64,000 bases of DNA from Muscardinus avellanarius (taxonomy: Eukaryota > Chordata > Mammalia > Rodentia > Gliridae), in NCBI GenBank assembly GCA_963383645.1, contig OY726572.1:28650792-28714791 (forward strand). The letters run 5' to 3'. Shown here piece after piece: positions 1 through 64,000 of this stretch. Within the stretch, counting starts at the first letter, position 1; each line of letters starts with the position of its first letter. Both the position numbers and the translations under genes were made by a program. The notes beneath the pieces are model-generated. The model searched no databases and had not been told where the DNA came from. It worked only from the letters and a program-made list of their open reading frames with translations.

Positions 1-900
1 TACTAGTAATTACAGAAACTACAAACTTAAATGTTACCTCTTTGGTCTATCAATCATGTAAATAACACATATATATCATAACCAGTTACTAATCATGTTA
101 CTTATTCAAAATCTATCAGTTATTATTCACTGCACATTTGTTTATTAGGCAAAAGATATAGATAGTTCCCTTCTTGTTTTCCTGTGATATATTTATATAT
201 TTTACAAAATACTGTATTAAAATGGCATAGAGATCAAGACATAAGACATAAAGGTGCAACAAAGAAATGAAAAGTAATTCTGAAAGAGAAATTCAAATAG
301 AATATAAATGGACTTAGAAAAGAAACGCTCACTATGAAAATGCTATCCTAGGGATGGCTAGAAGAAATCAGTTAATGTTAGCTTATCAACACAAGTGAGA
401 AGTATAGCTGTGATGAGAAGGATGAGCATATCCCAGAGGAAGTACACTGATTAAAAACTTCACAGATAAAGAAATCTCGGAGATATTTCACAACATTGAA
501 TATACAGAGGGTAAAACATTAGAAACTGATTTGAACTTAGAATAATGACAATTTACTAAGTAAGTTTGCAAAATGATGCTCAAATCTGAGTTGATGGTAA
601 AAGAACTATATGTTGATTAAATAATAAATAAATCTTTAGATTCTGTGTTCTGAGGATAGAGCAGGGCAGGAGGGCAGAAACTATATAACCTACTGTGAAC
701 TATGAATTGCAAACTGAGAAAGTTTCTCTTTTAGAGATAACAGGACTAGGGTTCATATACTTGGTTGTATAGAGAAAGATCTGAAATCCCAATAGTAAAA
801 TTATATGTTATGAAAGTATGCGTGGTGAAAAAAAAAAAGAAAAATGCTTCTTAATTATTTATAATTTCCCTTCTTTTAGAAATTATCTGAGAGAAGGAAA
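1..900. other. AT-rich sequence, nothing recognised
   Basis: I see no gene, RNA gene or clear repeat here. It is AT-rich with stops in every frame, and the only simple sequence is a short A-run near 828. Confidence 0.5.
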
Positions 901-918
901 GAACATAGGTGTTTCAAT

Positions 919-1140
919 TAGTTTTTTTTTTATCACTGTGACCAAAATGCCTGGCAAGCACAATTCATAGGAGGAAATATTTATATAGGTCTTATATGAT
1001 TTTAAAGGTCAGTTCATGGGCACCTGTCTTCGTGTGGCAGAACAGCTTAGAAGGAGAGATTAAGCTTATGGCATAAAAGGAGAAAAAGCCCCCCACTCAG
1101 CTCATGGTGACAGGATAGATAGATAAAGAGATAGATAGAT

Positions 1141-1171
<31 letters not shown>

Positions 1172-1312
1172 GATAGATAGATGTGTCAAGAGCAGATAAT
1201 GTCCCTATGGCTATGCTCCAACCCCAACCCTCCCAGCCATGTCCCAACTCTAAACCAGGCTGCATTGTCCACACATGAGGTTATGGGGAGAGTTTCAATC
1301 TAAAGCTCAATA
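919..1312 (+). mobile_element. URR1-like hAT DNA transposon copy
   Basis: The block begins with a T-run followed by 'tatcactgtgaccaaaatgcc' and continues with the 'gagga' and 'cagttcatggg' words. The same order of words recurs at about 5890 and at both edges of the nest at 10408/13895. This fits a non-autonomous rodent hAT-Charlie element (URR1-like). A GATA microsatellite has expanded inside it. No transposase is encoded. The family name is from memory of its consensus and is not confirmed. Confidence 0.5.
1114..1182. repeat. (GATA)n microsatellite
   Basis: Tandem GATA/TAGA units with minor interruptions lie inside the URR1-like element. Confidence 0.95.
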
Positions 1313-1315
1313 AGT

Positions 1316-1319
<4 letters not shown>

Positions 1320-1398
<79 letters not shown>

Positions 1399-1411
1399 AC
1401 ACACACACACA
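1320..1411. repeat. compound (CT)n(CA)n microsatellite
   Basis: About 20 CT units run directly into about 25 CA units with one interruption. Such adjoining pyrimidine and alternating tracts are usually hypervariable. Confidence 0.95.
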
Positions 1412-1429
1412 ATCACAATAGTAATATTT

Positions 1430-2555
1430 ATTTACTTCACACTAACTTCAAGTTCTATATGTTGAATATATTTTATCCACATGCAAGTATTAAAACCAAT
1501 GTGTCAAGTTTGCATTGTTACTTATTTAATTGAAAATTTGTTTTGAATTTGGAAAGATAGTTGGTAAAAAAGATGAACAAAGTAATGAATAAGTACTGTA
1601 GTAGTTTATTCACCCTGTGGTAAATGAATTAATATTATCAATTCATCTTCTGTGTAGCATCATTTATTTTTTTTCTTTTTACTAAATATTACATAAAGAA
1701 GATGAGATCTACCCTTGTTTTGCAAATTTTATTATGTTAAGTGTTGTTGAGAGTTCTTTAAAAAACAAATTTTTGGCATATTCTGATTAATTTTCTATGT
1801 ACATACAAGGGAGTATTCAATACAATTTTCTTTAAAATTGACCAACAGTGTTCAGCAACTCCCACAGTTTTGTGATTTCCAAATTTATCTCAGAATGCAA
1901 GTACAAAGAAAAATCTTATAATTGAATTTAATATATGTGATAATAAATGAGTTTCTAGAATATATTATTCGTGATGAAGAGTCTATTCCTTATAGTTTGC
2001 TGGTGAAAGAGCCATGATCATCCTTCCCACCTGTTCATTTAGAAACACTCATCTGATTGATTCTCTGCAACCATTGGTGTGATGATATCACTGTGGTTAA
2101 GTCACTCTCTTGCTAAGCTATCCACTTGCAAGTACTATGGAGCACAGCACAAGCACTGCCATTTGGAACTGCCACATAATTAAGATATTCTAAATAGTGT
2201 TCTCAATAAAATGAAGACTAGATTTCTTAAGATTCATTTCAAGTCCCTTGGAGTTGGTTGTGGGGGATTTTCCTTCTAACTTGATCTGTAGCCTTGGAGT
2301 CAGATTATTGCCTGACCCTAAATTACTTAATAATGAAAGAAGTTTTTTTGTATTTTATATCTTAAGTGAAACATTCTATTATTCTGAATTTCATTCATGT
2401 TGTTTGTGCATGTGTACGCACATGCATATATACATATATATTCATTTGAAGTTTATTTTTAGTATCTTTAGATACCACTCCATTTTAGTTCACCAATTTA
2501 TTATTTTTTATTACCTGTACCATTTTGTTTATGTCTGTGTACTCTAGTTTATTCA
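1430..2555. other. AT-rich sequence, nothing recognised
   Basis: No gene is supported. The 99-codon open frame at 2248-2547 has low-complexity composition and no recognisable domain, so I treat it as chance. Confidence 0.5.
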
Positions 2556-2559
2556 ACAG

Positions 2560-3140
2560 CTTTCCCATTTTGAATATTTAGAAAGTTACCAATATTTTGC
2601 AATTATAAATAATGCTTCAATAAAATATTCTTTCTCCAACCATATTCAAAGATAAACATCCAGTCTAAATGGCATCAAGATTTAAGGGTAAAAATTTAAT
2701 GGTAAAAAAACTCTTGCACATGGGAAAAAAGTAGGATTTATTTTAATTTTTCCACACATGGATAACCAGTTTTGTTAACAGTATTTGTTGAAAAAGCTAT
2801 CTATTTTTAGTATATATTTTTGGCCCTTTTGTAAAAATTTAATTGGCTGTATATGTGTGAATTTGTTTCTAAATCTTCTATTCTGCTCCAGTGGTCTATG
2901 TGTTTGCTTTTGTGCCAATATCATGCTGTTTTTATTACTATGGTTTTGTAGTATAGTTTGAAGCCAGGTATTGTAAGGCTTCCCGCATGGTTCTTATTGC
3001 TGGGAACTGTTTTGGCTATTCTGATTCTTTGGTTATTCTATATGAATTCAAGGATTGATTTTTCTATATCTGAGAAGAATGATTACGATACACCAATAAA
3101 TAATGAAAAATTTGACAAAAATATAAAAATTAAAATCACA
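2560..3140 (-). mobile_element. L1 ORF2 fragment, old
   Basis: Words typical of the antisense L1 ORF2 3' half are visible: 'tctattctgctccagtgg', 'atcatgctgtttttatta' and 'gaactgttttggctattc'. The copy is diverged and lacks intact frames. The 61-codon frame at 2958-3143 is on the antisense strand of this L1 and is not a gene. Confidence 0.7.
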
Positions 3141-3144
3141 TAGA

Positions 3145-4280
3145 TATTCAAAGAAAACAATGAATTTGTCATTAACTTGAGTATAGAGCAAATTTTTATG
3201 ACTATTGTTAACACATAACCTAGGGGAAATTTTGATTTGAGATAGATTTAATCGCAAGGAGATGGCAGATGAATCATATATTACGTATAACTTTTTCTAT
3301 TCATATGGTTGATGTTACTTGGAGCATCTTCTAGTTAGCTTAACCACACATACAGCCAAAAAAGTAAAAACCTGATGTCTGACAGCAGCTTGCTTTGGAG
3401 AAGCATTTGCTGCTTCCCACCCATATATCCCAGAGCAATATAGCCCAGAGCTGTTCTAGGAAGGGTCCTACTGCCTGTTTTGTGCTCCTCTTGGGGCCAG
3501 GATCCCTAATCCCTAAAAATTCCCATTTTGGGGCTCTACTGATATTCCACTGCATCTGCTGGGTAGGTGGTGGTCCCCCAACACAGTCTTGGCTCAGGGA
3601 AATGATTCAGACTTAAATCTGCTGAGAATTCTAAGCTGAGGGGAGCACGAACTGCACCATGGAGGAAAGTAGAGGGAAGCACCTTCTATGATATACAGGT
3701 GGGGAAATTTGCTCTAAGATGGGGCATGACCAGATGTGTGTAGTTTCCTGTGTAGACTAGAATCCAGGGCAGCAGATCACCCTGGATCATTCCTATCACC
3801 CCTCTTCCAGAACAGAACTTTCTGGTTTAATTGTCTCCATCCCTCAGAACATCTGGGAATCAACATGGATATCACCCCATCCCTGGGAAGCATGGCATAA
3901 GAAAACCTGGAGAAAACATAGGCCTGATAGAGTATACACTCTGTCCTGAGATAGTCAAGCATAAGATTTAACTGAGCAGAATTTCTTCAAGCTCCAGCCA
4001 TTACTCCCCCTGCACTGACAGGTACCACAGCTAAAAGAACCTGAGGCTGAAAAATACCTGGCCAATTTCTTACTTCTGGGTTACACAGCCTTAGAGAACC
4101 CAGAGAAAAGCTTTGATCAACAAAGCCTACAATCATTCACCCTGATTCATGTTTCTGAGCACCTGCTCTAGTAAGAATTGTTAAATTATATTTTTTGCTT
4201 TCTGTTAATCTTTAGCTTTCTTTTTTGTTTTCTAACTGTTATTTCTTTTCCTTTTGTTCTCTTTTGAAAAAAAATTTTTT
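3145..4280. other. no gene or clear repeat recognised
   Basis: The GC content is more balanced than in the surroundings (about 3340-4150). The overlapping open frames on both strands share no recognisable motif. I cannot assign it. Confidence 0.4.
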
Positions 4281-4282
4281 TT

Positions 4283-4462
4283 CGGTATTGATGGAAACCA
4301 AGGGCATACTACCTCTGAGCTATACCCTCAGCCCTATGTTTTTAATTCTTTATTTTGAAACAGGGTCTCACTGAATTGCAAAGGACTTCACTAAGTAGTG
4401 AAACTGCAAACTGTGATTCTCCTGAATGCTGGGATTACAAGCATGTGCCACCATGCCCGGCT
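4283..4462 (-). mobile_element. B1-ID chimeric SINE
   Basis: Read on the minus strand it has the B1 half ending with the 'gggattacaagcatgtgcc' box. The ID half carries 'ctgagctatacc'. It is moderately diverged. Confidence 0.85.
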
Positions 4463-4547
4463 TAAAAATTTATTTTTATTTTTGCATTCTCCTTTATTTT
4501 ATCATATTTTTATCTTTACTTTTTAATCTCATTTTTTACTATTTTCC

Positions 4548-4622
4548 ACAGTGCTGGAGAATGAGCCTGAGGCCTTTTACATGATGGATGAATGATCTGC
4601 CACTGAGCTACACTTCCAACTC
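4548..4622 (-). mobile_element. ID-half SINE fragment
   Basis: The 'ctgccactgagctacac' word is the antisense of the tRNA-derived ID half. The B1 half is absent or too diverged to see. Confidence 0.5.
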
Positions 4623-5297
4623 AACTGAGAGTATTTATGTCCAGCAATAACAATGGTAGATACTTCTACTATAAAATAGAAGGGACAAAGGTATTGACCT
4701 CTCACCAGATGGGGAGATCTAGAAGTGGAAGTCTGAGGTCCTGTTCCTGGGAAGACATCCCCACAGCACCAGCACAGAGAAGAAAAACACAATGTTTGAA
4801 GAAAACACACCTATGCAGCTGCTTTAAATTGGTTATAACTGTTACCTGTAAATTCTTGCCTCATGGACTATACTTGAGGCAAGTGCCACAGAAGGAGATT
4901 AACGTTTCTAGTCCTCACATCTCCCCATAAAGCACCTGTATTGGCACAAGTATCTAATCAAAAAACCAAAGTTTTGGACCCTCACCAAGACCAAAGCAAT
5001 CAACATTAGATCCAGTTTCAAGTAACAGGACCAACATCAACAGTACCTATAGAAACGCCCTTTACCTAATTTGATCTATTACCTTCATTGTAGAAGTAAC
5101 TCCAGACAGTACACCCTACATAATCTGCCAACTACACCATATTGGGTTGAATTAGCAGAGCAAAACCATTCTTGCAAGTTTTTTAGACAGTGGGTGTCAC
5201 TGAATGAGATGGTATATTTTGTACCCAAACCCATAAATCACAACTGTAAAAGCCACAGGAAGATTATACTATGTTTCAGTAGAAATAAATCAACATT

Positions 5298-5506
5298 GTC
5301 AGGCATGGTGGTGTACCTTTCTAATCCCAGTATTTGGGAGGCTGAGACAGGAAGATAGCTGTTTTGTGGAAAATCTCAGCTACTTAGTGAGGCCCTCCGC
5401 AACTTAGAGAGACCCTGTTTCAAAATAAAGAATAAAAATTGGGCTGGGGGTGTAGCACAGATATAGAATGCCCAGTGCCCCTGAGTTCAATTCCCAACAC
5501 CATACA

Positions 5507-5508
<2 letters not shown>
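5298..5508 (+). mobile_element. B1-ID chimeric SINE
   Basis: The B1 half starts at 'aggcatggtggtgtacc'. The ID half has 'gggctgggggtgtagcac' and 'gagttcaattcccaac'. Its 3' end runs straight into a CA microsatellite. Confidence 0.9.

Positions 5509-5552
<44 letters not shown>
5508..5552. repeat. (CA)n microsatellite at SINE tail
   Basis: About 21 CA units follow the SINE terminal 'acaccac' directly, so the tract most likely grew from the SINE tail. Confidence 0.95.
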
Positions 5553-5554
<2 letters not shown>

Positions 5555-5885
5555 AATAAATCAGCACCACATAATAAATTGATAATCCAAGACACATCAT
5601 CAAGAGAAAGCTATATATCAAGAAGACCACAAAAAGCAGAATATATCCATTCCAACAAATGTGCAAATTTCAACAAAGAAATACAAAACATATAAAATTA
5701 GATAATATGACACCCCCTAAATTTATAACTCTAGATAATTATAGATATCAAAAGAATGAAATGCTGAATACAAAATTCAAAATAATGATTTTTTTAAAAC
5801 CTCAGTAAAATCCAAGAAAATACAGATAGCTGAATTAAATAAGGAAGATAGTTAAGGATATGAATGAAAAGTTAAGAAATAGGAT

Positions 5886-6222
5886 GTTTCAGTGTCTCAC
5901 TTCTGTGACCCCAAATACCTGATGACCACAACTTAGAGGAAGGAGATTTTATTTGCTCACAATTCTGGAGGTTTCAGTCCATGTTAGGCCAGGTGAAGTC
6001 TGTGGATTTCAGGTGTGGTGGTAGGAAGAAGAGGACAAGTGAGGAATTTGGCTCTCAGGTCATGGAGACCAGAAGCGGAGAGAATGCAAAAGGGGAGAGG
6101 AGGAGATACATATTTATCTCCTAAGGCTGTACCTCCAACATGTTGCTTCCTTATCTACAACATGCTACCTGGGGGGCATTCTAATACCAAACAATAACAC
6201 AAGGGTTTTAAGAGAACACAAA
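5886..6222 (+). mobile_element. URR1-like hAT DNA transposon copy
   Basis: It shares 'acttctgtgacc', 'cacaacttagaggaagga', 'tttgctcac' and 'caatt..ggaggtttcagtcc' with the URR1-like pieces at 919 and 10408. It ends in a 'ctaataccaaacaataac'-like terminus. The 60-codon frame inside it is not a gene. Confidence 0.55.
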
Positions 6223-6224
6223 AC

Positions 6225-7060
6225 TGCTATTCCTTTGACAAAAGTTTAATATCCAGAATTTAAAAGTCAAAAGAGCTCGGCCACAAGATCTAGTAATCAA
6301 ATTTAAGAAAATGAGCGAATAACTTGAATAGATATTTAGCAAAGAAGACATACAAATGTTTTATAAGAAAATGCCCAATATCTTCAGCCATCAGGGAAAT
6401 GCAAATCAAAACTAAAATGAGATTTTATTTCCCCCCCAGTTAGAATGCTTTGATAAAACAAAATTAACAAATGTAGTGAGTATGTGAAGAACAAAGAATC
6501 CGTATGCACTCTTGGAAATATAAATGAAAAACAGCATGAATATTCCTCAAAAAATAGATTTTTCCTATGATCTAGCTGTTGTACTTTTACATAAATAGCC
6601 AAAGAAATCAAAGACTGAATACAAAAGTATAATATGTATATCCAGGTTTATTGTGGCACTTTTCACCATAGCCACAATATAAAATCAGCCTAGATGCCCA
6701 TCAACAGATGAATAAAAAATGACATATAGATAGAATATTTTTAACTATAAAGGATAATAATATCTAGTAATTTTTAGTAAAATGGATGGAACTGGAGGAG
6801 GATATAATGTTGGGTGAGATAAGTCAGGCACAGAAAAACAAGTATTGCATTTTTTTCTTCCATGTGTGGGAAATGAAGGAGGAAAAAAATTAATGTAGGA
6901 CAAAGATTATTAGATTAGGAACTGAGAAGGAAGTTGGGCCAGGGTGAAGGTATAGAGAGAAAGTTGAAGAAAATTACATGACTATGATAAAAAAAATTAT
7001 ATATGCACATGTGGAATATCATAGTCCCATTAATTTGTATAATTAATGTTAAAGTATGAA
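6225..7060 (+). mobile_element. L1 ORF2 3' end and 3'UTR, truncated
   Basis: Sense-strand L1 words are present: 'gcaaatcaaaactaaaatga', 'gatgcccatcaacagatgaa', 'aaaatggatggaactggagg' and 'gtgagataagtcaggcacag'. The reading frame is broken and the 5' part is missing. Confidence 0.85.
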
Positions 7061-8690
7061 AACTTTAAAATAATACAGGCTGATGATTACATTTTTCTTT
7101 TGCCATAAACTTTAGTTTCTGTAGCAATGTTTTGCCCTGTGTGATGGCTATTTTACTGTACTAACTTGCTTGTAACACAAATTATACAGGTACTTGTGTG
7201 ATTATTCTGTGTCGATGAGGGTGCTCATGGATGAGCTGAACATTAATTTGGTAAAGCAAATTATCATCCCTAATGTGTGTTGCCCTCTTCCGATCAGTTT
7301 AAAGCCTGAGTAGAATAAAAAATGCTGAGGAAGAGGAAAGAGGAAACCTTTCCTACCTGACTGAATGAGCTAGGATCTTTCTTCACAATTGCACTGGAAC
7401 TTACACCACCAGGTCTTCTAGTTTTCAGTTTTTTGAAGATGTGGTGGACTACACCATAGTCCTTCCTTGGTCTACAGCTTACCAACTACAGATCTTGGTG
7501 CTTTTTCTCTCCACAGCCACAGGAACTCTTTCATTATAAGAGGTTAGTTATATATATAAATAAATGTCCGCATTTATATCTCCTTGTTCGCATCTATATT
7601 CTACTCTATGAACAAACTGACTTGTGCACACATTTAGGCCATTTTAATGAACACTGAGTTTAAACAACCCCAAATAGCAATAAAAGTCACAAATCCTTTT
7701 TGTTTAAAACTGCAGTTCTGTTTTTGATGATATTTTCTTTAAAACTGCATACAACATCTTTTCTAAAACAAACATATCAGGGATTAAATCATATGTTTCA
7801 ATAAAATTACTTGTATAATGCCTTATGTGGTAAATTGCATATAAAATCTTTTGAACTTTTATTTTCAGTGTTTAGTTGTAATTTATATGAACATATCCAT
7901 GCTATTTATATGCATATTTACATTATACTATTTATATTTATATAAATTTTTAGTTAGGTAGAAATATAGGTTCCTTTTTTCATGTTCTACAAATATAGTA
8001 CAAACACTACTCAAACCAGAAAGAGGTATATATAAAAAGCTTTTCATGTGGGACTAAGTTTTAAACTTGCTAATGCAATTGGTTCTGTAATTTTGAAGGT
8101 AAAATACGTAGCAACTATCTTTAGAATCAACAGAGATAAAACATATTAGTCTAATATTCTGAGGAAATACATGAAACAACATTTTTGTTTGGAAATATCA
8201 AAGAAGTAGAGAAGAGCATGAATAGCAGGGAGAATAATAAATTATCTGATGCAGCCAAATGTTGGCAGATACACGGAGCTATGAGGCAAGGGAGACAAAC
8301 GGCAGCTTCCAGAAGAGACATGATAACTTAAGAGAAAAAAAAATCAAGTGCTGCTGCTGCCTTTGTAGCATGAACAACCCTTCAAGAAACCTCATGCAGT
8401 GCTTTCTCATTACCAGCTCTGCTTCCATAGTGGCTGCTCAGCCCTGTGCTGCAGACTGAGCTCAGCCAAGCAAGGAAGAAAGGACATGACTGAATGATTA
8501 GCCAGTAAATGAGACTCATGTAAATGTCTCTTGGAAAAATCTCAAGTCAAAATAAATAATTATTTATTTTATATACTGGGTGATTTTGTCTAGCTAGATG
8601 CTGCCTGGGGGACTCCATGTTGCTTGATCTGCCTCTATCTACATAGGCATGCTCACACCTGTGCTCTCTCTCATACATGTGTGCATGTGC
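7061..8690. other. AT-rich sequence, nothing recognised
   Basis: No gene or clear repeat family is seen. The 63- and 66-codon frames at 7294-7485 and 8259-8459 show no domain or codon pattern worth calling. Confidence 0.45.
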
Positions 8691-8691
8691 A

Positions 8692-8693
<2 letters not shown>

Positions 8694-8734
<41 letters not shown>

Positions 8735-8738
8735 ACAC
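8694..8738. repeat. (CA)n microsatellite
   Basis: A near-continuous CA tract with a single extra A. It explains the low-complexity frames on both strands here. Confidence 0.95.
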
Positions 8739-8739
8739 G

Positions 8740-9920
8740 GTAAAGCAGGTGAATTTCTGGTGCCCTTGCTCATCTTGAATGCCTCCCTGCTGGTGCATGT
8801 CATGGGGATCTTCTCTCAGCTGTTTGCATTGTCCCTTAAAAGATCTGTCCCTTCTCACTCATAAGTGTTGCCTGTTAAAATTTTTCAATGTTTGGAGATA
8901 ATTCCTGTCAAAATTTTGGGTTTGGAAGAGTTCCAAAGTCTAGGAAAAAATTCTGAGGGGAAATTTCAGGTAGGCTCATTGGTTTCTAGTCTTCAGGCAG
9001 ACATTCCACTCCATCATACAGAGACCGTGCTTACTCTATTCATATTTCAGGATAAATTATGTACCAGGATGCTTTAAAAGACAAAGTATAGATATGAATC
9101 AGAAAGACCTGAGTTTGAATTCTAACATTTCATTCTTTTTAGTATGTGCAGGGCCTTGGATGAATTAATCTTTCTAAAGCCCTGTTTTCTATAAAATAAG
9201 AGTAAATATTTACTTATATTGTTTAGAAATTATATTTTAAATGAATAGTATATTTCAAAAGAATATGAAGTACCTAATTTAGTATTTGAGTAGCAGATAC
9301 TAAAATGGCAGATACTAATACTATTACTATTTTTAGCTATCAGCACCTAAGGTGTTAACAATGGAGCCAAAAGTTACATTTATATGTGTGGTTTGGCAAT
9401 TAAATTAATTATATTTGTGAACATTTATGCTACAAGTAAATGTCATATGCACTCACTCAAATCACTTTTCAATCACAAGATGTACAGAATGAGATTGCTT
9501 TCCTTTTATGGAACTAAATAGTTTCTAAACCAGTTTCTGAGATCAGAAATGCAAAGCAAGATGTTTCTTTCACTACATGTATATCTATTATTATGACATA
9601 ATTTTAAAATTCTACTTGATTTATTTCTTATATTTCTCTAAATCTTGTAGTTCTGTCTGTTATAAAATTTAAAAATGGTAATGGCTCTTGCTAGATTCTG
9701 ATGACTGGGATTAAGGATGCTATCAAGTCTAAAGCAAAATGGAGACTGAGTTTTGTTTTACAGTCCTTTAAGGCTAGGATGAATTTGAGATCTCTGTATT
9801 TGTTTCCAAGTTTAATTGAGAAATATACTTTTAACCAAAAAAGATATTAATGTAGTATATGATTTCAGCTATATTAAAAAGGCTGAAAAGATTACACCAA
9901 AACATTAATAGTAGTCATCT
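8740..9920. other. AT-rich sequence, nothing recognised
   Basis: No gene or clear repeat is seen. It is unique-looking by eye. Confidence 0.45.
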
Positions 9921-9921
9921 C

Positions 9922-10130
9922 TTAGCCAGGTGTGGTGGTGCACATTTGTAATCCTAGCATTCAGGAGGCTGAGACCGAAGGATTGTGGTTTGCAGACAGC
10001 CTCAACTACTTAGTGAGGCCCTTTTCAACTCAGTGACACTCTGTTCCAAAAATAAAAAAGACTAAAAAATATGCATAGGGGTGTAGCTTAGAGGTAGAAT
10101 GCTGCTGTGTTTCATCCCCAACACTGAAAA
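9922..10130 (+). mobile_element. B1-ID chimeric SINE with target duplication
   Basis: The SINE is full length. It is flanked by direct copies of TAGTAGTCATCT (about 9909-9920 and 10134-10145), the usual mark of L1-dependent insertion. Confidence 0.9.
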
Positions 10131-10203
10131 AATTAGTAGTCATCTTCAGTTAAAGAATATATAATTCAATTATATCCCTATGTAAATGGTAAGAAATGGA
10201 CCT

Positions 10204-10407
10204 TGCTATGGTTTGGATCTTGAATGTTCCTTAAAACTACTGTTGAAGAGTTGGCTTTCAAATTGTAGTGTTATTGGGAGAAGGTGGAACCTTTAGGGGG
10301 TGCGCTCCAATGGAAGGAAGTTAAGTTACTGGGTACATGCCTTTGAAGGGGAATTTTGGAACCTGGTGCTTTTTTCTCTCTTACTATCTCTGTCCCTGTC
10401 TCTGTCT
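10204..10407 (+). mobile_element. MaLR LTR, left part (nest level 1)
   Basis: It starts with TG in 'tgctatggtttggatctt' and continues with 'ttgggagaaggtggaacc', the word order of MaLR/ERV3-type LTRs. It is interrupted at 10408 by a DNA transposon and resumes at 13904. The outer flanks GACCT (10199-10203) and GACCC (14154-14158) fit a 5-bp target duplication with one change. Confidence 0.75.
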
Positions 10408-10500
10408 TAGCATTCTCACCACTGTAATCCCAAGAATTGACCATACAACTAAGAGGAAGAAAGATTTATTTGCTCATGGTTATTTTGTTTGTTTGTTTGC
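10408..10500 (+). mobile_element. URR1-like hAT element, left part (nest level 2)
   Basis: It begins with TAGCATTCTCACC, and the words 'aactaagaggaagaaag' and 'tttatttgctcatgg' match the other URR1-like copies. CTCTGTCT lies at 10400-10407 and again at 13896-13903, fitting the 8-bp target duplication of hAT transposons. The region is CT-rich, which weakens that point. The element continues after the composite insertion, from about 13636. Confidence 0.6.
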
Positions 10501-10515
10501 TTTTTATTACATTCT
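10501..10515. repeat. 15-bp target-site duplication, left copy
   Basis: TTTTTATTACATTCT is repeated exactly at 13621-13635. The pair brackets the composite retrotransposon and shows it arrived by target-primed reverse transcription. Confidence 0.85.
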
Positions 10516-10917
10516 TTTTTTATTAATTTATTTTTTAAATTGGTGCATTGTAGTCATATATCAATCACATTGGAGTACAAGACTTGAGAGGATATACAAG
10601 CACACATCATCCAATCAGCCCTCCTCCAGCCCCCATCCCACTCCCTCCCCCTCCCTCCATCGCACGCTTCTTTGGTGATTTACTTTGACACATTTGTTTA
10701 TGTACCTCCTGCATTTTAAAGAGGCTCCGTCCTCCAGTATTACATACCCTCTGATTGGTCACATTAGTTGCTTCACTATAGGGCCCTTTCTATAGCTCAA
10801 CCTCTTCCTGTTGCCCTTTTCCTCCTAGTTATTGCTGATTAAGAGAAGCGTCTGATTTATATTTTCTGCGATATTTCTCTGTGCATGCTGCGTTGCAAGT
10901 ACCGATCCCACTCTTGA
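10516..10917 (-). mobile_element. L1-3'UTR-like tail of the composite element
   Basis: Read on the minus strand it has a G-rich run near 10630-10660, 'tgatgtgtgcttgtatatcc' and a 'caatgcaccaattt' end before an A-rich tail. The same order of words occurs in the L1 3' ends at 37.86-38.37 and 48.73-48.90 kb. It would supply the recognition end for L1 reverse transcriptase. Confidence 0.7.
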
Positions 10918-12742
10918 TGGTCCCAGTAGTGGCCTGGCTACTCAGTGGACTGATCCAGACCTCTCTGGCTCAAGCAGCGGCCTTGCCTCATGGGAGGCCC
11001 CAGTTCTGGTCTCACTGGCCCCTGCACCGGTCTAACCCCTAAGCTGGCTTTGGTCCCGGCCTTGGAGGCCACAGGAGTGAACTTGCCTCAATCCAGGCTC
11101 CGATGCTGGCCATTGGCCCCTGCACCGGTCTAACCCCTTGGCAGGATTCCAATCTCGGCCTCGGAGGCCCCAGCACCGGCCTAGCCTCACGGCAGGCTCC
11201 AATGCCGGCCTCGTTGGCCCCAGCACTGGCCTAACCCCTCGGCAGGTTCCATTCCCGGGTTAGGAGGCCCCAGCACTGGCCATGTCTCACGGCAGGCTCC
11301 GATGCTGGCCTCGCCTCACGGCAGGCTCCGATGCAGGCCTTGCTGGCCCCAGCACTGGTCTAGCCCTTCGGCAGGTTGTTATCCTGGCCTCGCAAGCCCC
11401 AGTACCGGCCTTGCCTCACGGCAGGCTCTGATGCTGGCCTCGCTGGCCTCAGCACCGGCCTAACCCCTCGACAGGGTCTTATCCCGGCCTCGGATGTCCC
11501 AGTACTGGCCTTGCCTCACGGCAAGCTCCAATGCCGGCCTCACTGGCCCCAGCACCAGCCTAACCCCTCGGCAGGCTCTTATCCTGACCTCGGAGGCCCC
11601 AGTACCGGCCTTGCCTCAAGGCAGGCTCCAATCCCGGCCTCGGAGGCCTCAGCACCGGCCTTGCCTCATGGCAGGCTCCAATGCCGGCCTTGCTGGCCCC
11701 AGCAACGGCCTCACCCCTCGGCAGGCTCCAATCCCGGGCTCGGAGGCCCCAGTACCGGCCTTGCCTCATGGCAGGCTCCGGTGCCGGCCTCGCTGGCCCC
11801 AGCACCGGCCTAACCCCTCAGCGGGCTCCGATACTGGCCTCGGAGGTCCCAGCACCGGCCATGCCTCATGGCAGGCTGCGATGCCGGCCTCACTGGCTCC
11901 AGCACCGGCCTAACCCCTCAGCAGGCTCTTCTCCTGGCCTAGGAGGCCCCAGTATCGGCCTTACTTCACAGCAGGCTGCGATGCCGGCCTCGCTGGCCCC
12001 AGCATCTTCCTAACCCCTCGGCAGGTTCTTATCCTGGCCTCGGAGGCCCCAGTACCGGCCTTGCCTCACGGCAGGCTCCGATGCCGGCCTCGCTGGCCGC
12101 AACACCAGCCTAACCCCTCGGCAGGCTCCGATCCCGGCCTTGGAGGCCCCAGTACTGGTCATGCCTCAAGGCAGGCTCCGATGCCAGCCTCGCTGGCCCA
12201 GCACCAGCCTAACCCCTCGGCAGGCTCTTATCCTGGCCTCGGAGGCCCCAGTACTGGCCTTGCCTCACGGCAGGCTCCGATGCCGGCCTCGCTGGCTGCA
12301 ACACCGGCCGAACCCCTCGGCAGGCTCCGATCCCGGCCTTGGAGGCCCCAGCACTGGTCATGCCTCAAGGCAGGCTCCAATGCTGGCCTTGCTGGCCCAG
12401 CACCAGCCTAACCCCTCGGCAGGCTCTTATCCTGGCCTCGAGGCCCCAGTACCGGCCTTGCCTCAAGGCAGGCTCCGATGCCGGCCTCGCTGGCCCCAGC
12501 ACCGGCCTAAACCCTCGGCAGGCTCTTATCCTGGCCTCGGAGGCCCTAGCACAAGCCTTGCCTCACGGCAGGCTCCAATGCCAGCCTCGCTGGCCCCAGC
12601 ATCGGTCTAACCCCTCTGCAGGTTCCAATCACGGCCACAGAGGCCTCAGTAGTGGCCTTGCCTCACAGCAAGCTCCGATGTCGGCCACTGGCCCTGGCGC
12701 CCGCCTAACCCCTCAGCAGGTTCCAATCACTGTCTCTGTGGT
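10918..12742 (-). repeat. VNTR, ~36 units of 50 bp in 100-bp dimers
   Basis: The 50-bp unit alternates between two types. One carries 'ggccttgcctcacggcaggc', the other 'ggcctaacccctcggcaggc', giving a 100-bp higher-order period. Units are GC-rich, dense in CpG and similar over the whole array, pointing to recent homogenisation. Because 50 is not a multiple of 3, all three frames stay open for long runs and give repetitive proline/alanine/glycine translations. These are artefacts, not proteins. Confidence 0.95.
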
Positions 12743-13222
12743 TATTATTTCAAAGGTTCCAGGTGTAATGTATCAGATCTCTGCCTCCCCTGAGTATTGG
12801 CCACTGGCATTGCCACTGCCTCCACCGTTTCAAATCCTTCCCAGGCTCTTTTTCCACTCTGAATGTTGTCCAGGGTTCCTAAGCATGTGTGATGATAGCA
12901 TTCGACATTTGGTGTAATTTCTCCAAAAAAAAAATAAAGTTGGTAAGATCCAGTTTCTGCTTCTCCTGAATACAAGTCTCCACCACCATCGCGGAGAACT
13001 CTTTCAACACCGCAGTTCTCCTTGGTCTCCGCTAAACTCTCTCCTTATATGTGATGTCTGAGATTCTTAACAATATAGAGAAATAGCAGTCCTCTTTCAC
13101 GGCGAATTTTTCCTTAAGTTCCAGTGCATTTAGATAAGTTTTGTCTGCATCTCCAGTGTCCTGGCATCCATAACAGCTTTCTTACCTCCTCTCCGATATT
13201 TTTCTTTATCTTTTTCTGTTCT
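12743..13222 (-). mobile_element. unique segment of the composite element
   Basis: This moderate-GC segment lies between the VNTR and the 5' monomers. On the minus strand it contains an oligo-T run near 12925-12935 and a 76-codon open frame (12745-12975) without a recognised domain. Its origin is unknown to me; it could derive from an L1 5'UTR of this lineage or from a captured transcript. Confidence 0.6.
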
Positions 13223-13618
13223 GGGCCCGGTTTCTCCAGGGGTCTGGCGTGCTACTCGCAGTTCGGCCCGGGGCCCAGGGTCCCACGACCCGGGCCCGGC
13301 TTTTGTGCACCGCGCGCGACCCCCGCCCAGAACCCAGCGTCTTACTGGGCCCGGTTTCTCCAGGGGCCTGGCGTGCTATGTGCAGTTCGGCCTGGGGCCC
13401 AGAGTCCCGCGACCCGGGCCCCAGCTGGCGTGCCCCGCGCGCGACCCCTGCCCAGAACCCAGCGTCTTACTGGGCCCGGTTTCTCCAGGGGTCTGGCATG
13501 CTACTCGCAGTTCGGCCTGGGGCCCAGAGTCCCGCGACCCGGGCCCCAGCTGGCGTGCGCCTCACACGACCCCAGCCCAGAACCCAGCGTCTTACTGGGC
13601 CCGGTTTCTCCAGGGGTC
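13223..13618 (-). promoter_or_regulatory. GC-rich 125-bp tandem monomers, probable promoter
   Basis: Units begin at 13223 (124 bp), 13347 (125 bp) and 13472 (125 bp). A 22-bp partial unit at 13597-13618 forms the 5' terminus. Each has many CpG sites and begins (plus strand) with 'gggcccggtttctccagggg'. Rodent L1 promoters are likewise built of 5' tandem monomers with a partial first unit. Promoter function is inferred from that analogy and from the CpG density. Confidence 0.7.
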
Positions 13619-13620
13619 TT

Positions 13621-13635
13621 TTTTTATTACATTCT
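13621..13635. repeat. 15-bp target-site duplication, right copy
   Basis: An exact match to 10501-10515, directly abutting the GC-rich 5' end of the element. Confidence 0.85.
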
Positions 13636-13895
13636 GTTCAGTACACGTGAAGGCAGAGGTCTGGAGCTCAGGGAATGGTCGAGGGAGAAGGAGAAGGAAA
13701 GGGAGAGAAGGAGATGGAGAGAGAGAGAAAGAAAGAGAGAAGAGAGAAGAGAGAAGAGAGGAGGAGAGAGAGAGAGAGGGAGAGAGAGAGATGAGCACAG
13801 GCTTGTGGAGATTACACCAAGCCCCACTTCTGAAATTGCTACCTTACATCCTTACATTCATAAGGGGTAGGGGGCAATCTAAATCCAAACTATTA
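13636..13895 (+). mobile_element. URR1-like hAT element, right part (nest level 2)
   Basis: It resumes the DNA transposon split at 10500 and carries a purine (GA/GGA) tract at about 13680-13795. It ends 'aatctaaatccaaactatta' before the second CTCTGTCT. The other URR1-like copies end in a similar word. Confidence 0.6.
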
Positions 13896-13903
13896 CTCTG
13901 TCT

Positions 13904-14153
13904 GCCTCTCTCTCTCTCTCTCTCTCTCTCCCTCCCTCCCTCCCTCCCTCTCTGTAACACCACCTGCCAAGAGAGGAGCAGTTTTGCTCCACCAAGTATT
14001 CTTCACAGAGTGGGTTCTGCCACATGCCTCAATACAATGGTGTTATTCATCTGTAAACTGAACCCTTTGAAGCTCTAAGCCATACAAGTTTTTTTCATCA
14101 TAAGTTAACTATATCAGATATTTGGTCACAGCAACAGAAATATGAGTAATGCA
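13904..14153 (+). mobile_element. MaLR LTR, right part (nest level 1)
   Basis: It carries a CT tract, 'gaggagcagttttgctccac' and 'gatatttggtcacagcaaca', the 3' end of MaLR-type LTRs, and closes with CA at 14153. Together with 10204-10407 it makes one LTR of about 450 bp. Confidence 0.75.
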
Positions 14154-14159
14154 GACCCC

Positions 14160-16525
14160 ATTGCTCTTATATTCAGGAAAAATTATGACTCCTTTTACAC
14201 TGGATGTTTCCTCTTTGCTGCAAGGTCTTTTGAGTGATCAATAAATCAGATAACTAGACATCCTCATATGAGGTAAATAATCCTAAATCCTTAATCGCAT
14301 GTGATACTTAACTTTATTATTTAAAGTATACATTTATTATACAGATATCTCTTGTTTTTAATACCTTATTAAAATAAGCTTAATACCTTTACACTGATAC
14401 TTGCTCTTGCTTCTATTTATACTTAAGTCATATCCAAATATAATGCTTGATAAATAGACTTTATCATGTAGCATATATTTCCAATGTTTAAAAATAATAA
14501 CAATATTCAATTGCTATATCCTTATACAATATATTATTTCTCCCAATATTTTCAAAGTGCTTTTTAAATTATTAGCTTTCTAAAGAGGCTGGCTATAAAT
14601 GCATTTTTCTTTCATATCTTATTTTCTTAAAAAAGATTATCAGGCTTCAATCCTTAATGTCCAAAAAATGACTGAAGAGGAAAAAACAGACTATTCGGAT
14701 ATTCACATCAACTATATTAAAATGGAGATGACAGTAGTTTATTTTAAATAGTTGAAATGACCTCTAGTGTGTTTCTTTTTCTTTATCTTCTTCTCTCATT
14801 GATTTGTATGTATGGCCATGATAACATTACCAATGACTAAACAAATCAGGTTGATCTTAATATATCTTTACTTCTGAAAGGTCACTGAATTGTCATTGTA
14901 CAATAAAGCGTTCATGAAACATGACCTTGGGAATGCCTTTTTCCTCTCTTTATGTGGAGATGGACTATTTGGTTCATATTGTAAAAGGGCAAATTTGCAT
15001 ATACTCAACAGTTTGGATTCGGGTTAAGATATTAAGGCCTCCCCACCTCCCTAAAGTAAAAGTAGGCATCTCTCCTTTTCAATTGCTCCAACTTAATAAA
15101 AGCAAAAACTGTAACTGTTCAGAATCATTGAAAAGGCTCTTAATACAGAGTGTATTCCATACACACCTTCAGGTCTGCTGGCAACTTTGTTCTCTAACCC
15201 AAAGCCTGAATACTAATAATGTGAAAACTCTGACATTATTCAGGCCACATGAAAACCGCTTTTCTCCTGAAATACCACCTTGTAAAGATATGGGAATCAG
15301 TACATTATATGTAAAAAGAAAATATTAATATAATGCCACTGTCTCCTACAGAAAATGGATCAAGTTTTCTGGATCAATTTAGCTCATTGCCATGTAAGAA
15401 AGACATATCATATATCAGGGTTGTTGATATCATGTAAACAGGAATAAAGAGATGACTTATGAAGGATGTTGTCACTCACCATCTATACCTTCCCTTCAGG
15501 AAACCTGTGCTGGAGTTCCTGACATTCTTTCTCTTGGAATGATTCATTTGTATCATTATTTTCTTCAGCAAGCCCTTATTAAAAAGTGATTGTTAGCTTG
15601 CAGAAGAGGTTGATGTATTATAATAAATTATTTATGATATTGATTTGTTTTACTTCAGGGAGAAGGCATGGATGTGAATAATATGAAACAGAATCCTCAG
15701 GAAATCATTTTTAGTGTTTGTGTACAAGACTCTTCCATTATATTGTACCTATTTGAAGGTGAAGTCCTAATTTTACTTATTTTTATATCTTTGGTTTTGC
15801 TCAGCAGAGTAGAAGACATCCATTTCAATACAGAATTTAAGAGATTTCAATTGAAGGAAGTTAACAGGGATGGAAATTCTTCCAAAGCACTGCTTGAGAG
15901 AACTTTGGAAATAGAAGTGCAAAGAGATAGGCAAGAATGGGGTCATCAGCCGCAGAGTTAACTAACTGTAATTATTTAAGTCCCTTTCAGGAGCACACCA
16001 TGTCACCAATCCTAAGGCTTCAGATAACCAACCTCTAGTAGAAAGAATCCAATTCAAGGGGAAAATAGGTCAGCCCCTTAGTCTACTCAGAAGCATGTTA
16101 CAATAGAAAAACTGTGCTTAATCGATTTACATATGCTCATGAACATTCAGTTTTGGAAGTAAGTTGAGTATTAGGTCAGTACTGAATGGATTGGCAGGGG
16201 CTGGACAGAGGTAAGAACAATGGCTTTTCAGGGCCTCACAAAGAAACATTAGAAGGGAAGGGAGAGGAGCACAGGCTCTGGCATCCCAAGATATGGGTTT
16301 AATATTTCGGCTTTATATGAATTTAGAGGCATAATTTATCTCCTAAGAGCAACAACTACCGAGCAACAACTACCTTTTAAAAATTGAAAACAATGACCTA
16401 CACACCACTACACCAGATCTAGCTACGGATAACAATGGCCTCCACTCCCAGCCCATATAGCAAGATACTCTCAAAGAAAGCTGAGAATGTGTCTCACTCT
16501 AGTTACTTTCAAGAAATTTTGGTCA
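14160..16525. other. AT-rich sequence, nothing recognised
   Basis: The longest frame outside repeats in this part of the window is at 14921-15328 (135 codons, plus). It shows no domain, upstream promoter or poly-A signal that would support a gene, nor do the frames at 15668-15961. I leave both as chance. Confidence 0.45.
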
Positions 16526-16527
16526 AT

Positions 16528-16528
<1 letters not shown>

Positions 16529-16567
<39 letters not shown>

Positions 16568-16590
16568 TAATATATATATATATATATTCT
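16529..16590. repeat. (TA)n microsatellite
   Basis: Two TA tracts separated by 'ttctaa'. Confidence 0.95.
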
Positions 16591-16592
16591 AA

Positions 16593-16654
16593 AAAATATT
16601 TTGTTTTACCTTTGCCTGATAATAAAATATTTTGTTTTACCTTTGCCTGATAAT
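16593..16654. repeat. 31-bp tandem duplication
   Basis: Two exact adjacent copies of a 31-bp unit containing 'attttgttttacctttgcct'. It is probably replication slippage beside the TA tract. Confidence 0.9.
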
Positions 16655-16659
16655 AAAAT

Positions 16660-17870
16660 AAAGATTAAATAAGGATTATTTCCTTTTCTGAATTTTCTAA
16701 CAAAATGTTAATTTTTCTTTACATTCTTTTCCATTTGTATCACAAACTTAGAGCCATTTTACTAATTTCTTGATACTCTCAAGTCTGTAACATGAAAATG
16801 AAAAAAAAAAGAGACACAATATTTAGACATTCACACACATGGCTACATTTAAAAACATGAAATAAAAGTAGAACTGATTTCAGCCAAATGCTAGCTTGTT
16901 TTCTGTTGGGGAGCTGTAGGGATGGGCTGTTCATTTTGTTCTTTTCTGTGTTTTTTTTTAAACTTATTTTGACTATGCGTATGAAAAATAAGCACTAGAT
17001 GATAAAGGCACCCAATGTTGGTAGAGGGACAAAATAATAATAGTAGAGAAGCCAAAGAGAGCCATTGAGAGTGCCGAGAGTGTTGATAGAATTATGGAGA
17101 ATCTAGAAACTACACAAACAAGACTTGAAATCAAACTTCTCTTAAAACAGCATTGTAATTGGTATTGCTTTTTTATACATTTCCATTCTACTTTGTTTAT
17201 TCCTCTTTAAATTTCAAAACCATACTCAGCCCTACCCCAATAAACACACACAAAGGATTGATGTTTGCAATAAGAACCCAATTCGTCACCTCCTGCTTCC
17301 TCACAGGATCTTGCTTTCTATAGGGTTGATTCAATAAAATTCATTTCGAATGAAAAATCATGACATATCAACAGCTGAAGAGCAGTGGAATGTAATTGGG
17401 TAATGCTTTTTTTGAAATTTAACTCACAACATGGGAGCAGTTAAAAGATCAGACCCCTGTCCAGCACTCTTGCTCTATAGGCAAATCAATTTTATTGAAA
17501 TTCACTGTTTACAGAAATAGTATCTCTGACTTCATGAAATGAGCGTGAAACTTCTGTATCCTGGTAGATCTTAGAGAATGAAAAAGGGACAGTGTGTGGG
17601 GGAGGAAATAGTAATCCTTCAGAACTAGCAGACCTCATTATTGTTACTTCTCTTTTAGAATCCTTTAAAATAGAATTAATAATGAAAGGGGAAAAGAAGT
17701 AATACTTACCAATGGCCAGATGTGCTAGATGACACCGATGAATACATACAGAGGTATACACATGACCTCATATAGCAACATGATTAATTAGGGAGATGTG
17801 ACTTTATATTCGACTGAAGATGGGTCATGACTTCCCACAAGTTACCTTTCTCTCCAGTAATATTTAGAAG
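16660..17870. other. AT-rich sequence, nothing recognised
   Basis: No gene or clear repeat family is seen. Confidence 0.45.
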
Positions 17871-17875
17871 TTTGT

Positions 17876-18068
17876 AGATGTGCATGGTGGCACATGTCTG
17901 CAATCCCAATACTTTGGAGGCTGAAATAAAAGAATCACAGGTTGGAGAACAGTAGCGAGACTCTCAACCACCTAGCAAGACCCTCTTTCAAAAAAAAAAA
18001 AGTAAAAAGTAAAAAGGGATGGGGGTGTAAATTAAAGGTAGAATGCCTCTGGGTTCAATCCCTGAGCG
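17876..18068 (+). mobile_element. B1-ID chimeric SINE, diverged
   Basis: The 'gtgcatggtggcacatgt' B1 start and the 'gggttcaatccctgag' ID end are visible. It runs into a G-run and then a long GA tract. Confidence 0.8.
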
Positions 18069-18075
18069 GGGGGGG

Positions 18076-18167
<92 letters not shown>

Positions 18168-18211
18168 GGAGAGAGAGAGAGAGAGAAGAGAGAGAGAGGA
18201 GGGAGAGATTT
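18069..18211. repeat. (GA)n microsatellite at SINE tail
   Basis: A run of ten Gs is followed by more than 60 GA units with a few interruptions, directly after a SINE. The arginine/glutamate open frame over it is an artefact. Confidence 0.95.
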
Positions 18212-18214
18212 GAT

Positions 18215-20155
18215 ACTTACTTGTGATCAGACTCCTAAAACAATAGCAGATTAGAGATATAAAAATGTAGGCTTTTGGGCTCAGAAGACAGTTACTTTCA
18301 TCAGTACAATGGGCTCAGTTTATATAAGCAAAAATGTTATTTACTTTATTAACTCAAGTTCTAAAGAAACCAGCACAAGGAAGATTCTGCTGCTCCCACC
18401 CTGATCATTTTCTGTAGAGAAGCAGAAGACTCTTTCCTAAGTATTTTAATTATATGCAGCACCTTCCTGAAATAGACAGTGAACTTTAGCAGGGGATTTA
18501 TCGTGACTTTTCCCATTTATTTAACCAAACGGATTCGTCAAAGAACATGGCAGTGTGAGCTCTTCCCACCTCTTCATCTCAAATCCACCACTAAGTCTCC
18601 GCATTTAATTAAGTTTGTATTTATGAAGCCATCCTGTCCCTGGAGAAATTCAAGAAAGAGATAAGTAATACAAAAATCTCTAAATGTCAGCCTTCAGAGA
18701 TGTGAGATTTCTTCATAAGAACCAGGCTCTCTGCCCACATTCTCCAACCCACACTGATACACCAAAGGACACTACTGATATTGCTGATCTTCTGCAATAT
18801 GTTTTTTTTTTAAATAAATAGAGGATCTTACTTCTATTTTTTTTAATTTTCATGTAGAAAAACACAACACTGCCAGTTTCCAATTGTGCATCTAATATTT
18901 GTCCTCCTCAATCCATATGCACACTTATGTTGAAAAATATTTTGTGGAGTCTTTCTTTTCATTTGAATACGTCACATATTTGAGAAAAGGCACATTTTGA
19001 AGCAATTATGATTGACCATTTTCTACCCCTCCACTACAAGTCTAAGCCTTTATTCTATATACCTTTTATCCATTCTCCTACTATTATTAGTTTTCTGATT
19101 TGCCTCCTTTTTTTATTTACCCATTTTTTTAATCATTTCCTACTCATGAAGAGTAGGTGAAGGAAGGCTTTTCACCCTCTGGCTGTGGAGATGACTGTGC
19201 ACACTACACAAGACACTGGGAAGATTAGACCAATAGCAATTTATTAGTCACACACACTCACAGTCTGGAGGAGGAAGACACTGTGTGGCAGGCAGGACCA
19301 CAGAGGCTGCACTGGGGACAAGGAATGAGTGATAAGTAGCTGTGAGATCAGGCTTTGCCATATTTAGAGGATGGAATGACCCTGAATTCCATCGGAAGAT
19401 GTGATTGGCTCAGTTTGAATTATTCTGAAGTCAGGCAAGGAGCTAAGACCTGTCACTCAAGTATAGACAGGTATAATGTGTGCCTGGTTCCCAAGATAAG
19501 GAAGAGTGTTTGGCTCAGGACCTTATCTATGTAAAAAACAAACAAAAAAGCCAAAAAAAAAAAAAACCCCACAAAAAATCTAGGGAAACAAACTTGTGAA
19601 TAGACCATTTGAAGCCCTTCTAGTTTTACTAAATATTAAAAGAGCTCATTTATATTTATGGGCAGTAAAATTAGGCTTTTCATCTCAGAAGTCTTTTTAA
19701 ATTAGAAAATACTTGTTGAGAACTCAATTTTCCTAGGAAAAGAGACTATACAATTTTTATAAAGCCTACAGTCTTGGAACATGTGTTACCCAATTTTAAG
19801 GACTGTGTCTTCAGCTGAGTAACACCAATAAGGGAAGTGTTATTTTCTTTTTCTTTAGATAAAGAAATTGAGTTTGGAGAAATCATGCTTTATCTAAATT
19901 CCCACAAATGATAATTATCTGTACTTGGGATTGAAACTAAGTCACCGTTTAATAGATGACATATTTTTCTTCCCCTATTTATGAATAAAATGCATTTGTG
20001 GTGTTCAGTGGGCTGCTTAAAATTATTATACTCTGGGTAAAGAGTGTTTTCTACAGTTTCCCAATTGTGAAGATGGATGACCAACTATCTACTCAGGGAT
20101 GATGCTTAGTGTGCCCTGAACATTTTTTTCTTAAACAACATATGGGTCTATTTGT
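18215..20155. other. unassigned; possible unidentified repeat at 19190-19500
   Basis: Mostly AT-rich with nothing recognised. The stretch 19190-19500 has a more even base composition and words such as 'gcaatttattagtcacac' that would suit an LTR or other interspersed repeat, but I could not find its ends. Confidence 0.35.
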
Positions 20156-20157
20156 TT

Positions 20158-20320
20158 TTGTACTGGGAATTGACAACATTCTACCCCTTAAATACACCTG
20201 CAGCCCTTTCAACTTTGAAACAGGGCCTCACTAAATTGCAGATATTGGTCTCGAACCTACAATCCTCATGTCTGAGCTTCTCAAGTACTGGGACTACAGG
20301 CATAAACCACCATTCCAACT
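20158..20320 (-). mobile_element. B1-ID SINE, diverged
   Basis: The antisense B1 box 'gggactacaggcataaacc' and the word 'aacagggcctcacta' are present. Confidence 0.75.
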
Positions 20321-20324
20321 AACT

Positions 20325-21175
20325 ATAGGTCCTTTGTTGTATCAAATAGCCTGGAATGGATAAGAAAAATATTCTCAGAGGTAAACACACCTTTTTGTTT
20401 TGTGACCATTTGCTGCCCACTCCTGGCACTGCCATAGAAGCAGAATTTAGATGGATGAAAATAAATATATTTTATTATTTTTAACAGCTAGGTGGACTTG
20501 TGCCAAAGTTCCAGGACCACATGCAGGCATATTTCTGGTTGCTGATGCTCTGATGTCTCTGAGATTCTTGAATACTTGGGCAAGACATTAGATCTTCCAC
20601 CATGCAACTGGTAGTGGACTTTGGGTAGTGATTCTACATAATCAGATGAGCCAACTTCTTATAAAATACAGAAATCAAGATTATCTGAAAGTTTCAACAC
20701 CTTCAGTATCTCTTGAAAAACTCTAAAATTTAAATTGGTAGGCAAACACTGCCCCTTCAGTTCTACAGTTCAGAAAGAGGCTTTCTCTGTTTCTTGGATG
20801 GATTACAGAGAGATAGGCACTGCAAAAAAGGAAACATCTGGTTTTGATGGCATTGGCACATGTGGTGTCCAGAGGAAAAGGCTCCTTTCTCTTGTTTACT
20901 TGTGTGATTTTGTATTTGTTTTCCTTAAGAGCTTAGTGGAAGTTTCTAGGTTTTGTTTGTTTGTTTGTTTGTTGTTCTTTTGCTATGATTTCTACCTGAG
21001 CAGCAGGTTTTATTTGTTTGGTAGGCTGGTTTTTTGGGGGTTTGCTTCTTGGGCCAAAATCAAATGGAGAGAGCAGCAAAAGCTCTTTCAAAACTTCTGG
21101 TAAGGGAGAGTAAATAGAAAATATTTGTAGAAAACTTAATATTTTTATGCTGACTTGTGGAGTCTCTGTTTCAGG
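20325..21175. other. no gene or repeat recognised
   Basis: A short (GTTT)n tract lies at about 20950-20971. The 122-codon frame at 20735-21103 includes that tract and has no recognisable motif. Confidence 0.45.
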
Positions 21176-21206
21176 CTGTCTGTCTGTCTGTCTGTCTGTC
21201 TGTTTC
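21176..21206. repeat. (CTGT)n microsatellite
   Basis: About seven CTGT units lie just beside an antisense SINE. Confidence 0.9.
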
Positions 21207-21207
21207 T

Positions 21208-21412
21208 CTTGATACTGGGAATAGACTCCAGGGGCATTCTACCTCTGAGCCCCATTCCCAGCCCTATTTTTTATTCTTTATTTCGAAACAGGGTTTCACT
21301 ACTTTTAAGAGGTTCTCACTAAGTAGTGGAGGCTGACCTGGAATCTGCAATCCTCCTCTCTCAGTCTTCCATGTATCGGGATTATAAGCATATGTCACCA
21401 GGCACAGCTTTT
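21208..21412 (-). mobile_element. B1-ID chimeric SINE
   Basis: Antisense ID words ('ctacctctgagcccc') are followed by antisense B1 words ('gggattataagcatatgtc'). Confidence 0.85.
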
Positions 21413-21599
21413 TAGATAAATGTATTTCCCCATTTCCCCAAAAAATGGAGTTTTGGCTTATATGTGAATAAGAGTATAGAAAATTGAATATATTTTATCC
21501 TGATTATTTTAACAAACATAAAAGAGAAAACAAAAGTTTTAAAAACTCTACTGTATCATTCTAATTCAAATAAATCAAATAAGATAACTGAGTTCAGTG

Positions 21600-21630
21600 T
21601 TTTGTTTTGTTTTGTTTTGTTTTGTTTGCA
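21600..21630. repeat. (GTTTT)n tract, SINE tail
   Basis: Tandem GTTTT units, which read on the minus strand are the A-rich tail of the next SINE. Confidence 0.85.
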
Positions 21631-21982
21631 GTACTGGGGATGGAACCCAGGAGCATTGTACCTCCAAACTATACCCTCATCCCTATTTTTTAGTCTTAGT
21701 CTTTTTTATTTCTTGAGACAGGGTCTCACCGAGTTGCGAAGGGCCTCCGTAAGTTGCTGAGGCTTTCTGTGAACTATGATCCTCTGGTCTCAACCTCCTG
21801 CATTGTACCTCCAAACTATACCCTCATCCCTATTTTTTAGTCTTAGTCTTTTTATTTCTTGAGACAGGGTCTCACCGAGTTGCGAAGGGCCTCGGTAAGT
21901 TGCTGAAGCTTTCTGTGAACTATGATCCTCTGGTCTCAACCTCCTGAATGCTGGGATTACAAGTGTGCGCCACAATGCCCAG
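21631..21982 (-). mobile_element. B1-ID SINE with 147-bp internal tandem duplication
   Basis: The SINE is normal apart from 21654-21800 being repeated at 21801-21946. The copies are nearly identical, differing by a few bases and a one-base indel. Confidence 0.85.
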
Positions 21983-22006
21983 CTCTAGTATTCTTAAATA
22001 ATTTGT

Positions 22007-22204
22007 TAGCCAGCTATTGTAGCACACCCTTTTAATCTCAGCACTTAGGAGGCTGAGACAGGAAGATCATCGGTTTGCAGACAGCCTTCGCTACTTAGTG
22101 ATGCCCTCCACAACTTAGTGAAATCCTGTTTCAAAATAAAGAATAAAAAATATGACTAGAGGTATAGCTCAGAGGTAGAATGCCCTGAGTTCAATCCCTA
22201 GTAC
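22007..22204 (+). mobile_element. B1-ID chimeric SINE
   Basis: Full length, from 'gccagctattgtagcac' to 'gagttcaatccctagtacc'. A short CA tract (22204-22224) follows. Confidence 0.9.
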
Positions 22205-22427
22205 CACACACACACACACACACATGCAAAAAAAATATTATAAATAACCACTAACTTTTAGAGTTAAATTGTCAACACTTTATACATTTTCAGGTAACAT
22301 GGTTGAATATTAATAAGTAATGTACATTTGAAGATTTCCCAATCCAAAAGAAATTCATAATGGCCTTTTAAATTAACATAATTTACAAGTTTTAGTTCAG
22401 TTATTATATTTGCTATGTGACTTTTTA

Positions 22428-22604
22428 TTCCTGGTACTGATGATTAAACCCAGGAGCTTTCTACTTTTGAGTTACATCCCAGACTTTATTTTTTATTTTG
22501 AAAGAGGGTCTCATTATTTACTGCCCTCTGGCCTCAGGTCTTCAATCTTGCTGTCAGGGCCTCCCAAGTACAGGATTCTATTTGTGCACCTCTGTGTCCG
22601 GCAG
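22428..22604 (-). mobile_element. B1-ID SINE, diverged
   Basis: The antisense ID and B1 halves are recognisable ('acccaggagctttctact', 'ctcccaagtacaggatt'). Confidence 0.7.
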
Positions 22605-22609
22605 CGTAC

Positions 22610-23140
22610 TAACACAAATTTGCTCAAAATCTTGGAGCTTCGATTTTGTGGTTGTATTGAATATATTGTATATGTCTGGGTGAAGAATAAGGCATGATTT
22701 TGTTAATTAAATGAAAATATGTGTATCTTGACTTCATTTATTACGATCATTAAAGAAAATTTTTTCTGTGTTTGTGGGTGTAGGTAATTGTATATGCATA
22801 TGTTTTCAGAAACATTATTAGTAGGATAATTCCAGGTATATATGACATATTCAATATAGCTATAATCCTTATATTTCTACCTTCTTTTAATAATACATTT
22901 GCATGAACATTCTCATGCCTACACAGAAACATACCATCCCATATACATAGTACTTCAAGTGCATTAAAATCCTTTCTTAATTAAAAGGGAATTTTTTAGC
23001 AGAATTAATTGAGATTAAGTAATACTATAATAGGGCTAGAAGAGCCACCAAATAAATATTTGGTATTTAATTATAAATTAGTAAATTCTAATTGTATAAG
23101 TTTATGAGGTACAAAGCAATGTTATGACTTATAAATACAA
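22610..23140. other. AT-rich sequence, nothing recognised
   Basis: No feature supported. Confidence 0.5.
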
Positions 23141-23144
23141 TGTT

Positions 23145-23328
23145 GAGCCGGGCATGGTGGCGCATCCTTGTAATCCCCAAGCTTGGGATGTGGAGACAGG
23201 AGGATCGTGCAGGTTCAAAGCCATTCTCCCTGGCTGAAGAGACCCTGTTTACAAATAAAAATATAAAAAATAGGTGTCTGGGAGTGTATCCCAGAGCTAG
23301 AAGGGTTTCCAGGAATCCCAGTACCACC
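23145..23328 (+). mobile_element. young-type B1-ID SINE subfamily
   Basis: It carries the subfamily marks 'tctgggagtgtatcccag' and 'aagggtttccaggaatccc' and lacks about 30 bp of the B1 right part. An AAAT tract follows, and similar 'aaatgttga' words flank it. Confidence 0.9.
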
Positions 23329-23344
23329 AATAAATAAGTAAATA

Positions 23345-24218
23345 AATAAATATAAATAAATAAATAAAATGTTGAATAATTGAATCAATATAAATATCCA
23401 TTACTTCAAATATTTGTCATTTTTTTGTGGTGAGCACATTTAAAATTTCTTCACAGGAATTTTGTTCAATAAATTGCATCTAAAGTAAGTTCTAACTTTC
23501 AGCCTCACTTTCTGAAGGCAAGATATTTTTTTCCTTGATTTTTAACTGTGAAATGATTTTTTCTTGTGAAAGATATTTTTCCTCCATCAAAGTTAATATT
23601 TTTCCTTTTAACAGACAATGCATATTTTAACTACTCTCATTTTACACTATAATTTCCTTAGAAACTAAGAAAAATCAGTGGCTGAATAGAATCTCATTGT
23701 CTATATATTAATATTTAATATTTGATCTTATCTTTTATTTTAATCATGTTTATGTGCCTTGATTATTATTCAACGTGCATAAGTCGTCCTAAATTTTGTT
23801 TTGGAATGTTTTATAGACAACCTTGTGTCTCTGATTTTTTTATCCTTAAACTTACTTCATCTTGAGACAAGTATTTATACTAAAAGTACAACACTTAAAT
23901 AGTCATATTGGTTTATGATATTCAGTTTCTATTCTTGATCATGTGTCTTTAGTCTGGGTCAGATTGGCAACTAAATAGAGTCAGTACTGCTGTGAGATAT
24001 GGGATATTTAAATTTATCATTTAGTAAATAGATCCTATAACCTTCCTGGATATAAAGATAGCACACACGGTCTTTTACTTTAAAAGTAAAAAATAGCATA
24101 TATTTCTTTGTTATAAAACTTTATGAATTTCCCTCAATTTTTATTAAAGTTATGGAGATTATTATCAGTAATAAAATGTCAGCTACTATTTATTAGACAT
24201 TTACTATACATCAAAAAT
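23345..24218. other. AT-rich sequence, nothing recognised
   Basis: No feature supported apart from the AAAT tract at 23330-23370. Confidence 0.45.
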
Positions 24219-24221
24219 AAT

Positions 24222-24401
24222 GTAGCCGGGTGTGGTGGCCCACACTTGTAATCCCCGCGCTTGGGAGGAGGAGACAGGAGGATCGCGCAGGCTCAAAGCC
24301 AGCTTCACTGGCTTAAGAGACCCTGTTTCCAAATAAAAATATAAAATAGGTCTGAGAGTGTAGCCCAGAGGTGGAAGGGTTTCCAGGAACCCAAGTACTA
24401 C
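24222..24401 (+). mobile_element. young-type B1-ID SINE subfamily
   Basis: It has the 'cgcgcttgggagg' and 'ggaagggtttccagg' marks of the subfamily and ends about 130 bp before the provirus. Confidence 0.9.
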
Positions 24402-24524
24402 AAAAAAAGAATAATATAAATGCATTTTATAAATTACATAATCTGTGCAATAATTTTTTTCATTGGATATACTGTCTTTATTTTAAAGATGAGAAAAGTG
24501 AAGATTGTGTGTTAGATTTTTGTG

Positions 24525-24528
24525 CATT
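24525..24528. repeat. 4-bp provirus target duplication, left
   Basis: CATT lies directly before the TG of the 5' LTR and again directly after the CA of the 3' LTR (32052-32055). Four bp is the size made by gammaretrovirus-type integrases. Confidence 0.8.
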
Positions 24529-24821
24529 TGAAAGGTTCCATTTAGAAAAAAAAAATCATAAGCCCCTAGCAGCCAGCTAATAGTTAAAAAGAAAAGTATA
24601 TTGTACTGCAGCTTACAGCTTAGGAATGTAAAATATGCAATAAGCCCACCCCATCTTATCTATACTGTCTGGGTCAGAGCGCCTTGACCCGGGAGCTTAC
24701 TGACTACACCTGGTATTTTATCTAACACTTGACTACAGAATGTACTTTTCAAATGATTCTGTAATTTTCTGTAAATGCATGCAATCTAGCCCAACCCCCC
24801 CCTAACTAGTGGTCTTTTCCC

Positions 24822-24829
24822 TATAAATA
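24822..24829 (+). promoter_or_regulatory. LTR TATA box
   Basis: TATAAATA lies 65 bases before the poly-A signal. The matching box in the 3' LTR is at 31877-31884. Confidence 0.8.
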
Positions 24830-24893
24830 CCCTCAGTTTCAGTGGCTCGGGGCCGAACTCCTATACGAGTCGGCCCCAGTGCACTGGCTCCTT

Positions 24894-24899
24894 AATAAA
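24894..24899 (+). terminator. LTR poly-A signal (5' copy)
   Basis: AATAAA is followed by a T-rich stretch. The 3' LTR copy, at 31949-31954, is the one that would end the transcript. Confidence 0.8.
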
Positions 24900-25000
24900 C
24901 CTTTTTTGCTCATTGCATCAAGGACGTAGTCTCTCGTGGTACTTGACGTCGCTTATCCTGAGGTTGATTGAGGGTCTCCCCTCAGCGGGGGTCTTACATT

Positions 25001-25018
25001 TGGTGCATTGGCCGGGAA
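25001..25018 (+). promoter_or_regulatory. primer-binding site, tRNA-Gly(GCC)
   Basis: TGGTGCATTGGCCGGGAA is the exact complement of the 3' end of mammalian tRNA-Gly(GCC) with its CCA. It starts 2 bp after the 5' LTR. This fixes provirus orientation and gives its primer class. Confidence 0.93.
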
Positions 25019-25224
25019 AGACGACCATCCAAGTTCCATGAGACACCCCTTGGAGGTAGGATTTTTACCTGTCTGTCTCTGTTTGTCTTGTCTGTCTCCT
25101 GTTGCCGGCTGTGTTAATTTCTGTAATTTTTGGTTTGGTTTCTGGTATAGTGGTGAGCAGCTGCCTTCTGGTATTTCTGGTATTTGCAGTCGTCTGTGCC
25201 AGTGGTGCCCGCTGGCACAGAACT

Positions 25225-25450
25225 CCTTGTCTGATTGATTGTGGGTTCGAGTCCCATACGCAAGGAGGGTTATGACAGACGTGTCCGTGATAACCGACTG
25301 CTACCCTGGGAGACGTCCCAGGAAGTCTGGGGGACCTCCGAGGACGCTCGGAAATGTCCCATCTGGGTCTGAGGATCGTGGGTTAGAGTCCCACTCTCAG
25401 CCATCTGGGTGCCAAGCGATTGTGGGTTCGAGTCCCGCATGAAGGGTGCC
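25225..25450 (+). repeat. leader repeats with tRNA-B-box-like cores
   Basis: GGTTCGAGTCCC occurs at 25244-25255 and 25425-25436, and the variant GGTTAGAGTCCC at 25381-25392. Each sits in a longer repeated context ('gattgtgggttcgagtccc', 'ccatctgggt'). The core fits the RNA polymerase III B box GGTTCGANNCC. No full tRNA cloverleaf is seen around them. Confidence 0.75.
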
Positions 25451-25479
25451 ATCTGGGGCCACTTGCCAGAGGTGGTCAA

Positions 25480-25650
25480 TTGTGTCTGGTCTTAGGAGTT
25501 TCTCGGAAAGAGGAGGGGCTCCATTTTTGTGTGCTAATTGTGTTTCTTTGACTGGTTTTGGGAGTTTCTCGGTGAGAGGTGAGGCTTTATTCTGAGTTTG
25601 GTTAAGGGCCAATTGTGTCTCTTTGTCTGGTTTGTTTAAGTGATATTTTT
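25480..25650 (+). repeat. second set of leader repeats
   Basis: 'aattgtgt.t' followed by 'gagtttctcgg' occurs twice about 65 bp apart (about 25479 and 25535), with a third partial near 25611. It belongs to the long untranslated leader between the primer site and gag. Confidence 0.6.
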
Positions 25651-26399
25651 TGTGTGTTTAATCTTGACTGTTATGGCCATTGTGTTTTTTTATTAAAATG
25701 TGTGTACCAGCTGGGTTGTAAATAATTCTTTTCAGCCTAGTAATAGTATTATTAATAAGAATAATTAATAGTTTGTTAGAAATCTGTTGTATAAACAGCT
25801 TTAATTTAGTAGATTACAAAGCTTTAGTGTTAAAAAGTTGGTGTGCGTGTGGATTTGTTTGGTTTGTTTTCTCGTTTTCTCTTTTTTGTGTTTAATTTTG
25901 GCAATAAGGCAAGGAACCCCGGCTGCCCTTGGGGAAAGGTAAATATGATGTTCTGTGTTCTGTTTGAGATGGCATGTTTTTTGGTATGGTAAAAGTTTTA
26001 TAATACTGTTTTGTCTTCTATGGTGCTTATAATGTTTTGCTTAAAGTGATAGTGTTGAAATAGTTACCCCATGGTAATAGAATGTGATGTTTGTTATTAG
26101 TTGTATGGTGGTTATAATATGCTGTTGAAGAAAAAAAAAATGATGATGTGGGTCGGAGAAAGCTTCCGGCCTCTGTTCTGCATTACATTGCATAGAAAAA
26201 GATTTTTTAGTACTGTGCATTTATTTTGTGTGTTTAATTTGCCTTTTAATCAAACCTTGGACAGTGAGCTAGAGGGAGGCTGAGCAAACTGCCCTGGGGG
26301 CGGCCGCTGGAAGATTTCTTCCAGCCCCAGAGAGAAGTTGTCAGCATCCCACTCCTCATTCGTCCAACGAAAAAGGGGGGAAGAACGGGTCAAAGTGAG

Positions 26400-26740
26400 T
26401 CCATCAGCCTTTCTCGCTAATAGAATTAAAAGAAATTAAAAAGAACTTGGGAAGTTATACTACTGACCCTGACCATTACATCAAGGCATTCAAGTTACTC
26501 AATTCGTTATATGATCTTACTTAGAGAGATGTTAGATTACTTCTTGAACAAACTAACTTCTATAGAAAGGGAGAGGATATATAAAGAGGCTAGAGCACTG
26601 GGAAATGAATATTTTGTGGCCTCCAAAAATGGGGAATTGGATGATAAACGGAATATTCCTATAAGGGAGACAGGCAGTGCCGCTCATAGACCCCAGCTCC
26701 TTGCTAGAAAAAAACAACATGCAAAATGCAAAAGTTCTTG
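26400..26740 (+). pseudogene. retroviral gag capsid remnant
   Basis: Around 26433-26640 the translation shows the conserved Asp-Pro-Asp...Tyr-Ile region and the Arg-Asp-Val region typical of gammaretroviral capsids. An in-frame stop (26522-26524) interrupts the motif, and a frame change follows near 26550. Matrix and nucleocapsid parts are not convincingly recognisable on either side. It cannot give a functional capsid. Confidence 0.75.
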
Positions 26741-27480
26741 AGCCTAGCCATGATAAAGTCAGGCATTCCAGGTGCAGCTTCAGCAGCCTGGGATCCGCAG
26801 GGTCTTAGTGCTGCCAGATTAGTTTCCAATTGGTTTTGCCTGCAAGCCTGGAGAAAAAAATTCACATGTAATTCGTTAATAAGGATTAAATATAAGGCTA
26901 TAACACAACCTCAAAAGAATAGATGCTGACATCATTAGTTAATTCTTTACCCAGTAGAGGGGAAGGCCATCCTCAGACAGACTAATACTTCAGGTGCCAA
27001 TTTGGTCTGACAGAAACTTAAAAAGGGAAAGATAGATGAACAAAAGCCATTTAAGGATTCTGGCTGCTCGCAAAAGCCTAGGCTCAAGTCTATTTAAGGT
27101 GAAAAAGCAAGCGCAACTCTGGAGGAAATGCTCTCAACCAGGAGGCCATAAAGGCCCTCTGAGGCCTGGCTCACAGTGCAAAGGGGAACCATTAAATGGC
27201 TGAGGGCCCCCAGTTCCAGAGGGAATCGGGGTCCTCAGACCTATGTTCCCAGTGAGTCCTCCCAATTACCACCACCTGAGTAAAAGAGCCTTAGGCGGTC
27301 ACACAGTGAAATCTCGGAGGCCAGATCGGAGGCAGTGTCTTTCTTTCCCAGCCCAAGTTCCAAAAGCTTAGCCAGGGTGGGGAGTCTTTTCAGGCCAGCC
27401 CTGAGCCATCTGTTTACTCAGAGGTGTTTAGAATGACCTTCCATTCTACGTTCTTAGCCACACCAGAAAATTCAGCTCCT
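26741..27480 (+). other. provirus interior, unassigned
   Basis: Moderate GC content with gag/pol-like base composition, but no frame gives a motif I can name. No zinc-knuckle or protease motif is visible. Confidence 0.4.
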
Positions 27481-30400
27481 CTGATAACAAAATTTTTTTT
27501 TTTTTTTGCTGGTTGCACTAAAGTTATTACTCAAAGATATTTTTATCTCAATTAGTCTTAGCTAAAATGGTTACTTCAAAAAATTTGTCCAATTAAACTC
27601 CTGTGAGAGGTGATTAAATAGAGTTATTTTCTTTGAAAAAAAATCAATGTTTTAAAACACTAGGGATGTTTTTTATGATGTCGTGAATTTCTGTGGTAAT
27701 TTACAACAGTTTTTAAGGTATGTGGTCAAATAAAATATACAGTGTTTTTAATATTGCTCCTTTTGCAAAATGAAGGTTTTAAGGTGCTATTGATATTTAT
27801 CTAATGTCTTAATTTTCCATGTAATCTATAGTTCAATTGAGTTAAAAAATGCTAAATGCAATGCTTTAAGATGCTCTTAACTTCATGAGGTTTAAAATAA
27901 CACTTAAGTCTTTTAAATGGTTTTTTGATTGCTGGTATGTGAACAACATTAAATGGTATGCTCCTTTTGGGGTTTGTTGATAGATAACAACAAAAGGATA
28001 AACGTAGAAAGTCTATGGATATATTTCTTTATATGTTGGTAAATACAGAGAAAAAAGGTTTTGTGAGACTAAGAAAACATATTGTGAGGTTTGTCCTAAG
28101 GTTGTCCCTAAGGGAAACAAAGGACCAGATAAAAGATTAGAGGGTTAAAGCAAAATATAAAGCATGGATGAAATTTGTTTGGTTCTAATTTTTATCCCAA
28201 GATTGTCCCAAATGGTAAAAGTAAAAACCAGGATAAAACAAAAAGGTTAAAGCACGTTGCAAAAGGTGTGTAATAAGTTGCAAAACAATGTTTGTAATAT
28301 ATTTGCATATGTGATGAAAATAGATTATTAAAAAAGAAGTAGGTTTCTAATAAGCCTACCACTTGTGTATTCCCAAAGAGAACATTGGGGAGAGATAATT
28401 CTTTAAAACTGGCTTCAAAATTATTTATCAGAGAGCAGTTATGGAAATCAATTTGCTTTTCTTTCCTTGTCATGTTGCTTTGTGGCCCTGTCTGCTAACT
28501 ATTTTGTGAGTGTTATCTCCTGCATCAGATGGTGTTACAGACAGAACCTGACAGACATCTATCAAAGCCCTTTGGACTGCCATAGAGACATACTCACCCA
28601 TCTGACTCCCTCACCACCCACCTGCATGCCTGTACCCTAAAGCTGGGCCCCCAATTTCGTCCCTGTTCAGCTCGAAGCAGTTTATGACTGAGTCAGCGTC
28701 CTTATTCCTTTGCTAAGGGGTACAGGTATGTGGTAAAAATAAGAAAAAATTAATAAAAATTGGGCTCATGATTGTTAGCAACAATTATAAACATCAAAAT
28801 GTATTTTCTGTGTTTACCTTTGTCCTAACAGGTGTCAGGAAGTTACTAGACAGAGAAGAAAATGTACCAGTATTGGAAAGAGGCATCAAAATGTATTAAT
28901 GTGGCAGTATTGAAAATATAGTCAGAGCCTAGGTGTTGTGGATACCAATACAAATAACACAGGGTACATGCCCAGTTTGGAATTTGGAGCATGTACTATC
29001 CACATGTGTCCTTAAAGAATTTTGGGTCATTTTTTATCTGTCTGCTAAAAATTATTTATGAAAATTTCAAAATACAGAGATATATAGTCCTACAAGGTAT
29101 AAAGGCTTTGAATTAAAATTCCTTTGTATAATTGATAATTAATATTGTATTAATACAGCTTGCTTTTTATAACAATTTATATAATAATTTTTCTAAATAC
29201 AGGTATTTGTGTTTTAACACTTGGTGTTAACTAAATTGAGGGTTAGCTTTGGCTAACCGAGGTCAATGTTAATTATAACTCTAGCCTGATGGCTCAGAGA
29301 CAAAGAAAAAGATTTTTTGTCTGGCCTGCATATGAAGGCTTATTCTTGCTACTGACTCAATCCCCAGCAGCTTTTTGTTCTTAAAGGAAAACTTTGTTAA
29401 ATGTTTGCTAAATGAGTAAATCAAACAATAATAAGAAGATACCTTGGTTCATGTGGCTTAAATTGTTAAAGGTTTAAGGTCGTTACTGAAAGATTAACAT
29501 ACTTTGTTTTCTTCAGGCTGAGACAACTACCATCATATTGTCTTCCTGGTAATAGATATTTAAATCATAATGTCATTCTATATCTAGAGTTATCTAAATG
29601 TGCTAAAAAAATTTCAAAAATCAGAAGTTAAAGGTTAAAGGTATGTGAATTTTATATTTGTATGTGAACTAACCAATAAGATTTTGTCTTTTGATTCAGA
29701 GATTTAGCCTTAGACCTGGGTTAAAAATCTGTTTATCCTGATTAAGTGTTTTATTATTGATAGTAACATATTTATTTTCATTGTTAATGTTGTCATTTAA
29801 AAGATAGAGCTATCTGATTTTTATCAATACTGTTAGCTCACATAGACTTATAGTTACCAGTACAGTCCAGTATAAAAATGGGTCAATGTGCAGAAAACCC
29901 TGATAAATATATGAATAAAATTTAAAATTTGGCTATTATGTTTGATCTAACAAAAATGAGATGCATATCCTACTGTGTCTCTGGGATGAAGGCTCCCATT
30001 AATCAGCTTTTAAGTTTGACCTTTGGAGTGTCTCAACAACAGAAATAGGGTAAACAAAGTTAAGCATCAGAATGGACAAATGCAGACACAGAGACAAGCC
30101 CATTTAACAGCCCTGCATTGGGTAATAAGTCTTTGCCCCCTCAGAGACACCAAAGGCTTCTTATACAGAGAGGGAAGGAGCTAAAGGCCTTATACCTGCC
30201 AGCATGGCAAAGGTGCCTGGGTGTCATGTCGAAGACTGGCCAAAGAGTCTGTCGGCACCTGGGGGAAAAAGCATGTTGTCCTCACTTCTGAAGGGAAATT
30301 AGATCGGCTGTGCTCAAAGGCTGAAAACTAAGGATGCCCAAGGCTCGGCAAGGCCCCTCTGATCAGCCCTCTGACCAGCTGGAGGAAGCCTGGGTAGCTC

Positions 30401-30880
30401 TTGAGGTAACAGGCAAAATATTAAATTTCTTTAGATACAGTTCTTAGTCCTCTGCTCGCTCTGTCTCTCTTAGAGTTTTATTCAGTAGAAACTTATTTTG
30501 TATCTGGGGTTGATAACACTCCAAGGCCAAAGAAATTTATGATATCTTAAGCTTATAAGATAATTTAACCTAGATTTATATGCTAGCTGGTCTGATCCTG
30601 CTGATTTGCCTCTAACCCTAACATGAAGTAAGTAACCAAAAAAAAAAAAAAATAGCCTCATGAGTAAAAAAAAAAAAAAAAAACTCAGTGATCAGGTTAT
30701 ATTATTCAAGGTTGTTCAAAACATTGCTGTTCTAGCCAGTTCTGATTAAAATGTAAGCATATAGAAAACTAACTCTTTGGGATACAGGCTACTCTAAAAC
30801 TTAGATTGGTGATGTTACAGCATATTGTTTAAACCCTTAAGATACAGAGTCTGACTGAGAAATGCCAGCCTTGTGCCTAG
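27481..30880 (+). other. AT-rich non-coding interior of the provirus
   Basis: About 3.4 kb with frequent stops in all frames occupies the place of pol. It has short moderately GC-rich islands at about 28480-28700 and 30000-30400. I see no reverse transcriptase, RNase H or integrase motif on either strand. Phrases such as 'taaggttgtccctaaggg' recur in variant form at about 28093 and 28197, hinting at internal repetition. It may be a deletion and replacement of pol, or an old insertion shared by the whole family. Confidence 0.6.
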
Positions 30881-31189
30881 GTCCTTACAGGTTCTCCAAA
30901 CGGTCAAAGAACAAACCCACTACCTGGTGTGAAGCAGATCAACCCAACACCCCAGTTGCACAGCCAGGTGACCTGGTCTGAGTAGCACCCTGGCTGCAGT
31001 GAAGATAAAAAAAAATGCCACTGAATTCACCGCTCTCGAGTCAAGCAATAACTGGAGCAGATAACGAGGACATTTGAACCATAGACAGAACTGTTGATGG
31101 GATTGAACTTTGAAAGCACTTTTCCCACGTGCGAGAAGCACAGACCAAAGAAATGGAACTTAGATGACATCTTACCAACTCATTGAAGC

Positions 31190-31600
31190 TGAACCTCATT
31201 AGAAAGTCCTGTGATGGCAACAATGACTGCTTATCTACAACTTCTCCTACTAGGAGAAATGCTGTTTTTATGCTAACCATTCTGGGGTATTTCAGAAATC
31301 TATGGCAAGATTTAGAAAGCGGCTAGAAGATAAATAGTGGGAACAAGACCTGCAAAAAGGATGGTTTAAAGGATAGTTCAATAAGGTCTCCTTGGATGAT
31401 TGCATTAGTATCTGCTTTTATGGGGCCACTTTTGTTATTACTGCTTTTGCTTACCATAGGACCTTGTATAATAAATAGATTAATTGCCTTTGTTAAGGAC
31501 CGAGTTAATACTGTTCAGGTTTTAATGCTACACCAGCAGTAACAAAGAGTTAAACCCGAAGTACTTAAATATGTAGACTCAGAGACTTAGTTCTATGATT
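31190..31600 (+). pseudogene. retroviral env transmembrane-subunit remnant
   Basis: The 3' end of env is recognisable: a partly deleted disulfide-loop region near 31235-31275, then a hydrophobic membrane-spanning stretch and basic cytoplasmic tail at about 31400-31545. Stops and frame changes break it several times, and the surface subunit and fusion peptide are not recognisable. It is non-functional. Confidence 0.7.
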
Positions 31601-31613
31601 AGAACTATTTCCT

Positions 31614-31628
31614 AAAAGGAGTGGGGAA
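31614..31628 (+). promoter_or_regulatory. polypurine tract
   Basis: AAAAGGAGTGGGGAA has one T among purines and abuts the TG of the 3' LTR, where plus-strand DNA synthesis starts. Confidence 0.85.
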
Positions 31629-32051
31629 TGAAAGGCTCCATTAGAAAAAAAAATCATAAGCCCCTAGCAGCCAGCTAATAGTTAAAAAGAAAAGTATATT
31701 TTACTGCAGCTTACAGCTTACTGTCTGGGTCAGAGCGCCTTGACCCAGGAGCTTACTGACTACACCTGGTATTTTATCTAACACTTGACTACAGAATGTA
31801 CTTTTCAAATGATTCTGTAATTTTCTGTAAATGCATGCAATTTAGCCCAACCCCCCCTAACTAGTGGTCTTTTCCTTATAAATACCCGCAGTTTCAGTGG
31901 CTCGGGGCCGAACTCCTATACAAGTCGGCCCCAGTGCACTGGCTCCTTAATAAACCTTTTTTTCTCATTGCATCAAGGACGTAGTCTCTCATGGTACTTG
32001 ACGTCTTATCCCAAGGTTGATTGAGGGTCTCCCCTCGGCGGGGGTCTTACA
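31629..32051 (+). repeat. 3' LTR (423 bp)
   Basis: It has the same ends as the 5' LTR and carries TATAAATA (31877-31884) and AATAAA (31949-31954). It lacks about 42 bp between 'cagctta' and 'ctgtctgggtcag' that the 5' copy has. Confidence 0.92.
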
Positions 32052-32055
32052 CATT

Positions 32056-33770
32056 CCCATAAGGGTAATAAACAATAGGGCAAAGATTTGAATCTATATT
32101 TTTTAGAAATAATTTTGTTCATGGAGGTCATAAAATTTCTAAGTAGGAAAGCTTTAAATAAGATGTAGGCTTATTTTTATTTTATGGTAAAACTCTGATA
32201 TTATGTACTCCATAACTCCGATGGAGACTGTGCTTATTTTGTCCTCAGAGATTGAGGCTCCTTTAGTTCTGACCTTTCCATCAGCTCTGGGTGTAGTTCA
32301 CATCTTCATGTTTTATTGTCATCATGTTTTGGGGGAGCTGAACTATCTTTTGTTGTGATTCCCATCTTCATGTTTAGGTGGTAGCATGCTTGGAAGAGCT
32401 GGATTGCAGAAGACAGGCTAAGCTGGGACAAATAATATACTCCATATATCTCTCAAGGAAAGTTTCAAAAAGCGGTGAATGCATTTATGCTTATAATCCA
32501 GTGGCTATCATTGGCTGGATGTCTACACTACTGACTGTGAAGGTTCTCACTGACACACTTCTACCTCAAGATAGCCTCTTAAGAAACAACCTTCGTCAAA
32601 GTAAAAATTCCCTAAGGATTCTACTTAGATCGATTCACCAACCTGAGAATCAGAATATTAACTAGAGGAGGCTATATTTTTCTATAATAATCTTTTGAAG
32701 TCTTACTCAATCTTTTATGAAAACAGAAGAAGAATCATTTGAGAAAAACTTATTATTGTCCAGTGGTTTTCATTAAGTGTTTAACAAATTAATGGATGAA
32801 TGCATTCATGAACTAAGAACTGTGTGCATTTCTGTACAGTAAAATTAAATATAAATATATACAGAAAACTAAAATGAGTGAACAGAGCATTGTAATGTAA
32901 GCAACTAGTTTCCACATACTAAGTAAACAGGGAGAGTCCTTTCATGCATATATTTATGTATTCATTTATTCAACACATTTTAAGAACCTATTATACATCT
33001 GGCACTTTTCCAGATGCTGGATTCAAAGAACAACAAAGAATAACAACCAAAGAAAAAGAAAAATCACTACTTTTAGGTAGCTTGCATTCTAGCAAGAAAA
33101 GCAGATAATAAACTCAGGTGAAAGTTACGCATATGATGTTAGACAATTACAACTGCTGTGCAGAGAAATAAAGCAGGAAGAGGGACAGTGATAGCTCAGA
33201 AAATACCCTGGTATGGATTCTCAACCAAAAGAGATTCTCTATCAAACAAAAATAAAGTCAAAACAGCTTCGTGAAAAACTAAAAATGTATCATGGATTCA
33301 ACAGTTGATGAGATAAAGTCAAGAAGATATAAAGCCTTTTTGTGCAACCAGTTCAAGTGTAATCTCACATAAGCATTTAGACCCTAAGTGCAGGTATAAT
33401 GCAATTATTTTCAAAGACTGTCTTGACCTTTTGTTTGAAAGCTCATTTCTTCCAAGAAGTGAAGTTGGCAGTACAACACATCTGAAGTCCTACACAGTAT
33501 CACTGCCCTAACTTTGCTACAGACTTTACCAGAGAACTTGGACTGTCTTACAGATCAAAATAAGTCAGACAGAGTGATGGATGAAGAAAGAGCTGCCATT
33601 TTTCATTTTAGAATTAATAATATTTATATTTTAGCTTGCATACATTTTACTTTATGAGATTAGTCAAAGGAAACAGTTTATTTGAATGTTATGCTCAAAG
33701 GACAGAGGTGGCATGAATGTAATGCACAAAGTAAAGCAAAGAGCTTTACTTTTTACTTTTTTATTTGTTT
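32056..33770. other. AT-rich sequence, nothing recognised
   Basis: No gene or clear repeat. The 95-codon frame at 32378-32665 has no recognised domain. Confidence 0.45.
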
Positions 33771-33778
33771 GTTTCTGT

Positions 33779-33960
33779 GACACTGGAGATTGACCAGGGA
33801 TATTCTAACCCTGAGCTACGCCCCTATCCCTATTTTATTATTTTTATTTGATACAGGATCTCATTAGTTTGATAAGAGTCTCAGTACTTGCTGAGGCTGT
33901 CCATGAACCTGCGATTCTCCCAAGTACTGGGATTACAAGCATGAGCCACAATGCCTGGCT
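33779..33960 (-). mobile_element. B1-ID chimeric SINE
   Basis: Antisense 'ctgagctacgcccctatcc' (ID) and 'gggattacaagcatgagcc' (B1) are visible. Confidence 0.85.
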
Positions 33961-33964
33961 GTAA

Positions 33965-34220
33965 AGAACTATCATTTTAAGAGTATTTCAGAATTTTATC
34001 AGGCTGAAACTTGTTCACCGTATTTTTAAATATTAACATATAATGTGTGTGATTTTATAAAATTTATTTGGAGAATAAAACCACAAGTGTCGAAAACAAT
34101 GAGATTGACAATTCAGCTTCTGTCCAAGCTTCCTTTATAACTCTAAGTGCTAAGCAGATCATGTGCCTCGTTAGTCTCAGGATAATATCAGGTGAAGCCA
34201 TTTCAAAGGATGTATATATT

Positions 34221-34277
<57 letters not shown>

Positions 34278-36475
34278 CTTTTCTTCCAATATAAATGTTC
34301 ATTAAGAAAGCATTTATGGTTCAGCAATTGTGCCAAATGTTTTTTTATATAACCCATATTAATTATTGTTCTTACTGCATGCTCTAACTCCTATTGATTC
34401 CATTTTGCAGAAAAGGGTACAGAAAACAAAGGAAGAAACAGACAAAAAATTTACAGAATTTAGTACAGAGAATATCTACACAAGAGATACTAAGATTATT
34501 TTTAAAATCTGGAATAAACATCTAGGAGGAAAAAAGAACAAATATAAATGACTTTAAATAATTATTGAGTACTTTAAACTTTAACAAAAATACTTTAATA
34601 TAATATAAAAAGACCTGGGCACAATAGTAAAGAAAGCACACATGTTGTAAGGTTTTATGAAAAATGACTAAAATCCTGATATAAGTCAGATTCTACTATA
34701 TCTATTACATATGTTTAAATTTTATTAGTGAAAATAACTAAACAGATAATAAAATATCTCTTGAAAAACAATTGAGCGAATTAGAGACAAAACTGATAAT
34801 TCAAAAGAGTAAAAAGGCAAAAATAGAGAAAATAGAGAGAGAAGTAGGAATTTTGAATAGTAATGATACTCAGTTACATTATATTTACATAAAATATAAT
34901 TATAGTTATTATGCTAACTTATAATTTACTATAACCAATACTAATCAATTAGATTAGTAATAATCAATAAGATAATAAATTTGAATACACAGAAAAATAA
35001 TCTATATGCTGCTTAGAAAAAATATATATTAAATATAAAGATGTTAAAACTTCGAAAATAAAAGGAACAGTTATTCCGTGAAAATATTTACCTAATGAAA
35101 GCCAGTATAAAAGGAATAAAAAACCTAATTAAACCTTAATAGCAAAAATCAATAGTCAAAATAAGAGAAAGAAAATTGTTAGGATTATTTTTTAAAGTGA
35201 CCATCACTGAAGATGTTTTTAGATATTGAAAAGATAATGACACATCATTATGAATAACGTTATGTCAAAAAAGTTGGAAAATTATACATAATGGATAAAT
35301 TGCTTTTAAAAAGTAACAAAATGTCAAAAGAAATATAATTTCTGAACAGTCTAATATCTATTAAAATTAAGCCTATAATTAAACCATCATAAATTTCTTA
35401 TGATGTCCAAATAGCTTTGCCAATTAATTTTTCCAAACTTTTAAAAAGAAATAACAATGCTTATTCCTAAACTTTACTGAGGAATAAAAATGGACATATG
35501 CCCTCATTTATTGTAGGAGGCCAGCAAAATCTCAATAGCAAAATCTATTAAGGATAACACACAGAAAGCAAACTATTTCTCTCCTGAACATTGATGTAAA
35601 AATAAGTCAGAAATTAATCCAGAAATATAGACAGAGAATCAAGGTAAGCAAGTGAGTAAAATGAGGAAATAATAGAAAGTATCTAATAGTAAATTAAAGA
35701 AATAAAATTGGTTTTGATTGTTCAATGTTTTCTCAAAACAGATAATCTCACAATACTCAAGAACAGAGATAAAAATGTACAAATACCTCTTAGGAATTGA
35801 AACTGAAAGACCAAGACCAAGCAAGGTCTTATCTTGCAAGCTTTTCATGGATACATAAGCTTTTCATGAATTCATATCCTCATATTCTCATATTTTCTCT
35901 CTCTTTCTCTGTCTTTATCTTTTATATTCTCCTTCTTTATCTCTCTCATTCCTTCTCTTTCTCCCTCTGCATACATATTTTTAAACAGATGCTTCTTTAA
36001 CAATTATAATATTTTTCATGCAGTATTTAAATATATGAGCCATATAAGTGAATTTTAAAATATAGTAATAACTATAAGATATATAACATGATAATGAAAT
36101 AAACTCTGTTGAAATTTACCATGTTCCTGCTATTTTCCAAGAGGTAAAAATCCCCTAAGTCCCATATCAATAATTTTTTTCTTTAATTTTTCTTAGGTTC
36201 TGTTGTAATCTCAAACAAAAATTCTCTGATAAAGGAAAACCTCTTGGTTACTAAATCAGGAGCTATCAAAGCCTGCAATTCTGAGGCAATTTTATGTTTT
36301 GTCCTTAGGGTCCAGTTTAATCATTCAACTGCCTGTGTGGTAGGGTTAGCTATCAGTGTCCTCTCAGGTGTTAGCTTTCATCTAGATATATCTAGTACCT
36401 TCCTATTGATACTTTTGTTCATGGAATTGGGAAGTGTCCAACATTGAAGGGTATTTTCCTGTAGAGATAAAGATG
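33965..36475. other. very AT-rich sequence with one TA tract
   Basis: Nothing recognised apart from the (TA)n at 34230-34275. The paired open frames over that tract on both strands are low-complexity artefacts. Confidence 0.45.
34230..34275. repeat. (TA)n microsatellite
   Basis: About 23 TA units. Confidence 0.95.
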
Positions 36476-36482
36476 ACACTAT

Positions 36483-36521
<39 letters not shown>

Positions 36522-36710
36522 TTTTTGGTGGTACTGGGGTTCCTGGAAGCCCTTCTTCCTCCGGGCTACACTCCCAGACCTATTTTATATTTTTGAAACT
36601 GGGTCTCTTACGCCAGCGCGGCTGGCTTCGAACCTTGCGATCCTCCTGTCTCCGCCTCCCAAGCGCGGGGATTACAAGTGTGCACCACCACGCCCCGCAA
36701 AGATAACACT
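36469..36710 (-). mobile_element. young-type B1-ID SINE with (TTTA)n tail and TSD
   Basis: The SINE body is at 36527-36698. Its tail on the minus strand is an AAAT-type tract (36481-36526). AAAGATGACACT (36469-36480) and AAAGATAACACT (36699-36710) flank it as the target duplication. CpG sites in the B1 half are largely intact, a sign of youth. Confidence 0.92.
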
Positions 36711-36765
36711 TTCTTAATTTCTTGATTCATATAAATATATGAATCAAGATTGTAGGGGCATACAT

Positions 36766-36768
<3 letters not shown>

Positions 36769-36828
<60 letters not shown>

Positions 36829-36829
36829 A
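36769..36829. repeat. (CA)n(TA)n microsatellite
   Basis: About 22 CA units followed by a short TA tract. Confidence 0.95.
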
Positions 36830-37082
36830 TCTAGCAATGGTCTAGTTTGCCCTTTAGGAAAATAACTCCTTTTTTTCAAATCTACCAGGCTCTTCATTTT
36901 TTTTTTTTTTTATAATCTACTCATGGAAAAATCTAGTATTCCTAAATGTTTAATAAATCTTCCTATTACTTGAGTTTTTCATATGATATTGTTGCCTGTT
37001 TTATTTTGAAATTTCTATCTAGTATGAAATCAAGTTACTGGGTCCATAATCTGTTTTTGGTGGTGGGCGGAGAGGCAGTGGA

Positions 37083-37290
37083 CACTGGAGATTTAATTAA
37101 AGGGCATTCTGCCTCTGAGTTATACTCCCAATCCTTTTTAATTATTTATTTCTTATTTTGAAACAGGGTCTTGATAAATTGCAGAGGATTTCACTAAAAT
37201 TCTGAGGCTGTCTTTTAATCCACAATCTTCTTGTATGAACCTCTCAAAAACTAGGGTTACAGGCATGTATCACCATGCCCTGTTTTTGTG
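37083..37290 (-). mobile_element. B1-ID SINE, diverged
   Basis: Antisense ID ('gcctctgagttatactcc') and B1 ('agggttacaggcatgtatc') words. Confidence 0.8.
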
Positions 37291-37572
37291 ACTTCATTAT
37301 ATAACGTGTGTCTCATCATTTACAATTTCTGTGCTTAAGAATTCCTCATCTATTAAACTAGAATAATATTGCTTCTCATAGGGTTTTTGGGAAAAGTGAC
37401 TTCATATCAATTCCAAAAGTTTGCTTTAGATATAATAAGTGTACAAAATATTAACCACTCTCATCATTTCTATCCTATTACATTATACTTCCAGGAGTTT
37501 TCTTACATTTTCAATCATTCTTTAATCCTTAACATATTCAGCTATGGGTGCTACTCAAGTCAAGAGTTTCTG

Positions 37573-37764
37573 AGCTGGGCGTGGCGACACATGCTTTTAA
37601 TTCTAGCATTAGGGAGGCTGAGACCAGATGATCGTGGTTCGCAGACAGCCTCAGCCACTTAGTGAGGCCCTCCGCAACTCAATGAGACCCTGTTTTAAAA
37701 TAAAGAATAAAAAAAATGGGCAGGTGATGTAGCTCGGAGGTCAAATGCCTCTGGGATCCATCCC

Positions 37765-37811
<47 letters not shown>
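37573..37811 (+). mobile_element. B1-ID SINE with (CA)n tail and TSD
   Basis: The body is at 37573-37769 and a CA tract at 37768-37811 forms its tail. GAGTTTCTG before it and after the CA tract is the target duplication, so the CA tract lies within the inserted unit. Confidence 0.9.
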
Positions 37812-37814
<3 letters not shown>

Positions 37815-37854
37815 TTTCTGGAATAAGAAAGATTTTAGCCTTGGATGTCTTTCT

Positions 37855-38372
37855 GTATTTGTTACTTTTATATTTTTTGTTTTTTATTTTTAATATTGCA
37901 TTGTAATCATAAATCTTAATGAAGCAGAAGATGGTAGAGGCATACATGCACACATCACCCAATTAGCCCTTAGGCAATTCCCTCCCCATTGCCTCCCCCT
38001 CCCTTCTTCTCATGTTTGGCTTAGTGATTGACTTGGATAAGTTTGTCAATGAACATCATGCAAATTAGGGAATTTCCCTCTTCCCCACTCTCATCCCCCT
38101 CAGTTAGGTCACCTTATGTGCTCATCTATAGTATCTCCTTCTTTGTCTAGAGCTCCTCCTATGACCCATTTTCTCCCTAGCTTCTGCATATTAGGAAGAG
38201 CATCCAACTTATTATATTTAGTGACTGACTAATCTTACTTATCATAATGTCCTCCAGTTCCATCCATTTCCCTATAAATGATGTAATTGTTTTTCTTTAT
38301 GGCTTAGTAAAATTCCATTGTGTATATATTCATTCATTCATCTGTTGATGGACATCTTGGCTGGCTTTTGTA
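37855..38372 (-). mobile_element. L1 3'UTR and ORF2 end
   Basis: Read on the minus strand: 'gatggacatc...acagatgaatg' (ORF2 end), then a G-rich 3'UTR run and an A-rich end at about 37855. It is useful as a reference for the tail of the composite element. Confidence 0.8.
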
Positions 38373-38397
38373 AATAACCAGAAGCCAACTAATACAA

Positions 38398-38640
38398 TTA
38401 GATATTTCCTCTCTCCACTTTGGTTACCACATGCTTCAAGTCTTTGATACTTCCCATAGCAAAGGAAATGAAGGAAGTTAAGGAATACACCATCCAAAGA
38501 TCAGAATAGTCCTTTGCTTTGAGAATACCTTGGTTTGGGAGCATATTTCTTGCTAACTTTAAAAGGCTGGCCTCTGCATTTGCCTGTTTCTTCATAAAAA
38601 CCTTTTACCCATATGGACTTACTGGTAAGATGTCCTAGTG
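38398..38640 (-). other. unassigned segment with open frames
   Basis: Two minus-strand frames stay open for about 65 codons here, next to an L1 end. I recognise no protein. It could be a processed-pseudogene scrap or chance. Confidence 0.25.
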
Positions 38641-38671
38641 TCACTCAAGATTCAAGATTCAAAAATGGCAT

Positions 38672-38881
38672 AGTTGGGCATGGTGGAACAGACTTGTAAT
38701 CCCAGCATTTAGGAGGCTGAAACTGGAGGATCGCTATTCACGGACAGTCTCAGCTACTTAGTGAGGCTCTCCGCAACTTAGTGAGACCCTGTTTAAAAAA
38801 AAAAAAAAAAAAAAAAGAATAAAAAATAGGGCAGGGAGTGTAGCTCAGAGGTTGAATTCCCCTGAGTTCCATTCTCAGACC
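38672..38881 (+). mobile_element. B1-ID chimeric SINE
   Basis: Full length, with a long internal A-run (about 38794-38816) between the B1 and ID halves. Confidence 0.9.
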
Positions 38882-38900
38882 CACAAAAATAAAAAAGGAT

Positions 38901-39086
38901 GAGCCAGGCGTGGTGGCGCACGCTTGTAATCCCCGCACTTGGGAGGCAGAGACAGGAGGATCGCGCAGGTTCGAAGCCAGCCGCGCTGGCTTAAGAGACC
39001 CTGTTTCAAAAATATAAAATAGGTCTGGGAGTGTAGCCCAGAGGTAAAGGGGCTTCCAGGAACCCCAGTACCACACACACACACAA

Positions 39087-39126
<40 letters not shown>

Positions 39127-39128
39127 AA
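38901..39128 (+). mobile_element. young-type B1-ID SINE with (CA)n(AATA)n tail
   Basis: The body is 38901-39074, very close to the subfamily consensus and rich in intact CpG. It is followed by a short CA tract and about ten AATA units. It lies only some 20 bp after another SINE. Confidence 0.92.
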
Positions 39129-39129
39129 A

Positions 39130-39505
39130 AGAATGGCAGCTTATCTTTTGATAATTGCCAATTTGTGCCTCTAGACTTTTTCTCTCGTAGGAGTTCCAAT
39201 TATAGTTTCAAAATTTAAAGGGGTGTCTACACAAACACATTTCTGTTCACACAAATCAATCGTTTATTCAGATAGATCAGCTCACATACTGCTTCTCCCA
39301 TTCTTCTAAGAGAACCCTTGATTCCAGCCAGCCAGATGTAAGATCTTGGCATTACCTTTAATTCAGCCTGTCCCTGAATGGTGTAGTGTCTATAGCCATG
39401 TCAGACTGCTGACTTTTCTATAATATTCTACTTTCAGTTCTTTTTCAAGTACACCCATCACATTGTGGGACTTTTGCAAAGGTATCTTCTCTGGTTTCAT
39501 CCTGC
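39130..39505. other. no feature recognised
   Basis: Unique-looking sequence with stops in all frames. Confidence 0.45.
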
Positions 39506-39510
39506 CTTGG

Positions 39511-39829
39511 TGTGGGAGCCCACAGGAAGTACAGACTGGCAATAAAGACATGACTCCATGCAGCCACAGACGTGCATACATCTTGCACAGTCATGGATCT
39601 GTATATAATTGGGTAACTATGACTAGGCAAAGTGTAACATGCATGCACATGTCACCCTGGCATGGACATGTGCCATTTTGCCCAGAATCCTACATAAAAG
39701 ATGGGTCTATGAATAAAGTTTTTTTTTTTGTTCTTCAGATAGCAGCTCCATGCATGCCCTTCTCAGTGGAGATGTCTTTGTCTAAACCTCCTCTGCAACC
39801 ATAGCTGGCCTCTGACAGGGCCCCTGACA
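39511..39829 (+). mobile_element. possible solo LTR
   Basis: The block opens 'tgtgggagcccacagg' and closes 'gggcccctgaca' (TG...CA). It has a TATA-like 'acataaaag' at about 39693 and AATAAA near 39712 followed by a T-run, the order expected of an LTR. No target duplication is visible at these ends, so boundaries and class (ERV2-like by the first bases) are uncertain. Confidence 0.4.
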
Positions 39830-40195
39830 TCTGGCCTCTGCACAGCCAGGTTCCATAGATATTCTTCTGATCACATGAATCTTCATCTTGAGGGCCTTCA
39901 GCACCTCTCAGTTCTCCATCACTCAAAATGTCTGCTTTACTTATCAGGTCTTCTTTAACGTGTTTCTTCATAAACAACATTAGTTTTCAAAAGTTCTCAG
40001 GATATTCCTTTTGCTTTTGCTTCAGCCAAGTTACTTATGTTTAGTGTACTAATTTATTATGCTATTTCATTAACTTGTACAACCTCCTATTTGTTTTTAT
40101 TTTCCATTCCCTCAAATGTTTCAATCTGTGCATCTCAAATTTGACCAGACTTCACAATCTCAATGTAACACACACTTCTTTGAGTGGTATGTACT
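39830..40195. other. no feature recognised
   Basis: AT-rich sequence without a clear repeat or gene. Confidence 0.45.
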
Positions 40196-40196
40196 T

Positions 40197-40425
40197 TATT
40201 ATTTATTTATTTATTTATTTAGTAGTAAAGTTTGGATCCAGAGGAATTCTACCCCTGAGCTACTTATCTAGCCATATTTTTTTTTTAATTTAGAAACATG
40301 CTTGAGACAGAGTTTCTCTAAATTGCTGAAACCTTGCTAAATTTCTGAGATTGGCCTCAACCTGAGATTCTCCTATCTCAACCTGCAAGCCCTGGGATTA
40401 CAGGTGTGTACCACCATGCTTGGTT
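40197..40425 (-). mobile_element. B1-ID SINE with (TTTA)n tail
   Basis: The antisense SINE body is at about 40222-40425, with an AAAT-type tail on the minus strand at 40197-40221. Confidence 0.85.
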
Positions 40426-40429
40426 TAGG

Positions 40430-40968
40430 TCCTCTACTTTACTCAGAGTTTTATGTGTCTCTGTCTCCCCTCAGCAAATATCTACTGTTGGTAAAATCAA
40501 TTTAGCATTTAAATACTGACAACTGCATACACTCAAAATGCATTTGTTTTCCCCTTACATAGGTAATGTGAAAATGCATCCTTCTTCTGGTCCTATGTCT
40601 GCGTTAGTCTTGCTACTCCTTCTCAATTCTAAGTTTTCTCTATAGTATTTTCTTTTTAAATTGGTTGGTATACACATAGCAGAAAAGATCAATCTATAAT
40701 AGCACTGATGATAGATAATTGTTGTATGATTTTGGTAATAGGCATATATAGTGCACACATGTTCTCATCAAAGCATGTAATGTATGTAAATAAGGATATT
40801 TTTAACCAAAAATAAATTAGATAAAAAACAAATTTCATTGAAGGATTTTTTACATTTGAAGCTAGTACCAGGAGGGAGCATAAAAGAACCTTCTGTTCCT
40901 CTAAAAGTTCTAAAACTATGAACTGAGTGGTGGTTACATAGTTGAATAGTATTAAAAAAAATACATAT
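40430..40968. other. AT-rich sequence, nothing recognised
   Basis: The minus-strand frames here (67-106 codons) have low-complexity hydrophobic translations and no motif. Confidence 0.45.
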
Positions 40969-40970
40969 AT

Positions 40971-41149
40971 AGTGGTAATGGGTGTTGAACGCAAGCATTC
41001 TACCTCCAAGAAACACCCCAGCCCTATTTTTATTCTTTGTTTTGAAACAGGGCCTCACTAAGTATCTAATGTTATCCTCCAATCTACTATCCTCCTTTCT
41101 CATCCTCTCATGCACTAGGATTACAAGTATACACCACCACACCTGGCTC
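40971..41149 (-). mobile_element. B1-ID chimeric SINE
   Basis: Antisense ID ('gcattctacctccaag') and B1 ('aggattacaagtatacacc') halves. It is moderately diverged. Confidence 0.85.
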
Positions 41150-42868
41150 ATTTAAAATTTAACTGCTTTACAATATGAGGCATAACTAAAAAATAAACTT
41201 GGAGGACACTTAAACCAAATAAGAATGAACAATTTCAATATCCATTAAGGGAAAAGGAAATTAGTGGTAGAGAAGGTAACATTGTAAATAGAATACCATT
41301 CTGTAAATTAATTCATCATTTAAGATAGACTTGCTGTTTCTGTGGCTTGTGAATCACCCTATAGTCACTAAATAAAGACCTAAAATAAAAATTCAAAAGC
41401 CTAAAAATACCTACATGTGGTAACTTCTAGTAAGAAAATATTCAATAAAGTAATGGCAGTAACTATGGGATATACTTCTGGTAGAGTGATGAGAGGGTAA
41501 TAATCATATCTTAGAGTTATATGTGCCCTAAAAGCATAGGCAGTGCTTTTATATTCCCAATATGGTGCCTAAAACCATTCTATGAGCTACTTAAGTCAAA
41601 CAGCTTTGTCTTTATTTCAAAGAGAATATTAAAATTTAGAAAAGATGCATCATTAGCACAAAGTTCTATGTTAATGGATAACTCAGAGATAGAGTTAATG
41701 AATACTTCTCCCCAACTTCTCCCTTTAGTAAATTAGATATACAATTTCACAACCATTTACCGACATCATTAAACATATATAAACTCATGAGGGAGTAGGG
41801 CCAAGACCTAAGCAGAATGATGATTTTTACATTGTTTTATTTCTCCTCCCCCAGTGCCCTGCCCCTTTCTGTTGCTTCAGTGCTACTGACAGTTCTTATT
41901 TGGATATTTTCCTTAGCAGACAATAATTTCAGCAAAATATCCCTGATTTCTCACCTTTGTGACTCTTCTGGTCCCTCGCAAAATTTGACTCTTGCATTTG
42001 TGTTAAAAATGTACTTGTTTCAACATTTTGATAAATACGTATTAGGAAACACTAGTTAGTAATGGTATATTGTGCTATGTTTTCCACGAGGGTGCCTTAC
42101 TGTCCTGGGCTTAAAGCACCTCTGCTGAGGGGTGTCTATGTCTCAGAATGCAGATCTCCATCTGTAGGTTAATCATTCCTACAAAGGGTTTCTTTCCTGA
42201 GTCTGATGCCTTGCTTCACTGGAAACAGAGCAGAAGAAGCAGTGCATTTCACTAGGCTGCATTCTGTCCCATTAGAACTCAGAATCGAACTTGAGCCAAA
42301 GAGAGCATCACTCTTGCCTGAGTGAAAAGAGAAGGAGAAAGGAGGAGAGGTGAGAGGAACAAGAGTGGAGAAGCGGAGATGCAAACTTTTGCATTTAGTC
42401 TGTTACAATATCACATATTGTATAACTTCAGAAAAACTCCTGGGTGAAAATAATTGTGTTACATTATGAAATTATGTTTAACTTTATGGATTCTTGAAAT
42501 TGGCCATACCATAATAATCCCTGTCCATTCCTCTATACCTTAAGAAGATTAAAGTATAAAGAATATTATGTGTGATTCATTAAGTCTCAGTAGTATAGAT
42601 ATGCTTTAATATGGCTTCAAAGTCATAATTAAAACAGGAGGAAAGCTTCCATGCATAAGACTTGGCTCCCTTTTGGTATTTTCTGAGTATTTATTTTAGG
42701 ATAGGGAGGAGTCCTCATCTTAGCACTACCCCTCTCAAAATCTCTTACTGGTAGTCCTAACACATAAAGTCAACCCTACCAGATATGAAAATAAAATGTG
42801 TCTTAAAAATATTCTTAAATATAACATGCAAACACTTTCATCACAAAAAAATAAAAGGGTAAAAAAGT
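41150..42868. other. no gene or repeat recognised
   Basis: AT-rich with a less AT-rich patch at about 42090-42370. No motif or family could be assigned. Confidence 0.45.
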
Positions 42869-42871
42869 ATC

Positions 42872-42950
42872 TGTTGGCACTGTAGCTTAGTGGTAGAGTG
42901 CTTGTCTACCATATGTAAATATTGATCTCAGCACAGGAAAAAAAATCACG
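42872..42950 (+). mobile_element. solitary ID-type SINE
   Basis: 'ggcactgtagcttagtgg' followed by 'agagtgcttgtctacc' is a tRNA-Ala-derived ID monomer without a B1 half, followed by an A-run. Confidence 0.75.
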
Positions 42951-42951
42951 T

Positions 42952-43585
42952 AGCCAGTCCTGTCCTAAGTGATAATAATCCAAAGGATGGAACTCTTTTG
43001 TGCATAATGCTGAAGAGGTGCCAGAATATTTTTTTTTTCTTCTGAAACATCTCCCTGTTATTTCAGGCTATTATCTATGAGTGCCAAGTGCCTTCATTCC
43101 TCAGTTGTGCACCAACAAATGTCTGTTCTTACGGATGTTTTACCCAGCAGGGGCCATTACAGCCTTAGCTCCAGATTGCAGACCAAATCCACAGAGCATA
43201 TGGCATTTGGGGAAATGAATGTGAACTGTTCTTCACTCTTTCTCTATGGGAAGCTTATTTCCCTCTCCTCTGGATTTTTTTTTTTACTTTATGGTAAAGA
43301 TTTCGGAAACCATGAATTGTTTATTAATGAGTGTGATCAGGCAGACACAAGTTTTTAGAACCATTTGAGTTAAAATTAATTCTAGGTAAAATAAATCAAT
43401 GAAATACTTTAGAATAAAATAACCAGACTGCTATTTTACCTGTGTAGCCTCAGGATATTATCTAAACAATTGAAAAATTCTATCTACTGAAACAACTGAA
43501 AACAGGAGTCCAGAAAAATAGAGTAAGGTCTTGATCCTAGACAAAACAGTATTCATCACCCAGACCAATTAATCCTCCATATGTT
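42952..43585. other. no feature recognised
   Basis: The 93-codon frame at 43077-43358 has no recognised domain. Confidence 0.4.
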
Positions 43586-43589
43586 GATA

Positions 43590-43761
43590 GAGTCAGTTGA
43601 GGCAAATCACATCTATCCAGAATACCTTACTCAGTTCATTATTCAGGAATTTTATACTTGGGGAATCCCACTGCCTAAGCAAGGAACATGTCCTTTCATG
43701 TCATGGACAAATGTATTTCTTCACATTTGTGAGTAAAGGGGAGAGAAAAGTTTATTCCTGA
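43590..43761. repeat. ~170-bp block, first of two copies
   Basis: It shares about 95% of its bases by eye with 45907-46076, including 'cccactgcctaagcaag' and 'acatttgtgagtaaagggga'. It is not a family I recognise. Confidence 0.85.
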
Positions 43762-43929
43762 TCAAAATCAAATGATGGCACTACATGTTGCTGTTGGTAA
43801 GTCATCTTCTTTGAACCAAATTCAAACAGGTATAATTTCCACAGAGGCAATCTGACTTTTCTTATTGTATTCATGTTTGGAGGGGAGATGTTGCAATAAT
43901 TTATTATAATCTAAATATCTAGGAACAAA

Positions 43930-44400
43930 ATAAATTTGCTATTGTTTTTTTTAAAGATTCTGGATGCATCTCTTTGATTTTTGCCTTTACTATCACATGC
44001 TAATTCTCAGGTAATGTTAGTCCTTGAAATTTGATTTTGTCTTTCAATATTACCTTGGCTCTTCTGGGTTTTTTGCTCTTCTATGTAAATATTAGAATTG
44101 ATTTACTAATAGTCACAAAATAAACTACTGATATATTTTTTGGTGGTACTGGGGTTCCTAGAAACCCTTCTATCTTCGGGCTACACTCCCAGACCTATTT
44201 TTATATATTTTTTTATTTGGAAACAGGGTCTCTTAAGCCAGTGAGGCTGTCTTCGAACCTCTGAGATCCTCTTGTCTCCACCTCCCAAGTGTGAGGATTA
44301 CAAGCGTGTGCCACCACGCCTGGTACCTACTGATATTTTTATTGGTAGTATATGAATCCAAATGTTTTCTGTTTTATAAGAATTCCAGTCAATGGATTAG
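43930..44400 (-). mobile_element. old L1 ORF2 fragment split by a SINE
   Basis: Words such as 'cttctgggttttttgctctt' and 'taaatattagaattga' also occur in the L1 at 46.6-46.74 kb. The SINE at 44141-44324 interrupts it. Confidence 0.65.
44141..44324 (-). mobile_element. young-type B1-ID SINE with TSD
   Basis: It has subfamily words in antisense ('ggggttcctagaaaccct'). CTACTGATATTTT-like copies flank it (from 44124 and from 44327). Confidence 0.9.
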
Positions 44401-44404
44401 ATTA

Positions 44405-45070
44405 CAGGATGACTTTGCCTTCACTTGATTACATCTGTACATACCCTACTTCCAAATAAGAAATATTTGCAGGAATGGGTACATGAAACTTTGGGAGACA
44501 TTATTCAATCAAGCCTAGTTCTTTCCATAGTCAGGCATCAGGTGTACTGCTTTAATAGCATGGCCATTAGAACAAAAAATATGTTCAGTACAATTGACAT
44601 TAATAACATTTTGCATACAACAGAGTTTCAAAAACTGACATGTGAAATCATTCAAGGCATTTTCAGAAAGTAAGTAATACAAATAATGTTACGCTCTTTC
44701 AATTCAATTAGGCTTATATGACCATTCACAGTAGCACCGATTTTAGAGGAAGTCAGTAAAAAATATATGCACTTTTTTCACTCACAGTGTTATAAACTGG
44801 CAAAATGATTCATGTATTTAAAACAAATACAATTGTAGGTGAGCTGTATTACTCCTCTTTTTTTCTAGGAACAAAGATGTGTGATATCTGAGGACAAAGT
44901 TCAAGTAGGTAAATTTTTTTCTTCAACAGATCTTGAGCTATAAGCTAGGCTCTAGTTTTGATGTTGAGGATAAATAATAAAAAAGTCTTCATTAAACTGA
45001 CTTTCTTTTGAGAAAACCTACAGTTGTCATTACTAATAAATTAATTCAGTGATTTTTTTCTCATATTGAC
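44405..45070. other. AT-rich sequence, nothing recognised
   Basis: The 82-codon frame at 44425-44673 carries no recognised motif. Confidence 0.4.
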
Positions 45071-45074
45071 TATA

Positions 45075-45415
45075 CTTTTTCAGCTACTTTGGATAAATAC
45101 TAATGAACACAATTTCTGGATTTAATGGTAAGATTATATTTAATTTTGTAAGAAGTTGCCAATGTGAGTTGTGCTATTTTGCATGTCCACCAGCAATGAG
45201 CAAGAATTCCTGTTTCTCCATATTAGATTTACATTTTGTGTTATCAGTGTTATGGTTTTGGCCATTTTAATAGGCATTTAATGGAATTGTTTTATTTTCT
45301 ATTTCAAGAAGGACATAAGGTATAGAAAATATTTTCAAGTACTTATTTGCTATCCTATTTCCTTTGTAGGGTATAGATCTTTAGCTCATTTTAATCAAGG
45401 TTGATTTTTATTGTT
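45075..45415 (-). mobile_element. old L1 ORF2 fragment
   Basis: Antisense words 'tttgcatgtccaccagcaatg' shortened by divergence, then 'aggcatttaatgga'. Confidence 0.65.
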
Positions 45416-45419
45416 GAAG

Positions 45420-45421
<2 letters not shown>

Positions 45422-45461
<40 letters not shown>
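45422..45461. repeat. (TA)n microsatellite
   Basis: About 20 TA units. Confidence 0.95.
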
Positions 45462-45463
<2 letters not shown>

Positions 45464-45540
45464 TAAATATGTATACATACATATCTTAAACCTCAACTGT
45501 ATATATACATATATATATATTTTTTTTTAATTTTTTTTGT

Positions 45541-45738
45541 GTGGGTCTGGGGATGGAACCCAGGAGCATTCCACCTCTGAGCTACACCCACCTGCCCTAT
45601 TTCTTACTCTTTATTTTGAAACCATGTCTCACTGAGTTGTAGAGGACCTCACTAAGTAGCTGAGGCTGTCTGCAAACTGTAATCCTCTAGTCTCAGCCTC
45701 ACATATACTGGAATTACAAGTGTGCGCCACCACGCCTG
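45541..45738 (-). mobile_element. B1-ID chimeric SINE
   Basis: Full-length antisense copy between two TA-rich tracts ('ccacctctgagctacacc', 'ggaattacaagtgtgcgcc'). Confidence 0.88.
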
Positions 45739-45762
45739 ATATATATATATGACTATCAACCT

Positions 45763-45824
<62 letters not shown>

Positions 45825-45905
45825 TATGTATATATATGTATATATACATATATATGTATGTATGTGTATATATATATATATGTATGTATATGTATATCTG
45901 TATAT
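45739..45905. repeat. complex TA/CA/GTAT microsatellite
   Basis: Adjoining (TA)n, (CA)n and ATGTAT-type repeats. The tyrosine/isoleucine/histidine frames on both strands come from it. Confidence 0.92.
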
Positions 45906-45906
45906 T

Positions 45907-46076
45907 GATTCAGTCGAGGCAAATCATATCTCCCCAGAATACCTTACTCTGTTCATTATTCAGGATTTTTATACTTGGGAAATCCCACTGCCTAAGCAAG
46001 AAACATGTCCTTTCATGTCATGGACAAATGTATTTCTTCACATTTGTGAGTAAAGGGGAGAGAAAAGTTTATTCCT
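45907..46076. repeat. ~170-bp block, second of two copies
   Basis: Matches 43590-43761 at about 95% by eye and ends sharply at 'gtttattcctg' in both. The flanks differ: the microsatellite on the left, L1 on the right. Confidence 0.85.
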
Positions 46077-46965
46077 GTATATATTTAGATAATGGTCCTT
46101 CATCAGATATGTTTTGTAAAAATGTTCTCCAAATGTGTAACCTGTATTTCCTTTTCTTGATAGTGTCTTCCACAGATTAGAAATGTTTATCAATTATTTA
46201 AGGATTATTGCTTCGATATTATATTAAAAGGCCATGATAAATCCCAAGGTCATCTACATTGTCTTTATTCCTATTGCTACAGTCTAAGTCTGTTTTATCT
46301 TCCAACATTCCTATCTTCATTCACCTATAAGATTTTATCAGGAGGTGGAGAACTGGAAGAGGATTAGATTGTTCTCTGCCTAGGTTTTTTCCATGTTGAT
46401 ATCCAATTGTTATAGCATCATTTATTGAGAAAAAACTAACATTTTCTCAATTATCTTGCCCTTTATACCTTGTCATGTATCAGTTGAATATCTTTATGCA
46501 GGTTTATTCATAAATTCTGTATTTTATTCCATTGATCGGTTTATCGATTATTTTATGAATACCATGCTGTCTTGATTACTTGTAGGTTTATACTAAGTCC
46601 TAAAGTTAAGTAATATCAGTCCTTCAAATTTTATTTTTGTTTTTCAACATATCAGTTCTTCTGGGTCTTTGTTCTTTTATGCAAATATTAGAATTAGTTT
46701 GTTGATAGACACAAAATAACCTACTGAGATTTTCTCTGGAGTACATTGAATCCATATATCATATTGGAGAAAACAGATACATTGACCATATCATCATCCT
46801 AGTTTAGAGCACTCCTTCTTCATTTGTATAATCTTCTTTTATATCCTTCATCATCATTTAGTATTTTCCTCATAGAATTATTTTACATATTTTCTTAGAT
46901 TTATACTGAAGTATATTTTGTATGCTACAATAAATGGCATTGTTTTTTAATATAAAATTTCACTT
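46077..46965 (-). mobile_element. old L1 ORF2 fragment
   Basis: Antisense L1 words in order: 'gataatggtccttcatcaga', 'ccatgttgatatccaattg', 'ttccattgatcggttt' and 'taccatgctgtcttgatta'. It is diverged. Confidence 0.8.
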
Positions 46966-47026
46966 GTTCATTACTAATAAAGAGGAGAGTGACTGACTTT
47001 ATATATTAACTTTCTTGTGTGAGTGA

Positions 47027-47030
<4 letters not shown>

Positions 47031-47070
<40 letters not shown>
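47031..47070. repeat. (GT)n microsatellite at SINE tail
   Basis: About 19 GT units adjoining the 3' end of the antisense SINE that follows. Confidence 0.95.
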
Positions 47071-47072
<2 letters not shown>

Positions 47073-47286
47073 CTGTGGATTAAACCTAGGGGCATTCTAC
47101 TTCTGAGATATACCCCCTGCACTGTGTTTTACTCTTTATTTTTATCTACTTATTTATTTTGCTGCACAGGGTCTTGCTAAGTTGTGGATGGCCTCACTAA
47201 GTAGCTGAGGCTAGTCATGAACCTGGATCCTCCTGTCATAGCCTCCCAAGTACTGGAACTACAAACATGAGTCACCACGCCCAGCT
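47071..47286 (-). mobile_element. B1-ID chimeric SINE
   Basis: Antisense ID ('gcattctacttctgag') to B1 ('aacatgagtcaccacgccc'). Confidence 0.88.
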
Positions 47287-47475
47287 TGTACATTAACTTT
47301 CTAACCTACAACTTTAATTGCTTATTAAATCTTGGAGTTTTTGTTGATTTATTTTGTTTTTTCTACATTGATTATCATATCTTCTGCAGTGAAAGTTTAT
47401 ATCTTTTGTTCAATCTATATACCTTTTGCTTCCTTTTCTATCTCACTTCATTAGTTAGCATTTCCAGCATATTCC

Positions 47476-47670
47476 AGGCATGTTGAAGCATATCTGTATT
47501 CCCACTACTTGAGAGGCAGAGACAGGAGGATCACAGGCTCAAAGACAGCCTCTGTAGTTCAGTTTGACTCAGAAGTCTAGCAAGATCCTGATTCAAAACA
47601 AAAAATAAAAAAGACTTGGGGTATAGCCTGTAAGGTAGAATGTCCTGGGACTAAATACCCATTACCACAA
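47476..47670 (+). mobile_element. B1-ID SINE, diverged
   Basis: 'aggcatgttgaagcatatc' start and 'ggggtatagcctgtaagg' ID half. Confidence 0.8.
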
Positions 47671-47689
47671 AAGAGGGGGAGAGAAGAAA

Positions 47690-48480
47690 TATCTTTGCAT
47701 TGTTCTTGATATTTTTATACACTTGTATTAGTGCATTATAGTCTCACATCATAGTACAGTTCATAGTGGTAGTGACATGCGTGTATATAGCACTTGGTGA
47801 GTGTCCCTTGGCTCTCTCTCTACTTCCTTCCCCTTAAAAAATATTGAAATTAGCACTGGTATTCTCACATATGTATATAACGTCAGTAGAAGTATTTTCT
47901 TCATTAATTCTCTCCTGCCAATCTCAAGGACTCCTTTCTGGCTCCACTGGAGTTTCTCCTACATTATCTGAAGTCCCTCTTACATATTAATTATTCCACA
48001 TATGAGAGAAAATATATGACCCTTCACTTTCAGTGACTGGCTAATGTCACTCAACATAAGGTTCTCCAGGTTTATCTGTTTTCCTGAAAATTACAAAATT
48101 TTGTTCTTTTTTTTTGCTGAGTAGAATTCCATTGTGTATATACATCCCATAATTTTGTGCTCCATTCTTCTGTGGATGAACACCTGGGTTCATTCCTTAA
48201 TTTGGCTATTGTGAATTTTGCTGATATAAATATGAACATGCATTTATTACCATAATATTCTTTGGTTCTTTTGAAAAGATACCCAGGAGTGGTATAGCTG
48301 GAATCATATAGTGTGTCTATTCTTAGTTTTCTGAGGAATATTCACAGTGATCTCCATAGCAGTTGTATTAATTTGCAATTTTGCTAACAGTGCAGAAGTA
48401 TTCTATTTCCCCACATTCTTGCCAGCATTTATTGCTGTTTGACTTCTTGATAATTTATATTCTTTTTTTGCATGTAGCCA
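47690..48480 (-). mobile_element. L1 3'UTR and ORF2 end, older
   Basis: Antisense words 'gagtagaattccattgtgt', 'gatacccaggagtggtatag' and 'atctccatagcagttgtat' are in order. A younger L1 lies downstream, and old L1 sequence is seen again at about 49975. Confidence 0.85.
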
Positions 48481-48720
48481 TAATTTTTATTAATGAACCA
48501 CATTCTATAGAATGAGCATTACCTAATATATATTGATTATAATTCTGATGGACTTTGGTTTGGTTGTTAGATGAATGCTACTATGAACATTTCTTCTTGT
48601 ACACATATTTTTTCTCACAAATGCATAAAATTAACCATCTTTATCTATGGGTTCTACATTTATGAATTCAAATTTTATATTATATTTCTATTGTGGTATT
48701 ACTATAATGTAGAAAATATT
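48481..48720. other. AT-rich sequence between L1 pieces
   Basis: Probably old L1 or related sequence by phrases such as 'atgctactatgaacatttc', but I cannot place it firmly. Confidence 0.35.
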
Positions 48721-48724
48721 TAAG

Positions 48725-49890
48725 TTTTTTATTAATTTTTTATTGATGTACTGTATTTATACATCATAATGGGGTAAAAAAAAAACTTGTGTAGGCATAA
48801 ATGCACATATCACCCAGCCAGCCCCCACCCAGTCCCCACCTCATTTTCTCCCCATCCCTCCTTCCCATGCTTGGTTTAGTGGTTGACTTTGATAAGCATA
48901 TACTGGAAAAACGATGGCCTCTTCAACAAATGGTGTTGGCAAAACTGGTTAACCATATGCAGAAAATTGGAAATTAATCCCAATTTATCACCCTGCACAT
49001 GAGTCAATTCAAAATAGATCAAAGACTTGGAAATTAGACCAGATACCTTAAGGCTCCTCAAAGACGGCATAGGTCCAACACTGCAACACATAGACACAGA
49101 TAAAAACTTTCTCAACAAGACCCCAAAGGCACAATAAACCAAAAGGTGAATCAATGCATGGGATTGCATAAAACTGAATAGCTTCTGTTCATCAAATGAA
49201 ACTGTCAAGAACCGCAATCGAGAGCCAACAGAATGGGAAAAGATTTTTGCCACCTACCCCTCCAATAAAGGAATATATAGAATATATAGAGAACTCTGGA
49301 AACTCAACACTAAAAAAACAAATGATCCAATTTAAAAAATGGGCAAGTGAACTAAATAGACACTTCACGAAAGAAGACATTCAAAAGGCCAATAAATACA
49401 TAAAAAATGTTCAACATCACTGGCAATCAGAGAGATGCAAATCAAAACTACCCTGAGATTTCACCTAACTCCAAATAGAATGGCAATCATTCAAAACACA
49501 AGCAACAACAAATGATGGTGAGGATGTGGAGAAGTGGGAACTCTAAAACATTGTTGGTGGGATTGCAAATTAGTGTAACCACTTTTGAAAACAGTATGGA
49601 GAATCCTCAGAAAAATGGGAACAAATCTACCATTTGATCCAGCAATACCACTTCTGGGTATCTACCCAAAAGAAAGGAAACCAAACTACCAAACTAATGC
49701 ATGTGTATCTATGTTCATAGCTGTACAATTCACCATAGCCAAACTATGGAACCAGACATGATGTCCATCAACAGATGAATGGATTAAAAAACTGTGGGAT
49801 ATGTGCACAATGGAATTTTACTCAGCCATAAAAAAATACAATTGCGGTATTTTCAGGAAAATGGATGGATCATGAGGACATTATGCTAAC
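48725..49890 (-). mobile_element. L1 insertion with 5' inversion (twin priming)
   Basis: 48725-48897 is the L1 3'UTR on the minus strand. From about 48902 to 49890 the L1 ORF2 3' part reads on the plus strand ('gcaaatcaaaactaccctga', 'tctgggtatctacccaaaag', 'gatgtccatcaacagatgaa'). Opposite orientation of adjoining L1 parts is the mark of twin priming. The ORF2 part is fairly well preserved but has no long intact frame. Confidence 0.8.
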
Positions 49891-49974
49891 TGTGGGGATG
49901 GGAGGTGGGGAGAGGGAAAAGCTTTAAAGCGCATGATGTACTTATTCACATCGAAGATAATTGATGAATATCTA

Positions 49975-50420
49975 ATTGGAGTTAGATGGAATCTCAGTAT
50001 AGTTTTGATTTGCATCTCCCTGATTGCTAAGGATATTGAACATTGTTTCATATATTTATAATCCATTATAATGTTAGCTATAGTTACTTTATAGATATTC
50101 TTCATGAGCTTGTAGAAGTTCTCTTTCAAGTTTTCTGAGCATTTATTTTTAAAAATCAAGAAAGAGTCTGAGATTTTTGTAAAATTTGTTTTAAGCATCT
50201 ATTAATATGATATTATAATCTTTTATTTAGCCCTTTAATAAGATTGATTATATTGATTGATTTTTTAATGTTGAACTAGCCTTGTTTACTGGCATAAATT
50301 CCACTTAGTCAGAAATTTTGTTTTAGAAGTCTTCATTAATTTTTCTTGGCTTCTTAGCTATTTGTTTCTAATTTTTAATATAATGATACTCCTAGAATTA
50401 CAATATACCTCTATATATTC
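49975..50420 (-). mobile_element. older L1 resumed
   Basis: 'agttagatggaatctcagta' and 'ttgatttgcatctccctgat' are antisense ORF2 words that would follow on from the older L1 at 47690-48480. Confidence 0.65.
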
Positions 50421-50424
50421 TTAA

Positions 50425-51420
50425 TTTTTCATGGCCCATTTGTTGTTAACAATGTATCATCTTATGTTAAACATACCATCGTCCCCAATTTTTGTCATGA
50501 TCCTAATCTTTACAGAACCATAGAATTTATATTCAGAGGCAGCTACTATTCATTCTCCTGTCCATGTCTCCCATCCACTTATCCTGAAAAGAAACAATAA
50601 ATTTTTTGAATTAAGTGAAGCCTATTGTTTCCTTAATGACAAAAGTGTAGTGCCAGATAAATTTAAAAAGTAATTTCAGGAGAACATTTTAGCAGAATAT
50701 AACAAAGCCTTTCATTTCTGCTTCATGTTGTAGATAATTGAATGCTATACTTCATAATGAACTAATGGTATTTGTCAGACAAAATGATAATATTTTGCAC
50801 TTACACAGTATCTTTCTCCTAATGAGCTCAATAATGATTCTGTGGTATTTTTCCTTGCAATAATTTGAAAACATTTACATGGGTAATATCTTTTCATGCA
50901 AATTTTTCCTATTGATGAGAATATGAATAGTATCAAAGGTAAGATGAAAAGTGTGTTTTTCAATTAGACTCACAGATAACAGGAGCCAAGCTGTTACAAA
51001 TTGTTGAAGATAATCAGGATAGCTCAGTTTTACTATCTGAAAAGGGCAAGGCTCTAAGAAAAAAATTTTAAAAAGAGGATTATATAAAACTGTTCCTAAG
51101 AGTAACAATATAGGTAATTTTGTTACTTATAAGGATGTAAAGTGTTTAATATAAAATATTTTAACAGTGATTTCTGTGAACCATTTAACTATGTATTGTT
51201 TATTTTTATGTAAATTGCTATTATATTTTGACCAGCAAACATCTTTCTTTGAATGACTAGACACAAAATTATTCCTTACATATGAATACTAAATTTTTCT
51301 ATATACAGATTTAATGAGTAGAATATACATTTTATTTTTTATTTTTTAAATTATTTTATCAGTGCATTACCATTATACATCATAGTGAGGCCCACTGTGA
51401 TAAAAACATATGTGGATATA
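50425..51420. other. AT-rich sequence, nothing recognised
   Basis: No feature supported. Confidence 0.45.
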
Positions 51421-51671
51421 ATAGCTAATTTATTTTATTTAATTATTTTTTTTTTGTGGTACTGGGGGTGGAACCCAAGGGCTTTCTACCCCTGGGCTAT
51501 ACTTCTAGACCTTTTATATATTTTATTTGGAAAGAGGGTCTCACTAAGTTGCTGAGAGCCTCACTAAGTAACTGAGGCTGGCATCGAACTTGTGCGATCT
51601 TCCTGTCTGAGCCTCCCAAGAGTGGAGATTACAAGTGTGCACCACCACACGTGGCATAGCTGATGTATTTT
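51421..51671 (-). mobile_element. B1-ID SINE with TSD
   Basis: The body is 51455-51655. ATAGCTAATTTATTTT (51421-51436) and ATAGCTGATGTATTTT (51656-51671) are the target duplication, now two bases apart. Its sequence is intermediate between the older and younger subfamilies. Confidence 0.9.
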
Positions 51672-51991
51672 TTAAAAATATATTCAAACAATTTCTAGTA
51701 CTGAGTATTTTCATAGTGTTTTGGTAATTTATTTTTTTTATTTTTAAAAGCTGCTAGTAACTACTAAATCCTTTGGAAAAAAACACACAGACAAGTCATT
51801 TATATTTATAGACTATTATAAATTGTTTTATAAAGGAACATAATAAATGAATATTTTGGCTATTAGATTTGTAACCTTAAGTTTGCTGCTTAAACATTAC
51901 TACACTGTTTTTTACTTCTAAAATGGCAACAATTACACTATTATTGTCTTCCTAAAGGAATACAAAATTGAACATCAATTATTAACAAAAA

Positions 51992-52180
51992 AGTTGGGCA
52001 TGGTGGCACATGCTTGTAATCCCAGTATTTAAAAGACTATGGCAGTAGGATCACAGGTTTGCAGCGAGCCTCAACCAGCTTAATGAAGAACTCCACAATA
52101 TAATGAGACCCTGTTTCAAAATAAAAAAATAAAATAGGACTGGGAGTACAACTCAGAGGCAGAATGATCCTGGGTTCAAT
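51992..52180 (+). mobile_element. B1-ID chimeric SINE
   Basis: From 'agttgggcatggtggcac' to 'ctgggttcaatcc', followed by a short TA tract that separates it from the next SINE. Confidence 0.88.
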
Positions 52181-52198
52181 CCATATATATATATATAT

Positions 52199-52384
52199 TT
52201 GGTGGTACTGGGGTTCCTGGAAACCCTTCTACCTCCGGGCTACACTCCCAGACCAATTTTTTATACTTTCTTATTTGGAAACAGAGTCTTAAGCCAGAGC
52301 TCGCGGCTGGCTTCAAACCTGTGTGATCCTCCTGTCTCTGACTCCCGAACGCAGGGATTACAAGCATGCACCACCATCGCCGGC
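52199..52384 (-). mobile_element. young-type B1-ID SINE
   Basis: 'ggggttcctggaaaccctt' and 'cctccgggctacactccc' are the subfamily words. It is nearly consensus. Confidence 0.92.
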
Positions 52385-52492
52385 TTAATATATTATATTA
52401 TACATTTTATATAGTAATATATACTGTGTTAATTAGTATATATTATAATTATACTAATTATATAATTGTAACATAATTATTATATGTATATA

Positions 52493-52521
<29 letters not shown>
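52385..52521. repeat. AT-only palindromic stretch with (TA)n
   Basis: Almost entirely A and T, with inverted repeats such as 'tagtatatattataat' against 'attatactaattat', ending in a TA tract. Confidence 0.8.
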
Positions 52522-52523
<2 letters not shown>

Positions 52524-52539
52524 CTTTTAGACTGGATAA

Positions 52540-53262
52540 TCTCCCTTAGTATAATACTCCTGACTTTTATCTATTTTCCTGAAAATGGCATGACTTTGTT
52601 CTTTTTTTTATGGTGGTACTGGGGTTCCTGGAAACCCTTCTACCTCCGGGCTACACTCCCAGACCTATTTTTATACTTTTTTATTTGGAAACAGGGTCTC
52701 TTAAACCAGAGAGGCTGGCTTCGAACCTGCGTGATCCTCCTGTCTCTGCCTCCCAAGCGCGGGGATTACAAGCGTGCGCCACCACGCCCGGCATGAGTTT
52801 GTTCTTTATGGCTGAGTAGAATTCCACTGTGTACAAATACCATAGTTTTGTGAACCATTCATTTCTGGATGTTCACCTAGGTTGGTTCCATAATTTGACT
52901 ACTGTGAATTGTGCTGCTATGAACATGGAAACAAACAGTTGTATGCTTTATATGTGGAACACAGATAGAAATTCTGAAATGAGGGGAACATCAGGCAGAA
53001 GAGCAAAGACTACAATAGAGTTGTAGAGGAGGTTTCGGGGGAGGAGAAAGGGGACAGAGACATACAGAAGTAACAGTTGAAATAATACTACATACCCATA
53101 CAAAATATCAATTCCAATCTCAAAGACATATATGGGCAGAGGGAGGGCAGGGGCGTGGGAGCTGCTGGGAAGTGCTCAAAGAGTTGTGGGGATGTATGTT
53201 TCCATCACTTTATACCCCAATAAGATGTATAATTATAAAGCACCAAATAAAAATATAAGAAA
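52540..53262 (+). mobile_element. L1 insertion with 5' inversion, carrying a SINE
   Basis: 52540-52945 reads as ORF2 end on the minus strand ('gctgagtagaattccactgt', 'actgtgaattgtgctgctat'). 52946-53262 reads as L1 3'UTR on the plus strand with a G-rich run and an 'aaagcaccaaataaaa' end. The SINE at 52609-52791 was inserted later. Confidence 0.75.
52609..52791 (-). mobile_element. young-type B1-ID SINE with TSD
   Basis: Nearly consensus with intact CpGs. CATGACTTTGTTCTTT (52589-52604) and CATGAGTTTGTTCTTT (52792-52807) flank it, so it entered the L1. Confidence 0.95.
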
Positions 53263-53317
53263 ATTTGAACATATGACACTCATAATCAATGAATTATTAA
53301 TAATATTAAACACATAT

Positions 53318-53737
53318 ATAGTACCGAGGATTGAACTCAGTGGCATTCTGCCTCTGAGTTATATCCCAAGCCCTATATTTATTTATTTATTTACTTACTT
53401 ATTTACTTATTTATTTTGGTGGTACTGGGGTTCCTGGAAACCCTCCTCCCTCCGGGCTACACTCCCAGACCTACTTTATATTATTTTTATTTGGAAACAG
53501 TGTCTCTTAAGCCACAGAGGCTGACTTCAAACCTGTGTGATCCTCCTGCCTGTGCCTCCCAAGCACGGGGATTACAAGCGTGTGCCACCACGCCAGGCTT
53601 TTTATTTTTATTTTTGAAACAGGATCTCACTAAAAGGGCCTCACTCAGTTGCTGAGGCTGGCCACAAACCTTCAATCCTCCTGTTTTAGACTCCCAGGCC
53701 CTGGGATGACAGGTGTGTGCCACCATGTCCACCTTAG
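53318..53737 (-). mobile_element. older B1-ID SINE, split by a younger SINE
   Basis: The ID half is at 53318-53375 and the B1 half at about 53602-53737. The insertion at 53416-53599 separates them, with a (TTTA)-type tract at about 53376-53415. Confidence 0.85.
53416..53599 (-). mobile_element. young-type B1-ID SINE inside another SINE
   Basis: Subfamily words in antisense, nearly consensus. Its host SINE is clearly older. Confidence 0.93.
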
Positions 53738-53739
53738 TT

Positions 53740-55130
53740 AAATGTTTTGATTTGTAACAGAACTTGCTTTTCCACTGGGTGAGCATCATTTGAACCAATG
53801 TGAATTTCTAAGTTTTTAAAATCTGTGGTAATATATAGAACTAATATTTAGGTTATAAGAGAAAAACATACAGTATTAGTGTAGCTCAACCGCTAGTATT
53901 TAAGGTCACATAGTAACCTTCAAATGTTTGCTATCCTGCTGATTTTGTTTTGAATTATTAAGTAAAATCCAGTCCCATGTTGTTTCTCAGGCTTCAGCAG
54001 TTAATCTGACTGTCAGCTGCCTATTTTGGTAAAAATTGCTACAAACTTGGATTAAATACCACAGCACATCCTAAAAATATGTCAAAGTACATAGAAAAAT
54101 AGCATTGCTAATAGAACTGTAAAAAAGTTCAAATCGCAGCAAAACATGCCTAACAGAATATAACACTGGATCAACATGAAAGAGTGTAATATGAGAATTG
54201 ATTAATATTTTTCTTGAGCTGGAATAATAAAGGGCTCTCAGTTTCCTCCTTATTCTTGCATTCTTGAACCTTTGTTGGCAGTCTAGGCAAGATGCCACTG
54301 CTTCCATTTAAAAAACACAATGTATACGAAGGAATTAGCATGAATTTTGTGTACTTCAAGAGAATGACCACTAAGAGTTAGAGAAGGAAAGAAGGAGTGA
54401 GAAGAGGAAAAATAGAAAAGGAGGTGGACAGTGCAGCAACATGAAAGGCTGAAGGCAGATAATGAATACCCATGTGAAAGTAGTCCATCTTTACACTCAA
54501 GGAAATTAAAGAGGATTAAATAATTTATAACAACAATAACAAAAGCCATAATCCAGAACATAAAAAATTTGAGGTGGACCAGCTCAGAAAAGAAAATAAT
54601 AAACAATCCATTACATTTTCTCATTTGTATGTACCTTAGATTATCTTTGGCCTGTGTTAATGTTGCTCGTATATAAGAACATCTGTATCTGCATATTCTA
54701 CATGATAACTAATTGCTTGCTAACACAGCATGAAAAATGTCTGAATACTCATAGTCATGTACTACGTGACTGCTGAGGTAAAGGGATAGTCATTTCCAAT
54801 GAGCCATGCACAAGTATATAAGCTGTAGTTTGATAATCGTTTTAGGATGTTTCATTGTATGGGTGATTAAATAGTTCCTTCTTATTTCTGAGGAACCCAG
54901 GTACTTAGAACACATTACAAAAAAAAAAAATCTAAAAGTCAAAGATTACTTAGTCCTAGGAATTTGGTACTAAGAAAAGTTAACATGCTTAACCCGTTGA
55001 AATTCTTTTTCTTGACTCAAATTCAGCTAATGTTTGTTATAGGATGGCTTATAGAAAAAGAAGAAAAGTGTAGGGCCATAGATGGCTAGAGAGAAAAATG
55101 AGGACAGATATGAATTCAGAAAAAAGATTA
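53740..55130. other. AT-rich sequence, nothing recognised
   Basis: The minus-strand frames at 54071-54624 overlap one another in different frames and show no domain. Confidence 0.4.
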
Positions 55131-55140
55131 CATATGTTAA

Positions 55141-55233
<93 letters not shown>

Positions 55234-55434
55234 TACTGGGGGTGGAACCCAGAGGCTTTCTACCTCCAGGTTATACTACCAGACCTATTTTTGGAAACAG
55301 GGTCTCACTAAGTTACTGAGAGCCTCACTAAGTAGCTGAGGCTAGCTTCGAACACATGTGATTCTCCTGTCTCAGCCTCCCAAGTGCGGGGATTGCAAGC
55401 GTGCACCACCACTCCCGGCTCATATGTAAAATAT
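55131..55434 (-). mobile_element. B1-ID SINE with TA/GT tail and TSD
   Basis: The body is 55231-55420. CATATGTTAAATAT (55131-55144) and CATATGTAAAATAT (55421-55434) flank both the SINE and the (TA)n(GT)n tract, so that tract lies in the place of the A-rich tail. Confidence 0.9.
55145..55231. repeat. (TA)n(GT)n microsatellite
   Basis: Two TA tracts followed by about 20 GT units, within the SINE target duplication. Confidence 0.95.
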
Positions 55435-55559
55435 TTATATGAATCATCAGAAGTAGAAAAGGATGACATGGTAAAAGTTATAATGAAACAATTCAAGCAA
55501 AGATAGTCAGAGAAACAGAAGGGCATGGAAATAACTGTTTCTTGAAGAGAGCCACTGAG

Positions 55560-55925
55560 GAAACGGGAGTGATGTGTATAGGATTGTTTCCCCCAGATCC
55601 GGATGCTAAAGCCATAATGACCAATATGACTACATTTGGCCTTTAAAGAAGTAATGAAGTTAAATTAAGTCATACATAATTCAATAAGATTGGTGACCTT
55701 ATAAGAAAAAGAAGAGACACCAGGATTGCAGGGACGCATAGCAAAGGTCATGGAGGGCACAGCAAGAAACTGCCCATCTGCAGGCCTAGGAGAAAGATTT
55801 GTGGAAAAACCAACTCTGCTGACACTCTTATCTTAAACCCCAGTCTCCAGAACTATTGAAAAATAAATTTCTGTTGTTTTAACCACCCAGCCCATTGCAC
55901 TTTGTTATGACAGCTCTAAAAGATT
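55560..55925 (+). mobile_element. MaLR/ERV3-type LTR fragment
   Basis: 'gaccttataagaaaaagaag', 'aaaccaactctgctgacac' and 'aataaatttctgttgtttt' with 'accacccagcccat' follow the order of old mammalian LTRs of this class. The ends are not defined. Confidence 0.6.
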
Positions 55926-56033
55926 CAGGGAGGAAAGAAGTGATAGTGCTGAGTCCTCTATCCTCATTTTCCTTATTGTTTCTATCTCCTTCCAGTTCTC
56001 AGGACCAGTGCCTTTATTTAGAAATTATCTTCT

Positions 56034-56211
56034 AGCTGGGCATGGTGGCCTATAATCCTAGCACTCGGAAGGCTGAGACAAGAGGGTAGCAGATTTGATG
56101 CCAGCCTCTGTGCCTCAGTGACTTACTGTGATCCTGTTCTCCCCCAAAGATATTTAGGGTGAGGATGTAGCAGAGGGGTAAGACATCTCTGAGTTCAATC
56201 CCAGTTCCACA
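56034..56211 (+). mobile_element. B1-ID SINE, diverged
   Basis: 'tagctgggcatggtggcc' start and 'gagttcaatcccagttcc' end. Confidence 0.85.
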
Positions 56212-56214
56212 AAA

Positions 56215-56877
56215 TAAAGTAAAATAAAAAATAATCATCTCTGTCATCTTGCTATTGCATTTGTCCCTACTTAAATGTTCTTCTTATGCTTACTTCTGTC
56301 TGCATCCTTCTATTTATTTTTTACCCCAGGAGCAAAAGATTTCTGAGAGTCATAAATACAATCACATAGTTCCTAATTTAAAAATCCTGCAGCAATTTCC
56401 ATGGTCTATGAAGTCAAGTTCAAATTTTTAATTCTACTATGAAAATCCTTTGATTTTTCTCTCTTTTATTTCCAAGCAGCACAGTATTTCTCAGTTATTC
56501 TGACATATTCTATGAGTCAAGATTCATTCAGCAAGGCAATAACACTAGGAAGACATGTTTATAAATCCCTGGCAGGATTTTTTCTGTACGTTTTTCTCTA
56601 TACAATTTTCTCTCTACTTTTTATGCTTTGTGCTATGTCCCATCCTGAACTCTATCAGGTCAGTTTATTATACTTTTGTATGTTTGTAATTTTGTTTAAA
56701 AACTTGGCTTCTTTGTTTTGCCTTATTTTTTATGTATTTATTTGTGTGTGTATTTATTTACTGATGTATTTTTCAAAGTTGGTAACTTCAACATATGAAA
56801 GAAGAATTTCCAAAGATGTTTCTATACAAATTATTTGCTTCAATAACATTTATTCAAATATTGCTTACTATTTCAAG

Positions 56878-56914
<37 letters not shown>

Positions 56915-58590
56915 CGCTTATGTATGTGTATATGTGTGCATGTGTGATATAATGTGGACCCTGGGGACGAGCAGCTCAGGTGGTACTGGCCATTGAGCCT
57001 GGGATGATACCAAAGTTAAGAGGAGATTTTTCCCAAAAGCAATGAGAAGTAATGATACAGATTAAAGTCTAAGGTAACATAATAAGATTGATTTATTGAA
57101 TCTATGACTTTGATGTGTGTATGTCTATGAGGCCATCTCTATGTTTATCATAATGAAACATGGATTAAAAAATGGAGAGATACAATTAAAGAGATTTAGT
57201 TATTTAACATTCTTCATGTTCCTGCTATATGTTTGGCAATGTACGGTGCGCTAGCAAAATATAGAAGATCATCACATTTGTCCAAAAGAGCTCAAAGTCT
57301 AATTGGGAGTCAAGCAGATGTGTAATACATTCTGTGAAATTACAATGGAATGTTATTTGGGGATGGAATTATAGCTCCTTCCAAACTGGAAATCTCAAAA
57401 TTATAGGAATCATCTTTCTTCTTTATTTTTTAAGATGATCCCAGGAATTTGGGATAATCCACAAGGAAAGGATGATACAATGAAATGAAATGCTCAGGAT
57501 GTCTCTGAGATCTTCCTTCTAAGCAAGCCTCTTTGGTCTGTATATTTATTTTTTCCTAAATTCTTTTCATTAACTTTTCCTCCTCATACCCATATATACT
57601 CAACTTTATGAACTGCTTTTGCTCCTGGGCAGTCCATTGCACAACCTTCAGCTCCTGACAACCCAGATGTACATGCAGACCATCTTTCAGTTTGGAGAAT
57701 AAAAATTAAATAATGATACCAGCTTGAGAGTTGTTCCATTTGATAGTTAAAGAAATAACACTCAATTGGTCACTGATATTTTAAAGTTTTTAAAATGTCA
57801 AAGCAAAAGGCTAATAATGAAAACATATTACAATATTAAAAGCAATTAAGTTCAAGCAGAGCAATTAAAATCACACATGCACACATGCATGTGCACACAC
57901 AAGCATATATACATAATGCATACGGATATTATAGAAGATAGTAAAGAGAAATGCAAACTTTTTTACTTCATAAAATTCCTAGTCTTCATTAATGCAAATG
58001 AGGCCTGCAATAATAAAAATGTTTTAATAGGAAATAAGATTTTGTGCATTATATAAATGAGACTGCAGAAAGGATTGCAATATTCTTGTAGATTTAATTT
58101 CGAATGTTCTTCATTTCAAAGTACTATGTAATAGGTTCACATTATTACCTATTTCTATTGTTTTTATGCCTTTCTGAAGCAAAAGGAGACTTTTCTGTAT
58201 TCATTTTAACTTGAGGAGAAACTAATATTGATATTGTATTTTCTAAATTTCAGTTACTCTTGGGGCATTCATGAAAACAAGGCTAAACTAAATCCAGGTT
58301 TTGTGTGTGTGTATACTTTAAGAAAATCCAAACAAAACATGAGCAAAGAAGAAATCTCAAGAGCAAATACAAACTATTTGAATTAAGTAAACATCAAAAT
58401 ATAGCCTATTAATCTTTGTTGGATAAAGTGGAAGTAAATGCTAAGGGAAGACTAATAATATTGAAGAAATTAATTAGAAGAAAGAAAGATATAAAATTAA
58501 TCACTTGCATATCCATCTTAGAAAACTACAGAAAAGGTGTAATTAAGCCTAAAGCAAAAAGAAAATTATAACAAAAATTAGATATAAAAT
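56215..58590. other. AT-rich sequence with one GT tract
   Basis: Apart from (GT)n at 56879-56911 I recognise nothing. The 146-codon frame at 56512-56952 ends in that tract and has no domain. Confidence 0.4.
56879..56911. repeat. (GT)n microsatellite
   Basis: About 16 GT units. Confidence 0.95.
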
Positions 58591-58591
58591 T

Positions 58592-58833
58592 TAAAGCAGG
58601 AATATTTTAAAATTTTATATTTTTGATACTAGGGATTGAACCTAGGAGCATTTCCCCCCCTAGCTACAGCTACAGCACTATTTTATTTTCTATTTGGTAA
58701 GAATATCTTGCTAAGTTGCTGAAAGCCTCACTGAATTGCTGATGTTGGCTTTGAATCTGCAGATACTTTTGTCTCAGCCATCCAAGAACTGGGATTGCAA
58801 GCAGGTGATATCACACTTGACTCTAAAGCAGGA
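58592..58833 (-). mobile_element. B1-ID SINE with TSD
   Basis: The body is about 58602-58823. TAAAGCAGGA at 58592-58601 and 58824-58833 is the target duplication. Confidence 0.88.
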
Positions 58834-58919
58834 AAGTAATAGAAAGTAAAATCAAATGCTGGGTCCTTAAAAACATCAGTAAAATGAATAAACTTTAAGG
58901 CAGACTAACCAAAAAATGT

Positions 58920-60340
58920 TTAGTTTATATGGGAAGCAAAAATCCCCAAATAGCCAATATTACAAAAGAAAAAATTTGGAGGTCTGACCTTATCAAACTT
59001 CAAGATTTACTGTACATGTACAATGATCAAGAAGATGATATTTTTCAAAAGAGTAGTCACATAGATATATGGAACATGCACTATAAAATTTGCAATGATA
59101 ACATTGGAGAAAATCTAGGTGACTCTCTGTTGGGTGGTGAATTTTGAGGTTAATACCACAAACATGGTCCACAAAACAACAAAATATATGTTAAGCTTCA
59201 TTAAAATGAAAAACTTCTTTTTTACAAAAGATATCTTTAAGGTAACAGAAAGTCTAACCCCAGAGTATGTGAATATATTTGTAAAACACAAAGGTGGTAA
59301 AAGACAAAGATTTTAAACATTCAATGAACCCTTGCAAAGATCTCTCTCATTCTATAGGCACTCTCTTTATATTCTTGATGGTTTCCTTTGATGAGCAGAA
59401 ACATTTTAGCTTGATATACAAAGAACTTAAAGACTTATCACTAAAAAAGTAAAATCAAGAAATAGGCAATTAAACTAAATAAACACTTCACATGAGAAGA
59501 AATACAAATAGCCAATAAATGCATGAAAAATGTTCACTATCATTAGCAATCAGGGGAATGCAAATCAAAACTACATTGAGATTCCATTTGACCCTGATTA
59601 GAATGGCAATCATCAAGTCAAACAATAATAAGTGCTGGAAAAGTTATGGAGAAAGTAGAACTATTCTATTCTATTGGTGAAATTTCAAATTAGTGCAGGT
59701 CAATGTGGAGATTCCTCAGAAAACTGGGAATGAATCCAAAATATGATCCAGCTATAGCAATTCTGAATATCTTTTCAAGGGGACTGAAATCAGAATATTA
59801 TAGTATTATGGGACAGTAATAGTAATATATGCATATCTATGCTTATAGCAGCATAATGGAAACTACATAGGTGTCTACCAACATATGAGTGGATTACAAA
59901 ATTATGTGATATACACACAATATAATTCCATTTCACAATCAAAAAAGAAATAATGTTATTTGTGGAAAAATGGGCAGAAGTGGAGAACATTATGTTAAGT
60001 GAGATTAGCCAAGCACAGAAAGTGAAGGGCCCTATGTTTTCTCTCATATGAAGAAGAAAGGGAATATTTTGGATACCAATGGGACTCCAGGTAACAGCAA
60101 AGAAACTCCATTGGAACCCTGGAGATAGTCTAGGAAAAAGAATGAGGGAGAGGAAGGATCAATGAAAGAATTTCTTTTATCCAATTTATGTACATATGTG
60201 AGAATACCAATGTCAACCTCAATACCCTGTATGGAAAGGGTGGGGAAATTGGGGGGGGGGGAATCAAGGGAAAGCCTACCACTAAAAACTATATTATGAT
60301 GTGACACTATAATGCACCAATAAAAGTGTAAAAAAAAAGA
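58920..60340 (+). mobile_element. L1 ORF2 3' end and 3'UTR
   Basis: Sense words 'gcaaatcaaaactacattga', 'gatccagctatagcaattct' and 'gtgagattagccaagcacag', then a G-run and an 'ataatgcaccaataaaag' end with an A-tail. Frames are broken (72, 65 and similar codons). Confidence 0.85.
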
Positions 60341-60680
60341 GCTTTTAGCATTCTAACAATGAGAAGACAAACAACCAAACTGAAAAAATGAACAAAAGAT
60401 CTGGATAGACACCTTACAAATAAAAATATGAGGATTGAAAAGAAACTTACAATATATTCTCAACACCATTTTTCAATAGGAAATTGCAAATTAGAACAGG
60501 GAGGCTTATAACCAAATATCTAACAGAATGACTAAAATCCAAAAAGCTGACAACACTAAATGCTGATGAGGATCTGAGATAACAGGAAGTCTCACTCATT
60601 ACCCATGAAAATGCAAACAAATAAAACCACTGTGAAGGATGTTCTCAGCATTTATAAAGCAAAACTGAGTTTTACCATAT
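60341..60680 (+). mobile_element. second, older L1 ORF2 fragment
   Basis: 'aacaaaagatctggatagac', 'gcaaattagaacaggg' and 'ctgacaacactaaatgctga' repeat, in diverged form, the ORF2 part already present in the L1 just upstream. Confidence 0.7.
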
Positions 60681-60684
60681 ACAT

Positions 60685-61525
60685 ATTTTCCCATAATTAT
60701 ATATCTCACCATAATTTTGAGCACTTTTTGTATCATTATATATGTAAAACATTACATGCATATAATATGACTTTGCCAAAAAGTACTCAAAATATAATTA
60801 CAATAGTTTGTGAAAGAGGCAGAGGAGCCAAGTGAAAGAGCTTTTAATGGCTAAAGCTGGAAAAACTTGACCAGATAATTAGAGTAGCACTGGGTTATAG
60901 GTCATAACTTAGAATCAATTTATAGTTTAAAAATCAAAGATAAAAATTATTAAAAATTTAAAATTGGGGATGCTTCTAAGTTGTATGTATGTATGTCCCT
61001 ATCACTCTGAACTTCATTATAATGTATGGTTACAATAGACCTAAGGTATACTAAGGTATTTTTCTTTATAAAATATCCATACTTGTTAAATAAATAAATA
61101 AATTCATTATTGGATAAATTAATAAATGGTAGGAAGGAACACAACTTCCCAAAATTTAAAAGTAATTTACTCAAATTTAAAGTAACTTGAAGTAAATTTT
61201 CACCCAAAGTGAAGGTGAACATAACTTTCCACTTTTTCTAGTGACTTACTTCTAAAGAGTATAAGGGAAGGGAAAAACAGGTAATTTAAAGTGAAGAAAT
61301 TTAATACTGCTTCAGGTAGGTGATTAAGATCACCCAGTACCACAAAAGAAAAAAATCTCCATTATCATTTATAAATCATCTTGGTACTTTGGACATTTGA
61401 CATAATCTGATGAAAATGATACTATGCTTCTGTGATCTCTCTCTCAAGAGAAATCATGAGGAAAATATCAGAATAATTCTACAGAGAAGCATCCTACACA
61501 ATAACTAACTGACCAGTACTCCTCA
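60685..61525. other. AT-rich sequence, nothing recognised
   Basis: No feature supported. Confidence 0.45.
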
Positions 61526-61529
61526 ATCC

Positions 61530-61850
61530 ATCAAGTCGTCAAAAACAAGAACGTCTGAGAAGCTGCCAGAGTCACAAAGAGTCCAAGGAGACATAAGAAC
61601 CCAAGGCAGTGTAGTGTGCTGGATGAGATCCTGGAACAGAAAAGAGGAAAATAGACAACTAAGGACATATAAGGAACTCAAGGACAATGTATCAATACTG
61701 GTTGATTTATTTTAACAAGTTATAATAAATGTACCAAATTAACAGAAGATTCTTATAAGAGACTCTGGACAGAGTGGGAAACGTGGAATTTTTCTGTAAC
61801 TATCTCCTCAATTATTCTGTAAATCTAAAACTGATGTGAAAAAAAAAATC
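61530..61850 (+). mobile_element. ancient L1M-type 3' end
   Basis: 'aacaagttataataaatgta' and 'aattattctgtaaatctaaa' followed by 'actgatgtgaaaaa' match the 3' end of old mammalian L1M subfamilies in word order. Confidence 0.55.
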
Positions 61851-61854
61851 AAAG

Positions 61855-62350
61855 CAATTAATTGTTTTGAAAAGTCATAGAGTCATGTTTTTCAGACCAA
61901 AATACTGAGACTCAAATTTTGGTTCCTGATCACCAGGTTTTCTTCCAGTGTCATTGTTGCTTATCAGCCTCTCAAAGATGCCAGGAAAATAACACAGGGT
62001 GCTGGAGTCACCCACCATCAGGTGTGGAGACTCAAAGCCAAGAATGCAAATCGGGCCCTCAGCAGATGTGTCTGCTTTGGCCATGAAGCATCTTGGCAAA
62101 TTCTAGCAGAATACCCAGGGAAAGGATTGGACGTGAAAGGTAGTTAATTGACTCTTGGAAGTTTTGGTGCCAGTAATAAGTTTTGGTGCCAGTAATAAGC
62201 TGTCCATTGTTGCAATTTTAATAGAGGATTTGTCTCCTAGGTTTAGTTCAAACTCAATGTGTATTTGTTTTGGGCCTCCCACATATATGAAAAGTAATAT
62301 AAAAGTTGGAGTGAATTTCTTAAAATGGACAAGATGTATTTTCTGACTAT
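61855..62350. other. unassigned; 19-bp tandem repeat at 62161
   Basis: A minus-strand frame (61875-62099, 74 codons) has mixed composition but no recognised domain. GTTTTGGTGCCAGTAATAA is repeated exactly at 62161-62179 and 62180-62198. Confidence 0.4.
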
Positions 62351-62357
62351 ATAAAGA

Positions 62358-62363
62358 AAGATA

Positions 62364-62406
<43 letters not shown>

Positions 62407-62578
62407 CAGGGGTTCCTGGCAGCCCTTCTACCTCCGGGCTACACTCCCAGACCTAGTTTATCTTTTGAAATAGGGTCTCTTAAGCCAGCACAACTAGCTT
62501 TGAACCTGCGAGATTCTCCTGTCTCCCCTCCCAAGCGCAGGGATTACTAGCGTGTGCCACCATGCCTGGCAAGATATT
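62358..62578 (-). mobile_element. young-type B1-ID SINE with (GT)n tail and TSD
   Basis: AAGATATT (62358-62365 and 62571-62578) flanks both the GT tract (62368-62404) and the SINE body (62405-62570), so the GT tract is the SINE tail. Confidence 0.9.
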
Positions 62579-62579
62579 A

Positions 62580-63015
62580 CATTTTAAAGGTCTATAATCA
62601 TAATTGTGCCTTATAAAAGTGGTTGATCCTGATTTAAATATTTAAAAATTAGTGGTTATTGACATACCTTTTCACTGTTATTATAACTCTCTCCCTTTGG
62701 GGTAGAGGTAAAAGCAAGTGAGGCGCTCCCTTTAGGGACAAAAAGAGCCAGGGTGTCAAGAAAGCCTTAGTCATGCAGATATGTCCACCTGTACTGTAAG
62801 GCCAGCCATAAAAAACCAAAGTGTAAATATTTAGTTTTAAATTTGGTAATATGACAAGATATATTAGATCTTGGGCGAAAGAAAAGATGGTCATATATTT
62901 GTATATAAGATACATATATATTTACATGTTGCTAAATAATTAAAATCTATATTTATAGTTCTTATACTAATATAATAAAATGTGATTGAATAAATTAATA
63001 AGTAGCAGGGAAGAA
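62580..63015. other. AT-rich sequence, nothing recognised
   Basis: No feature supported. Confidence 0.45.
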
Positions 63016-63017
63016 AA

Positions 63018-63577
63018 AACTCCCAAGCACGAAATCGGATCAGAGCCAGCCTAGGGGTTAGGCTGGTATCTGGGCCAGCGAAACCAGAATCGGGGCCTCC
63101 CATGAGGCAAGGCCACTGCTTGAGCCAGCGAGGTCTGGATCAGTCCACCGAGTAGCCAGGCTATACTGAGGCCGTCAAGAGTGGGATCGGTACTTGCAAC
63201 GCGGCATGCACAGAGAAATATCGCAGAAAATTAAAACCAGATGCTTCCCCTAATCAGCAATAACTAGGAGGAAAGGGGCAACAGGAAGAGGTCGAGCTAT
63301 AGAAAGGGCCCTATAGTGAAGCAATTAAGGTGACCAGTCAGAGGGTATGGAATAGGGGAGGATGGAGCCTCTTTAAAATGCAGGAGGTACATAAACAAAT
63401 GTATCAAAGTTAATCACCAAACAAGCATGGGATTGAGGGAGGGGGAGGGAATGGGATGGGGACTGGATGAGGGTTAATTGGATGATGTGTGCTTGTATAT
63501 CCTCTCAAGTCTTATATTCCAATGTGATGTATGATTATAAAAATAAATTTAAAAATAAATAAAAATAAAAATAAATT
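63018..63577 (+). mobile_element. second copy of the composite element, 5' truncated
   Basis: Read on the plus strand, 63030-63150 has the VNTR unit ('gccagcctaggggttaggct', 'cctcccatgaggcaaggcc'). It continues through 'gtgggatcggtacttgcaac' into the same L1-3'UTR-like tail as 10516-10917 and ends in an AAATAAA-rich tail. It agrees closely with the first copy. The 5' monomers and most of the VNTR are missing. A 9-bp AATAAATTA on both sides may be the target duplication but overlaps the tail. Confidence 0.85.
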
Positions 63578-63627
63578 ATGCAGATATTCTATCCTGTATA
63601 TACATATACATAGAGAAATTTGTGGCT

Positions 63628-63650
63628 ATATATATATATATATATATATA
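63628..63650. repeat. (TA)n microsatellite
   Basis: About 11 TA units. Confidence 0.9.
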
Positions 63651-63757
63651 CTCCACTTATATACAATTTTAGTTTTATGGATTTCAATGAAAGCATGCTT
63701 TAGAATAATATTTTCAAAATCTACTTTGAAGAAAAATTAGCATTTAGAAATACATAA

Positions 63758-63936
63758 AGTCAGTCAGACATTGTGGCACATGCCTATAATCAGTATTTGG
63801 GAGGCTGAAACAGAAGATTCAAAAGATTGCAGCCAGTCTCAGGAACGACCAGGAGGTTCTTCAAAATTTAGTTAAGACTTTGTTTCAAAACAAAAAAATA
63901 AAATAGGTCTGGGGGCCCCTGGGTTGATTTCCCAGT

Positions 63937-63989
<53 letters not shown>
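63758..63989 (+). mobile_element. B1-ID SINE with (CA)n tail
   Basis: The body is about 63758-63940. It lacks part of the ID half and ends in about 24 CA units, then a G-run at the window edge. Confidence 0.8.
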
Positions 63990-63991
<2 letters not shown>

Positions 63992-64000
63992 GGGGGGGGA

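Follow-up and report, generated by a model that had tools for sequence, protein, structure and literature searches.

What kind of element occupies the ~3.1-kb unit that runs on the minus strand from position 13635 to position 10501 of the window, the 64-kb stretch of DNA analyzed here? The sequence-only reading had described it as a non-autonomous VNTR retrotransposon, with exact 15-bp direct repeats around a 3.1-kb unit that holds 125-bp GC-rich 5′ monomers, a unique segment, a 50-bp VNTR and an L1-3′UTR-like tail with an A-rich end. We examined each of these parts, their likely origin and their occurrence elsewhere in the window, and weighed the composite reading against four other explanations.

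Anatomy of the 3.1-kb unit

Read 5′ to 3′, the unit (copy 1) consists of GC-rich monomers, a unique segment, a VNTR, an L1 3′ end and an A-rich end, in that order. Its features are as follows:

13621..13635, minus strand: 5′ copy of the target-site duplication (TSD), AGAATGTAATAAAAA, an exact 15-bp match to 10501-10515
13221..13618, minus strand: 5′ GC-rich monomers of 125, 125 and 124 bp, plus 24 bp; GC 72%
12729..13220, minus strand: unique segment of ~490 bp, with no protein or RNA family above cut-off
10906..12728, minus strand: VNTR of 37 units of ~50 bp, of types A and B; GC 67%
10825..10908, minus strand: 3′ end of L1 ORF2 with its stop codon (TAG, 10827-10825); the upstream border is uncertain and overlaps the last repeat unit
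10516..10824, minus strand: L1 3′UTR, with a G-rich tract (10655-10619), AATAAA at 10532 and 10524 and an A-rich end
10501..10515, minus strand: 3′ copy of the TSD, exact over 15 bp and equal to AGAATGTAATAAAAA

The direct repeats, the GC-rich monomers and the unique segment were all as the sequence-only reading had them, with AGAATGTAATAAAAA at both 13635-13621 and 10515-10501. Of 1000 pairs simulated from the two 150-bp end regions of copy 1 with a first-order Markov model, none reached a shared 15 bp, and the maximum was 11. Among real pairs of window regions ~3.1 kb apart, 3 of 400 shared 15 bp, so the TSD of copy 1 is not unique in its strength. It is convincing because of its position, its two copies falling exactly where the A-rich tail ends and the monomers begin, and this placement at both ends of the unit argues for a retrotransposed composite. 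The nick site deduced from copy 1 (CATTCT/GTTC) agrees only partly with TTTT/AA, the L1 consensus, and counts against that reading.

The frequency of 15-bp matches among window pairs is what would be cited in favor of a plain minisatellite lying beside an old L1, with a chance repeat as the bracket. Such an arrangement is extremely improbable, as it is largely contradicted by the coincidence of the repeat with both borders and by a second occurrence of the VNTR-L1 junction at 63 kb, described below.

The three monomers are identical to one another at 116, 110 and 111 positions in pairwise comparisons. Their CpG observed/expected ratio is 0.72, compared to 0.23 for the whole window and 0.09 and 0.07 for the 1-kb flanks, and this value is a further argument for the composite reading. 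In the unique segment, Pfam gave nothing above its curated cut-offs and Rfam nothing above the gathering score, the one frame searched against the PDB had no match, and no ORF1 family was found in the three sense frames. Capture of a host exon by this segment was considered and rejected, the candidate families Integrase_p58_C (E 0.062 and 0.021) and zf-C3HC4_5 (E 0.17) being below the cut-offs. Neither the monomers nor the unique segment matched elsewhere in the 64-kb window; that this 5′ half is known from copy 1 alone counts against the composite reading.

These results bear on the main rival explanation, that copy 1 derives from an L1 that lost its ORFs. The monomers and unique segment, perhaps with the VNTR, would then be that L1's own 5′UTR; a deletion reaching from the 5′UTR almost to the ORF2 end would have produced a short element, which L1 then propagated. 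Mouse L1 carries tandem, promoter-like 5′ monomers of ~200 bp each, a likeness to the unit studied here, in which no ORFs follow the monomers, and the 3′ module of copy 1 is L1, ORF2 end included. Against this derivation are the lack of an ORF1 family in the unique segment, searched in three sense frames, and the lack of other matches to the monomers and unique segment in the window, although a 5′UTR origin would be compatible with both. We regard it as a real possibility, short of probable.

The VNTR was confirmed, with 37 units. Its period is not the plain 50 bp proposed from the sequence alone: the array is a repeat of A/B pairs (50/100 bp), with a change of type at 33 of 36 steps. The average identity of units is 0.78 within a type versus 0.66 between types. 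Units could be only 29 or 45-53 bp long in this segmentation, so the outermost unit at each end of the array is forced. Four units, 199 bp together, occur there twice as a block (190/199), and a 29-bp unit at 11328-11300 looks like an A/B hybrid. According to a passage of PMC4432496, hominoid VNTRs have two basic ancestral units and are remodeled at the DNA level via microhomology. The block duplication and the hybrid-looking unit resemble the remodeling described there, which again argues for a composite element. Tandem repeats also occur at other sites in the window: a 146-bp tandem duplication with 97% matches at 21653-21946, which overlaps matches to B1-type SINEs, and an exact 31-bp unit repeated 2.2 times at 16593-16660, which adjoins an AT microsatellite.

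The longest sense open frame in the unit spans 99 codons, stop to stop, and the lack of any longer one supports the composite reading. The longest open antisense frame inside the unit reaches 192 aa, which counts against it; one antisense frame, covering part of the VNTR and of the unique segment, gave 245 candidates in a protein search, none with E ≤ 0.001. The layout of an autonomous L1, with ORF1 and ORF2 between the UTRs, was not found; of the two ORFs, the ORF2 end alone could be recognized.

The unit also differs from SINEs, in that no Pol III promoter head (tRNA or 7SL) was detected in it. A tRNA gene finder, which is blind to decayed tRNA-like heads, returned 0 genes in the window. A search of both strands of the unit with Rfam, up to E 10, found no 7SL; this is a weak test, since Rfam at its gathering score also missed the B1 SINEs of the window. 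With a B1-type consensus as the query, we obtained 25 matches in the window (72-86% identity) and 0 in the unit, and a sciurid ID consensus had no match in the window. The label "squirrel-related" rests on these B1-type SINEs, and the two counts may be of use in placing the host. A CT-hexamer repeat was not found at the 5′ end of the unit, where the 125-bp GC-rich monomers stand instead. Pattern searches of viral and prokaryotic DNA collections, including plasmids and phages, found no copies, a result of little weight for a mammalian element.

Origin of the 3′ module

Two L1 3′ ends within the window served as references for the tail of copy 1:

37873..38212, minus strand: L1 3′ end without a VNTR, following ORF2 remnants within 38420-38215; the tail reference
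48725..48892, minus strand: second reference L1 3′ end, adjoining an ORF2 piece on the plus strand (rearranged)

The ORF2 remnant that precedes the 38.2-kb L1 end matches human ORF2p in the PDB with E 2e-8, to residue 1262 of 1275, and the plus-strand ORF2 piece within 48.9-50.0 kb matches it with E 2.4e-64. The second of these loci is rearranged over 48725-50200, with the 3′UTR and a further ORF2-like piece on the minus strand and a C-terminal piece of ORF2 on the plus strand, suggesting either a 5′ inversion or two insertions. The ORF2 piece at 49400-49950 (plus strand) also matches residues 291-331 of a CFAP61 chain in the PDB (9d2f_J, E 5.6e-10), perhaps reflecting an L1-derived exon there.

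By BLAST, the tail of copy 1 is 67% identical to the 38.2-kb L1 over 349 columns and 69% identical to the 48.8-kb L1 over 178 columns. Over the 3′-most ~175 positions, the composite shows 69% and 70% identity to the 38.2- and 48.8-kb L1s, respectively, and these two are 72% identical to each other. The tail is thus about as close to the two L1s as they are to one another, which argues for a composite with an L1 3′ end.

Similarity to the 38.2-kb L1, as found by BLAST, starts at 10860, 33 bases ahead of the TAG at 10827-10825, and this TAG aligns with the ORF2 stop of the 38.2-kb L1. With a human ORF2 end as the query, 56 of 88 columns match, the alignment reaches as far upstream as 10908, and none of 1000 shuffles equals it. 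The stretch 10950-10865, taken alone against the 38.2-kb L1, is not significant, as 295 of 1000 shuffles reach its score. Judged from these alignments, the L1 module comprises at least the last ~11 codons of ORF2 (by the 38.2-kb L1), perhaps ~28 (by the human ORF2 end), and the 3′UTR with its G-rich tract. Its upstream border is uncertain, since the last repeat unit is similar to that stretch as well. The tail is therefore L1-like, as had been proposed, at 67-70% identity to the two L1s of the window; it is not a 3′UTR only, since the end of ORF2 is included. Within the unit, sense-strand AATAAA or ATTAAA signals are confined to 10532 and 10524, as expected for an element whose transcription has to continue to its L1 end.

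Another explanation would make copy 1 an autonomous L1 of the ordinary kind whose 3′UTR carries a VNTR and whose ORFs have been lost. Some L1s have repeats in their UTRs. Here, the end of ORF2 and its stop codon lie downstream of the VNTR, which contradicts this account and favors the composite reading, and the 38.2-kb L1 passes from ORF2 into its tail without a VNTR. We consider such an L1 very unlikely.

A second copy at 63 kb

The window contains a further copy that was absent from the sequence-only reading:

63023..63574, plus strand: copy 2, 5′-truncated, with the last ~2.5 repeat units, the ORF2 end, the L1 3′UTR and an A-rich end

BLAST aligned 63037-63574 to the VNTR end and tail of copy 1 with 87.5% identity over 545 columns, and local alignment stretched copy 2 to 63023, with 484 of 556 columns identical. 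The K2P divergence between the copies is 0.117, with 45 differences at 507 non-CpG sites. In the tail part, copy 2 is identical to copy 1 at 385 of 435 positions. Its repeat part matches the terminal units of copy 1 at 92 of 107 positions (86%) and the best internal 107-bp stretch at 85 of 108 (79%). Such end-specific conservation of VNTR units is of the kind that a passage of PMC4432496 reports for SVA and LAVA. Retention of the VNTR-L1 junction in copy 2, with the terminal units best matched, is a further reason to favor a composite element.

When the flanks of copy 1, ~1 kb to either side, were compared with 61001-64000, where just ~430 bases of the window remain downstream of copy 2, the only matches had E 0.16 or worse. 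Since the flanks are unrelated, copy 2 arose by an insertion of its own rather than by segmental duplication, which also supports the composite reading. Since the VNTR-L1 fusion is common to two unrelated sites, the VNTR-L1 part has been propagated and is not a private deletion.

Copy 2 also bears on whether copy 1 could be a private chimera, formed once at a single locus from a processed transcript or by a template switch, with no family behind it. The occurrence of the 5′ half in one copy only fits this explanation; the same VNTR-L1 junction at an unrelated site speaks against it, making it unlikely.

We found no convincing TSD at copy 2, where the best exact repeats are 9 bp long and AT-rich, and this counts against the composite reading. 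If AATAAATTA were its TSD, 25 bases (62998-63022) would separate the TSD from the element. A 5′ inversion was considered for these bases and rejected, as their match to either strand of the element does not stand out from shuffled sequence (53 of 100 and 98 of 100 shuffles reach the score). They may simply be flank.

Proposed mobilization and relationship to known elements

We consider the unit likely to be a VNTR composite, belonging to the non-autonomous non-LTR retrotransposons and probably mobilized by L1. The description given by the sequence-only reading thus finds partial support, from the anatomy (TSD, VNTR and L1 3′ end) and from the second insertion with a VNTR-L1 junction.

For such an element, RNA polymerase II would start in the CpG-rich 5′ monomers, and the resulting RNA would carry the VNTR and be polyadenylated at the AATAAA/A-rich end of the L1 3′UTR. 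ORF2p of the host L1, acting in trans, would take the L1 3′UTR/A-rich end as its template. ORF2p would nick the target and insert a copy of the RNA through target-primed reverse transcription, which would leave the 15-bp duplication. New copies could be truncated at the 5′ end, as in copy 2, and the VNTR probably expands and contracts at the DNA level. Mobilization by L1 in trans is described for SVA, LAVA, PVA and FVA in a passage of PMC4432496.

The unit has several features of the hominoid VNTR composites: a central GC-rich VNTR with units in the 30-50 bp range, a TSD with an A-rich 3′ end, and no ORF. Like SVA of hominoids, whose ancestor is SVA2, it combines a repetitive 5′ end, a GC-rich VNTR of two unit types, a separate 3′ module and a TSD. 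SVA likewise has no coding capacity. It differs from SVA in that no CT-hexamer/Alu-like region was found, 125-bp monomers and a unique segment being present instead, and in that its 3′ module is an L1 end, whereas that of SVA derives from HERV-K. Its VNTR units are 50 bp long, versus 40/39 bp in ancestral SVA as given in a passage of PMC4432496. LAVA of gibbons, too, combines a central VNTR with a 3′ part containing an L1 fragment; a passage of the same paper gives that part as U1-AluSz-U2-L1ME (PMC4432496). In the unit studied here, from a rodent-like host, the L1 3′ end (ORF2 end and 3′UTR) is joined directly to the VNTR, and no Alu pieces were found. The unit would work like SVA and LAVA but is not a member of their group, and we do not file it there because the 5′ hexamer/Alu-like region was not found. 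HAL1 (half-L1) elements are also non-autonomous and have an L1-derived 3′ end. HAL1 encodes ORF1p (stated in a passage of PMC5753468), whereas in the unit neither an ORF1 match nor a long sense ORF was found.

With modest confidence, we favor an independent origin of this VNTR composite outside primates, in a rodent lineage, where a tandem-monomer promoter and a VNTR became fused to the 3′ end of the host L1 and multiplied as a family. Passages of PMC4432496 and PMC7353768 call VNTR composites specific to hominoid primates; in the former, SVA2, their ancestor, is also placed in macaque. A review passage on "SVA-like" elements lists primate variants only (PMC4982230), and in searching open-licence PubMed Central papers we came across no VNTR composite outside primates. 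If the independent origin is true, tandem promoter repeats, a VNTR and a borrowed 3′ end would represent a repeatable route to parasitize L1. The role of the VNTR could then be tested without an Alu-like region, and a family with L1's own 3′ end would permit a direct test of 3′-end recognition. According to a passage of PMC5857283, ground squirrel is one of the lineages in which LINEs and/or SINEs are quiescent; with a sciurid host, this would be consistent with an old family.
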